DNA from: Paludibacter jiangxiensis | Lineage (GTDB): Bacteria > Bacteroidota > Bacteroidia > Bacteroidales > Paludibacteraceae | DNA: 44,428 nt | Direction of reading: 5' to 3' | Assembly: GCA_945870155.1 (NCBI GenBank) | Contig: CAMBSB010000026.1 | Location: forward strand, 1-44,428 | Shown: positions 1 to 44,428 of the stretch, one piece after another | Layout: each line of letters opens with the position of its first letter | Position numbering within the stretch: position 1 is the stretch's first letter | Translations under genes and position numbers: made by a program | The notes under the pieces: generated by a model | What the model saw: only the letters and a program-made list of their open reading frames with translations | Databases searched by the model: none | Told to the model about the DNA's origin: nothing

Positions 1-35
1 ATCCCGGAGCTTTAGCGGAGGGATAAAACACCGCT
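1..35. repeat. short palindromic intergenic repeat at window edge
   Basis: ATCCC at 1-5 pairs with GGGAT at 20-24, and AGCGG at 14-18 pairs with CCGCT at 31-35, so two alternative hairpins can form. The tract is much richer in G+C than its surroundings. The window starts inside or right beside it, so its full extent is unknown. It resembles the other palindromic intergenic repeats further along, but it lacks their CCCTAACCCC core, so it may belong to a different family. Confidence 0.4.
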
Positions 36-82
36 CTGCTTATAACATGCAAATTAATCTCTTTTTAACTGGTGATTATTAA

Positions 83-610
83 TTGCGAAAAATTGGTGGT
101 TTTTTATTTGCTAATTACATAGTTGGTAAACTATCCACACCAATCAAAAAAGAAAGTTCCCCAGCCATTATTTTACTGTGTGGGAATCAACTTCATTCAT
201 CTGAAAATGAAAAAAATCGGAACACACAAGTTGAAAGTGTTGTGGATTATCTAAGTTCGTGTGGAGTGGCTGTATTTCATTTCGATAGTCGCGAAAATTA
301 TTCAACTGCGAGCAAACCAAGCTATGCATCAATAAATACCACCGATGTTGAAGCAATTATCGAATATCTCCAAACAAGAAAAGAAATATGTGGCGATAAA
401 ATAAAAGTAATTGATCAAAGTAATTGTGGTTTATTATCTCAAATGATGGCAGCCAGCGAAGGTAATAATTTGCTTGCAGAATTACCCGATTTAAATCGAC
501 TTTTCAACGAAAATAAATCAAAAACTGACTTTGTTTACAGAAGCGCAAACAACTCAATATCAACCAATAATCTGTATGAGCTTGGCAAATGGGCTTTGCA
601 GTCGAACTAA
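83..610 (+). pseudogene. eroded, internally deleted alpha/beta hydrolase (DLH/esterase type)
   Basis: The 175-residue frame follows the course of Bacteroidota alpha/beta hydrolases. A PAIILLCG strand (27-34) stands where PAVILISGSG is usual, then GVAVFHFDSR (61-70) for the strand and DDRG turn, then KIKVIDQSNCG (106-116) for the nucleophile elbow, then LPDLNRLF (134-141) for the LPGLNHLF catalytic-histidine loop. The GxSxG elbow is lost (DQSNC), the histidine position is Arg139, and about 200 residues between elbow and histidine loop are missing, as is any N-terminal domain. The only possible starts are TTG (83) or similar; no in-frame ATG occurs before residue 121. The frame has nevertheless stayed open. 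It could be a decaying gene or a small non-catalytic derivative; decay is the more likely reading. Confidence 0.55.
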
Positions 611-624
611 AAAAACGATATTTT

Positions 625-738
625 ATGAAAACTTTCAGCTACATCCCTTATCATATTTATAGTTTGTTTATTATGCTATTAGTTTATTTAATTATTGGTT
701 ACCAGTACATTAAAAGAGCAGTTGTAGTTCAAAAATAA
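625..738 (+). CDS. 37-residue single-pass membrane microprotein (hypothetical)
   Basis: ATG at 625 opens a 37-codon frame ending in TAA at 736-738. The product starts MKTFSYIPYH, continues into a strongly hydrophobic stretch (about residues 10-26, IYSLFIMLLVYLIIGYQ), and ends with a basic tail (YIKRAVVVQK), which predicts one membrane span with a positively charged end. It lies 14 bp after the eroded hydrolase and 5 bp before the serine hydrolase start, so it would be co-transcribed with the latter. No family is recognised. Its short length means it could be a chance frame, although the helix-plus-basic-tail pattern and tight spacing favour a real gene. Confidence 0.35.
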   Translation: MKTFSYIPYHIYSLFIMLLVYLIIGYQYIKRAVVVQK

Positions 739-743
739 ATCGA

Positions 744-2021
744 ATGAAGCAGTTCAAACAGTTCTCAGAAAAAATCGTATTTTTGCTAAAAAAAACGAAT
801 TGTTTAATTATCATCTTTATATCCATTATTATGAACTCTTTTGCACAAATAAACGGCTATATTAAACCCGGCTATGAACCTGTTTATAATGAGTTCAAAA
901 AAAATTTCGACAAGAAAAAAGAATGCGGGGCAGCACTCTGTGTCTATCATAAAGGCGAAAAAGTAATTGATTTGTGGGCAGGTATTGCGAATAAGAAAAC
1001 CAAATCTGTTTGGGACAAAAACACCTTGATTTTGTTCTTTTCGGCTACCAAAGGAGTTGCATCATTGTGTATTGCCAAACTACATTCCGAAGGAAAAATT
1101 GATTACGATAAACCTGTAGCTACTTACTGGAATGAGTTTGCCAAAAACGGGAAGGAAACCATAACCGTTCGTCAACTTTTGTCGCACCAATCCGGATTGT
1201 GCCTATGGGACGGAAGTTTGTCAGTTACAGAAGTGGCAGACAGAGATAAATTAGTTGAAAAACTCGAAAACACTACACCATACTGGAATCCAGGCGATTA
1301 TTGCGGCTATTCCGCTGCATTGGCAGGGCATTATATGAGCGAACTTATTCGCAGAATTGATGAAAAACATCGTTCGTTGGGTTGCTATTTTCAAGAAGAA
1401 TTAGCCCAACCATTGGGTATAGAGTTTTACATTGGTTTGCCCGATTCTATTGGCAATGAACGCATAGCACGCATTGAGATGAATAATCCATTGAAACGAT
1501 TATTTATGCTCAATAAAAGTCCGAAAGGACTGATAAAGCAAATGCTAAACCCGGGATCTCTTTGCTTTAAATCAATGACTTTAGTGAAAGGTTATAATGT
1601 GAATAAGCGCGAAACCTGGCGCATTGAAGAACCGAGTGGAAACGGAATTGGCACTGCCGAAAGTTTGGCAAAACTTTACAGCGTATTTTCACTTGGAGCA
1701 AAAGAACTAGGCATTCATCATTCCACGCTTGCTGAATGTGAAGGACCGGCATTACATCCAAAATTTTCGGATGTGGATAAAGTAATGGGAATTCCGCTGT
1801 ATTACCGCAATGGATTTATGAAGAACGGTGAAGAGTCCAAGCCATTCCCCAACGATGCTTGTTACGGTTTTGGAGGAGCAAGTGGCTCAATGGCATTTGC
1901 CGACCCGGTGAATCAGATTGGTTATTGCTATGTCCCCAACCGAATGGGTTACGATTTTCCGGATAGTCGCGAGGGCGATATTCAGAAGGTACTGTACGAA
2001 TGCATTGAAAAACAACAATAA
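744..2021 (+). CDS. serine hydrolase of the beta-lactamase/EstB family, exported
   Basis: The 425-residue protein has the class C beta-lactamase/penicillin-binding fold used by many esterases and D-peptidases. The catalytic SxxK is S100-A-T-K103, inside FFSATKGVASLC. The family LLSHQSGL motif follows at 145-152, the second tyrosine motif is Y189-S-A, and the third motif region reads FGGASGSMAFADP near residue 380 in place of KTG or HxG. An N-terminal hydrophobic segment (about 20-34, ending NSFAQ) predicts a signal peptide or anchor. The length is normal for the family. Substrate cannot be told from sequence; an EstB-like esterase or peptidoglycan/D-amino-acid hydrolase is more likely than antibiotic resistance. 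Confidence 0.85.
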   Translation: MKQFKQFSEKIVFLLKKTNCLIIIFISIIMNSFAQINGYIKPGYEPVYNEFKKNFDKKKECGAALCVYHKGEKVIDLWAGIANKKTKSVWDKNTLILFFSATKGVASLCIAKLHSEGKIDYDKPVATYWNEFAKNGKETITVRQLLSHQSGLCLWDGSLSVTEVADRDKLVEKLENTTPYWNPGDYCGYSAALAGHYMSELIRRIDEKHRSLGCYFQEELAQPLGIEFYIGLPDSIGNERIARIEMNNPLKRLFMLNKSPKGLIKQMLNPGSLCFKSMTLVKGYNVNKRETWRIEEPSGNGIGTAESLAKLYSVFSLGAKELGIHHSTLAECEGPALHPKFSDVDKVMGIPLYYRNGFMKNGEESKPFPNDACYGFGGASGSMAFADPVNQIGYCYVPNRMGYDFPDSREGDIQKVLYECIEKQQ

Positions 2022-2061
2022 AGACAAGTTATTTATTATAAAAACACTTAATATTTGATAT

Positions 2062-2775
2062 ATGACAAAATCGAATCCTTACTTGATGCTATTTATGAGA
2101 TTTGCATTATTTGCAATTTTTCAATGTTTACTTGCATTACTCTTTTTTGTACTGAAAACAAAAGATGCATGGTACACTTCACAAGGCTGGTGGATTTTAA
2201 GCGCACTATTGGCCAATATTGTAACTTTTATTGTTTTGAAAAAATATTTCAACGATAAAGGAATTCGCTATTTCGATAATTTCAAATTCGTAAAAAAAGA
2301 TTGGTGGAAAGATGTTCTTATTGTAATTGGAATGTTTTTAATTACTATTCCAATATCAACATTCCCAAATACATATTTGGCTCAATTATTATATAATTCA
2401 ACCGATGTTACTTTCCAACTTTTCTTTCGATCCATACCTTTTTGGTTGATTATTGTAGGATTTTTTTGGGCTATTACGCAAGGAATTGTTGAGTTGCCGT
2501 TTTACTTTGCATACCTAATGCCTCGATTGGAGAAACAAATGAACAATGGGTGGAAGGCTTGGTTTTTAGCCTCTTTTTTCCTTGCATTTCAACACGTGGC
2601 CCTACCTCTCATTTTCGATCTTCGGTTTATGCTTTGGCGACTCGGCATGTTCATGTTGTTTGCGTTTTTTTTAGGACTTTGTTTAAAACTGCGTCCACGC
2701 CTGTTTCCATATTTGATGATTATTCATGCTTTGATGGATATAGGTGCAGTTGCAGTGTTTTTTACTTTGAAATAA
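2062..2775 (+). CDS. divergent CPBP-type membrane protein
   Basis: The 237-residue protein has about six to seven hydrophobic segments and matches the order of CPBP (Abi/CAAX protease-like) motifs, but in degenerate form. The place of EExxxR is taken by VELPFYFAYL (one glutamate, E144, and no paired glutamate or arginine). H178 lies in AFQHVALPL (the FxxxH motif), and H222...D226 in IIHALMDIG replaces HxxxN/D. It may therefore be inactive or have altered specificity, in contrast to the intact CPBP protein encoded at 16506-17420. It lies 40 bp after the serine hydrolase on the same strand and is probably co-transcribed with it. Confidence 0.5.
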   Translation: MTKSNPYLMLFMRFALFAIFQCLLALLFFVLKTKDAWYTSQGWWILSALLANIVTFIVLKKYFNDKGIRYFDNFKFVKKDWWKDVLIVIGMFLITIPISTFPNTYLAQLLYNSTDVTFQLFFRSIPFWLIIVGFFWAITQGIVELPFYFAYLMPRLEKQMNNGWKAWFLASFFLAFQHVALPLIFDLRFMLWRLGMFMLFAFFLGLCLKLRPRLFPYLMIIHALMDIGAVAVFFTLK

Positions 2776-2840
2776 ACAGACATTCATAAGCAAAAATACG
2801 TCATTCAACAAAAAACAAATGGCATTGATAGAATAAAATA

Positions 2841-2871
2841 TTGTGACATACCAGCAAAAATTGTATTTTTG
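2841..2871 (+). promoter_or_regulatory. Bacteroidota-type promoter for the histidine kinase
   Basis: TTG at 2841-2843 and TATTTTTG at 2864-2871 are separated by 20 bp. This matches the -33 TTG / -7 TAnnTTTG pattern of the primary sigma factor in this phylum. Initiation a few bases downstream would leave a leader of roughly 15-20 nt before the kinase ATG at 2895. Confidence 0.7.
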
Positions 2872-2894
2872 ACTGTTCATAACCAACAATATAC

Positions 2895-5876
2895 ATGAAA
2901 AGCGCCACATCAAGCATTGACAACAAGGAATTAAATAAACTTCGGCTGGTTTTTGAACAAACGCCAGGAGCTATTTTTATTCTCGACCGTGAATTTAGAT
3001 TTGAATATGTAAATCCAAGTTTCACAAAACTTTCGGGTTATTCAAAGGAAGAGCTCATAGGAAATACAGTTGGCGAACTATTTTACCATAAAGATTTGCC
3101 TGAAACAAGAATTGAAATTGTTGAAAGTTTGCTGAGAGGAGAAAAATGGCAAGGCGAATTGCTTACACACAATAAAAACGGCTTTACTTATTGGGCAAAT
3201 ACACTGGCTGCTCCCTACAAAGATGAAAATGGGAATATTGATGGATATATTATTATTCAACAGGACATTTCGGATAAAAAAAGAGTAGAAAATGCTTTGC
3301 TCGAAAGTGAAATAAAGTATAAAACTCTAGTAGAAAATTCGCACGATGGTATCATGATTATTCGTGATAGTAAAATTTTGTATGCCAATGATACTATATG
3401 CGAAATGATGGGTTATTGCCTGGCAAATCAGACTATCGACATTATTCACCCCGATGACCGCCACAAAATGTTAGCCATAGGCGAGCGAAGAAGAAATGGC
3501 GACACTTCAACAATTCATGAGTCTTTGCGCCTAATTGCAAAAAACGGTGAAGTAAAAGAGTGTGAAACTGCATCAACCATTGTGGAGTTTAATGGAGAAT
3601 GGGGCGCATTTTATACGGTGCATGATGTTACCGAACGAAATAGTTTTGAAAAAGAACTCAAAAAAAGCGAGCAAAAATATCGTGAGCTAACCGAGATGTT
3701 ACCCTTAACGGTTTATGAACTCGACGAAAATGGTGTTCCTACCTATATTAATAATGCTGGAAAAGAGCTATTTGGAATTAGTGGCGATAAAGTGGAAGAA
3801 AAAGCATCAGGTTTTTTTGTTTCAAGCGATAGGGAGCGAATGTCAACTGTGTTGAATCAAGAAAAAATTAATGCAGAAAAGAATATTAATCGTGCTACAC
3901 CCGAGCCTTCAGATCCTGCCGAATATCTTATTCAAAAGCCCGATGGAGAAACTGTTCCCGTGCTTATTTATGGTACAGCCATAATTGATAATGGCAAAGC
4001 AGCCGGGTCAAGAGGTGTAATAGTGGATATTTCGGAGCGTAAAGCCATGGAAAATGCGTTGCGCAAAAGCGAACAAAAATATCGTGAATTGGCCGATTTT
4101 TTGCCTCAAACTGTTTTTGAATTAGATAGTGATGGTAATTTGCTGTATGTTAACAAATCGGGTATGGAAATGATGGGTGTTACAGAATCAGATTATGGTA
4201 AATCTGTTTTGAAATTTTTTATTCCCGAAGACCATCAAAGGATGTCGGAAAACCTTAAACCCAAAGCAAGAGAAAATTTACCTACAGCTATGAATGAATA
4301 TACAGCCTTAAAACATGATGGCAGTACTTTCCCGGTTATAATTTATGCTTTATCTGTTTTAAAAAATGACAAGCCTGTAGGAACAAGAGGAATTATTGTG
4401 GATATATCGGAGCGTAAAACTATGGAAAACGCTTTGCGCGAAAGCGAGGAAAAGTACAAAACGCTGATTGAAAACTCTCAGGATGGTATTTTTGCAATAG
4501 TAGATGACATTATACTTTTTGCAAATAATACTTTTTGTAAAATGATTGGATACACGCCTCACGAACTGTACAATAAATCAGCTGTCAGTTTAGTGTATGC
4601 TGAAGACCAAGAGCGCGGTTTGGCTATAAGCGAACGAAGAAAAAGAGGTGACTTATCTACTATAAACGATATTTTCAGGTTTGTAGCCAAAGATGGTTCA
4701 CTTAAAGAAGGGGATGTTTTTTCGTCGGTAATGGAATTGAACGGACAGCGGGTGAGTTACATTACAGTGCACGACCTTACCGAAACACGCAGAATTCAGG
4801 AAGAACTTATAAAAAGTGAACAAAAATACCGTGAACTTTCAGAAATGTTGCCCCAAACCGTATACGAACTGGATTTAAATGCCAATCTGAAATACTTGAA
4901 CAAAGCGGGCCGCGAAAAATTCGGGACAGCTTACGAAACTTCTGACATTTCGGTTTTTAGCATAGTAGTCCCGGAAGAATTGGAACGTATGAAAAATAAT
5001 TTCACGAATGTAAGCTTTAGGAATATTCCTTCAAAAGGTAATTTTTATAAACTTAGGCAGGTTGATGGTCAGATTTTCGAAGCCATGATTTCGGCCACAC
5101 CAATGATAGTGGATGGTAAAACGGTTGGACAAAGAGGTGTTGTAATTGATATTACCGATAGAATTAGAATAGAAAATGAATTACAAATAGCCAAATCTGA
5201 TTTGGAAAAACTTAATTCACAATTGGAGAAACGCGTTAAAGAAAGTTCTAAGCGACTTACCGAAGCCCGTACGCAACTTATTAATCTTCAAAAGGAAAAT
5301 CTTCAATCGCAATACGATGTGCTGAAACAACAGGTAAATCCGCATTTCTTGTTCAATAGTTTAAATGTGCTGACCTCGTTGATTAAATTAGAGCCCGATT
5401 TAGCCGAAAAATTTTCGGAACAACTATCTAAAGTGTATCGATATGTACTTGAAAATAAAGATAATGAGTTGGTGGAATTGAACACCGAACTAAACTTTTT
5501 AGATGCCTATATTTTCTTGTTAAACATCCGATTTGTCGGAAAATTGCATGTAAACCTGAAAGTTCCCGACGAAAACCGAAACGATAAAATTATTCCTTTG
5601 GCCATGCAGTTGTTGATCGAAAATGCTATCAAACATAACGTTATGTCCAAATCAAATCCACTAATTATTGATATTTATATTGACAAAGAAAATTGTTTGA
5701 ATGTTATTAATAATTTGCAGGAACGTCCATCGCAAATTGTTTCAACCGGTGTGGGATTAAAAAATATTTTGAATAGATACAAACTACTCGAACTGCCAAT
5801 TCCAACTTTTGAAAAAACAAAAAATCAATTTGTAGCGAAAATACAATTAATAAAGAATACAAGCCCTAACCCCTAA
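2895..5876 (+). CDS. six-PAS sensor histidine kinase, LytS/HisKA_7TM-less type
   Basis: The 993-residue soluble kinase has six PAS domains at about 10-128, 131-248, 252-383, 386-508, 511-632 and 635-756, each closed by a D[IV][ST][ED]R/K-type linker. A coiled coil (about 757-812) leads to the LytS-class His_kinase domain. The phosphoacceptor is H817 in NPHFLFNSLN (815-824); the ATPase N box is LLIENAIKH (906-914) and the late glycine motif is TGVGLKNI (951-958). No transmembrane segment or signal peptide is visible, so it should sense a cytoplasmic or diffusible cue. PAS2 resembles PAS5 and PAS3 resembles PAS6, pointing to internal duplication. Its partner is the LytTR regulator directly downstream. 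The last four residues and the stop lie inside a palindromic repeat. Confidence 0.92.
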   Translation: MKSATSSIDNKELNKLRLVFEQTPGAIFILDREFRFEYVNPSFTKLSGYSKEELIGNTVGELFYHKDLPETRIEIVESLLRGEKWQGELLTHNKNGFTYWANTLAAPYKDENGNIDGYIIIQQDISDKKRVENALLESEIKYKTLVENSHDGIMIIRDSKILYANDTICEMMGYCLANQTIDIIHPDDRHKMLAIGERRRNGDTSTIHESLRLIAKNGEVKECETASTIVEFNGEWGAFYTVHDVTERNSFEKELKKSEQKYRELTEMLPLTVYELDENGVPTYINNAGKELFGISGDKVEEKASGFFVSSDRERMSTVLNQEKINAEKNINRATPEPSDPAEYLIQKPDGETVPVLIYGTAIIDNGKAAGSRGVIVDISERKAMENALRKSEQKYRELADFLPQTVFELDSDGNLLYVNKSGMEMMGVTESDYGKSVLKFFIPEDHQRMSENLKPKARENLPTAMNEYTALKHDGSTFPVIIYALSVLKNDKPVGTRGIIVDISERKTMENALRESEEKYKTLIENSQDGIFAIVDDIILFANNTFCKMIGYTPHELYNKSAVSLVYAEDQERGLAISERRKRGDLSTINDIFRFVAKDGSLKEGDVFSSVMELNGQRVSYITVHDLTETRRIQEELIKSEQKYRELSEMLPQTVYELDLNANLKYLNKAGREKFGTAYETSDISVFSIVVPEELERMKNNFTNVSFRNIPSKGNFYKLRQVDGQIFEAMISATPMIVDGKTVGQRGVVIDITDRIRIENELQIAKSDLEKLNSQLEKRVKESSKRLTEARTQLINLQKENLQSQYDVLKQQVNPHFLFNSLNVLTSLIKLEPDLAEKFSEQLSKVYRYVLENKDNELVELNTELNFLDAYIFLLNIRFVGKLHVNLKVPDENRNDKIIPLAMQLLIENAIKHNVMSKSNPLIIDIYIDKENCLNVINNLQERPSQIVSTGVGLKNILNRYKLLELPIPTFEKTKNQFVAKIQLIKNTSPNP

Positions 5877-5882
5877 ATGGGG
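5862..5882. repeat. C-rich palindromic repeat spanning the kinase stop codon
   Basis: CCCTAACCCC followed by TAAAT and GGGG forms a CCCC/GGGG hairpin with the CCCTAACCCC core shared by other repeats in the window (24.3, 37.3 kb). The kinase stop codon TAA (5874-5876) lies in the hairpin loop, so the repeat supplies the C-terminal SPNP residues of the kinase. Confidence 0.6.
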
Positions 5883-5897
5883 ATAAAAACAAATATT

Positions 5898-6656
5898 ATG
5901 AAAATAGTAATTATTGAAGATGAAGCCTTTGCAGCTCGTCGCCTTGAAAATATGATTAGGGAAATTGACCCAAAAATTGATGTGGTAGCGAAACTCGAAT
6001 CGGTTAGTGAATCGGTGCAATGGCTTAAAACAAATACCCAACCCGATTTGATATTCTTAGATATTCAATTAGAGGACGATCTCAGTTTTGCTATTTTTGA
6101 GCAAATTCAAGTTCGTTCAAAAATTATTTTTACAACAGCATTCGACGAATATGCCATTAAAGCCTTTAAATTCAACAGTATAGACTATTTGCTTAAGCCC
6201 ATTAATAAGGATGAGTTAAGCAATGCTATTGATAAATTTCGGTCATGGACAGCCGAAACGTCAACAGTTATTGATGCCGTTATGCTGCGCGATTTGCTTC
6301 GTCCGCAACAAGTTTACCGTGAGCGATTTATGGTGGCAGTTGGCGATAAATTAAAAACCATAAACGTGAGCGATATTGCCTACTTCTTTTCGGCTTCAGG
6401 TATTACTTTTGTGGTGATGCACTCTAAAAGTCAGTACTCACTGGATTTTAGTTTAGATAATTTAAAGGACATGCTGAATCCGAAGGACTTTTTCCGTGTA
6501 AATCGTCAATTTTTAATTGGTTTAAAATCAATAGAAAAGGTGATAGTTTATCCCAAAAGTCGCTTGAAATTGGTGTTAAATCCTACAACTGATGCCGATT
6601 TATTTGTAAGTATCGACAAAGCTCCGGAGTTTAAACAGTGGATGGACGGAGAATAA
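5898..6656 (+). CDS. LytTR-family response regulator
   Basis: The N-terminal receiver (residues 1-115 from the chosen start) has the acidic pair ED at 7-8, phosphoacceptor D55 in LIFLD, T79/T80 and K100 in YLLKP. The C-terminal LytTR DNA-binding domain (about 140-250) shows the typical KLKTINVSDIAYFFSASG and FFRVNRQFLIGLKSI segments. The start is set at ATG 5898 because MKIVIIEDE is the usual N-terminus; an in-frame ATG at 5877 would add seven residues encoded by the palindromic repeat. The gene starts 21 bp after the kinase stop, so the two form a two-component pair, with the regulator phosphorylated by the kinase. Confidence 0.92.
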   Translation: MKIVIIEDEAFAARRLENMIREIDPKIDVVAKLESVSESVQWLKTNTQPDLIFLDIQLEDDLSFAIFEQIQVRSKIIFTTAFDEYAIKAFKFNSIDYLLKPINKDELSNAIDKFRSWTAETSTVIDAVMLRDLLRPQQVYRERFMVAVGDKLKTINVSDIAYFFSASGITFVVMHSKSQYSLDFSLDNLKDMLNPKDFFRVNRQFLIGLKSIEKVIVYPKSRLKLVLNPTTDADLFVSIDKAPEFKQWMDGE

Positions 6657-6657
6657 T

Positions 6658-6682
6658 AACCCCAAACCACTAAAGGGGTTTT
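6658..6682 (+). terminator. palindrome and probable terminator after the response regulator
   Basis: AACCCC (6658-6663) pairs with GGGGTT (6675-6680) and is followed by TTTT. This can act as an intrinsic terminator for the two-component operon. It also looks like a degenerate member of the C-rich palindrome family (CTAAAGGGG arm), so the two readings are not exclusive. Confidence 0.45.
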
Positions 6683-6703
6683 AACACGTAGAATTATCAA
6701 AAA

Positions 6704-7039
6704 ATGAATAACATACAAAAATTACGAGCGATAAAAAGCTTACATTCGCTTATTTGGATATTTATGGTGTCAGTAATATTTTATGTATTATACTCCGGAA
6801 TTTTCGACAAAGTCAATATTTACACTTGGATATGTATTTTCATAATTATTTTAGAAGGAATGGTTTTAATGGCATTCAAAATGTCCTGTCCGCTTACTGT
6901 TTTAGCTCGAAAATATTCAGATTCGACCAATCACAATTTCGATATCTATTTGCCCGAATGGCTGGCGCAATATAACAAACAGATATTTACAACCATATAT
7001 GTGATAGGGTTAAGTATCGTTATGCTTCGTGTCATTTAA
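6704..7039 (+). CDS. small membrane protein, DUF2784-like in outline
   Basis: The 111-residue protein has three hydrophobic segments (about 15-35, 40-59 and 93-109). Between the second and third lies MSCPLTVLARKYSD...FDIYLPEWL; a CPLT motif followed by an aromatic YLP segment is seen in small DUF2784-type membrane proteins, so a distant relationship is possible. No catalytic pattern is visible. It stands alone between the two-component pair and the RsgA-like gene, all on the same strand, and any link to the sensor pair is only positional. Confidence 0.5.
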   Translation: MNNIQKLRAIKSLHSLIWIFMVSVIFYVLYSGIFDKVNIYTWICIFIIILEGMVLMAFKMSCPLTVLARKYSDSTNHNFDIYLPEWLAQYNKQIFTTIYVIGLSIVMLRVI

Positions 7040-7101
7040 ATATTTCTAAAAAGGCGATTATGTTAAATCATTAAAATATTAGTTAGAAAATCACTACAGA
7101 A

Positions 7102-8175
7102 ATGAAATTGGAAGATTTAGGATACAATTTAAAACTCGAAAAATTAAGGAAAGAAAATAATCTCAATGATTTTGAGATAGGAAGAATCATCTCTGAACAT
7201 AAAGAAAGATATATTGTAAAAACGGAGAAAGGCGAGTTTGAAGCTGAAATCACAGGTAATTTGAGGTTTTCAGCAAAAACGCGCGAAGATTTTCCTGCCG
7301 TGGGCGATTGGGTGGCATTTACAAGCTATGAAGATGGTTTTGCCATTATTCATAAAGTACTTCCCAGGTTTTCAACTATCAAAAGGCAAGCAGTCGGACA
7401 GTTTGGAGAGATACAAATTATAGCGACAAATATTGATTATGCATTTCTGATTCAAGCCGTTGACCGAGACTTCAATATCAATAGATTGGAAAGATACCTG
7501 ACTATTTGCTATTCAGCGAAAGTAAGTCCGATAATTGTGCTTACAAAAACAGATTTGATAGCCGAACAACAACTTTCAGACATAATGGAAAGTGTGAGTA
7601 TTCGCATTAACAATATTCCGGTTATAGCCATAAGCAACGAAACACAAGATGGTTACGACACTGTAAAATCCATTCTTGAGAAAGGAAAAACCTATTGTAT
7701 GTTGGGCTCTTCGGGTGTTGGAAAATCCACTTTATTGAATAATCTTTCGGGAAGATCAATTATGAAAACTGACACCATCAGCCTGAGCACAAGCAAAGGA
7801 AGGCACATTACAAGCCATAGGGAATTAATAGTATTGGAAAGTGGCGGAATATTGATTGACAATCCGGGGATGCGCGAAGTGGGCATTGCTGATTCCGAAA
7901 GTGGTTTAGAAACCACATTCGACCATATTATGAGTCTTTCACAAAATTGTAGATTTAAGGATTGTACACACACCAATGAGTTAGGCTGTTCGGTAATTGA
8001 AGCAGTAGAAAACAGAGAATTAGACAAGAGTTCCTACCAAAATTACCTGAAAATGGAACGCGAAAAAGCGCATTACGAATCGACTTTGGAAGAAAAGCGA
8101 AAGAAAGATAAAGAGTTTGGCAAAATGCAAAAGAATTACAAAAAGGATAAGAATAAAAAGAATGACTTATATTAG
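7102..8175 (+). CDS. rsgA: RsgA-family circularly permuted GTPase (long paralogue)
   Basis: The 357-residue protein has an OB-fold N-terminus (about 25-95), then the permuted GTPase order: G4 TKTD (148-151), G1 GSSGVGKST (202-210), G3 DNPGM (253-257). The zinc knuckle ligands are C283, C288, H290 and C296. RsgA releases immature 30S subunits late in ribosome assembly. Compared with the second copy at 31732-32655 it has about 25 extra N-terminal residues and a lysine-rich tail (after about residue 330), so it belongs to a distinct long subgroup. It could be a stress or niche-specific variant, whereas the shorter one looks like the housekeeping copy. Confidence 0.88.
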   Translation: MKLEDLGYNLKLEKLRKENNLNDFEIGRIISEHKERYIVKTEKGEFEAEITGNLRFSAKTREDFPAVGDWVAFTSYEDGFAIIHKVLPRFSTIKRQAVGQFGEIQIIATNIDYAFLIQAVDRDFNINRLERYLTICYSAKVSPIIVLTKTDLIAEQQLSDIMESVSIRINNIPVIAISNETQDGYDTVKSILEKGKTYCMLGSSGVGKSTLLNNLSGRSIMKTDTISLSTSKGRHITSHRELIVLESGGILIDNPGMREVGIADSESGLETTFDHIMSLSQNCRFKDCTHTNELGCSVIEAVENRELDKSSYQNYLKMEREKAHYESTLEEKRKKDKEFGKMQKNYKKDKNKKNDLY

Positions 8176-8232
8176 AAATTAATAGAAATCTTTCAGCAAT
8201 ATATTTAGTAATTTAATTTAAAAAATACTATC

Positions 8233-8691
8233 ATGCAACTCATTACCCAACAGCAAATTAATCGCTTCGTAGCAGGTAAAACTATAGCTATTGTAGGCGC
8301 ATCTCGTAAAGAGAAAAGTTTTAGTGCCGATGTGGCAAAACATCTCCAAGAGTTAAATTACAAACTTTGGTACGTAAATCCCAATTACGAAACGGACGAA
8401 CTTGAAAACTCTAAAGTTCAATCCATCAAATCATTGCCTAAAGAGGTGAAACATTTATTGGTACTTACACCGGCTATGGAAACAGAATCGGTTGTGAAAC
8501 AAGCCCTTGATAACGGGATTGACAATATCTGGATTCAACAAAATTCCGAAACAACAGCTGCAATCGAACTGGCTTTAGTCAATAAAGTCAATCTTATTCA
8601 CCATCAATGTATTTTTATGTTTACCAAACCAACTGGAATTCATAAATTTCATCGTACAATAAAGCGTGTTTTTGGTTCGTTACCAAAATAA
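8233..8691 (+). CDS. CoA-binding (YccU-type Rossmann) domain protein, copy 1
   Basis: The 152-residue protein is a single CoA-binding Rossmann domain. A TIAIVGASRKEKSF nucleotide-binding loop (17-30) is followed by the second strand LWYVNPNY, the LLVLTPA strand, an IWIQQ segment and a C-terminal FMFTKPTGIHKFHR. These small proteins resemble the CoA-binding part of succinyl-CoA synthetase; the physiological role is not settled. It is closely similar along its whole length to the protein at 18834-19292. The last 38 bp, including the stop, are repeated at 10797-10834 on the other side of the sulfatase gene. Confidence 0.85.
   Translation: MQLITQQQINRFVAGKTIAIVGASRKEKSFSADVAKHLQELNYKLWYVNPNYETDELENSKVQSIKSLPKEVKHLLVLTPAMETESVVKQALDNGIDNIWIQQNSETTAAIELALVNKVNLIHHQCIFMFTKPTGIHKFHRTIKRVFGSLPK
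8654..8691 (+). repeat. direct repeat, copy 1 (att-like), in the 3' end of the CoA-binding gene
   Basis: A 38-bp sequence beginning GTACAATAAAGCG and ending CCAAAATAA recurs at 10797-10834 with one mismatch (A/T at the sixth base). This copy encodes the last eleven residues and the stop of the CoA-binding protein. Confidence 0.85.
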
Positions 8692-8781
8692 GGCATTAAA
8701 TCAACTTTTCAGTATAAGCAATCTATTTAGACAAAATCTAACTAGTTTATTTGAGTGTAAACAAAACAAGGCGAACTTTTT

Positions 8782-8815
8782 TTGTCAGATAATTGTACTT
8801 TTTAGTTTATCTTTG
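8782..8815 (+). promoter_or_regulatory. upstream promoter (P1) in the sulfatase leader
   Basis: TTG at 8782-8784 and TATCTTTG at 8808-8815 are spaced by 23 bp, at the long end of the range for this phylum. A transcript from here would meet the hairpin at 8872-8907 before reaching the sulfatase. Confidence 0.45.
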
Positions 8816-8871
8816 AAAAATAGTTTGTAATGTCAACTGCATCAATTGAGATATACTGAAAATGCTACCAT

Positions 8872-8907
8872 TTGCTATTTCATTAGGAGTAAAAAAATAG
8901 CAATTTT
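8872..8907 (+). terminator. hairpin with T-run between the two promoters
   Basis: TTGCTATTT (8872-8880) pairs perfectly with AAATAGCAA (8895-8903), followed by TTTT (8904-8907). It lies downstream of P1 and just upstream of P2, so it could terminate or attenuate P1 transcripts. The stem is AT-rich and the T-run short, so it would be a weak terminator. Confidence 0.4.
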
Positions 8908-8933
8908 GCTCTGAAAGTATTGTTGTATCTTTG
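8906..8933 (+). promoter_or_regulatory. main sulfatase promoter (P2)
   Basis: TTG at 8906-8908 and TATCTTTG at 8926-8933 are spaced by 17 bp. The -7 element overlaps the GTG at 8933 that opens the longest frame, so translation cannot start there; the ATG at 8999 is the start consistent with this promoter. Confidence 0.6.
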
Positions 8934-8998
8934 TGCGTAGCATATTGTTCTGTAATTGTTTGGCGACACAATTTGCTAATAAATTAAATTTCACCAAA

Positions 8999-10795
8999 AT
9001 GAAATCACAACATATTCTTTCAAGTATAATTTTAGCGAGTCCACTGTTTACAAATGGTGTTGGATTAGCACAAACAACTCCAAAAAAAAATATACTTTTT
9101 ATCGCAGTTGACGATTTGAAACCTCTGTTAGGCTGTTATGGTGACCCATTGGCAAAAACACCAAATATCGACCGCTTAGCTTCACGTGGTGCTATTTATA
9201 CCCAAAGTTATTGTCAACAGGCAGTTTCGGCTCCTACTCGTGCCAGTTTACTTACCGGAAAATGTCCGGATTATACCAAAGTTTGGGATTTGCAGACACT
9301 AATTCGTGATATGAATCCCAATATTGTCACTTTTCCCCAATATATCCGTAGTAAAGGTTATAGTACTGCCGGAATAGGTAAAATATTTGACCCACGATCA
9401 GTAGATGCTAGTCAGGATGCGCTTTCATGGTCGGTACCCTACATAAAAGAGAGTTCTTTTATGGATAATTCTACTGGCCCAATTGTGAATAATTATTTCA
9501 GATCAGCTGAAACACGTGCTCAAGCTGCTGTATTGACATCAGAAGGGAAGGCATTAGGTTTAACCGGGACGGCACTAACTGAGTATGTACTCAAACTTTT
9601 AATGCCGTCATCAGAATGTATTGATATTAACGATGAAGCTTACAGCGATGGAGCAATTGCAAAAGGCGCAGTCGATTTTCTTACAAAACAAGATATTACA
9701 AAACCATTTTTTCTTGCTGTTGGTTTCCGACGACCACATTTGCCCTTTGTAGCACCTAAAAAATATTGGGATTTATACAATCGTGACTTAATGCCATTGG
9801 CACAATATCGCAAAAAAGCTCTTAACAGTACTGATTTGGGATACCACAATTCAGGCGAACTTCAGAGCTATACCGATATTCCACCACTCTATACATTTTC
9901 TGATATTAATAATACTATATTGCCTGATTCCAAAGCTAAAGAACTGATACATGGCTATTATGCCAGCATAAGTTACATGGATGCACAATTAGGAAAAGTG
10001 CTTGATAAACTTGATAGTAAGGGGTTGACTTCCAATACTGTAATAGTGCTTTGGGGCGATCACGGTTGGCACTTAGGCGACCATGGCTTATGGAATAAAC
10101 ACTCAAACTTTGAACAGGCAACACGGGCACCACTCATTATTGTAGATCCGGCTGTAAATAAAGCAGTTACAGTTAATTCACCTGTTGAGTTTTTGGATAT
10201 TTTTCCTACATTATGTAATCTTGTTGATGTAGAAATTCCAGCTAATCTGGACGGAAAAAGTTTGAAAACTACATTGACTGATCCAAATACCAGTGTAAAG
10301 GACTATGCTGTAAGCCAATATCCACGGTCGACAAACATGGGTTATTCCATTCGTACCCAAAAGTATCGCTATACAGTTTGGGTACCCTGGACAAATAAAA
10401 TTTCGAAATTTGATAAAATTGTTGCAGAGGAATTGTATGATTACGAAAATGACCCGCTTGAAACTGAAAATTTGGTCGCTAAAGCTTCCTATGCATCCAT
10501 ACTAACTACCATGAAAGCACATTTTGCCGAATTTAAAGCCAAGAGAGTTCAAACAAGTACGGTTATACCAAATTTAAAATCATTTCGTGTGTTTCCTAAT
10601 CCTGCTTCGAATGAAATTAGTATGGAAGGATTACAGCCAAATTCAATTATCAGTGTTTTTGATATGACAGGAAAAATGCTAATACGCAAAACCACAAACG
10701 ATAATATTTCCAAAATTTCGCTGTCGGAATTAGCCAATGGAACTTACCTCGTGAAAGCGAACTCGCATGTAGAAAAATTAATTATTTGCAAATAA
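8999..10795 (+). CDS. T9SS-secreted S1 sulfatase, iduronate-2-sulfatase-like, serine type
   Basis: The 598-residue enzyme begins with a signal peptide (MKSQHILSS... to about residue 24, LAQTT). Metal-binding D38-D39 lies in NILFIAVDDLK. The formylglycine motif is S77-A-P79-T-R81, followed by ASLLTGKCPD...VWDL as in iduronate-2-sulfatase-like enzymes. Later motifs are FFLAVGFRRPHLPFVAP and WGDHGWHLGDHGLWNKHS. Because the modified residue is serine, activation would need an anaerobic-type radical SAM maturase (anSME), not encoded in this window. Residues from about 525 (FRVFPNPASNEI...) to the end form a type A T9SS sorting domain, so it should be secreted or surface-attached and remove sulfate from a glycan. 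It is flanked by 38-bp direct repeats, a sign of acquisition. Confidence 0.92.
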   Translation: MKSQHILSSIILASPLFTNGVGLAQTTPKKNILFIAVDDLKPLLGCYGDPLAKTPNIDRLASRGAIYTQSYCQQAVSAPTRASLLTGKCPDYTKVWDLQTLIRDMNPNIVTFPQYIRSKGYSTAGIGKIFDPRSVDASQDALSWSVPYIKESSFMDNSTGPIVNNYFRSAETRAQAAVLTSEGKALGLTGTALTEYVLKLLMPSSECIDINDEAYSDGAIAKGAVDFLTKQDITKPFFLAVGFRRPHLPFVAPKKYWDLYNRDLMPLAQYRKKALNSTDLGYHNSGELQSYTDIPPLYTFSDINNTILPDSKAKELIHGYYASISYMDAQLGKVLDKLDSKGLTSNTVIVLWGDHGWHLGDHGLWNKHSNFEQATRAPLIIVDPAVNKAVTVNSPVEFLDIFPTLCNLVDVEIPANLDGKSLKTTLTDPNTSVKDYAVSQYPRSTNMGYSIRTQKYRYTVWVPWTNKISKFDKIVAEELYDYENDPLETENLVAKASYASILTTMKAHFAEFKAKRVQTSTVIPNLKSFRVFPNPASNEISMEGLQPNSIISVFDMTGKMLIRKTTNDNISKISLSELANGTYLVKANSHVEKLIICK

Positions 10796-10796
10796 A

Positions 10797-10834
10797 GTAC
10801 ATTAAAGCGTGTTTTTGGTTCGTTACCAAAATAA
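10797..10834 (+). repeat. direct repeat, copy 2 (att-like), after the sulfatase
   Basis: This repeats the last 38 bp of the CoA-binding gene (8654-8691) with one mismatch. It starts one base after the sulfatase stop and is not part of any gene. A terminator hairpin follows 18 bp later, as if this were the original end of the CoA-binding transcription unit. Confidence 0.85.
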
Positions 10835-10852
10835 TAATTTACAACAACACAA

Positions 10853-10906
10853 CGTAAAAAGCAATCTACTAAGATATAATAATCTATATGGGTTGCTTTT
10901 TTTACG
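10853..10906 (+). terminator. long-loop hairpin with T-run
   Basis: CGTAAAAAGCAA (10853-10864) pairs with TTGCTTTTTTTACG (10893-10906), with a loop of about 28 nt and a seven-T run in the descending arm. It ends transcription coming from the sulfatase, and probably once followed the CoA-binding gene directly. The rest of the 294-bp gap holds the direct repeat before it and a promoter after it. Confidence 0.6.
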
Positions 10907-10985
10907 CTTTCTTTTTAAAAAAAAAACATTCAATCCTCATTTTAAGGCATTCATCAGTTACTTTAAAGCACTGGTTTAATATAAA

Positions 10986-11016
10986 TTGTATAACTTTTCC
11001 CACCAAATTACTTTTG
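10986..11016 (+). promoter_or_regulatory. promoter of the 11.1-15.3 kb operon
   Basis: TTG at 10986-10988 and TACTTTTG at 11009-11016 are spaced by 20 bp, a close match to the consensus of the phylum. The leader to the ATG at 11090 would be about 65-70 nt. Confidence 0.7.
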
Positions 11017-11089
11017 TTTCGAAATCCGAACAAAAAACGGAGTTCATTTACAAATAAATTTAAAAGAAACAACAAACATTTTTTAAGGT

Positions 11090-12175
11090 ATGAAAAAGAC
11101 AATTTTAGCATTCACTATGCTACTTTCAGCAGGAGTCTACACAATGGCTCAAACACAGGAAACGCAAAATAGCAAACCTGTTCAGTATCATTTTTTTACA
11201 AACAATATTCCTTCTGATTGGAATTATCCTTTAATTGGGTTGGTAAACAACGTAGATGGAAACCACGCCAGTGTTCAAATTGGTTTGGTAAATAGCACAA
11301 CCGAAAACTTTGGCGGACTTCAGGCTGGTATTTTAAACACCGTAGGAGGCAATGTTATTGGACTCCAAAGTGGTTTTATTAATGCTACAGGAGGTGACAT
11401 TACAGGTGTTTCGAATGGATTTATTAATGCAATAGGCGGTAAAGTAAGTGGATTGCAAAACGGTTTTATAAACGCTGTGGGTCAGTCAGTTTACGGTATT
11501 CAAAATGGCTTTGTGAATGCTGTTGGTCAATCTGTTATCGGTATTCAGAATGGTTTTATTAACTCGACAGGTAAAGAGGTAATTGGCATTCAAAGCGGTT
11601 TTGTAAATTCAGCTTCAAAAATTAATGGACTACAATATGGTTTTATTAATAGCGCCAATACTTTACGTGGATTACAATTGGGTTTTATCAATTCTGTGGA
11701 TAATGTGGAAAAAGGTTTGCCAATTGGTTTTTTATCGTTTGTGAAAAATGGTGGTTATAAGGCTATTGAACTTTCGTACAACACTATTAATCCAGTAAAT
11801 ATTGCCTTCAAAACCGGTATTCGGGAATTTTATACCTATCCGATGTTGGCGTACGATTGGCGATTGGATAAGGACATATTGTCGTTTGGTTATGGTGTTG
11901 GATCGAACATAGACTTGAGTAAGCGCTTGTTTATCAACCCTGAACTAGATTGGCTACATCAAGTTTCACTCGATTTTAATCATTATACCACGCTGCGATG
12001 CAATTTGGGTTATAGCATTGGCAATATTGAACTTGTTGCAGGTCCATCGTTAGTATGGCAATTTAAAATTGATGCCGACGATTTTCATCACAATTATACC
12101 GCATGGAATCCTTCCATTGTATCGGTAAACGAAATTAAAGTTGGCTGGAATGCCGCTGTACGTTTTAAATTCTAA
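11090..12175 (+). CDS. LA_2272-type surface-repeat protein
   Basis: The 361-residue protein has a signal peptide (about 1-20, ending TMAQ) and nine tandem units of about 15 residues at 76-208, each of the form G(L/I)QxGF(I/V)Nxx(G)xxV. Such regular glycine/asparagine units are found in LA_2272-family surface proteins and suggest a stacked beta structure. The remaining 150 residues (FGYGVGSNIDLSKRLFINPELDW, VAGPSLVWQFK, VGWNAAVRFKF) read like outer-membrane beta strands ending in phenylalanine, so the protein is probably surface or outer-membrane located. It is first in an operon with the next four genes (7-bp gap to the next start). Function unknown. Confidence 0.75.
   Translation: MKKTILAFTMLLSAGVYTMAQTQETQNSKPVQYHFFTNNIPSDWNYPLIGLVNNVDGNHASVQIGLVNSTTENFGGLQAGILNTVGGNVIGLQSGFINATGGDITGVSNGFINAIGGKVSGLQNGFINAVGQSVYGIQNGFVNAVGQSVIGIQNGFINSTGKEVIGIQSGFVNSASKINGLQYGFINSANTLRGLQLGFINSVDNVEKGLPIGFLSFVKNGGYKAIELSYNTINPVNIAFKTGIREFYTYPMLAYDWRLDKDILSFGYGVGSNIDLSKRLFINPELDWLHQVSLDFNHYTTLRCNLGYSIGNIELVAGPSLVWQFKIDADDFHHNYTAWNPSIVSVNEIKVGWNAAVRFKF
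11315..11713 (+). repeat. tandem 45-bp coding repeats (nine units)
   Basis: Residues 76-208 of the surface protein consist of units starting at G76, G91, G106, G121, G136, G151, G166, G180 and G194. Seven units are 15 residues and two (166, 180) are 14. The best conserved positions are G1, Q3, G5, F6 and N8. Confidence 0.85.
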
Positions 12176-12182
12176 AAAAACA

Positions 12183-13280
12183 ATGAGAGTCCTTTTTATA
12201 ATTCTAATGCTTTTTCACGGATTAATCCATTTAATGGGTTTTGTGAAAGCTTTTCAAATTGCCGAAATGAACCAACTACAAACACCAATTTCGAAACCAA
12301 TGGGTATTCTGTGGCTAATTGCAGCTATTCTTTTTGTACTGGCTATTGTTTTATTTTACATCAGCGATTATTGGTTTGTTCCTGCTACAGCAGCTGCTTT
12401 AATCTCTTCTGCATTAATTATTTCATCCTGGAGCGATGCTCGATTTGGTACGATTCCGAATGTTATAATTTTAATTGTTTGCTTTTTTGCTTTCACTTCG
12501 TGCAGCTTCAAGGGTGTATATCAGAAAGATATAACTTCAGCTACAAAAATAAACTCAGACATTCAGAATTCATTGCTTTCTGAGGAGGATATTATTTCGC
12601 TTCCGGTTCCGGTTCAAAACTATATACGACTTACCGGCAGCATTGGTAAACCTAAAGTGCAAAACTTTAAAGTTGCTTTCGAAGGCAAAATTAGAAGCGA
12701 TGAGCAAACAGCCTGGATGGAATTTAATAGCGAGCAGCATAATTTTATGGCTACACCCACCCGCCTGTTTTTTATGGGTGCACGTATGAAAGGTCTTCCT
12801 GTGGCTGGTTATCACCATTTTAAAAATGGAAAAGCCATAATGGATATTCGCTTGTTTTCGCTCATAAAGGTGCAATATGCCGAAGGAAATGAAATGGATA
12901 TTTCGGAAACGGTGACCTTTTTCAACGATATGTGCTGCATGGCACCGGCTACTTTAATTGACAAGCGAATTGATTGGATTGAAACAAAAGGCGATACTGT
13001 AAAATGCGGTTTCACGAATAATGGAATTACGATACACGCAACTTTGTTTTTCAACAAAAAAGGGGAACTGATTAACTTCAAATCCAACGATAGGTATGCG
13101 TATGCTAAAAATGGCACGATGACTCAGGTTCCCTGGCAAACCCCACTAAAAGAATATGCTTTAATTGATGGGTTTTACCTCCCTTCACAAGCCGAATTAG
13201 TTTACAATTATCCCGAAGGAGATTTGACTTATGGTATGTTTAATTTAAAAAGTATTAGGTATAATTTTCAAAAAAAATAG
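12183..13280 (+). CDS. membrane protein with DUF6544-like C-terminal domain
   Basis: The start at ATG 12183 (MRVLFIILMLFHGLIHLMGF) is chosen over the longer frame at 12141, which would overlap the previous gene. The N-terminal 110 residues contain about four membrane spans, with an HGLIHLMGF motif in the first. The soluble part (about 125-365) has PVPVQNYIRLTG, FVAFEGKIR-like strands and LPVAGYHHFKNGKAIMDIRLFSL, features of the DUF6544 family. The biochemical role is unknown. It follows the surface-repeat gene by 7 bp and precedes a lipoprotein gene by 11 bp. Confidence 0.65.
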   Translation: MRVLFIILMLFHGLIHLMGFVKAFQIAEMNQLQTPISKPMGILWLIAAILFVLAIVLFYISDYWFVPATAAALISSALIISSWSDARFGTIPNVIILIVCFFAFTSCSFKGVYQKDITSATKINSDIQNSLLSEEDIISLPVPVQNYIRLTGSIGKPKVQNFKVAFEGKIRSDEQTAWMEFNSEQHNFMATPTRLFFMGARMKGLPVAGYHHFKNGKAIMDIRLFSLIKVQYAEGNEMDISETVTFFNDMCCMAPATLIDKRIDWIETKGDTVKCGFTNNGITIHATLFFNKKGELINFKSNDRYAYAKNGTMTQVPWQTPLKEYALIDGFYLPSQAELVYNYPEGDLTYGMFNLKSIRYNFQKK

Positions 13281-13291
13281 TAATTTTGTAA

Positions 13292-14017
13292 ATGAAAATG
13301 TATATTCAATTATGGATTATGGGAATTGCTTTATTAGCAACTTCATGCAAAAAAGAAGAGCCTCTCACGTTTTCAAAAGGAGATGTGCAAATTTTGGTAG
13401 AGGCTGGTGAAAACTGGATTCATAAATTCCCCATGTTTTTAGGAATTAAAAAGGATAATCCGCCTCAATTTGCAATATGGTTTGAGGATGTTGATGGCAA
13501 ATACCTTTCAACTATTTATGTAACTGAAAAAATTGCCACACAGGGCTGGGTGTCGAGCGATGGAAACCGAAGGAAAGAAGCTTTGCCACACTGGTGTTAT
13601 CAACGGGGCGTTGTTTATGACGATGGTTTGTATTTACCAACTAAAAAGCAAACTTTTACGGATGCTCAAACAAGTGCTACTCCGAAATCGAATAAGCAGC
13701 TGAAAATTCTGTTATCTGATTTTACAACACCCGTAGTTATCAAAGCTGAATTTAATCATTCAATCGATTTTAATGAGTATTTTCCAAAAACAGCAAAAAC
13801 AGGCGATGAAAATTATTCGGGTGGTGAAATGGGAAGCGGGCAACCGTCTGTTATTTATGCAGATACCATTTATCCTTTTCAAATCTCAGCTGAATTAAAA
13901 CTCATTGGACGAAGTAGCTCAGATGGCACAAACGGACGAATTTATACCGATTTGGAAAAGATTACAACGGCAAAATCGATTGTAAAATCTGTCAAAATTC
14001 AGATTTTTGAGGAATAA
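13292..14017 (+). CDS. lipoprotein, DUF2271-like
   Basis: A lipobox LLATSC puts the lipidated cysteine at residue 19, followed by KKEE. The body (PPQFAIWFEDVDGKYLSTIYVT at 57-78, TQGWVSSDGNRRKEALPHW at about 83-101) resembles DUF2271, whose members carry an xxAVWIE...G.Y..T pattern and a LPxW segment. An alternative start at Met3 (13298) is possible because a TAATTTTG element lies at 13281-13288. It is encoded within the operon that starts at 11090. No enzymatic motif is seen. Confidence 0.6.
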   Translation: MKMYIQLWIMGIALLATSCKKEEPLTFSKGDVQILVEAGENWIHKFPMFLGIKKDNPPQFAIWFEDVDGKYLSTIYVTEKIATQGWVSSDGNRRKEALPHWCYQRGVVYDDGLYLPTKKQTFTDAQTSATPKSNKQLKILLSDFTTPVVIKAEFNHSIDFNEYFPKTAKTGDENYSGGEMGSGQPSVIYADTIYPFQISAELKLIGRSSSDGTNGRIYTDLEKITTAKSIVKSVKIQIFEE

Positions 14018-14052
14018 AAACAAAATAAAAATCAAATTAATTCTTATATGTT

Positions 14053-14781
14053 ATGAACAAAATAAATATTTTAAGGTCATTCATTCTCCTTTCAATGCTA
14101 ATCGCATTCAGTTCATGTGTACAATGGTATGATGGAACAGTTGGTAAAGGTTCTATAGTAAAACAAGAAGTTGATGTTTCGGATTTTAACACTGTTGAGA
14201 ATTTATCATCGGCAGAAGTTTCTGTTATAAAAGGTGATTCTTTACAGGTTCTACTTTCCGATTATGAAAATCTGATTGAATTATGGGATGTTAAAGTTTT
14301 AGATAATCGACTTATTATTCAAACCAAACAGTTTAGTTCATTAGTAAATTCAAAAGCAAAACTAACCGTGATGTTACCTACTGATTTAAAAGGTCTAAAA
14401 GTGTCGGGTAGTGGTAATGTGGAGCTTAATAGTGCATTTCCCGAACTCGAAAATGCTTCAAACTCAGGAAGTGGAAGTATCAAAGCAAATGTAAATGCAG
14501 CTTATTCAAAATTACAACTGACAATTTTTGGCAGCGGATCGATTAATTTTAAAGGCACTACCGAAGAATTGAAAGCAATTACCGCCGGAAGTGGAATTAT
14601 GAAATTAAACAGTTTAGTGTCAACTGATGCCGTTTGTACCATTTCTGGAAGCGGAGACATGTTCATTCATGCCGTAAACTCACTTAAAGCAGTAATTTCG
14701 GGTTCGGGCAATGTTATTTATTCCGGGAATCCAACTCTAGACGTGAATTCAATAGGAAGCGGTGTTGTTAGACGTTTATAA
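14053..14781 (+). CDS. DUF2807 GIN-domain lipoprotein (putative adhesin head)
   Basis: A lipobox (LIAFSSC, lipidated Cys22) leads to a DUF2807/GIN domain over about residues 40-240. The hallmark is repeated VSGSGNV / SGSGSI / ISGSGDM / SGSGNVI / IGSGVV segments, which build a right-handed beta-helix-like solenoid. The opening G.....KQEVDVSDFNTVENLSSAEVSVIKGD is typical of the family. GIN proteins are envelope-anchored in Bacteroidota; the ligand is unknown. It lies 35 bp after the previous lipoprotein and 12 bp before a GNAT gene. Confidence 0.85.
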   Translation: MNKINILRSFILLSMLIAFSSCVQWYDGTVGKGSIVKQEVDVSDFNTVENLSSAEVSVIKGDSLQVLLSDYENLIELWDVKVLDNRLIIQTKQFSSLVNSKAKLTVMLPTDLKGLKVSGSGNVELNSAFPELENASNSGSGSIKANVNAAYSKLQLTIFGSGSINFKGTTEELKAITAGSGIMKLNSLVSTDAVCTISGSGDMFIHAVNSLKAVISGSGNVIYSGNPTLDVNSIGSGVVRRL

Positions 14782-14793
14782 AGCAAATAAGTT

Positions 14794-15285
14794 ATGAATT
14801 TTAGACTCCGACCTTGGCAAGATGCCGATGCTTACGTGGCTGCAGAATTGGTAAGTACCAATATAAGCCGCTTTATGTCGGATGCATTTCCTGGCAATGA
14901 TGTAGAAAAATGGGCAAAATTAGTACTTTTTGCCAACGAAAATCCATCGGCATTTTACAGAGTCATCGAAGTGGATGGAAAATTTGCCGGGAGCATAGGC
15001 GTACTCATCTGCAATGATATATTGCGGATGAACGCCGAACTCGGTTACTGGATAGGTGATCAGTACAAATGTCGAGGAATAATGACCGAAGCTGTAAAAG
15101 AAATGGTACAACTGGTTTTCGACAATTTTGAAGTAACACGGATTTACGCCACTCCTTTTGGAAATAATTTTGCTTCGCATCGTGTACTCGAAAAGGCCGG
15201 TTTTAAAATTGAAGCCATGTTTGAAAAGATCTACATCAAAAATGGCATGAAACAGGATGAATTGGTGTTTGCAATACGACGTTAA
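14794..15285 (+). CDS. GNAT N-acetyltransferase, RimJ/RimL type
   Basis: The 163-residue protein has the Acetyltransf_3 pattern: RLRPWQDADAYVAAELVSTN at the N-terminus, GSIGVLICNDILRMNAELGYWIG (strand 4), KCRGIMTEAVKEMVQLVFD (the acetyl-CoA loop and helix), VTRIYATPFGNNFASHRVLEKAGF and a C-terminal KNGMKQDELVFAIRR. It should acetylate an amine, either a small molecule or a protein N-terminus. It ends the operon; a hairpin follows the stop. Confidence 0.85.
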   Translation: MNFRLRPWQDADAYVAAELVSTNISRFMSDAFPGNDVEKWAKLVLFANENPSAFYRVIEVDGKFAGSIGVLICNDILRMNAELGYWIGDQYKCRGIMTEAVKEMVQLVFDNFEVTRIYATPFGNNFASHRVLEKAGFKIEAMFEKIYIKNGMKQDELVFAIRR

Positions 15286-15289
15286 ACAC

Positions 15290-15317
15290 AATATCAACAA
15301 TATTAATTGTTGATATT
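15290..15317 (+). terminator. perfect hairpin after the GNAT gene
   Basis: AATATCAACAAT and ATTGTTGATATT form a perfect 12-bp stem with an ATTA loop, starting 5 nt after the stop codon. No T-run follows on the + strand, so it may protect the 3' end of the mRNA and not terminate by itself. Confidence 0.5.
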
Positions 15318-15421
15318 AAAAGGCTTATGAATTAAAATATATTTTTAATTACTCGGATTGAATAAGTTAAAATAAATCATTTTTTTTCATACCAATAATT
15401 ACAATTTAAACAAAAAAGGAA

Positions 15422-15429
15422 TAACTTTG
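15422..15429 (+). promoter_or_regulatory. -7 element upstream of the second GNAT gene
   Basis: TAACTTTG matches TAnnTTTG and lies 55 bp before the ATG at 15484. No convincing TTG is found 17-23 bp upstream, so the call rests on the -7 box alone. Confidence 0.4.
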
Positions 15430-15483
15430 CAAAAAACATAAAAGAAGTTCTTGAAAAAGCAGGTAATATATAAATCTTGATAA

Positions 15484-16278
15484 ATGATTCAATTACAACC
15501 GAATGATTATTTTAAAGTAACTGATATCCTGAATGCAGTGCAGTTCAACAACTACTTTGCTAGAGCCGTTGTACTGCATCATATTAAAGGTAAAATATAT
15601 GTAGATAGAACAGAAAATCCTAGGGTTTTTTATATTTATCACCCCTACGGAATGTCTTTGTTATTAGGCGATTATACAAGTATTGATTTTAAGAATGATT
15701 TTAGGAATTATTGTCTAAATACGGATGAAAATCGTGACAAAGCAGATTGGCTACAAGTATATCCATTTGAGTGGAATGCTGTAATTGAGGAAATTGCAAA
15801 CTCCACAAGCATGGTTGTAGAACTATACGAAAGGGTCAATTTTAAATTGAATAGGGAAAAATACGATACATTCCGAAAAACAATTGAGTTAAAAAATTGG
15901 GAAATCGTTGCAACAACTGCAGAAGTATTTGAGTCCATGCCCGGAACTGTTGTGCCACGTTTTTTCTGGGACAGCGCCATGGATTTTGTGAAAAATTCCA
16001 AAGGTTTTACACTCTTTGTAGATAATCAGCCTGTTTCTACGGCTTTTGCCTCGTTTTTAATTGGTGATATTTTGGAAATTGGCATTCAAACTGTAGACGG
16101 ACTTTATGGCAAGGGTTATTCAGCTCTTAGTTGCTGTAAATTAATTGATTACTGTATCGAAAATAATTTTGAGCCAATTTGGTCGTGCAAAAAAGACAAT
16201 ATAGGTTCAGTGAAATTGGCTCAAAAACTGGGGTTCGAAGTGGTTCGTATTGGGACTTATTACAAAATAAATTATTAA
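15484..16278 (+). CDS. GNAT acetyltransferase of the ZmaR/YkkB-like family
   Basis: The 264-residue protein has an N-terminal half typical of the two-part GNAT family that includes ZmaR (YKLNREKYDTFRK at about 119-131 before the catalytic part) and a C-terminal GNAT core. The core has FTLFVDNQPVSTAFASFLIGDILEIGIQTVDGLYGKGYSALSCCKLIDYC, i.e. the G-x-G-(Y/x)-(S/A) acetyl-CoA loop, then PIWSCKKDNIGSVKLAQKLGFEVV. A role in acetylating an amine is expected; the substrate is not predictable, and resistance should not be assumed. Confidence 0.75.
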   Translation: MIQLQPNDYFKVTDILNAVQFNNYFARAVVLHHIKGKIYVDRTENPRVFYIYHPYGMSLLLGDYTSIDFKNDFRNYCLNTDENRDKADWLQVYPFEWNAVIEEIANSTSMVVELYERVNFKLNREKYDTFRKTIELKNWEIVATTAEVFESMPGTVVPRFFWDSAMDFVKNSKGFTLFVDNQPVSTAFASFLIGDILEIGIQTVDGLYGKGYSALSCCKLIDYCIENNFEPIWSCKKDNIGSVKLAQKLGFEVVRIGTYYKINY

Positions 16279-16505
16279 GCTGAAAATATAATTCAATGAA
16301 AAACTAATAGGTAAATTGCTTACTTACCTTGAAAAAGTGTGTTTAAATTAATTATCAGGCATTTATAAAATATAATTTCAGATGGAATTTAGCATTTGAT
16401 ACTGAAAATAATGCTATGGAATATTTCAGGAAATTACAATTCAGATTGTACACAATTCAGATCAATTTATTATTTAAAAAAATAGATAACATAAAACAAA
16501 GAAAA

Positions 16506-17420
16506 ATGAAAACAACAAATCAAACCAAATTATTTTTGATGTTCACTTTCATAATCAGTTTTTCCATTGCCGGAGCATATAAACTTATTTATGGTGGCGA
16601 AATTGCAAACATCAGTTATACCATAATGGGGGCCATTTACATGTTTGTGCCAACTTTATCGGTTATTATTGTAAAAAAGCTTATTTGTAAAGAGAAACTT
16701 CGTTCCGATTTACAAATTTCGTTCAAAATTAATAAATGGTTTTTTGCTGCGTGGTTCATTATGCCGATAGTTGCTTTTGGAGCATTGGGTATTAGTTTGC
16801 TACTACCGGGAGTGTCTTACAATCCTGAAATGACAGGGCTTGCCGAACGATTTTCAACAATGTCGTCGCCCGAACAAGTGGAACAAATGAAGGCACAAAT
16901 TGCAGCATTACCAATTAGTCCTATTTGGTTAATTCTCATTGGTGGACTTTTTGCAGGAATTACCATTAACGGACTTTTCGCCTTTGGTGAAGAATTAGGC
17001 TGGCGGGGATTTTTGGTATATCAGTTTCGTAAAATGAGTTTTGCCAAAGCTTCGGTTATAATTGGCTTTATTTGGGGAATATGGCATGCACCGCTCATTT
17101 TAATGGGGCATAATTATCCTAATCATCCCCAATTTGGAGTACTCATGATGGTTCTTTTGTGCATTTTATTAACGCCAATATTAATCTATTTTACCCTCAA
17201 AGCAAAGTCAGTAATTGCTGCAGCTATTTTGCACGGAACAATGAATGCCACGGCTACCATATCCATACTTCCCATTAGTGGTGGCAACGATTTGCTGGCA
17301 GGTTCTACAGGTTTGGCAGGAATGATTGCGTTAGTTATAGTTATTCTAAGTATCTATATATATGACCATTATATAAGTGCTGAAAAAATTATGAATACTA
17401 CAATAAGTGATAACTTATAA
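16506..17420 (+). CDS. CPBP-family intramembrane metalloprotease
   Basis: From ATG 16506 (MKTTNQTKLFLMF) the product is 304 residues with about eight membrane spans. It has the complete CPBP set: E162-E163 and R167 in GEELGWRGFL, H194 in GIWHAPLIL, and H243/N247 in LHGTMNA. This family comprises CAAX-processing-like proteases and bacteriocin-immunity or stress proteins. The frame extends upstream to 16416, but those 30 residues are basic and non-conserved in appearance, so the internal ATG is preferred. It contrasts with the degenerate relative at 2062-2775. Confidence 0.85.
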   Translation: MKTTNQTKLFLMFTFIISFSIAGAYKLIYGGEIANISYTIMGAIYMFVPTLSVIIVKKLICKEKLRSDLQISFKINKWFFAAWFIMPIVAFGALGISLLLPGVSYNPEMTGLAERFSTMSSPEQVEQMKAQIAALPISPIWLILIGGLFAGITINGLFAFGEELGWRGFLVYQFRKMSFAKASVIIGFIWGIWHAPLILMGHNYPNHPQFGVLMMVLLCILLTPILIYFTLKAKSVIAAAILHGTMNATATISILPISGGNDLLAGSTGLAGMIALVIVILSIYIYDHYISAEKIMNTTISDNL

Positions 17421-17513
17421 TAACTCTTTAGGAAACGTTACATCGTTTACTTTTTACTTTTTATTAAAAATGTGGTTGAATCATTTCAATTTTGAACAAC
17501 AATAATTATCATT

Positions 17514-18272
17514 ATGATTTTCAGAGAATTTGGCAATAAAAATAAGTTGACAATTGTATTACTTCATGGTGGTGGATTGTCGTGGTGGATGTGGAAATCA
17601 CAAATTGAAATTCTTTCGAAAGATTATTATGTGATTACACCCATTATTGATGGGCATGGTGAAGATTTTAATACTGATTTTATAAGTATTGAAGACTCAT
17701 CTCAGAAATTGATAGACTTTATTAAAAAAGAATTAAACAGAAAAGTACATGCTATAGCTGGCTTATCAATTGGGGCACAGATAGTTGTTGAAGTATTATC
17801 TCGTGAATCCGAAATCGCAGAATATGCAATAATTGAAAGTGCATTGGTTTATCCTATCAAAACGATTACCGCATTTACAGTACCTATGCTTAATTTGTTT
17901 TATGGACTTATCAAAAGAAAATGGTATGCTCGGTTACAAGCTAAGTCACTTAATATACCAGATAATCTTTTCGACAATTATTTTAACGATAGTTCGAGGA
18001 TTTCAAAAAGGTCGTTGATAAACATTACCTACAGTAATGGTAATTACTCTATACCCAATAAAATTGAGAATTCAAATACTAAAACATTGGTTTTAGTAGG
18101 AGAAAAAGAGTTGTCAATCATGAAAAAGTCAGCCAAAAGTTTGTCAGAAATTCTTAAAAATTCGATATTGAAAATAGTTCCCAACTATTCGCATGGTGAA
18201 TTAAGTATTTTGAATCCGGATAAGTATTTGGAATTATTAGCAAATCACTTGAACCAAATAAAATCACAATAA
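17514..18272 (+). CDS. alpha/beta hydrolase
   Basis: The 252-residue protein has an oxyanion segment HGGG (18-21), nucleophile S85 in AGLSIGAQ, the VLVGEKE strand near residue 200 for the acid, and NYSHGE (H about 231) for the catalytic histidine. This gives a complete triad in a short, cap-poor fold of the MhpC/peptidase-S33 type. Substrate unknown. It stands alone between the CPBP protease and a flavodoxin gene. Confidence 0.8.
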   Translation: MIFREFGNKNKLTIVLLHGGGLSWWMWKSQIEILSKDYYVITPIIDGHGEDFNTDFISIEDSSQKLIDFIKKELNRKVHAIAGLSIGAQIVVEVLSRESEIAEYAIIESALVYPIKTITAFTVPMLNLFYGLIKRKWYARLQAKSLNIPDNLFDNYFNDSSRISKRSLINITYSNGNYSIPNKIENSNTKTLVLVGEKELSIMKKSAKSLSEILKNSILKIVPNYSHGELSILNPDKYLELLANHLNQIKSQ

Positions 18273-18359
18273 ATTTAAATTTAAAGGGAGATTTTTAGTT
18301 TTAAGGTGATATACCATTTTATTGGATAGATAGGATATTGCAAACCATACATTAAAAAT

Positions 18360-18788
18360 ATGAATACAAAAACTGCAACAATAATTTATCACAGCAAAAG
18401 GGGTACAACCCAAAAATTTGCTGCCGAAATTGCTTTTTATCTCAAATCGAGAGGAATTGAAACCAAGGTTACTTCTATTACAAAATTTAAAGCAGAAGAT
18501 ATGGATGGTGCTGATTTTATTTTCTTTGGATGTTGGACAAGTGGTTTATTTTTAATTTTACAACACCCTGAAAAGGAATGGGTTGAATTTATTAATAAAC
18601 TACCTAAAAACTTATCAGCAAAAACAGCGCTGTTTACCACTTACAAAGTACGTACTGGTAGTATGTTTAGCAATATGAAAAAGTACCTGAAGTTAAAAAC
18701 GCAGGAAGCATCGTTGCTGCTTCAATCGCGAAACGGCGAATTATCGGAACTTAACAAGGATTTAATAAGTCAGCTTATTGACGAATAA
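18360..18788 (+). CDS. flavodoxin-domain protein
   Basis: The 142-residue protein opens with TATIIYHSKRGTTQKFAAEIA, the FMN phosphate-binding loop of flavodoxins (T/S-x-T-G-N/T variants; here SKRGTTQ). FIFFGCWTSGLF (about 55-66) would line the isoalloxazine ring. It should be a small FMN-dependent electron carrier. The EFR1-type flavodoxin-ferredoxin is encoded two genes downstream, so a local redox theme is possible. Confidence 0.75.
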   Translation: MNTKTATIIYHSKRGTTQKFAAEIAFYLKSRGIETKVTSITKFKAEDMDGADFIFFGCWTSGLFLILQHPEKEWVEFINKLPKNLSAKTALFTTYKVRTGSMFSNMKKYLKLKTQEASLLLQSRNGELSELNKDLISQLIDE

Positions 18789-18794
18789 ATAATA

Positions 18795-18802
18795 TATTTT
18801 TG
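18795..18802 (+). promoter_or_regulatory. -7 element upstream of CoA-binding copy 2
   Basis: TATTTTTG matches TAnnTTTG and lies 32 bp before the ATG at 18834. The nearest TTG (18778-18780) is only 14 bp upstream, shorter than usual, so the promoter is tentative. Confidence 0.4.
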
Positions 18803-18833
18803 CCAAACGATTAAAAATTAAACATTTAATTCT

Positions 18834-19292
18834 ATGCAACTCATTTCACTACAACAAATTAATAACTTTGTATCTGGCAGTAAAATTGCCATAGCAGGTG
18901 CTTCGCGTAACGAAAAAAGCTTTAGTGCCGAAGTTGCCAAACATCTTGCAAGACTTAATTACAAACTGTGGTTTATTAAACCAAACTTCGACAAGAGCGA
19001 AGTAACCGACAATAAAGTTCGTTCAGTTTTGGATTTGCCACAGGATGTAAAACATTTGCTGATCCTAACTCCAGCAACCGAAACAGAATCAGTTATCAGT
19101 CAGGCTGTTGGAAAAGGAATCAACCATATCTGGATTCAGCAAAAGTCGGAAACCACGGCTGCTATAGAGCTTGCTCATCAATACAAAGTGAATTTAATTC
19201 ATCACCATTGCATTTTTATGTTTACCAATCCTACAGGTATGCATAAATTCCATCGGAATATTAAGAAATGGTTTGGATCGATACCTAAATAA
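18834..19292 (+). CDS. CoA-binding (YccU-type Rossmann) domain protein, copy 2
   Basis: The 152-residue protein matches the copy at 8233-8691 in length and nearly throughout in sequence: IAGASRNEKSFSAEVAKHL, VKHLLILTPATETESV, HIWIQQKSETTAAIELA, LIHHHCIFMFTNPTG and FGSIPK at the end. The two are clearly paralogues. This copy is followed 15 bp later by the flavodoxin-ferredoxin gene, so it is likely in an operon with it, unlike copy 1, which lies beside the sulfatase. Confidence 0.85.
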   Translation: MQLISLQQINNFVSGSKIAIAGASRNEKSFSAEVAKHLARLNYKLWFIKPNFDKSEVTDNKVRSVLDLPQDVKHLLILTPATETESVISQAVGKGINHIWIQQKSETTAAIELAHQYKVNLIHHHCIFMFTNPTGMHKFHRNIKKWFGSIPK

Positions 19293-19307
19293 TACCAAAT
19301 AAAACGT

Positions 19308-20348
19308 ATGTTACCCTTTTCAAAGTTACAGATTTACTACTTCTCAGGCACAGGTAATTCGGCCAATGTGGCTCGATGGGTGGCCAATGTTGCTAAGGAA
19401 AAAGGAATAATTACAACTCTAATAAACATTGCAGATTGTAATAGATTGCACATTCCGCTTCCTCCCGCCGATGCATTGGTGGCTTTTTGCTCACCTGTTC
19501 ATGGGTTTAATTATCCACCTGTAATGCAAGCTTTTATCCGCCGATTTCCAAAAGGAAAAAATCCAGTCTTATTACTCAATACCCGTGCAGGAATGCTTAT
19601 TGGCAAATGGATTACGCCCGGCATTTCGGGTATTACTTTTTACTTATCAGCATTAATTTTGCTTTTGAAAGGCTACAAAATTAACGCCATGTTTCCGGTT
19701 GATTTACCTTCGAACTGGATATCGGTGCATCCCGGACTGAACGACCGCACCGTTAAATTCATGCACGAGCGGAACCAAGAGCGAGTTAGTGCATTTGCAA
19801 ATAAAATGCTTGCCGGTGGAAAAGACTTTCGCTCTTTACGTGAACTGATTCAGGATCTGTTAATCAGTCCTATATCTATTGGATATTATTTTGTTGGCCG
19901 ATTCTTTATAGCTAAAACTTATTATGTAAATTCAGCGTGCAATAATTGTAATTTGTGTATAAAACAATGTCCGGTCAAAGCCATTAAAACAGTTGACAAT
20001 CGTCCATTCTGGACTTTCCACTGCGAAAGTTGCATGCATTGCATGAGTTATTGTCCACACAAAGCCATAGAAACGGCTCACGGGCCAATCATTGGATTTA
20101 TGTTGCTGTTTAGTTTGATAATTTGGAGCACCATCGAATTGAATTTTAGCAAATCCCTTCATCTCGATAATTCTATTGTAAATATGATTGTACAGTCAGC
20201 GTTAATGCTTGGTTTGCTGGCTATTTGGTATCGCGTTTTACACTTTCTGCTGCGGTTTAAGTGGTTCAACAAACTGGTAACTTTCACATCACTCACCTTT
20301 TATAAATTCTGGGGTAGAAGGTATAAGGCATTGAAAGACAAACAGTAA
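19308..20348 (+). CDS. EFR1-type flavodoxin-ferredoxin fusion
   Basis: The 346-residue protein starts with a flavodoxin-like domain (IYYFSGTGNSANVARWVA at 9-26, SGTGNS being the FMN phosphate loop). Two [4Fe-4S] clusters follow: C211/C214/C217 and C221, then C239/C242/C245 and C249, both in CxxCxxCxxxCP form. A hydrophobic segment near 110-122 and two more near 258-275 and 288-310 suggest membrane association. It would move electrons between a flavin and iron-sulfur centres; the partner is unknown. It is adjacent to the CoA-binding paralogue. Confidence 0.85.
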   Translation: MLPFSKLQIYYFSGTGNSANVARWVANVAKEKGIITTLINIADCNRLHIPLPPADALVAFCSPVHGFNYPPVMQAFIRRFPKGKNPVLLLNTRAGMLIGKWITPGISGITFYLSALILLLKGYKINAMFPVDLPSNWISVHPGLNDRTVKFMHERNQERVSAFANKMLAGGKDFRSLRELIQDLLISPISIGYYFVGRFFIAKTYYVNSACNNCNLCIKQCPVKAIKTVDNRPFWTFHCESCMHCMSYCPHKAIETAHGPIIGFMLLFSLIIWSTIELNFSKSLHLDNSIVNMIVQSALMLGLLAIWYRVLHFLLRFKWFNKLVTFTSLTFYKFWGRRYKALKDKQ

Positions 20349-20519
20349 ATTGAATTCACTAATTATTACAACAAAAATCTACGCATTTTCAAAAGCAATC
20401 AAACTTAATATCAAATCATTTTTTAAAAAATAAAACTATTTTGAAACAGAAAGTTAATACCAATGAAATATTAATTGATGATTTTTGTATAATAATATAG
20501 CAATTTTAAAATGTTGAAA

Positions 20520-20867
20520 ATGAAAAAAATTCTCCTTGTTTTTTCAATTATTTCTTTGTTTGGAATATTAAAAGCCGAAGAAACTAAAAAAAGAAATCTG
20601 AACGATTATACCGGACGTTATTCTTTTGTTTTCGATAACTCAACTATTGATAATGTATTAGTTGAATTTAGAAACGATAGCATATTAAGCGTGCAAGCCA
20701 ATGTAGGAACTGCAAATTTGATATTTGTAAAAGGCGATGAGTTTAAAATATCTGAATATGATGGACGTGTAATTTTTCAACGTGACTCTACGGATCAAAA
20801 AGTGATAGGCGTAAAAGTAATTGTGCCCGTATCAAATATCGATATAGAAGGAAAAAAGGAGCAATAA
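20520..20867 (+). CDS. small exported protein, DUF3471-like
   Basis: From ATG 20520 (MKKILLVFSIISLFGILKAEE) the product is 115 residues with a clear signal peptide. The mature part (LNDYTGRYSF...VEFRNDSILSV...FVKGDEFKI...VIFQRDSTDQKVIGVKVIV) has the YxGxYxF opening and alternating strands of small beta-barrel domains such as DUF3471, often found C-terminal to beta-lactamase-like hydrolases. Here it is free-standing. The ATG at 20511 would add three residues. Confidence 0.55.
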   Translation: MKKILLVFSIISLFGILKAEETKKRNLNDYTGRYSFVFDNSTIDNVLVEFRNDSILSVQANVGTANLIFVKGDEFKISEYDGRVIFQRDSTDQKVIGVKVIVPVSNIDIEGKKEQ

Positions 20868-20901
20868 GAAAGAAATGAAAAAATTGCTTGTATAATATCA
20901 A

Positions 20902-20944
20902 AAAAAGGATTGCCCCGTTTTTTAGGGAGCAATCCTTTTTCTTT
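20902..20944. terminator. bidirectional intrinsic terminator
   Basis: AAAAAGGATTGC and GCAATCCTTTTT flank a loop containing CCCCG and AGGGAG, with A- and T-runs on both sides. It sits between convergent genes: the small exported protein (+) and the methyltransferase (-), and can serve both. Confidence 0.8.
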
Positions 20945-21718
20945 TTAACGCTTTTTGCCTATATAAAACACATAGCCATAATAATCCTTGTATTTGCTGT
21001 AAAGTTCAGCTTCGTGGCGCTCGTTCGCAACCAGTTCATTAGCAGTTTGATTATCTATATGTTTTCTCAAAAACATATCCTGAGCTGCTAGTTGTGGTTC
21101 GTAAAAATTCTTTGTCCAACAAGTTTCAGGTAAACAAAATGTTGCTATGGGTATGTATCCAGCTTTTTGAAGTTGCGCTACCTTTACAGGAATTGTATCT
21201 ATTTCAGGATATGCTTCGTTCCAAAAATCATTGATTTCGGCAGGTCGTTCGTCAGTAAACCACGATGCTTCGGTAACAGCAATGTATCCACCGGTTTTCA
21301 GGTATTTGTGCCATTCACTGACTCCACGCTCAAAACCAATATTGTAAATGGCTCCTTCCGACCAAATAAGGTCTAACTCTTCGGCTTGAAATGGCAATTC
21401 GACCATAGAACCAACAATTCCTTTTACTCTATCCTGTAAGTTTAAGTTGGCTGCATTTTCGTTGAAACGGTCGATAAAACCCGGAAATAAATCTAATCCA
21501 AGCAACTTTCCTTTAGAATGTTGTGCGAGTGTCATTGTTTGTCCACCAGTTCCACAGCCCAGATCGGCAATAACTGATTGGTTGCTCAGATTGTCAATAA
21601 AACTCAGTGCTTTAAGCGTTGATTCCACACTTCCAGGCCCTTGTCGTTCGATACTTGAAAAATATTCGCAGATTAAATTAAAATCAAATTCGTGAATGTT
21701 TATATATTCGTTACTCAT
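20945..21718 (-). CDS. class I SAM-dependent methyltransferase
   Basis: The 257-residue protein has the motif I loop [13 protein letters not shown] (about 49-61), motif II acidic residue in [10 protein letters not shown], a motif III-like [11 protein letters not shown] and [15 protein letters not shown] (post-III). This is the Methyltransf_11/25 fold. The substrate is unknown; small-molecule methylation is likely. It lies downstream of metH on the same strand, but the 293-bp gap and its own promoter-like site argue for separate transcription. Confidence 0.82.
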
Positions 21719-21913
21719 TTTAGTGGATTTTTATAGTCGACATTCATATACAATATTGAATTATCGACATGGTTTATAAATAATAATGACGTGAAAATAA
21801 CCCCGACATAAAATGTCCGAGTTAACTTAAGGATAATCAAAAGCATTCAATGCATTGATTATTTACTTCACCAAATCCGAAATAAAATTAAACATCCAAT
21901 AGTTTTAGTGCTG

Positions 21914-21943
21914 CAAAAATACTTTTTTATAGCCAATTATCAA
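21914..21943 (-). promoter_or_regulatory. promoter-like site for the methyltransferase
   Basis: On the minus strand TTG (21943-21941) and TATTTTTG (21921-21914) are spaced by 19 bp. The leader to the start at 21718 would be near 190 nt. A GACAT/ATGTC inverted repeat lies within that leader around 21806-21819. Confidence 0.5.
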
Positions 21944-22011
21944 GTACTTAAAAAATGAATTACCGTTTTGAGGAATACTGAATCTGAATTTCAATGACAA
22001 TAATATATAAT

Positions 22012-25000
22012 TTAAAACAAATTTGGCTTCCTCTTTTTGGCCTCATCAAGACTTAACAATTCTACTTTCTTTGTTTGCTTTTCTCTAAGCAGTTGATATT
22101 CAGCATTAATTTCGGCAACAAAATTAGTATGTGCTTTTTCGCTCATTAATTGAGCCACAATAAATGTGTTAATTGAAGCATCTTTTACATACACCACAGG
22201 ACCTTTGTAGTTTGGTGCAATTTTAACTGCTGTATGAATTTTCGAAGTTGTTGCACCTCCAATTAATAAAGGAATTCGCAATCCGGCTTTTTCCATTTCA
22301 GCCGCCACATGACTCATTTCTTCGAGCGATGGCGTGATTAAACCACTCAATCCTAAAATATCAACTTTCTCAGCTATAGCTGTTTGTATAATTTTTTCGG
22401 TCGGAACCATAACTCCCAAATCTATCACTTCAAAATTGTTACAAGCCAAAACTACCGCAACAATATTTTTACCAATATCATGTACATCACCTTTAACGGT
22501 TGCTATTAGGAATTTGCCGGCTGATGAACTTTGTCCGGGTACTTTTTGAGCCTCAATTTCAGGTTGAATTATGGCAACCGCTTTTTTCATGGTACGGGCA
22601 GTTTTAACCACTTGTGGTAAAAACATTTTTCCCGCTCCAAACAAATCGCCCACTATATTCATTCCACTCATCAAAGGTTTTTCAATAATTTCGAGTGCTG
22701 TATCATATTGAGTAAGTGCTTCGGCCAAATCCTCTTCCAGATAATCGCTGATACCTTTTATCAGTGCATATTCCAGTCTGCCTTGCAAAGGTCGAGTGCG
22801 CCATTCATCAATTTTTTCAACTTTTTCGCCTGTAGCTATTTGTTTTACTTTTTCAGCCAATTCTATCATCCGCTCAGTAGCATCTTCACGACGGTTAAGC
22901 ACCACATCTTCAACATGTTCCAACAAAGTTGGTTCAATATCCTCATATATTTGCAGCATTCCGGCATTCACTATTCCCATATCCATTCCGGCTTTAATAG
23001 CATAATAAAGAAATACACTATGAATGGCTTCACGCACTACATTATTGCCTCTGAATGAGAAAGATAAGTTACTTACACCTCCGCTTATTTTAGCATAGGG
23101 TAAATTTTCTTTAATCCATTTTGTTGCATTGATAAAATCAACACCATAATTATTATGCTCCTCAATACCGGTAGCTATGGCCAGCACATTGGGGTCAAAA
23201 ATTATATCCTGCGGTGGAAATCCAACTTCATTGACTAATAAATTATAAGCCCGACTACAAATTTGGGTTTTTCGTTCAAAACTATCTGCTTGTCCTTTTT
23301 CGTCAAAAGCCATAACAACAGTTGCAGCTCCGTACGAACGAATTTTTCGGGCTTTCTCCAGAAAATCTTCCTCTCCCTCTTTTAAACTAATAGAGTTGAC
23401 AATGCATTTGCCTTGTAAGCATTTTAGTCCCGCTTCAATTACCTCCCATTTCGAAGAATCAATCATAATGGGAACACGCATTATTTCGGGTTCGGATGCG
23501 ACATAATGCAGGAAAGTAATCATTTCGTCTTTCGACTCCAACATGGCATCATCCATGTTAATGTCAATGATTTGAGCTCCATCTTCTACTTGTTTACGAG
23601 CAATAACAAGTGCTTCTTCGTATTTTTTTTCGTTGATTAATCGTAAAAACATTTTGGAACCCGCAACATTACAACGTTCACCAATATTGACGAATAGGGA
23701 TTTTACCCCGGGCTCATCTAATTGAAGAACCTCACCCCCAACCCCTCTCCTTGAGGAGAGGGGAGCAGAGCCTGCAAGGTTTGAAGCTATAAATGTTGAA
23801 TTAATGTCTATTTTTTCATCATTACTAGTTATATCCATTTCACCACTGTAATCTCTATTATAGAAAAGTGGATCATTGCCTGCAAAGTTGGAAGTATTTG
23901 ATTTATTGGAAGGGAGTGATTCTAATATGTTTTTTATATTAGCAAGAACCTCATTTAGTTTTTTTAGAACATCTTCATTGGAATATCTTATTACATGAAA
24001 ACCTTTGTCCAAAATTACTGAAGTACGATATTCATCAAACTCCTTTTGTTCTTTTTGCAAATGAATGCCACCATCTACTTCTATCACCAAACGTTTATCA
24101 ATACAAATAAAATCTGCAATAAAACCTTCGATTATATGTTGACGTCTTATTTTGAAACCAATTTGATTGTTTCGCAAACTTTGCCACAGAACGTTTTCAG
24201 CCTTTGTGGGTTCTTTTCTCATTTCTTTTGCCTTTTCGTGCAATAAATTCCAATTATACCCATCCGTTGTGAAATTTCGATGATTAGTACCTTCTTGCCA
24301 TTTATCGGCATCATTTAAATGCTCTGCGGCAGTCCCCCTCTCCTCAAGGAGAGGGGTTAGGGGTGAGGTATTTAAACTTTCATTACCACTCAACTCATTC
24401 AGGCGATGGGTTAGGGGTGAGGTGATTTCTAAAATTTCAAGACCACTTAAAACCAAATTATTCGAAGGTATTTTTATTTTTCTTACTTCAGCATTTTCTA
24501 TTAATTTTTGATAAGCATGTATGTGTTCAGGTGTTGTGCCACAACAACCTCCAATAATATTTACCAAATTATCATCAAAATACTCTTTTACTTGTAAGGC
24601 CATCAACTCAGGTGATTCATCATATTCGCCAAACTGATTTGGTAAACCGGCATTAGGATAAGCACTTACAAACCAGGGTGAATAAGTACTTATTTCTTCG
24701 AGATATGGTTTCAGATCTTTTGCACCAAAAGAGCAATTTAAACCTACCGAAAGTAAATTTGCATGACTAATTGAAGCCAAAAACGCCCGTATAGTCTGTC
24801 CCGACAAAGTTCTGCCACTTGTATCGGCTACTGTTGCCGAAAGCATAATTTCTACTCGTTTTCCAAGTTCGCTCATAGCTTCTTCGGCTGCAAAAATTGC
24901 TGCTTTGGCATTGAGCGTATCAAATATTGTTTCAATCAAAAGGGCATCAACTCCACCTTCAATTAAGGCTAAAATCTGTTCTTTATAAGCCACTACTAAA

Positions 25001-25458
25001 TCATCGAAGCTAACCGATCTGAATGCAGGATTATTTACATCGGGCGACATGGATGCCGTCTTGTTGGTTGGTCCTACAGCTCCTGCAACAAATCGTGGTT
25101 TTAATGGATTTTTAGCTGTATATTCATCAGCAGCTTTGCGAGCTAATTTTGCTGCTTCCAAGTTCATTTCGAGCACAAAATCACCCATCCCATAATCCTC
25201 CATCGATATGCGTTGGGCATTGAATGTGTTAGTTTCAATTATATCGGCACCGGCGTACAGATATTTTGAGTGTATATCGTAAATAATTTCAGGCTGAGTA
25301 AGTACAAGTAAGTCATTATTGCCTTTTTGAAGTATCGCGGCGTGGCTAAATCGCATACCGCGATAATCCGATTCAAAAAGATTGTGTTGTTGAATCATAG
25401 TGCCCATAGCACCATCTAAAATTAATATTCTCTTTTCGAGTTCAGTTCTTAAGTTCAT
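22012..25458 (-). CDS. metH: cobalamin-dependent methionine synthase with an inserted DUF559 endonuclease domain
   Basis: MetH transfers a methyl group from methyltetrahydrofolate to homocysteine. Numbering is from TTG 25479; the start is placed at ATG 25458 (Met8) because a promoter -7 box overlaps the TTG. The homocysteine domain (8-340) has zinc ligands C249 and C312-C313 (GGCCGTTP). The pterin domain opens at about 595 ([14 protein letters not shown]), and the cobalamin module carries DVHDIGKN (998-1005) and SGLITPS. Residues 352-584 are foreign: a DUF559 nuclease plus palindromic ends, in the linker between homocysteine and pterin modules. The frame is open throughout. The C-terminus stops at [14 protein letters not shown], so the AdoMet-binding reactivation domain is absent. 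Whether the protein is active with the insert cannot be told from sequence. Confidence 0.93.
23729..23763. repeat. right-end palindrome of the metH element
   Basis: ACCTCACCCCCAACCCC leads into a hairpin with CCCCTCTCC and GGAGAGGGG arms around TTGA (23742-23763). It is the inverted partner of 24334-24370. In the MetH frame it encodes [10 protein letters not shown]. Confidence 0.85.
23932..24258 (-). other. DUF559 (VSR-like PD-(D/E)xK) endonuclease domain inside MetH
   Basis: Residues 408-516 of the fused protein make a full-length DUF559 domain. The N-terminal helix is [20 protein letters not shown], then [16 protein letters not shown] with RRQH at 445-448 and D456, then [10 protein letters not shown] with E467, D469 and H473, and finally [12 protein letters not shown]. 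These residues correspond to the metal-binding core of the VSR-like fold, and none appears damaged, so the nuclease could be active. No separate promoter or start codon is needed, since it is translated as part of MetH; release by proteolysis or internal initiation at Met420 is conceivable but unproven. Confidence 0.85.
24334..24370. repeat. left-end palindrome of the metH element (intact copy)
   Basis: CCCCCTCTCCTCAAGGAGAG continues into GGGGTTAGGGGTGAGGTA. It is a hairpin plus the TTAGGGGTGAGG tail, the inverted match of 23729-23763. In frame it encodes [12 protein letters not shown]. Confidence 0.85.
24408..24426. repeat. eroded outer copy of the left-end repeat
   Basis: GGGTTAGGGGTGAGGTGAT repeats the tail of the intact copy 38 bp away, but its hairpin part (toward 24385) is no longer GC-rich. 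It encodes ITSPLTHRL beside the MetH linker. Confidence 0.65.
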
Positions 25459-25476
25459 CTTGTTTATTTTGAGGTG

Positions 25477-25484
25477 CAAAGATA
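25477..25484 (-). promoter_or_regulatory. metH: metH -7 element
   Basis: TATCTTTG on the minus strand lies 18 bp upstream of the ATG at 25458 and overlaps the TTG at 25479, so the ATG is the usable start. A -33 TTG at normal spacing is not evident. Confidence 0.5.
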
Positions 25485-25497
25485 ATGCTATTTCATC

Positions 25498-25533
25498 AAA
25501 AAAACGACCCTGACAGAACTTGTCTGTAGGGTC
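25498..25533 (-). terminator. intrinsic terminator of the M64 peptidase gene
   Basis: GACCCT...AGGGTC with an inner ACAG/CTGT stem (25506-25533) is followed on the minus strand by GTTTTTTT. It lies 23 bp after the peptidase stop and immediately before the metH promoter region, separating the two units. Confidence 0.8.
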
Positions 25534-25556
25534 ATTCCATAAATTCGGATAAATAA

Positions 25557-26849
25557 TTACTGTTTTTCAGTCAAAAACAATATCATTCTTTCTACAGCTT
25601 TTTCACAAACCGAGCAAAACGCTTTGGCATCGTTGGTACGCATTCTACAGTTATAAGCCGAACGATACATGCCTTTGGTCATATATCCTGCGCCTTCAAA
25701 AACTCCAATTTTTTGTTTTTTTGTGCTGTCATTTACTTGAGTTGGAATCTTTGTTCCTATTGGTAAATCGGCTTTCCATTTATCTTCAAAACTAACTAAT
25801 GAAGTGATATTGGGTTCCCAGGGTTCAGTTTTTGTGTTATACATATCATCGAGCACATCAGGTTTGTCTTTGAAATACTCATCGCCTAATCCTGCAAACG
25901 AATGTCCGAACTCATGCACAACTACTTCATTTTGAGCTCTATCACTATCAGCCGAAGCGAGTGCATAAAAATTATAAATGCCACCGCCACCATAAGTTGA
26001 GGTATTGGCTAACACATAAATAGCATCATAAGGAACTGCTGCGGCAAAGTCGCGAATGCGAAAAACATGGGGTGAAGTTAAATACCGGGTCTCGTAAAAT
26101 GTGTAAAAATGCGATCCTACAGCCGTGTTTCTCCAGTCATTTTCGTGTGGTTTACTGATGCCTGAATTCTCAGAGATAGCTGCTATGCCATAAACGTTTA
26201 TTCTGCTTTTATACTTCACAAATGGTTCGTGCGAGAAAAGACTGTTTGCTAGTTTTTCGGCATCTCTAAAAAATTTTGATTGTTCTGTTGCAGTATAACC
26301 ATCGGCAATTACTGCTATGTCAACAGCTTTACTCGCTGATTTAGAGTTTATTAGCTCTTTTACAACTAAATTTTCCGGAATGTTACGGCATATCAGTTTA
26401 TCATTTGGCGAAAAACTAAATTGCAATAATGTTTCCCAATTACGATAGTCAATTCTTTTTTCAATACTTATTTGAACGGCAGCGTGTGGGAATGGGAATT
26501 GAATGCTTTGCTCAAAACTCTTATTCAACTTCAGAGCTTCGTTGGTACTTTGCCACTCGTAAAATAAGGAACTAAATGCATCGATATAAATCAAATTGTT
26601 AGTTGCACTATCTTTGACTTGAAAGCGATATTCTCCCAGATTTAAATCCTGTGAAAGATTATGCTGACGACCACCCCAATAGGGTTCTTCTTTAATTTTT
26701 TCGATATAAGCTTTGGTTGTTTTGGCATCTCCGCATAAATGAAAGTCAATCCTACAAGCTTTGTTGGTGAAGTATTGATTGAAATTTTGTGAAGATAAAA
26801 CAGCAATAAAACTTAAAAAAAGGAAAATGCTGATGAAAAATTTTCTCAT
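25557..26849 (-). CDS. secreted M64 (IgA-peptidase-like) metallopeptidase
   Basis: The 430-residue protein has a signal peptide (about 1-20, ending VLSSQ). An N-terminal M64 prodomain-like beta region (about 28-165) is followed by the peptidase domain, starting [23 protein letters not shown] (179-201). The zinc site is [14 protein letters not shown], with H312, E313, H316 and D323-E324 as metzincin-type ligands. M64 peptidases of gut Bacteroidota cleave immunoglobulin or other host and environmental proteins; the target here is not known. It ends with paired cysteines (CSVCEKA). It has its own terminator; it is not in an operon with metH. Confidence 0.88.
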
Positions 26850-27046
26850 GGACTGAATATTTAATTTTGAATTCGCAAATTAAGTCAAAAATTATGAGAA
26901 CTAACGTCCATTTTTCAGCATTTTTTCGATATCACATCGAAATATCCTTTTTTTTATTATCTAAACTAACAATCTCTATACCATTTATTGATTTGAAGAA
27001 TTAATAATGCTTTCTAATTTATAAATTTTAAAATTGTGCTACTCAA

Positions 27047-27478
27047 CTACAATGAACTTAGATTTTTTTTGTCCAAGTTAAGCGATTCCTTATTTACAAC
27101 TACTTCCAATTCATTCAACATAATCTTAGATTCTGCGAGTGTAACATCTTTTATTTGAATAAGTTGATTGTTATCATTAACAATAATTTTTCTTGATTCA
27201 TCGTTTTCGCAACCCACTTTTCTGAATGATAAAATATATTCTCCGGCTTTTGCGTTTTCAATAATGAAGTTACCTTGATCATCGCTCATATCACCAACTA
27301 CGATAATTCTTGTATTGGGATCAATTAATGTAGCTGTTGCATAGTTTATCGGACTGTTTGAACTGTCCAAAATTCGACCTTTAATTGTTGTTGCATTTGT
27401 AGTGGCGATAGAAGCAAAAAGTGTTATGGCTATAATTGCCAAATTTCTGTTTTTTTGAGTTTTGTTAATTGTTTTCAT
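27047..27478 (-). CDS. carboxypeptidase-regulatory-like domain protein, possibly a truncated TonB receptor
   Basis: The 143-residue protein has a signal peptide (about 1-29, ending TTNATT) and one CarboxypepD_reg-like domain: TIKGRILDSSNSPINYATATL...GNFIIENAKAGEYILSFRKVGC. It then reads ESKIMLNELEVVVNKESLNLDKK and stops. In outer-membrane receptors LNEVVVTAxK...K.D. continues into the plug, so this looks like a receptor cut off just at the junction. It may be a remnant, or a stand-alone periplasmic domain. The 197 bp after it show no receptor-like coding. A promoter is present upstream. Confidence 0.6.
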   Translation of the reverse strand: MKTINKTQKNRNLAIIAITLFASIATTNATTIKGRILDSSNSPINYATATLIDPNTRIIVVGDMSDDQGNFIIENAKAGEYILSFRKVGCENDESRKIIVNDNNQLIQIKDVTLAESKIMLNELEVVVNKESLNLDKKNLSSL

Positions 27479-27651
27479 TTTGTTTAATTTTAAATTGAGT
27501 TGTTTTTTTTAATAATGAAAATTATGTTTTATTTATATTACATCGAATATCGATATATATTTCATTAGACGCGATAAATACTAAGTTTGGATTTATTATT
27601 TAATTAATATTGAGTTTCTGATTACTGGTGTTGTAGTATTCTAGTACACCG

Positions 27652-27682
27652 CAAAAGTATATCAAGAAATAACTGATTCCAA
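27652..27682 (-). promoter_or_regulatory. promoter for the regulatory-domain protein
   Basis: Minus-strand TTG (27682-27680) and TACTTTTG (27659-27652) are spaced by 20 bp, close to consensus. The leader to the start at 27478 is about 170 nt. A weak GGTGT/ACACC inverted repeat (around 27628-27650) lies at the transcript start. Confidence 0.65.
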
Positions 27683-27902
27683 ATTTTCCGAGTTAAATAA
27701 CGTTAATTTAAGAAACTTTAATCAGGTTAGAATTATATGAATTAATTATTATATTGATATTCAATTAATTGGAAATTTGATTGTATGGTAAAAATAATTC
27801 CAAAATTTAAAAAGGATTTTTTTAAAACACTTGATTATCACAAATTATTCAAAACAACTTGTGTTTATTGTTGTTATATATTGTAATCTAAAACAAGCAT
27901 GT
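27683..27902. other. AT-rich intergenic region before pdxH
   Basis: No gene, RNA or clear promoter was recognised here. It is the upstream region of pdxH; no TAnnTTTG box was found, so the pdxH promoter is unassigned. Confidence 0.5.
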
Positions 27903-28535
27903 ATGTTACGTGATATAAGAAAGCAGTATAATTATTCGAGATTAACTGAAGAAATTGCACTTAAAAACCCTTACGAACAATTCAACTTTTGGCTAATGGA
28001 GGCTATTGAAAGTGGTGAATTAGAACCCACAGCCATGGCATTGTCGACAGTTGATAATGATTTACAGCCACATTCACGTATTGTTTTGCTTAAAGATTTT
28101 TCTGAAAAAGGCTTAGTTTTTTATACTAATTACGAGGGTAACAAGGCAAAAGATATGGAAATAAATAATAAAGTGTCTGCCTTGTTTTTTTGGCGAAATC
28201 AGGAACGGCAAGTGAGAATTATAGGTATTGTTTCAAAATTAGATGCCGAAATTACCAAAGAGTATTTCAAAACCCGCCCTATCGACAGTCAACTTGGAGC
28301 TTGGGCATCTCCTCAAAGCAGAATTATTCCATCTATGGAATTCCTTGAAAATCAATACGAAACATATCAAAAGGTATTTGGAGACCATGTTCCAACTCCA
28401 GAACATTGGGGTGGATATATAATTAAGCCCAATAGTTTTGAGTTTTGGCAAGGCAGACCTAGCAGATTGCACGACAGATTGTATTATACACTAACTGAAA
28501 ATATGGATTGGAAAATTGTTCGTTTGGCACCATAA
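27903..28535 (+). CDS. pdxH: pyridoxamine/pyridoxine 5'-phosphate oxidase
   Basis: PdxH oxidises pyridoxine or pyridoxamine 5'-phosphate to pyridoxal 5'-phosphate with FMN and oxygen. From ATG 27903 (MLRDIRKQYNYSRLTEE) the product is 210 residues, the usual length. It shows the FMN-binding segment SRIVLLKDFSEKGLVFYTNYEGNKAKD, then FFWRNQERQVRIIGIV, the ID-SQLGAWASPQS loop, and the C-terminal RPSRLHDRLYY...WKIVRLAP that closes the active site. The frame extends upstream to 27831 but that part is not PdxH-like. Confidence 0.95.
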   Translation: MLRDIRKQYNYSRLTEEIALKNPYEQFNFWLMEAIESGELEPTAMALSTVDNDLQPHSRIVLLKDFSEKGLVFYTNYEGNKAKDMEINNKVSALFFWRNQERQVRIIGIVSKLDAEITKEYFKTRPIDSQLGAWASPQSRIIPSMEFLENQYETYQKVFGDHVPTPEHWGGYIIKPNSFEFWQGRPSRLHDRLYYTLTENMDWKIVRLAP

Positions 28536-28694
28536 TATCTGCCACCTAACCCTTGTCAACCACAGGCAAGACTTAAAGATGGAATAATATGTTGAATAAT
28601 AACAAATTTTGAAATTATTAGTATATATTTATATTTGTAAATTGCTTATTATGAAAAAGATAGCTGGTTATTTTTACCAGTTGATAATTTGAAC

Positions 28695-28702
28695 TATCTT
28701 TG
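28695..28702 (+). promoter_or_regulatory. -7 element of the helicase gene
   Basis: TATCTTTG lies 43 bp upstream of the ATG at 28746 and downstream of the frame's first possible start at 28689, so the start is assigned to 28746. A -33 TTG at normal spacing is not evident. Confidence 0.5.
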
Positions 28703-28745
28703 TACTCCAATTTTTGGATTCATTCTCACCATAATTACACTTATA

Positions 28746-30077
28746 ATGCAATTTTCATCGTTTAAAATTAACTCTTCATTGCTTAATGCATTGAACGATT
28801 TACAAATAACTACTCCAACAACAATTCAAGAAAAGGCTTTTCCGGTGATTATGTCCGGGCGAGATGTGGTAGGAATTGCCCAAACCGGAACCGGTAAAAC
28901 TATTTCTTATTTACTGCCCTGTTTACATCAATGGAAATTCACCAAAGACAAAAGCCCAACGGTTTTAATAGTTGTACCAACTCGTGAACTTGTTTTACAG
29001 GTAGTTGAAGATGTGGAAAATCTATCAAAATACATGCAAATACGTGTTGCAGGTGTTTATGGCGGTGTTAATATGATACAACAAAGTCCATTGTTGGCCG
29101 AAGGTTTGGATGTGCTGGTTGCAACACCCGGTCGATTACTCGATTTTGCATTGAATGGCACACTAAAACTTAAATTGGTTAAACGTTTTATAATTGATGA
29201 GGTTGATGAGATGTTGAATTTAGGTTTCCGTCCACAATTAATTCGGGTGATTGATTTATTACCCAAAAAGCGTCAAAACCTGATGTTCTCGGCAACCATT
29301 ACTCAGGAATTAAAAGATTTTATTGCTGATTTTTTTATAGATCCACTTGAAATTGAAGCTGCTCGCACAGGAACTCCACTTGTAAACATTAAACAAGCGG
29401 GAATTAAAGTTCCAAATTTCAATACTAAAATCAATTTGTTGAAATTTTTACTCAGGACTCATCCCGAATTTTCTAAGGTGTTGGTATTTGTTTCCACCAA
29501 AAAATTGGCCGATGATGTTTTTGATAATATTGAATCTGAATTTCACGAAAACATTGGAATAATTCACTCCAATAAATCACAAAACAATCGTTTTGAGGCA
29601 TTTAGATCGTTTAATAATGACAAATTACGAGTGTTGATAGCAACCGATATTGTAGCGCGTGGACTTGATTTTGACGATATTACCCATGTAGTAAACTTTG
29701 ATATACCCGAAATTGCCGAAAGTTATATGCACAGAATAGGACGCACAGGACGTGCCGATAAAAAAGGGGTTGCGCTGGCATTTATTACAAAAAATGATAT
29801 TGATTACCGCAAGAGTATTGAAGAATTAATGGGCTGTAAAATTCCCATGATGAAAATGCCCGAAGAAGTTGAAATATCTAAAGAATTGACCCTGGATGAA
29901 TTACCACAAGTTGTGATGAAAAATGTATTGGTGAGCATTCCTAAAAAAGAGGAAGGTGGAGAGGCTTTTCACGAGAAAAAAGGGAAAAACTTGAAAGTAA
30001 ACATGAAAGTTCGCCGGGCCGAAGCCATGCGGAATAAATACGGAAAATTGCAAACCCGAGGACAGAAGAAAAAATAA
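28746..30077 (+). CDS. DEAD-box RNA helicase, RhlE-like
   Basis: From ATG 28746 (MQFSSFKINSSLLNALNDL) the product is 443 residues. Motifs in order are TTPTTIQEKAFPVI (Q motif), AQTGTGKT (45-52), PTRELV, TPGRLLD, DEVDEML (motif II, valine in place of the usual alanine), SATI, then in the second RecA domain VLVFVSTKK, ATDIVARGLDFD and HRIGRTGRA. The basic C-terminal tail (KKGKNLKVNMKVRRAEAMRNKYGKLQTRGQKKK) probably binds RNA. Such enzymes remodel mRNA or ribosome precursors, especially in the cold. It is followed by sua5 with a 4-bp gap, so the two are co-transcribed. Confidence 0.93.
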   Translation: MQFSSFKINSSLLNALNDLQITTPTTIQEKAFPVIMSGRDVVGIAQTGTGKTISYLLPCLHQWKFTKDKSPTVLIVVPTRELVLQVVEDVENLSKYMQIRVAGVYGGVNMIQQSPLLAEGLDVLVATPGRLLDFALNGTLKLKLVKRFIIDEVDEMLNLGFRPQLIRVIDLLPKKRQNLMFSATITQELKDFIADFFIDPLEIEAARTGTPLVNIKQAGIKVPNFNTKINLLKFLLRTHPEFSKVLVFVSTKKLADDVFDNIESEFHENIGIIHSNKSQNNRFEAFRSFNNDKLRVLIATDIVARGLDFDDITHVVNFDIPEIAESYMHRIGRTGRADKKGVALAFITKNDIDYRKSIEELMGCKIPMMKMPEEVEISKELTLDELPQVVMKNVLVSIPKKEEGGEAFHEKKGKNLKVNMKVRRAEAMRNKYGKLQTRGQKKK

Positions 30078-30081
30078 GGGC

Positions 30082-31050
30082 ATGAAAATTATTACAGTAA
30101 CTGAAATAAATGAAGCCGCTAACTGTCTGAAAAACGGAGGATTAGTGGCTTTTCCCACTGAAACGGTTTATGGATTAGGAGCTAATGCATTGAACCCTAT
30201 AGCAGTAGCTAAAATTTTTGAAGCCAAACAGCGTCCAACTTTCGATCCGCTCATAGTGCATATTTCTGACCTCGACCAGCTGAATGATTTGTTTGAACGT
30301 CCCATCGAACCATTGGTGTTTGAGTTAGCCCGGCATTTTATGCCAGGACCATTAACCATTGTACACCGAAAATCGGGGATAGTGCCAGATTTGGTAACAT
30401 CGGGTATGGAGAATGTGGCTGTCAGGATGCCTTCGCATCCCATTGCTAATAAACTAATTAAACTTGCAGGAGTGCCTATTGCTGCTCCAAGTGCCAATAA
30501 GTTTGGTCAACTTAGTCCTACAAGCTACAAACACGTGGCTAAGCAAAAAATGAAAATTGATTATTTGTTGGCTGGAGACGATATTGACTCATTGGTTGGC
30601 ATTGAATCAACGGTTGTTTTGGTTGAAAATAATCTATGTACAATTTTGCGACCGGGCATTATTACATTGGAAGATATTAAAAAAGCCATGCCTGATGCGA
30701 AAGTTGAAATTGCTGAACATAACCACAAGATTAATTCTCCCGGCTTACTCGATAGTCATTATTCTCCTTTAAAACCACTGTATTTTTTGGATAAAGGCAC
30801 TGAAACTTTCCCACCAAATTCTGGGATTATTTTACATTCAAAAAACGATAAAACTTTTCCTGCTCAAAAAATTATTTATACTTCCGAAACAGGAGATTTG
30901 ATTGAAATAGCAGCATCTCTTTTCACCAGCTTACATCAAATGGAAGATGATATTACTGTAAATCAGATATATATTGAAAAAGTGAAAGAAAAAGGTATAG
31001 GAATTTCCATCATGGATAGGCTAAAAAAAGCATGTTTTCAATATCAATAA
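30082..31050 (+). CDS. sua5: L-threonylcarbamoyladenylate synthase (Sua5 type)
   Basis: This enzyme makes threonylcarbamoyl-AMP from threonine, bicarbonate and ATP for t6A modification of tRNAs. The 322-residue protein has the YrdC/Sua5 domain (about 8-195): LKNGGLVAFPTETVYGLGANA, KIFEAKQRPTFDPLIVHI, PGPLTIV and VAVRMPSHPIANKLI, IAAPSANKFGQLSPT. The C-terminal Sua5 domain follows a linker (NSPGLLDSHYSPLKPL). The length places it with Sua5 and not the short TsaC. It is coupled to the helicase gene and ends at a strong terminator. Confidence 0.93.
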   Translation: MKIITVTEINEAANCLKNGGLVAFPTETVYGLGANALNPIAVAKIFEAKQRPTFDPLIVHISDLDQLNDLFERPIEPLVFELARHFMPGPLTIVHRKSGIVPDLVTSGMENVAVRMPSHPIANKLIKLAGVPIAAPSANKFGQLSPTSYKHVAKQKMKIDYLLAGDDIDSLVGIESTVVLVENNLCTILRPGIITLEDIKKAMPDAKVEIAEHNHKINSPGLLDSHYSPLKPLYFLDKGTETFPPNSGIILHSKNDKTFPAQKIIYTSETGDLIEIAASLFTSLHQMEDDITVNQIYIEKVKEKGIGISIMDRLKKACFQYQ

Positions 31051-31082
31051 AAAAAGCCTCGAAAAAATTCGAGGCTTTTTTT
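31051..31082. terminator. bidirectional intrinsic terminator
   Basis: AAAAAGCCTCGAA and TTCGAGGCTTTTT form a near-perfect hairpin with A- and T-runs at either end. It lies between the convergent sua5 (+) and lrp-type regulator (-) genes. Confidence 0.88.
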
Positions 31083-31100
31083 ATTGATATATATAATTTA

Positions 31101-31601
31101 CTATTCTTCTTCTACATAATCTACCAATGTATCTACTTCAAATACTGATAGTTGGCGATGGAAAACTTCATCGAGTGAAATTTGGAAAGTTTCGGTATGG
31201 GCAATTCCTTGTATGGGTGTCATGCGTTCCAAAATAATTTGTAATAAATGACGGTTGTCTTTTGCATAAATTTTCACAAACATTGAATACTTTCCGGTTG
31301 CATAATGGCACTCTACTACTTCAGGTATTTTTTTAAGTTCTTCAACCACAGTTGGAAACGATTTTACATCGCTCAATGTTATGCCAATATACGCACAAGT
31401 CTGAAAACCAACCTTATAGGTGTCAATCACAAACTCAGAACCTTTAATTATTCCTGTGTTTCTGAGTTTTTGAATACGTTGATGAATAGCAGCACCAGAA
31501 ACATTACATTCACGGGCTACTTCCAAGAAAGGAATTCTTGCATCTTGCGAAATTAATTGCAAGATTTTTTTGTCTAAACGGTCAATTTGATGATGTCCCA
31601 T
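31101..31601 (-). CDS. Lrp/AsnC family transcriptional regulator
   Basis: The 166-residue protein has an N-terminal winged HTH (about 5-65): LDKKILQLISQDARIPFLEVARECNVSGAAIHQRIQKLRNTGIIKG. The C-terminal RAM/ligand domain (about 70-155) carries CAYIGITLSDVKSFPTVVEELKKIPEVVECHYATGKYSMFVKIYAKD. Members respond to amino acids and act as octamers. The acidic tail (VDTLVDYVEEE) is seen in Bacteroidota homologues. A good promoter lies 56 bp upstream. The regulated genes cannot be deduced from position alone. Confidence 0.92.
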   Translation of the reverse strand: MGHHQIDRLDKKILQLISQDARIPFLEVARECNVSGAAIHQRIQKLRNTGIIKGSEFVIDTYKVGFQTCAYIGITLSDVKSFPTVVEELKKIPEVVECHYATGKYSMFVKIYAKDNRHLLQIILERMTPIQGIAHTETFQISLDEVFHRQLSVFEVDTLVDYVEEE

Positions 31602-31656
31602 GGTAAAATTTAGCTCGATTTATTGGTTTAACCTTTTATTAAAATGATTTGAAATG

Positions 31657-31685
31657 CAAATGTATTAAATAATTTTATATTTCAA
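31657..31685 (-). promoter_or_regulatory. promoter of the Lrp/AsnC-type gene
   Basis: Minus-strand TTG (31685-31683) and TACATTTG (31664-31657) are spaced by 18 bp; leader about 50 nt to the start at 31601. Confidence 0.65.
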
Positions 31686-31731
31686 GCATGAAAACAAACA
31701 ATTTGTAAGCAGAAAAGTAAATTTATGCATT

Positions 31732-32655
31732 TTAGCGGTATTTTCCACTATCGCAATCTTTTAACATGCTTATATAGCTTTGATAACGGGATGAATTTAT
31801 TTCTTTGTTTTTAACTGCCTTTATTACTTCACAATCGGGCTCATGTACATGCGTGCAATTTGAGTATTTACAGTGCTTCGATTTTATAAATATTTCTTTA
31901 AAATAATGACTTATTTCATTGATCTCCATATCAATAGTTCCAAATCCTTTGATGCCAGGTGTATCAATAACGGCACCTCCTTTTTTCAACTGAAACATTT
32001 CCGAAAAAGTAGTTGTGTGCATTCCTTTGTTATGATAGCTGGATATTTCTCCAGTTTTGGCCAACGAATGGGGTGCTATTGCATTAATCAAAGTTGACTT
32101 ACCAACTCCGGAATTGCCTGACATAAGCGTAGTTTTGTCTTTCAAGAATTCAAGTAATTCATTCGTGCTTTCTGAATCTAATGCAGAAAGTTTAAAAACG
32201 GGATAATCCAATTCGTTATAAAGTTGTTCTAAATCGGACATGATAGCTTTTTCAGTTTCCGAATACAAATCTATTTTATTGAAAACCAGACAAGCAGGAA
32301 CTCTATAAGCCTCGGCAGACGCTAAAAAACGGTCGATAAAAATGCTTGAAGTTTCAGGATAATTGACTGTAACTATGAGTGCAACTAAATCCAGATTAGC
32401 TGCCAAAATATGCGACTGTTTTGATAGATTTGATGATCGGCGTACTATATAATTTTTACGATCGCAAATTTCGAATATCATGCCTGTGCCATCATTGTTT
32501 TGTTCAAAATTAACATAGTCGCCCACAGCAATAGGATTGGTACTTTTTATTTCCAATAAGCGCAAATTACCTTTCATTTTGCATTCGGTTAAAACTCCGT
32601 TTTCGGCTTTAACTTGATACCAGCTTCCTGTGTTTTTAACAACTAATCCTATCAT
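31732..32655 (-). CDS. rsgA: ribosome small-subunit-dependent GTPase RsgA (canonical copy)
   Basis: The 307-residue protein has an OB-fold (about 1-70), then permuted GTPase motifs G4 NKID (126-129), G1 GNSGVGKST (180-188), G3 DTPG (231-234), and zinc ligands C262, C267, H269 and C275. The length and motifs are those of the housekeeping RsgA that checks 30S maturation. A promoter -7 box (32701-32708) lies at the end of the upstream gene, so it can be expressed on its own. A longer paralogue is encoded at 7102-8175. Confidence 0.94.
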
Positions 32656-32700
32656 CTATTTTTTCGTGAGTCTTGATCTTTAAAATTAAAGATTTGCACA

Positions 32701-32708
32701 CAAAAGTA
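32701..32708 (-). promoter_or_regulatory. -7 element of the canonical rsgA
   Basis: TACTTTTG on the minus strand lies 46 bp upstream of the rsgA start and just 5 bp below the stop of the preceding gene. No clear -33 TTG was found. Confidence 0.45.
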
Positions 32709-32713
32709 ATAAT

Positions 32714-34180
32714 TTAATTCATTTCTTTAATACTATTTATTCCATCGCGATTAAAACCGACTCTATAACGTTTAAAATTTTCGTCTTCGTCATGCTTATA
32801 TTGAAGAATGATATTTAAATAATAGTTTTTAATGCCCATAATTTTCTCAACTTTTTCGTTTTCGTCTAACACAAAAAGTGGAACTTCGGGATTATCTGTC
32901 TTACGCATAAACGATAGTAAATTCAATCTCACTATTTCAACTACACCATCAATTTCATAATTGGTGTTTTCGTCTAAGGTTTTACGATTGACATGTACAG
33001 TTTTTCGGTAAAGAATAATTTTTTCTTTCGAGTAACGATTATCTGCTTCAATAAGTGGAATGCGGTTACGAACTCGCAAAATATCGCGAGGTACATTATT
33101 GTCAGCAATAAAGTCGAACGATTCTTTGCTGAATCCAATTTCTTTATCTTTTACACTGATATTTGTTTTATTATCGTAGTATTTGGGACTTATCTTTTTT
33201 GCAAAATAATAACGCGATAACTCTTTTATCCTATCTTTGAGCATGTAACTTACTACCAAAGCTACAAAAAAAGGCATAGTAAAATTCCCATATTGCTTCT
33301 GAAATGAGAAGGCAATTGCTGTTGCAAAAATCATGGATAATCCCGCCGCAATACTTAAATATATTTGTTCAATAAATACACCATCGCGTTTCTTTTTAGC
33401 ATTGATAAATAAGTCGCTTTCAACATATTTTTTTAATGCACCTAACCTGAATAGTAAATCTTTATTTTTATTTGGACTCTGAGGGTCGATTAGCATGTAG
33501 TTGCAATCAATTTTGTGCTGTTTTTCTTTTTCTAATGCATTAAGAATTAATGGCTGAAGTGTTTTTTGTAGATCCGATTCATTTAAATGAATGAATTTAT
33601 TAATTAGCCCAAAGAGTTCTTTTTCGGTTAAATTAGTCATAAACTCATCACCATAAGCATAGTAATTATATACAACTTGTGATACAGTAGGAACTTTAAT
33701 TATATGTGCCAGATGGCGGTATTTTGACAATATATCAGTAATGTCGCTTAAAAAGTCATTTACCAGCTTTTCTTTATCTTCTGTTTTTGCAACATTATAA
33801 ATATAAGCTAATTGATCGCGAATAGCACTTTTGAAAATAGCCGAAAACATTTTAATTTGATATTCGTACTCAACAATACTACTCCGGGTAGGTGTGGAAG
33901 CAAGTTGATTCATAGCCACTTCCAGGTTTTTAAGCGGTATGGCATCGCCCGAAGCAATATCGCGCATCAGAAAAACAGGTGTAATAAGCCTTGTGTTTGT
34001 TCTTATGTCTCTATAAAAATCATCGCGGGTGTAAGTACTTGCATTTATATCCAAACTATTGGGTACGAATATCCAAGTGTTTAACATAAAGTTATTTACC
34101 TTCATTTTTCGTCGGGCTTTGTATGCAATTTTACATTCCAACGAAAACTTATCGTGTATTTTGGTATTTACTGTTATCAT
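32714..34180 (-). CDS. uncharacterised membrane protein (about 488 residues)
   Basis: The start is set at ATG 34180 (MITVNTKIHDKFSLE); the longer frame from 34201 begins in a palindromic repeat. Two adjacent hydrophobic segments (about 278-297, SIAAGLSMIFATAIAF, and 303-320, TMPFFVALVVSYML) split a long N-terminal, mostly helical cytoplasmic part from a C-terminal soluble part of about 165 residues. No catalytic motif or family was recognised. It follows the DASS transporter gene on the same strand with a repeat-filled gap of 166 bp. Confidence 0.7.
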   Translation of the reverse strand: MITVNTKIHDKFSLECKIAYKARRKMKVNNFMLNTWIFVPNSLDINASTYTRDDFYRDIRTNTRLITPVFLMRDIASGDAIPLKNLEVAMNQLASTPTRSSIVEYEYQIKMFSAIFKSAIRDQLAYIYNVAKTEDKEKLVNDFLSDITDILSKYRHLAHIIKVPTVSQVVYNYYAYGDEFMTNLTEKELFGLINKFIHLNESDLQKTLQPLILNALEKEKQHKIDCNYMLIDPQSPNKNKDLLFRLGALKKYVESDLFINAKKKRDGVFIEQIYLSIAAGLSMIFATAIAFSFQKQYGNFTMPFFVALVVSYMLKDRIKELSRYYFAKKISPKYYDNKTNISVKDKEIGFSKESFDFIADNNVPRDILRVRNRIPLIEADNRYSKEKIILYRKTVHVNRKTLDENTNYEIDGVVEIVRLNLLSFMRKTDNPEVPLFVLDENEKVEKIMGIKNYYLNIILQYKHDEDENFKRYRVGFNRDGINSIKEMN

Positions 34181-34194
34181 AAATATGCACCCAG

Positions 34195-34342
34195 CTCCCA
34201 AAGGGGAGTAAAAATTAGTATTGTTTACCTCTAAGCCCTTCCGATAAAAGAATCGGGATAAATGGTGGTTATAGAGTTGTTTGTTTTTTGAAATAATAGC
34301 TATTTAAGTAATACTACTTAAGCCCCTTTAGGGGTTTGAGGT
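34195..34342. repeat. three palindromes filling the intergenic gap
   Basis: CTCCCAAAGGGGAG (34195-34208), CCGATAAAAGAATCGG (34241-34256) and AGCCCCTTTAGGGGTTTGAGG (34321-34341) fill the space between the unknown membrane gene and the transporter. The first and last have the CCCC-(TT)TA-GGGG core of the C-rich family in inverted orientation, so the segment may be a decayed MITE-like element. The centre palindrome is of another type. Confidence 0.55.
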
Positions 34343-34346
34343 AATA

Positions 34347-35993
34347 TTAAAATAACCCATTGGTATATCCAAGCCATTTTAAAACTGTTTCGCCCCATAC
34401 AAGTATCATAAACCAACTAATAATCATCATTGTAAATCCATATTTAAAAGAGTCGGACATGCTGTAATGATTTGTTGTATAGAGCAATGCAGAAGGTTTG
34501 CTATTGAATGGTAAAACATAAACATGTTCAATAAGTAATGCTACCGGAAACGACAAACTCATTATAGGATAATTGAATTTTTGAGCCACACCTATGGCAA
34601 TTGGAACAAATATTAGCGCACGCATGGTTTTCGATTGAAAGAGTATGCCGCTGAATATCATTACAAAAGTAAGTCCAAGATAAAGTACCCAGAATGGCGT
34701 TTGAGCTGAAATACCGAAACGAATAAATAAGGCATCTACCATACTCGCGGGTAAATCGGTTGCTTCGAGGCCGGCACCCAGCGTGTATGCGCCCGCCGAG
34801 AAAAGCATTAAATGCCAAGGTATATCCACATCGTTCCATTTCACTACACCTATGCCGGGAAGTAATGCTACTACAGCACCCATAAATGCTACAGCTGTTT
34901 GCGAAATTCCGTGTTGCTTATCAGTTGCCCAAAGTATAAGTACTACTACAAAAATAGCAATTGACTTATATTCACTGATTTTCATTTTACCCAACAATTC
35001 ATATTCTTTTTTTAAACGTGCCATTCCTCCTTCAATTTGAGGCACTCTTTCCTCCGGTTTCATAGGGAAAATAATTTTTGTCCCAACAAACCAACCGATT
35101 AAAATTAGAATAATACAAAGTGGAAATGCGGCAATAAACCAATCCTGAAAGCCAAAAAAATCCAATCCCATGGAACCGGCGATTAAAGAACCGGCTAACA
35201 AATTTGCCCCTGAACCTGTAATAAAACCACTGGCACCAATATTGATTTGAAATAAATTTTGTAACACAATATTTCGACCGAAATTATTCCTACTATCAGG
35301 ACGAGCACCGTATATGGCAGCTATAACCATAAATATTGGAAGCAAAATTGTAGCTTTAGCTGTTGTAGCAGAAATGAATATTGACAACACAATATTTATT
35401 ACAATAAAACTAAAGAAAATCCAACTTGCATTTTTACCAAATTTAATAACAAACCAAAGTGCAAATCGCTTGGCTACACTTGTAGCTACTAACATACTGG
35501 CAAGCACAAACGAAAGAATATTCAACCACATTACAGGATGTCCCAATTGCGCGTAAGCTACTTTCTCGGTTGTAACTCCGGTAAGAACCATGGCAATAAT
35601 TACAAAAAGTGAAGTAAGGTAATTGGGGATGGATTCAGTAATCCACAAAACGATTGATGCCGCAAAAATTGCCAACATGGCATAATTGGCTCTGGTAAAA
35701 CTTTCTGTCCCCAAATCTTTGAACCGTTTTACAGCATCATCTTTAAGTATTTCGGGGTTGATATTATTCAGAAACGGAATGTCGACAAAATAATAAATTA
35801 GTATAAAAGTGATAATTGACAAAGGACCTCCCAAAATCTCCATCCATCGCTCAAAACCAATTTTTTTGTTTTTTTTGAGCTTTTCGACACGGTAATTATT
35901 CATGTCGAGAATATCGAAAGTGCTGTTTTCAGTTAATTCCGGATTAACTTCGGATGCGGTATTCTTCCCTGTTTCACTCATACTTATACTCAA
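34347..35993 (-). CDS. DASS (SLC13) family anion/dicarboxylate symporter
   Basis: The 548-residue protein has a cytoplasmic N-terminus of about 50 residues and some 11-13 membrane spans. Family signatures include ITESIPNYLTSLFVIIAMVL, the LLPIFMVIAAIYGA loop with ITGSGANLLAGSL (the SNT-like substrate/sodium site), and a second half with DVDIPWHLMLFSAGAYTLGAGLEATDLPASM. It should take up di- or tricarboxylates, sulfate or a similar anion with sodium. Its start overlaps the stop of the upstream lipoprotein gene by four bases (35990-35993), so they are translationally coupled. Confidence 0.88.
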   Translation of the reverse strand: MSISMSETGKNTASEVNPELTENSTFDILDMNNYRVEKLKKNKKIGFERWMEILGGPLSIITFILIYYFVDIPFLNNINPEILKDDAVKRFKDLGTESFTRANYAMLAIFAASIVLWITESIPNYLTSLFVIIAMVLTGVTTEKVAYAQLGHPVMWLNILSFVLASMLVATSVAKRFALWFVIKFGKNASWIFFSFIVINIVLSIFISATTAKATILLPIFMVIAAIYGARPDSRNNFGRNIVLQNLFQINIGASGFITGSGANLLAGSLIAGSMGLDFFGFQDWFIAAFPLCIILILIGWFVGTKIIFPMKPEERVPQIEGGMARLKKEYELLGKMKISEYKSIAIFVVVLILWATDKQHGISQTAVAFMGAVVALLPGIGVVKWNDVDIPWHLMLFSAGAYTLGAGLEATDLPASMVDALFIRFGISAQTPFWVLYLGLTFVMIFSGILFQSKTMRALIFVPIAIGVAQKFNYPIMSLSFPVALLIEHVYVLPFNSKPSALLYTTNHYSMSDSFKYGFTMMIISWFMILVWGETVLKWLGYTNGLF

Positions 35994-36745
35994 ATTTTTA
36001 GTTTAACTTTATAAAGATTGCCGGAAAGGTCGCAGCCTATCCAGCCAGTATTTTTCTTTCTATCAATTACCAACGCTTCAGCTTTGGCTACAAAATCAAT
36101 ACTTTGTTCAGCTATTACACTTCCATTTAAGGTACAATGATACAGTTTTTTTTGCAAACTGTCGCAAATCCAGAGTGTTTTATCGCTTCTGTCGTAACAA
36201 ATATCAGACAAATAACCCGCAAAACTGAGTGTTTTACGGGACATTTCAGTTTTACTTTTCAAATCATATTTAATCAGTGCCGTCGGAGCTTCTTGATTGC
36301 AAATATATAAGGTGTCTTCGCCGTAAGTTGTACCTTCAAGACCTTTATTACTTATGCCACCATCAACAATTACTTTTGTAATTTGCGTTAAAGTCATGTC
36401 GCTGTTTAAAGTTGAAACAGTCATATTCGTTTCATCAGCGAGTATATAAGTCTTTGTTTTATAGTTAAATGCAATGGCTTCAAAATCATTACCTACATTG
36501 TAGTCCAATTTTCGTTTGGTAGTGCCATCAAAATTCAATTCATAAATGCCATATTTATCGCTTACAGCCATTAAAGTTGAGCTGTCTGCTGAGAAACAAA
36601 GCCCTGAGAGCCCTGATACTGCCGTTGGAAACTCTTCGTAGTCTTTTTCAGTAGGTTTAATATCTGTGCCAATATCTTTTACGCATGAAGAAATAAGCAT
36701 TGACAACGTGAAAAGAAACAATATCTTAGAGCTTATTTTTGTCAT
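35990..36745 (-). CDS. SdiA-regulated-domain lipoprotein (beta-propeller)
   Basis: A lipobox (LISSC, lipidated Cys21) is followed by a propeller of the SdiA-regulated family: EFPTAVSGLSGLCFSADSSTLMAVSDKYGIYELNFDG (about 38-75), then NDFEAIAFNYKTKTYILADE, KGLEGTTYGEDTLYICNQ and LSDICYDRSDKTLWICDS. It should be anchored in the envelope. The four-base overlap with the DASS transporter suggests it helps that transporter, for example by binding its substrate, but this is inference. Confidence 0.8.
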   Translation of the reverse strand: MTKISSKILFLFTLSMLISSCVKDIGTDIKPTEKDYEEFPTAVSGLSGLCFSADSSTLMAVSDKYGIYELNFDGTTKRKLDYNVGNDFEAIAFNYKTKTYILADETNMTVSTLNSDMTLTQITKVIVDGGISNKGLEGTTYGEDTLYICNQEAPTALIKYDLKSKTEMSRKTLSFAGYLSDICYDRSDKTLWICDSLQKKLYHCTLNGSVIAEQSIDFVAKAEALVIDRKKNTGWIGCDLSGNLYKVKLKI

Positions 36746-36750
36746 AAATA

Positions 36751-36787
36751 TAAAAATAACAACCGACAGTGGCGTTAAACCACTGTC
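36751..36787 (-). terminator. terminator after the CYTH gene
   Basis: GACAGTGG and CCACTGTC form a perfect 8-bp stem (36765-36787). On the minus strand it is followed by GGTTGTTATTTTTA. It separates the CYTH gene from the lipoprotein/transporter operon. Confidence 0.65.
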
Positions 36788-36837
36788 AGTATTGTTTTCT
36801 TAATGGTAAATAGTAAATGACCAAATAGTCAATGTCT

Positions 36838-37308
36838 TCACCATTTAGTATATGGATTTTTCATCAACATGGAGTTGTAGTATTTTACATCTCCGGTTAC
36901 TTCTTCACCCAACCATTCTGGTTTTTCGAAACTGTCGTCTTCGCTGGTGAGTTCAATTTCGGCAACTGTAAGTCCCTGATTTTCGCCATAAAACTCATCC
37001 ACTTCAAATTTGAACGGACCGTTTTTAACTTCGTAACGGGTTTTATCAATTACGCCTGGTTCGCATATTTTCAACAACTCTTCCACTTCTTCCACGGGAA
37101 TTTCTTTTTCCCATTCGTAGCGACTTGCACCACTTGCACTACCAATTCCTTTGATAGTAATAAATCCTTTACTTCCCTTGATGCGTACACGAACTGTACG
37201 TTCGGGAATTGATGATAAATAACCTTGTGTAATGCGCGTTTCTTTTGATACCTGAGCTTTAAAAGCATCAGATTTTACTAAAAATTTTTTTTCTATTTCT
37301 TGTGCCAT
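36838..37308 (-). CDS. CYTH-domain protein (inorganic triphosphatase type)
   Basis: The 156-residue protein is a single CYTH/triphosphate tunnel domain. It has the signature EIEKKFLV (4-11), then QGYLSS, RTVRVRIKGSKGFITIKG (basic strands that bind the triphosphate), EWEKEI, IDKTRYEV, FEVDEFYGENQGLTVAEIEL and PEWLGEEVTGD. Short stand-alone bacterial CYTH proteins are usually tripolyphosphatases or adenylyl-cyclase-like. It lies in the cluster that includes a CYTH-like protein and phosphate-uptake genes, which favours a polyphosphate role (inference). Confidence 0.9.
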   Translation of the reverse strand: MAQEIEKKFLVKSDAFKAQVSKETRITQGYLSSIPERTVRVRIKGSKGFITIKGIGSASGASRYEWEKEIPVEEVEELLKICEPGVIDKTRYEVKNGPFKFEVDEFYGENQGLTVAEIELTSEDDSFEKPEWLGEEVTGDVKYYNSMLMKNPYTKW

Positions 37309-37326
37309 AATATTTTAATTTATCCC

Positions 37327-37427
37327 TGCCCCCTAACCCCCTAAAGGGGGAAAAGTGGGATAGAGAAGTTTTGTCTGTTAATTGAAAGATATTGCCAATA
37401 ATTCCCCCTTTAGGGGGTTAGGGGGCA
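37327..37427. mobile_element. MITE-like element with 26-bp perfect terminal inverted repeats
   Basis: TGCCCCCTAACCCCCTAAAG and the following GGGGAA (37327-37352) recur in perfect inverted form at 37402-37427. Each terminal repeat contains its own CCCCC/GGGGG hairpin. The 49-bp interior codes nothing. The element fills the whole gap between the CYTH gene and the following gene and abuts the latter's stop codon (37429-37431). Confidence 0.75.
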
Positions 37428-37428
37428 A

Positions 37429-38070
37429 CTAATTCGCTAACGGCTTGTTTATAAATCCAATAACACGTTTGATGGCTTGTAGGTAGTTGATGTTTTCAAC
37501 GCCTTCGAGACCACAATCTTTAATCGTTTTCAGAATGTCTTCCACTTCTGTAGATTCAGAGTTAATTGTTACAATTCGTGCACCATTAACAAGCACTTCT
37601 CCGTATTCGCACAAAGTATTGTTTACCATATAACCAAAACGTTGTTTGTGAACTTTTACAGCAGCCAAATCGGGATGTGCTTCAATCATAGCAATAAACT
37701 CCTCGTAACTTATCACATCTTTTGTAAGTGCAGGCATTTCTACCATAAAAGCAGGGAAAACCTCTTCGGTAAGCACTTTGGCTGCTATCGGGAATTCACC
37801 TTTCATAAGCGGATTCCATTGTTCCAAGCCATCAACTGTTTGTATGTAAGTTTTAATATCCATTTTGCCATCACGAATTTTGGTATTGTTAATATCGTTG
37901 GTGCGCGATAGGATATAAATTTCATCCGAATAACGTTCCCAAACTTTTTCAGGAATGGGCATTGATAAACGCGCCATGCGTTTTGCCGCAGCATCAAAAT
38001 TCTGTCCGAACGATCGGAACTCAAAACGAGGTTTTGAAACCTCTCCAATTTTCAATTCTTCTTTTGCCAT
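37429..38070 (-). CDS. conserved protein with a possible CYTH-like fold
   Basis: The 213-residue protein has an opening KPRFEFRSFG, then SDEIYILSRTNDINNTKIRDGKMDIKT and GLEQWNPLMKGEFPI, and a second half CEYGEVLVNGARIVTINSESTEVEDILKTIKDCGL...NINYLQAIKRVIGF. The order of strands with ExR, K-R-D and E-x-E patterns hints at a triphosphate-tunnel-like fold, but the canonical ExExK is missing (EFR only). It is encoded beside a true CYTH gene. No enzymatic function can be claimed. Its stop codon lies two bases from a MITE-like element and its upstream gap holds another repeat. Confidence 0.6.
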   Translation of the reverse strand: MAKEELKIGEVSKPRFEFRSFGQNFDAAAKRMARLSMPIPEKVWERYSDEIYILSRTNDINNTKIRDGKMDIKTYIQTVDGLEQWNPLMKGEFPIAAKVLTEEVFPAFMVEMPALTKDVISYEEFIAMIEAHPDLAAVKVHKQRFGYMVNNTLCEYGEVLVNGARIVTINSESTEVEDILKTIKDCGLEGVENINYLQAIKRVIGFINKPLAN

Positions 38071-38095
38071 AATCTTTTTTATTTATACATTTATC

Positions 38096-38179
38096 TTGCC
38101 CCCTAATCCCGACCTCACCCCAACCCTCCCTGCCTGCCGCAGGCAAGTCCAAATGGAGAGGGAGGAAGAGGGGGAATAA
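38096..38179. repeat. nested palindromic repeat
   Basis: The tract contains CCTCACCCC-AACCC, the motif found at the ends of the metH element. An outer CCTCCC/GGGAGG pair (38125-38130 with 38160-38165) encloses TGCCTGCCGCAGGCA (38131-38145), a palindrome of a different type. It looks like one repeat landed in the loop of another. Confidence 0.65.
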
Positions 38180-38195
38180 GACAGATTCCATTTTT

Positions 38196-39038
38196 TTAAT
38201 TTGCATTATTATTTGATGTACCCTTGGTTGCAGCATTGAATAGAGTTAAAACGTTTGAACCATCAGGTTTGCGACCATACGATTTTTTACCGGTGGTAAC
38301 TATCGTTGTAAAATCGAGTGATGCTACAACCAAACCGCTTGGATTTTCCAGGTAAGCTCCATCTCCAGTTGTACTTAATCCAAAAGTTACTGTTTCGCCA
38401 TTTAGCTCGGTTGCAATTACAGTAAATCCTTTAGGTGGAATTACAATGCTACCTAAAACACGCTTGGCTTTTGGGCTTGCGGTTGTTAATGAGGTTTTAA
38501 TGCCTTCATCGTATAAGAAATAACCAGCTAAATCAACCTGAATCTCTGAATCATTATAAATTTCAACCCAATCAGGATCAGTGGCATCTTTAGTTCCATC
38601 AGGAAATACCTCATTTACAAATAATTTGATAACATTTGAAGCCCCAACTGTATACGATGCTTTTGTTGTAGGTGCATTTAATGGAAATACCGAAGATAGA
38701 TTATCTGTATTTATTACCTCAACGTAATACTCTACTTTAATATCTTTAGCAAAAGGTGGAATTGTACCTGTCCACATAAATTGCTCACTCGATAGCGAGG
38801 TCATCTCAACTGAAGCAAATGTTGCATCGGAAGATGCTTTGTAATAGAGTTTAACCGATGATACACCTTTTAAATCTGTTACTTTAGCACGTATTTCAAC
38901 CGATTCAGTTGATTTTGGAGCTTCAGGAGTGGCTGTAACTGTGGAAATGTTTGCTGGGCCTACGAAAATATTGTCTTCAACACATGAACTTGATAGCAAT
39001 ACAGCAATAAGGATTGCTGATAAAAATTTAATTTTCAT
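38196..39038 (-). CDS. lamin-tail-domain lipoprotein
   Basis: A lipobox (LLSSSC, lipidated Cys19) leads to an Ig-like segment (about 30-130, with VTDLKGVSSVKLYYKASSD) and a lamin-tail (LTD) domain at about 138-275: IKLFVNEVFPDGTKDATDPDWVEIYNDSEIQVDLAGYFLYD, then VLGSIVIPPKGFTVIA and AYLENPSGLVVASLDF. LTDs in bacteria occur on exported proteins such as nucleases and adhesins, where they may bind nucleic acid or cell-surface components. It follows the porin gene by 31 bp and likely belongs to the phosphate operon. Confidence 0.82.
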   Translation of the reverse strand: MKIKFLSAILIAVLLSSSCVEDNIFVGPANISTVTATPEAPKSTESVEIRAKVTDLKGVSSVKLYYKASSDATFASVEMTSLSSEQFMWTGTIPPFAKDIKVEYYVEVINTDNLSSVFPLNAPTTKASYTVGASNVIKLFVNEVFPDGTKDATDPDWVEIYNDSEIQVDLAGYFLYDEGIKTSLTTASPKAKRVLGSIVIPPKGFTVIATELNGETVTFGLSTTGDGAYLENPSGLVVASLDFTTIVTTGKKSYGRKPDGSNVLTLFNAATKGTSNNNAN

Positions 39039-39069
39039 TTTTTTGTGTTTTTATTATGTGGTTATTAAA

Positions 39070-40440
39070 TTAAAAATCAATTTCGCAACGAATGCCTATC
39101 GAACTAAAATCGTTCCCTGCCTTACCGTTTGCATTAGCAACTTTCGATGGATTTTTAGTCAGGTTGCCTTCTATGTCGCGTCCCACGTAAAGTTTTCCTT
39201 TTCCACTAGCATAACGGTCATGATTTAAAATGCTGTAATTTAGCTGCATCTTAAAGTTTTTAGTTGCATAAAAATTCAAACCAGCTGTATAACCTTCGGC
39301 AGAACCGCCCATTATATCTTTGTCGTTCAAATTAATATAATCATAACGGAATGTCAATTCCATATCACCCCATTTTTTGCCTTTATCGGGTTGGTTAAAC
39401 TCACCTTGTGCTTTGTCGTAAACCTGACTGCCACCAAAAAGTAAGTAAGTAGCTTGTGCATAAAAACCGCCAAAATTTAATGTAGCTAAATTATCGTTTC
39501 GATAGGTTTTGTTGTTAATTATTTCCGATTGAAATCCAAGTCCTTTGTAAAATCCGGCAATTTCAATATTCGAACGTGTTTCACTTTTCATTTTTGTAAT
39601 TAAGTCGGTATCCAGGTATTTTTTTCGATTAATACTACTTAATGAACGTGTACTGTAGCGAGCCATACCATATTCACCTGGTGCAACATCTGTTTTTGGT
39701 GTGCGGTATGAATAGCCATAAGCGGCATGTAAGCCATAGTCTTTGTTCTCACCAAATGGTTGCAATACAAATTTTCCGGTAAGCGAATAACCTTGGTCGC
39801 GTCCGAAATCTTTGTTATTATCCTCCACATAAGTTAGAATTTCTAAGTCTTTAATTTCTTGAAAGAAAACTCCACCTGCAACTAAAAATCGTGGCGCATT
39901 GTAAGTAGCATCCCAACCAATATGGCGCGATGGAGCAAAGGTATTAACCACCATGGAACGTTCCATAAAGTTTAAATAGCGCGATGAAGAGGTTTGCGAC
40001 ATGGAGAATTGTTCTTTAAAATTACCAACCCTCATACTAAGTCCTTCCATGAAATTTGTAAAATTGTACTGTATTATGGCATCTTCAAGCTCCAATGCAC
40101 CGTTCGATACATTAAGATCAATTTCGCCATACCAGTTTTTAGTTAGATTTGCTTTTACTGCAAATCGAGCACGACGAATTGTCATTCCATTTCCAATAGG
40201 ATTTAAATCATCGTTAAAAAAGAATTGACCATCGGTTTGCACACGGATGTCATACCAAAGCTTGTAATCTTGATTTGGAGTTTCAAATACTAATACTCCA
40301 TTTCGCATTTCTGCACTTAAAGGTGTTCTGTCTACTTTTTTACCATACTGGTCGTAGCGAACGTCTGTGTTTTCGGTTGTTTGCGCATTAGCCAATAAAA
40401 AGAAAAATGCTAAACCGCTCATGAAAAGTGTTTTCTTCAT
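39070..40440 (-). CDS. phosphate-selective porin O/P family outer-membrane protein
   Basis: The 456-residue protein has a signal peptide (about 1-19, ending LLANAQ) and then a beta barrel of the OprP/OprO family. Diagnostic segments are GNGMTIRRARFAVKANLTKNWYGEIDLNVSNGALELEDAIIQYNF (about 83-127) and MRVGNFKEQFSMSQTSSSRYLNFMERSMVV, with a terminal SSIGIRCEIDF ending in phenylalanine. OprP-type porins favour phosphate or polyphosphate. It lies 19 bp after the PiT gene, which supports a phosphate-uptake role across the outer membrane. Confidence 0.9.
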   Translation of the reverse strand: MKKTLFMSGLAFFFLLANAQTTENTDVRYDQYGKKVDRTPLSAEMRNGVLVFETPNQDYKLWYDIRVQTDGQFFFNDDLNPIGNGMTIRRARFAVKANLTKNWYGEIDLNVSNGALELEDAIIQYNFTNFMEGLSMRVGNFKEQFSMSQTSSSRYLNFMERSMVVNTFAPSRHIGWDATYNAPRFLVAGGVFFQEIKDLEILTYVEDNNKDFGRDQGYSLTGKFVLQPFGENKDYGLHAAYGYSYRTPKTDVAPGEYGMARYSTRSLSSINRKKYLDTDLITKMKSETRSNIEIAGFYKGLGFQSEIINNKTYRNDNLATLNFGGFYAQATYLLFGGSQVYDKAQGEFNQPDKGKKWGDMELTFRYDYINLNDKDIMGGSAEGYTAGLNFYATKNFKMQLNYSILNHDRYASGKGKLYVGRDIEGNLTKNPSKVANANGKAGNDFSSIGIRCEIDF

Positions 40441-40459
40441 TTTGTTTAAATTATTAGTT

Positions 40460-42208
40460 TTACAATGTTTTTGTGAATTCTACTAAATTTGAGTCTTTAT
40501 CTAAATTTAATTTTTTCCTTAATCTATACCTGCTGATTTCCACACTCTTAACAGATATATTCAGAAGTGGGGCAATTTCTTTTGACGATAATCCTATGCG
40601 AAGTAGTATCATTAAACGTCTTTCCTGTTGCGATAAGTTGGGAAATCTGGAATTGAGTCGACTAGAAAATTCATTGTGAGCCTGCTCGGCATCCTGATAT
40701 ATTTTTTCAGCCTCCGAAGTAAAACTCATTTTTTGCTTAATGCGTTTGATTTCTTCTAACAAAAGCTGATTTTTTTCTTCAATATTTTTTTCGTGAACCG
40801 CATTTTCAATTGCCTTAGTTATTGAATCCAACAATTCGCGCTGTTGACCAATATTTAAACAATATGTAACCAATTCCTTCTTTTTCTCTTCCAGTCGTGT
40901 GGCAAGTGTACCGTTTTCTAAATGTATGGTATTCACTTCAATCTCGGTCAGGGCTTTTTGAAATTCAGCAAATTGTAATTGTTCAGCCCAACGATTTTCA
41001 TTTGCTTTAATATTTGATTTACTTTTTCTGTAGGCAAAAAACACGAATGTAGAAACAATAATTAATACTGAAAACACAGCAATATAAGTAATTGGGGTAA
41101 ACTCAAATGGGATATTAACTACTGTATTTATTGGAGTTGTTGATAAATTGGAGGCAACTGCTACAGCCTTATTAGTGATAGCAATTCCAAACACACTACT
41201 TACAAAAAACAAACTAAAAAAAGTAAGAATCCCCGACAACAATGGAGTAAGAATCCATCCTATCATAATGTTGCCCAATACTTTAAATTTCATTTCGCGC
41301 AGACCTTTAACCAAGCCAATGCCAATAACTGAACCCACAACAACCTGAGTACTCGAAACTGGTACAAGTGGAATAGGAGGCAAACCAACACCAATTAAAA
41401 CATTTGAAAGTGTAGTAGATGAAAAAATAAATAAAACCAATGCCTGTGAAAGTACAACAACAATGGCAGATTCTGGCGTAAGTGCAATTAATTCACCACC
41501 AATGGTTTCCATTACTTTTTTTCCATAAGTTATTATTCCTACTGATATGGCTAAACTGCCGATAAAGAACAACACTTGTGCTGAATTCAATGTGATGGGT
41601 CCCAAATGAATTGTGAATTTTACGGAGTTCACAAACACGCCCATCACATTAGCTATATTATTGGCACCCAAACTGTAAGCTCCAAAAGCTCCGGTTATGA
41701 TAAGAGCCATACGGATAATTGACTCTTGCTTAATTAAATGCAATTTTGATTTAAGCAGATATTTTCTCAATAAAATAAACAAAATTGCTGAAAAAACTGC
41801 GCCTAAAATTGGTCCGCTTATCCACGAACCTACAATTTTAGTTAAAACTACATAGTCAACAGGATTTGATGTAAAATAGCACCAACCAATGATGGCGCCC
41901 ACAATGGCTTGTCCGGTTGAAACGGGAAGTTTGTTTTTGGTCATCAATGTTACAATTACTGCCGAACAAAGCGAAACAGTAAATGCACCACCTAAAGCAT
42001 CAATAGAACCCAATTGCGAGAGGGTGTCAGATGCACCATAGCCCTGAAAAACAGCACCTAAAACAACAAAAATGCTTGCAATTATTGCAGCAGTTCTGAA
42101 TTTTATCATACGTGAGCCTACTGCAGTACCAAAAATATTGGCTGCATCATTTGCTCCCAGCGACCAGCCTAGAAACAATCCGCTCGATATGAAAATCCAG
42201 ATTAACAT
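40460..42208 (-). CDS. pit: PiT-family phosphate transporter fused to a LuxR-type HTH domain
   Basis: Residues 1-385 form a PiT (PHO4) permease with the duplicated signatures SLGANDAAN (16-24) and SLGANNIAN (179-187) and about ten membrane spans. After the last span (about 372-393) comes an approximately 125-residue coiled coil (400-515). A C-terminal LuxR/GerE-type HTH follows (523-570): LSQQERRLMILLRIGLSSKEIAPLLNISVKSVEISRYRLRKKLNL. That tail is the one used by Bacteroidota membrane TPR-HTH regulators, with the permease in place of the TPR sensor. The protein could take up phosphate and signal to DNA. It follows DUF47 by 4 bp and precedes the porin by 19 bp. Confidence 0.92.
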   Translation of the reverse strand: MLIWIFISSGLFLGWSLGANDAANIFGTAVGSRMIKFRTAAIIASIFVVLGAVFQGYGASDTLSQLGSIDALGGAFTVSLCSAVIVTLMTKNKLPVSTGQAIVGAIIGWCYFTSNPVDYVVLTKIVGSWISGPILGAVFSAILFILLRKYLLKSKLHLIKQESIIRMALIITGAFGAYSLGANNIANVMGVFVNSVKFTIHLGPITLNSAQVLFFIGSLAISVGIITYGKKVMETIGGELIALTPESAIVVVLSQALVLFIFSSTTLSNVLIGVGLPPIPLVPVSSTQVVVGSVIGIGLVKGLREMKFKVLGNIMIGWILTPLLSGILTFFSLFFVSSVFGIAITNKAVAVASNLSTTPINTVVNIPFEFTPITYIAVFSVLIIVSTFVFFAYRKSKSNIKANENRWAEQLQFAEFQKALTEIEVNTIHLENGTLATRLEEKKKELVTYCLNIGQQRELLDSITKAIENAVHEKNIEEKNQLLLEEIKRIKQKMSFTSEAEKIYQDAEQAHNEFSSRLNSRFPNLSQQERRLMILLRIGLSSKEIAPLLNISVKSVEISRYRLRKKLNLDKDSNLVEFTKTL

Positions 42209-42212
42209 GCTA

Positions 42213-42866
42213 TTATATAATACGTTTAATGGCCATAATTGAAAGTAAATCAGCTACTTTTTCGGCAATATCCGAAATATTTTCGATATGAAGTGTGAAA
42301 TAGCGCAAATGAAATTTTTCGCTCAATTTTAAATCGGGCATTTCTCTGAAAATTTTTCGCCTGATAATATCGGCAAGTACATCTGTTTCCTTCTCGTAAA
42401 AATATACGCGATGAATTTTTTCGTTTACATTGAGAGGTTCAGTAAAATAGGCTTTTGCTGCCGGCATTGCAGACTCGGCTGCTGAAACAGAAATTTGAGT
42501 TAAACGGACAAAATCCTGTATCAATTCGGCCGGAATATGTGGTGTTTCTACATCAAACTGAAACAAACTCTTTTTTGCCTGATCTATAATATTGTCCATC
42601 TCTTCCAATAAACGCATAATATCACCGCGCATTTGTGGCATCAATGATTGTGTGAAAAGTGCCTTCTCTATTTCCTTACGCAATTTATCCGATTCAATTT
42701 CGGCATTGGCCAACGAAAGTAAATTGTTGTTGAAATTTTCAGTATTGTTGTATAAATAATTTTTTACTCCTTCTTTAAAAAGCAATAAACTTTGATCGAT
42801 ACAATTTAAAAATTTGTCAATCAATTCTATCGATTTATTTGCTTTTGCGAAAATAATATTTTTCAT
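42213..42866 (-). CDS. DUF47 (PhoU-like) PiT accessory protein
   Basis: The 217-residue all-helical protein belongs to the DUF47 family: FAKANKSIELIDKFLNCIDQSLLLFKEGVKNYLY, ESDKLRKEIEKAL...LMPQMRGDIMRLLEEMDNIIDQAKKS and EKETDVLADIIRRKIFR near the C-terminus. DUF47 proteins resemble PhoU and are nearly always encoded next to PiT permeases, which they are thought to regulate. Here the gap to the PiT gene is 4 bp, so the two are coupled. It is the first gene of the phosphate operon. Confidence 0.92.
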   Translation of the reverse strand: MKNIIFAKANKSIELIDKFLNCIDQSLLLFKEGVKNYLYNNTENFNNNLLSLANAEIESDKLRKEIEKALFTQSLMPQMRGDIMRLLEEMDNIIDQAKKSLFQFDVETPHIPAELIQDFVRLTQISVSAAESAMPAAKAYFTEPLNVNEKIHRVYFYEKETDVLADIIRRKIFREMPDLKLSEKFHLRYFTLHIENISDIAEKVADLLSIMAIKRII

Positions 42867-43271
42867 CTTTTAGAAATAAATTTGTTAGTGAATGCAATAT
42901 TACAACTATTTTTTAAAATTATGCTATACACCTTATTGAATTTTCGCATTCGTTATTTAAATGTATGGGTTCAATATATTTCAACATACAGTATATCAAT
43001 TATATAAATATTACTATTGACTTGCTTGTAGAGCTAAGTAAGTTTAAACACTAAAAATATGCTTAGTATGTGTATAGGTGAAAAATTAAATATAATAATG
43101 CTTCTACCTCTACAAATACAAATTATTAAGTGTTTTTTGGTTTTTATTATCTGAAGATAAAAGGACAAAGTTACGGTTCAGACTAAATTATAAACAACCA
43201 GAATTTAAACGAAATATCGAATCAAAAAGCTAAAAAAAATATTGTTTTATTCGTGTTTCAGCTTTAAGCAT
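42867..43271. other. divergent intergenic region between DUF47 and the AraC-type gene
   Basis: This AT-rich gap separates divergent transcription units and must hold both promoters. No good TAnnTTTG was found on the minus strand for DUF47, and no gene or RNA was recognised. Confidence 0.5.
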
Positions 43272-43279
43272 TATATTTG
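43272..43279 (+). promoter_or_regulatory. -7 element of the AraC-type regulator gene
   Basis: TATATTTG matches TAnnTTTG and lies 19 bp upstream of the ATG at 43299. The nearest upstream TTG (43242-43244) is 27 bp away, longer than usual. Confidence 0.45.
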
Positions 43280-43298
43280 CAATATAAATTCAACTTAA

Positions 43299-44366
43299 AT
43301 GAATACACTGGTTTGGATAGGATTTTGTCAGAGTGTTTTTGCGGCTATAATTATGTTAGCCAAAAAAGAAAGATCGCAGCCTGATAAGATTCTTTCAGCC
43401 TGGTTGATTCTTTTAGGAATTGAATTTTTTACTTGTGCTTTCGATTTTAATTTTTTCGGGAAACCCAAACTTTCCAGTTCATTTTTATTGTTCAATCCCG
43501 CTTTATTTATTTATATCCAATCACTTACTAAGCCCAATTTCCGATTACATTGGAGTCAGTTATTGCATTTAATTCCTTTTGTGGTTTTCGAAATTGTGGT
43601 TTATATTATTGACGAACCCTTTTTGTTAGATAACTTTTTTAAGTTCGATAAACATTTTCTATTTAGAATTTTATTCGCATTTGCAACTATACTTTCGTGG
43701 TGCATATATAATCCTTTGAGTTTGATAGCAGTACATAAACACCGCATGTTTTTACGCAGCGAGAAATCAAATATCGAACGCAATGAAAATCTATCATGGG
43801 TGCTATTTGTCGCAATTTTTTATGCAGTTTATTGTTGCATAGCTTTTATAATCACTGTTTTTGTCTTTTTTCAACATCTCGACACATTGATTCCTCATTA
43901 TTACAATTACGTAGTTCTTTTATTTCTTGTATATGTGCTGAGTTTTTATGGTTTACTTCAAAAGCAATTACCAAATAAATATTTGGTAAACAAAGTATTA
44001 TATAAAAATTCAAGTTTGAGTCCTGAAAATAAAGAAAAAATAAAACATAAACTTCTCAACCATTTTGAAATAAACAAAGCTTTTCTCGATCCGGATTTAA
44101 ATATGGATTCACTTGCTGTAGCTCTTCATATTCCAAAGCATCAGTTAACAGAAGTACTAAGCACTGTTATAGGTAAGAATTTTTTTCAATTTGTGAATTC
44201 ATACAGAATAGATGCCGTCAAAACTATGTTGCTTAATTCCAAAAATCGATACTCCATCGAAGCAATAGGCTATGAATGTGGTTTTTCGAGCAAATCATCC
44301 TTTTATTCTGTTTTTAAAGAATTAACAGGCGAAACTCCCATTTCATTCCGGAAGAAAATAAATTAA
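43299..44366 (+). CDS. membrane-bound AraC-family transcriptional regulator
   Basis: The 355-residue protein has about six to seven membrane spans in residues 1-222 (including a PALFIYIQSLTKPNFRLHW segment typical of this group) and a C-terminal AraC-type double HTH (about 255-353). The second HTH ends YSIEAIGYECGFSSKSSFYSVFKELTGETPISFRKK. Such membrane AraC proteins are common in Bacteroidota and couple an envelope or lipid signal directly to DNA. It is divergent to the phosphate operon, so it might regulate it, but it could equally act elsewhere. The remaining 62 bp of the window hold nothing recognisable. Confidence 0.88.
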   Translation: MNTLVWIGFCQSVFAAIIMLAKKERSQPDKILSAWLILLGIEFFTCAFDFNFFGKPKLSSSFLLFNPALFIYIQSLTKPNFRLHWSQLLHLIPFVVFEIVVYIIDEPFLLDNFFKFDKHFLFRILFAFATILSWCIYNPLSLIAVHKHRMFLRSEKSNIERNENLSWVLFVAIFYAVYCCIAFIITVFVFFQHLDTLIPHYYNYVVLLFLVYVLSFYGLLQKQLPNKYLVNKVLYKNSSLSPENKEKIKHKLLNHFEINKAFLDPDLNMDSLAVALHIPKHQLTEVLSTVIGKNFFQFVNSYRIDAVKTMLLNSKNRYSIEAIGYECGFSSKSSFYSVFKELTGETPISFRKKIN

Positions 44367-44428
44367 ATTCTCAAAAGTCAAACCCTTCATTTTTTTATTT
44401 ATACTTTTTGTTGTCCAATTTCTGAAAT

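Follow-up and report, generated by a model that had tools for sequence, protein, structure and literature searches.

In-frame DUF559 nuclease insertions in core genes of Bacteroidota as probable homing-type mobile elements with REP-like ends

How can a nuclease domain reside inside the reading frame of a core enzyme? The question is raised by a methionine synthase (MetH) frame of Paludibacter jiangxiensis, located in the 44,428-nucleotide stretch of DNA that we analysed as a whole (hereafter, the window). The residence of inteins and introns in essential genes is generally credited to their splicing out, and inteins and group I introns typically combine a nuclease of the homing type with a conserved position in a conserved gene. 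Rickettsia palindromic elements, on the other hand, consist of palindromic DNA that lies in frame in coding genes and is kept in the protein.

A preliminary description of the window had placed a DUF559 nuclease in frame within MetH, which is borne out by the ORF translation and the Pfam matches: S-methyl_trans (residues 19-325), DUF559 (414-519, E 1.1e-29), Pterin_bind (600-838), B12-binding_2 and B12-binding are all found in one frame (Table 1). The insert scores 103 bits against PF04480, compared with the curated cut-off of 20.6, and thus belongs to the DUF559 family. Since the full-length model matched MetH structures among the matches listed, the DUF559 domain was folded separately. It likely has the same fold as the Vsr and EDxHD-type nucleases, with detectable sequence kinship, and its predicted structure likely resembles the homing endonuclease I-Bth0305I and Vsr. 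The core residues described as kept are indeed conserved across 168 inserted copies, D456 and E467 in all of them, D469 in 166 and H473 in 165. The activation domain PF02965, which Flavobacterium MetH entries list, is not among the Pfam matches of the window MetH.

Table 1. Features of the MetH locus, in positions of the window
Feature	Position	Strand	Description
MetH host frame	22012-25479	minus	1155 aa, TTG start; homocysteine, pterin and B12-binding modules
In-frame insert	23701-24423	minus	residues 353-593, 241 codons; boundaries from empty same-genus alleles (about 3 residues there)
DUF559 (PF04480) nuclease core	23923-24240	minus	D456, E467, D469 and H473 kept; fold prediction
5' (coding sense) palindromic end	24335-24369	minus	hairpin CCCCTCTCCT/AGGAGAGGGG plus tail
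Degenerate second 5' palindromic end	24394-24423	minus	outside the first copy
3' (coding sense) palindromic end	23729-23763	minus	inverted copy of the 5' end

The insert carries the DUF559 nuclease on two disordered linkers, flanked by the inverted palindromic ends that had been described before. In both arms, the ends ACCTCACCCC and GGGGTGAGGT enclose a perfect hairpin, CCCCTCTCCT-nn-AGGAGAGGGG, and both arms are translated in the host frame, contributing 12 residues each. The outer degenerate arm may represent a nested or repeated insertion. In Rfam, only the family whalefall-1 gives matches, all sub-threshold, on the palindromes (23728-23764 and 24337-24354; 18.4 and 16.1 bits versus 37), perhaps because it was built on similar palindromes.

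Comparison with relatives revealed both filled and empty alleles. The site could be read in 23 same-genus MetH genes; 10 of these were filled and 13 empty, a ratio that is not a population estimate because the set joins relatives found with MetH to carriers found with DUF559. In empty genes, about 3 residues separate the SGLE segment from [ST]LF[VT]NIGERC; in the window MetH, 241 do. This comparison corrects the insert limits, previously given as residues 352-584, and also the predicted empty site: rather than LDEPG, the empty alleles read SGLE-[about 4]-[about 3]-[ST]LF[VT]NIGERC. The element in the MetH gene of genome G052 is bounded cleanly, as GAGATC, then ACCTCACCCC...GGGGTGAGGT, then CCTTATTCG, and the empty gene of G015 reads GAGATAGAGGATTCATCCTTATTCG; no target duplication is apparent between filled and empty MetH alleles. 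Filled and empty alleles are scattered over the host-gene trees. On the MetH tree, which omits G017 because its contig ends before the insertion site, the state changes 7 times, compared with a shuffled mean of 7.8 (194 of 500 shuffles were as low). Had every relative been filled, the mobile-element reading would have failed; with 13 of 23 empty, it stands.

Separate acquisition at a single site is most clearly indicated by the sister hosts G012 and G032. Their MetH genes are close (dS 0.47, dN 0.022), and yet they carry inserts of two sublineages (insert dN 0.415) whose palindromes differ and are translated in different frames, so that, by sequence comparison, two sister species hold nucleases of distinct lineages in the same position. 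In loci L088 and L091, type II ends lie, by eye, within remnants of type I tails, which indicates that new elements also land in older ends. The MetH palindrome types change twice on the nuclease tree, against a shuffled mean of 5.6 and a shuffled minimum of also 2; 4 of the 32 rows were untyped, and P0018 holds both types.

Insertions inside other conserved genes, for which the preliminary description suggested a search, were found in numbers. PF04480 matches occur in 37 of 48 same-genus genomes, where we examined 39 in-frame copies, namely 38 in addition to that of the window, as well as 40 standalone copies, a part of all standalone ones. The hosts, named from flanking motifs by eye or by pattern, are MetH, PurL, LeuRS, ValRS, IleRS (at two sites), UvrA, restriction-modification (RM)-like genes, a TPR-type gene and one unassigned frame, and within each host gene the same site is used in many species. 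One IleRS gene (L083, G057:C52) holds DUF559 at both sites. Three RM-like genes, a tentative naming (L098, L096 and L109), contain several in-frame palindrome units besides DUF559. Partial DUF559-like stretches in three long frames (L119-L121), with neither an inverted repeat nor a host-gene break, were taken as natural domains and excluded from the insertion counts. As for the 40 standalone copies, a search for broken host genes beside them found only one that adjoins RM-like sequence (L137); another (L153) lies about 480 nt from an opposite-strand relative of a gene hosting an insertion elsewhere (P0065). The remaining hits of this search were DUF559 itself, since two-copy IleRS had only one copy masked in each entry. 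LeuRS is single-copy and filled in all six draft genomes checked, so the fused LeuRS is presumably functional.

The distribution extends over the phylum. A search of about 5.8 billion proteins gave 454 candidates of 635-2021 aa, of which 129 match the insert of MetH. Those listed, 120 in number, contain 129 DUF559 domains, nine holding two copies, in MetH (three sites), LeuRS (two), ValRS, IleRS, RecG, PurL, RM and other hosts, with 8 unassigned. A contig search, in which the 80 best of 553 relatives were taken with queries that were mostly inserted copies and hence favour such copies, placed 76 of the 80 loci in frames longer than 260 aa and 53 at known sites. Further hosts among these 80, read from the flanks, are IcmF-like mutase, exonuclease-V-like and helicase-like genes. 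DUF559 also lies in frame ahead of small genes read as IspF, guanylate kinase and an rRNA methyltransferase-like gene, as putative N-terminal fusions (L213, L224, L257, L222, L247, L251, L268 and L291). By record title, all but one are from Bacteroidota; the exception, a 'Limnohabitans' MAG with a RecG-type insertion (L264), is probably a binning contamination. The DUF559 family is present in 222 of 395 Bacteroidota genomes, and among the 150 matches listed, 40 lie in frames of at least 600 aa, counted by frame length alone, including 3 in the genome of the window.

The preliminary description explained tolerance of the insert by its in-frame landing in a flexible linker. The nuclease phylogeny shows that insertion is strongly site-specific and that each site has its own nuclease lineage. 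On a FastTree of 208 domains, 12 host-site labels need 16 changes (minimum 11), whereas the lowest of 200 shuffles needs 98; this count leaves out the 40 standalone rows and 10 inserted rows that lack a site label. Within the genus, 7 changes for 8 labels equal the minimum, and the genome label takes 34. With few exceptions, the sequences thus show a single nuclease lineage at each site. The exceptions are that MetH sites B and C are intermixed, that one MetH_A clade takes in the TPR hosts and another two LeuRS copies, and that UvrA lies beside IleRS1 with weak support; such mixed labels indicate occasional jumps to new genes. Such strong specificity, with one lineage at each site, points to homing rather than chance landing.

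An alternative to homing is site-specific transposition through the palindromic ends, akin to REP/RAYT systems, in which the nuclease would act on the element's hairpins and place it at preferred sites, without allele homing. The palindromes themselves speak for this alternative. By the preliminary description, the mobile-element reading would fail if DUF559 elsewhere never coincided with such palindromes, and it does coincide. With the threshold set at the 95th percentile of 104 randomly drawn places of these loci, the best inverted repeat lies above it in 36 of 38 same-genus in-frame insertions, being weak or missing in the other two, and in 28 of 40 standalone copies, so that standalone DUF559 genes, too, lie between palindromes. 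With at most two mismatches allowed, the hairpin core is found 30 times in this genome and its control pattern never; for the pattern CCCCNAACCCC-N6-GGGG the count is 229 (control 0; in G013, 44 versus a control of 11). The number of pattern copies tracks the DUF559 matches per genome (Spearman 0.615, 48 genomes). Against this trend, G010 and G045 lack a DUF559 match despite 25 and 20 copies, and G047 has 3 matches without a single copy.

The arm sequences also vary with the nuclease lineage. Nuclease identity correlates with arm similarity at r 0.56 among the 64 of 78 copies whose repeat is clear (14 were dropped), at r 0.43 for pairs from different genomes and different host sites (or standalone) and at r 0.56 for inserted copies in different hosts; none of 1000 permutations was as high in each case, although the permutation ignores shared ancestry. 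Moreover, the LeuRS genes of G044, G047, G049 and G054 contain, by eye, in-frame palindrome pairs without nuclease. These pairs (L101, L100, L102 and L112) span about 35-50 aa and occupy up to two further sites, one of them a spot filled by DUF559 in other species. A nuclease-free pair in the window (37329-37425), CCCCCTAACCCCCTAAAGGGGG with its inverted copy, lies between two minus-strand ORFs and is REPIN-like and of the PurL palindrome type.

Against transposition stand the RecG insertions of other genera, which stay at one site although the inverted repeat exceeds the control in none of nine; in the wider set it does so in 49 of 78 copies. The RecG insertions show that palindromes may be lacking; where present, these may serve as the ends by which elements jump elsewhere, or be REP-like passengers. 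A single nuclease lineage per site is, furthermore, what homing predicts. The lack of an apparent target duplication at MetH also counts against transposition, though REP-type transposition need not leave one. Overall, we consider transposition without homing unlikely.

A less probable alternative is that the insertions are old and vertically inherited with many losses, the domain now being an ordinary and perhaps useful part of the enzymes. PurL bears on this alternative. Its site is covered in 42 same-genus genes, of which 8 are filled and 34 empty. On the host tree, leaving out G042 with its masked site, the state changes 8 times (shuffled mean 7.5), and a single gain would need 15 losses, yet the 34 empty alleles show no scar. 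All eight filled genes have DMRLTF before the element, compared with none of the 34 empty ones, which read F[VIS]FEQ; the DNA flank is AGATTGACNTTT in six and AGACTTAC in two. A long co-conversion tract was not found at PurL, where the shared flank is only about 12 nt. Insert dS is lower than host dS in 26 of 28 pairs and insert dN higher in 22 of 28, a rough contrast, as 8 sequences make up all 28 pairs, with a high host dS of 0.86-2.5. With dN/dS of 0.06-0.28, the PurL nuclease is, by sequence comparison, under purifying selection, a point in favour of this alternative. The main split is also largely common to the insert and host trees, and part of the PurL history may be vertical descent with loss. 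However, in AU tests the insert rejects the topology of its host (p 0.024) and the host that of the insert (p 2e-5), the sister species noted above carry inserts of different lineages, and the unrelated host enzymes have no common need for a nuclease. Vertical descent as the general explanation is accordingly improbable.

Least probable of all is removal of the insert before or after translation by an intein-like, intron-like or other route, leaving a host protein without it: the conserved host genes and sites and the homing-type nuclease would fit, but no intein (Hint) domain is among the Pfam matches of the window MetH at E 0.001, no Rfam group I or II intron family matches 23400-24700 up to E 1, and the host frame stays open through linkers and palindromes, with 0 stops in 2850 linker codons versus 89-199 in the other five frames, a count to be read knowing that copies were chosen in open frames. 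Selection probably retains only stop-free, in-frame versions, and we infer that host enzyme and nuclease form a single unspliced polypeptide.

The reading we favour, and consider probable, is that of a homing-type, unspliced, in-frame mobile element with REP-like ends inside conserved genes. Comparison of the alleles establishes in-frame insertion, empty alleles, recurrent sites, patchy presence and co-variation of palindrome and nuclease. Filled and empty alleles, patchiness and a lineage tied to one site are the hallmarks of a homing element, and the empty relatives and the coincidence with palindromes support the original proposal of a nuclease-bearing mobile element in essential genes. The further steps, from cleavage at the empty allele to copying by repair, and the role of the palindromes, we infer. 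The whole unit being open in the host frame, host enzyme and nuclease would be translated as one protein. Each lineage's nuclease probably cleaves, at a single conserved position, those alleles of its host gene that are still empty, and a filled copy arriving by gene transfer would serve as the repair template, installing the element. Rare jumps would have founded new site families, such as MetH site A with the TPR gene, MetH sites B and C, and the related PurL/IleRS/UvrA group, and the palindrome pairs lacking a nuclease look like non-autonomous derivatives. Against this reading weigh the short shared flank and the partly shared trees of PurL, the insertions with weak or missing palindromes, RecG included, and the two genomes that have palindromes but no DUF559 match. 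The element is probably selfish, and its fixed spots in core enzymes, with no sign of splicing, suggest that it persists as an additional domain tolerated in proteins that the cell requires.

How does it compare with known systems? Group I introns that encode such a nuclease occupy conserved sites of conserved genes (PMC3943268). The nearest fold relative of our nuclease is I-Bth0305I, an EDxHD-family enzyme from a phage group I intron (PMC3943268). Here, unlike in those elements, no self-splicing partner was detected, the nuclease forms part of the host protein, the element has palindromic ends, and cleavage is predicted. The ShiLan insertion in phage DNA methylases (PMC11855218) is similarly homing-type, leaves the host frame open, shows no splicing and is thought to be retained in the protein. 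However, it hides an HNH nuclease in another frame of a non-essential phage gene and is known from few cases, whereas DUF559 lies in the host frame of core bacterial enzymes, phylum-wide and with palindromic ends. In REP/RAYT systems and REPtrons (PMC3733652), a nuclease gene likewise lies between inverted palindromes that also occur as many lone copies and pairs. The nuclease here is Vsr-like and not an HUH tyrosine transposase, the palindromes lack the GTAG tag in the copies read, and the elements sit in frame at fixed sites inside core genes. Rickettsia palindromic elements are named in the same source (PMC3733652). Our elements resemble them as in-frame palindromic DNA kept in protein and differ in carrying a nuclease, not being short nuclease-free palindromes, and in reusing one site per gene, though nuclease-free pairs also exist; we set them apart on these features alone. 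The structure 3hrl (DUF559, 'endonuclease-like') stands alone as a single chain, and its entry names no function, whereas most copies studied here lie inside other genes.

A literature search, partial for subscription papers, found no description of in-frame DUF559 insertions, and no known system that we found combines these features. We group the element with the homing kind, although it may form a separate class. Tentatively, at somewhat below even confidence, it may represent a phylum-wide class with no described counterpart, in which a Vsr-like nuclease with co-evolving REP-like palindromes homes to fixed sites in essential genes, stays unspliced and gives rise to palindrome-pair derivatives, and which the host could not inactivate without losing the gene.

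In contrast to inteins and introns, this nuclease element appears to persist unspliced in tRNA synthetases, PurL and MetH, at recurrent sites and in many genera of one phylum. If true, DUF559, a widespread domain 'of unknown function' in Pfam, would have a homing-type nuclease role, and REP-like palindromes of Bacteroidota would be tied to a non-HUH nuclease. Odd extra domains in annotated core enzymes would thereby be explained, and natural, tolerant insertion sites in these enzymes would be mapped.
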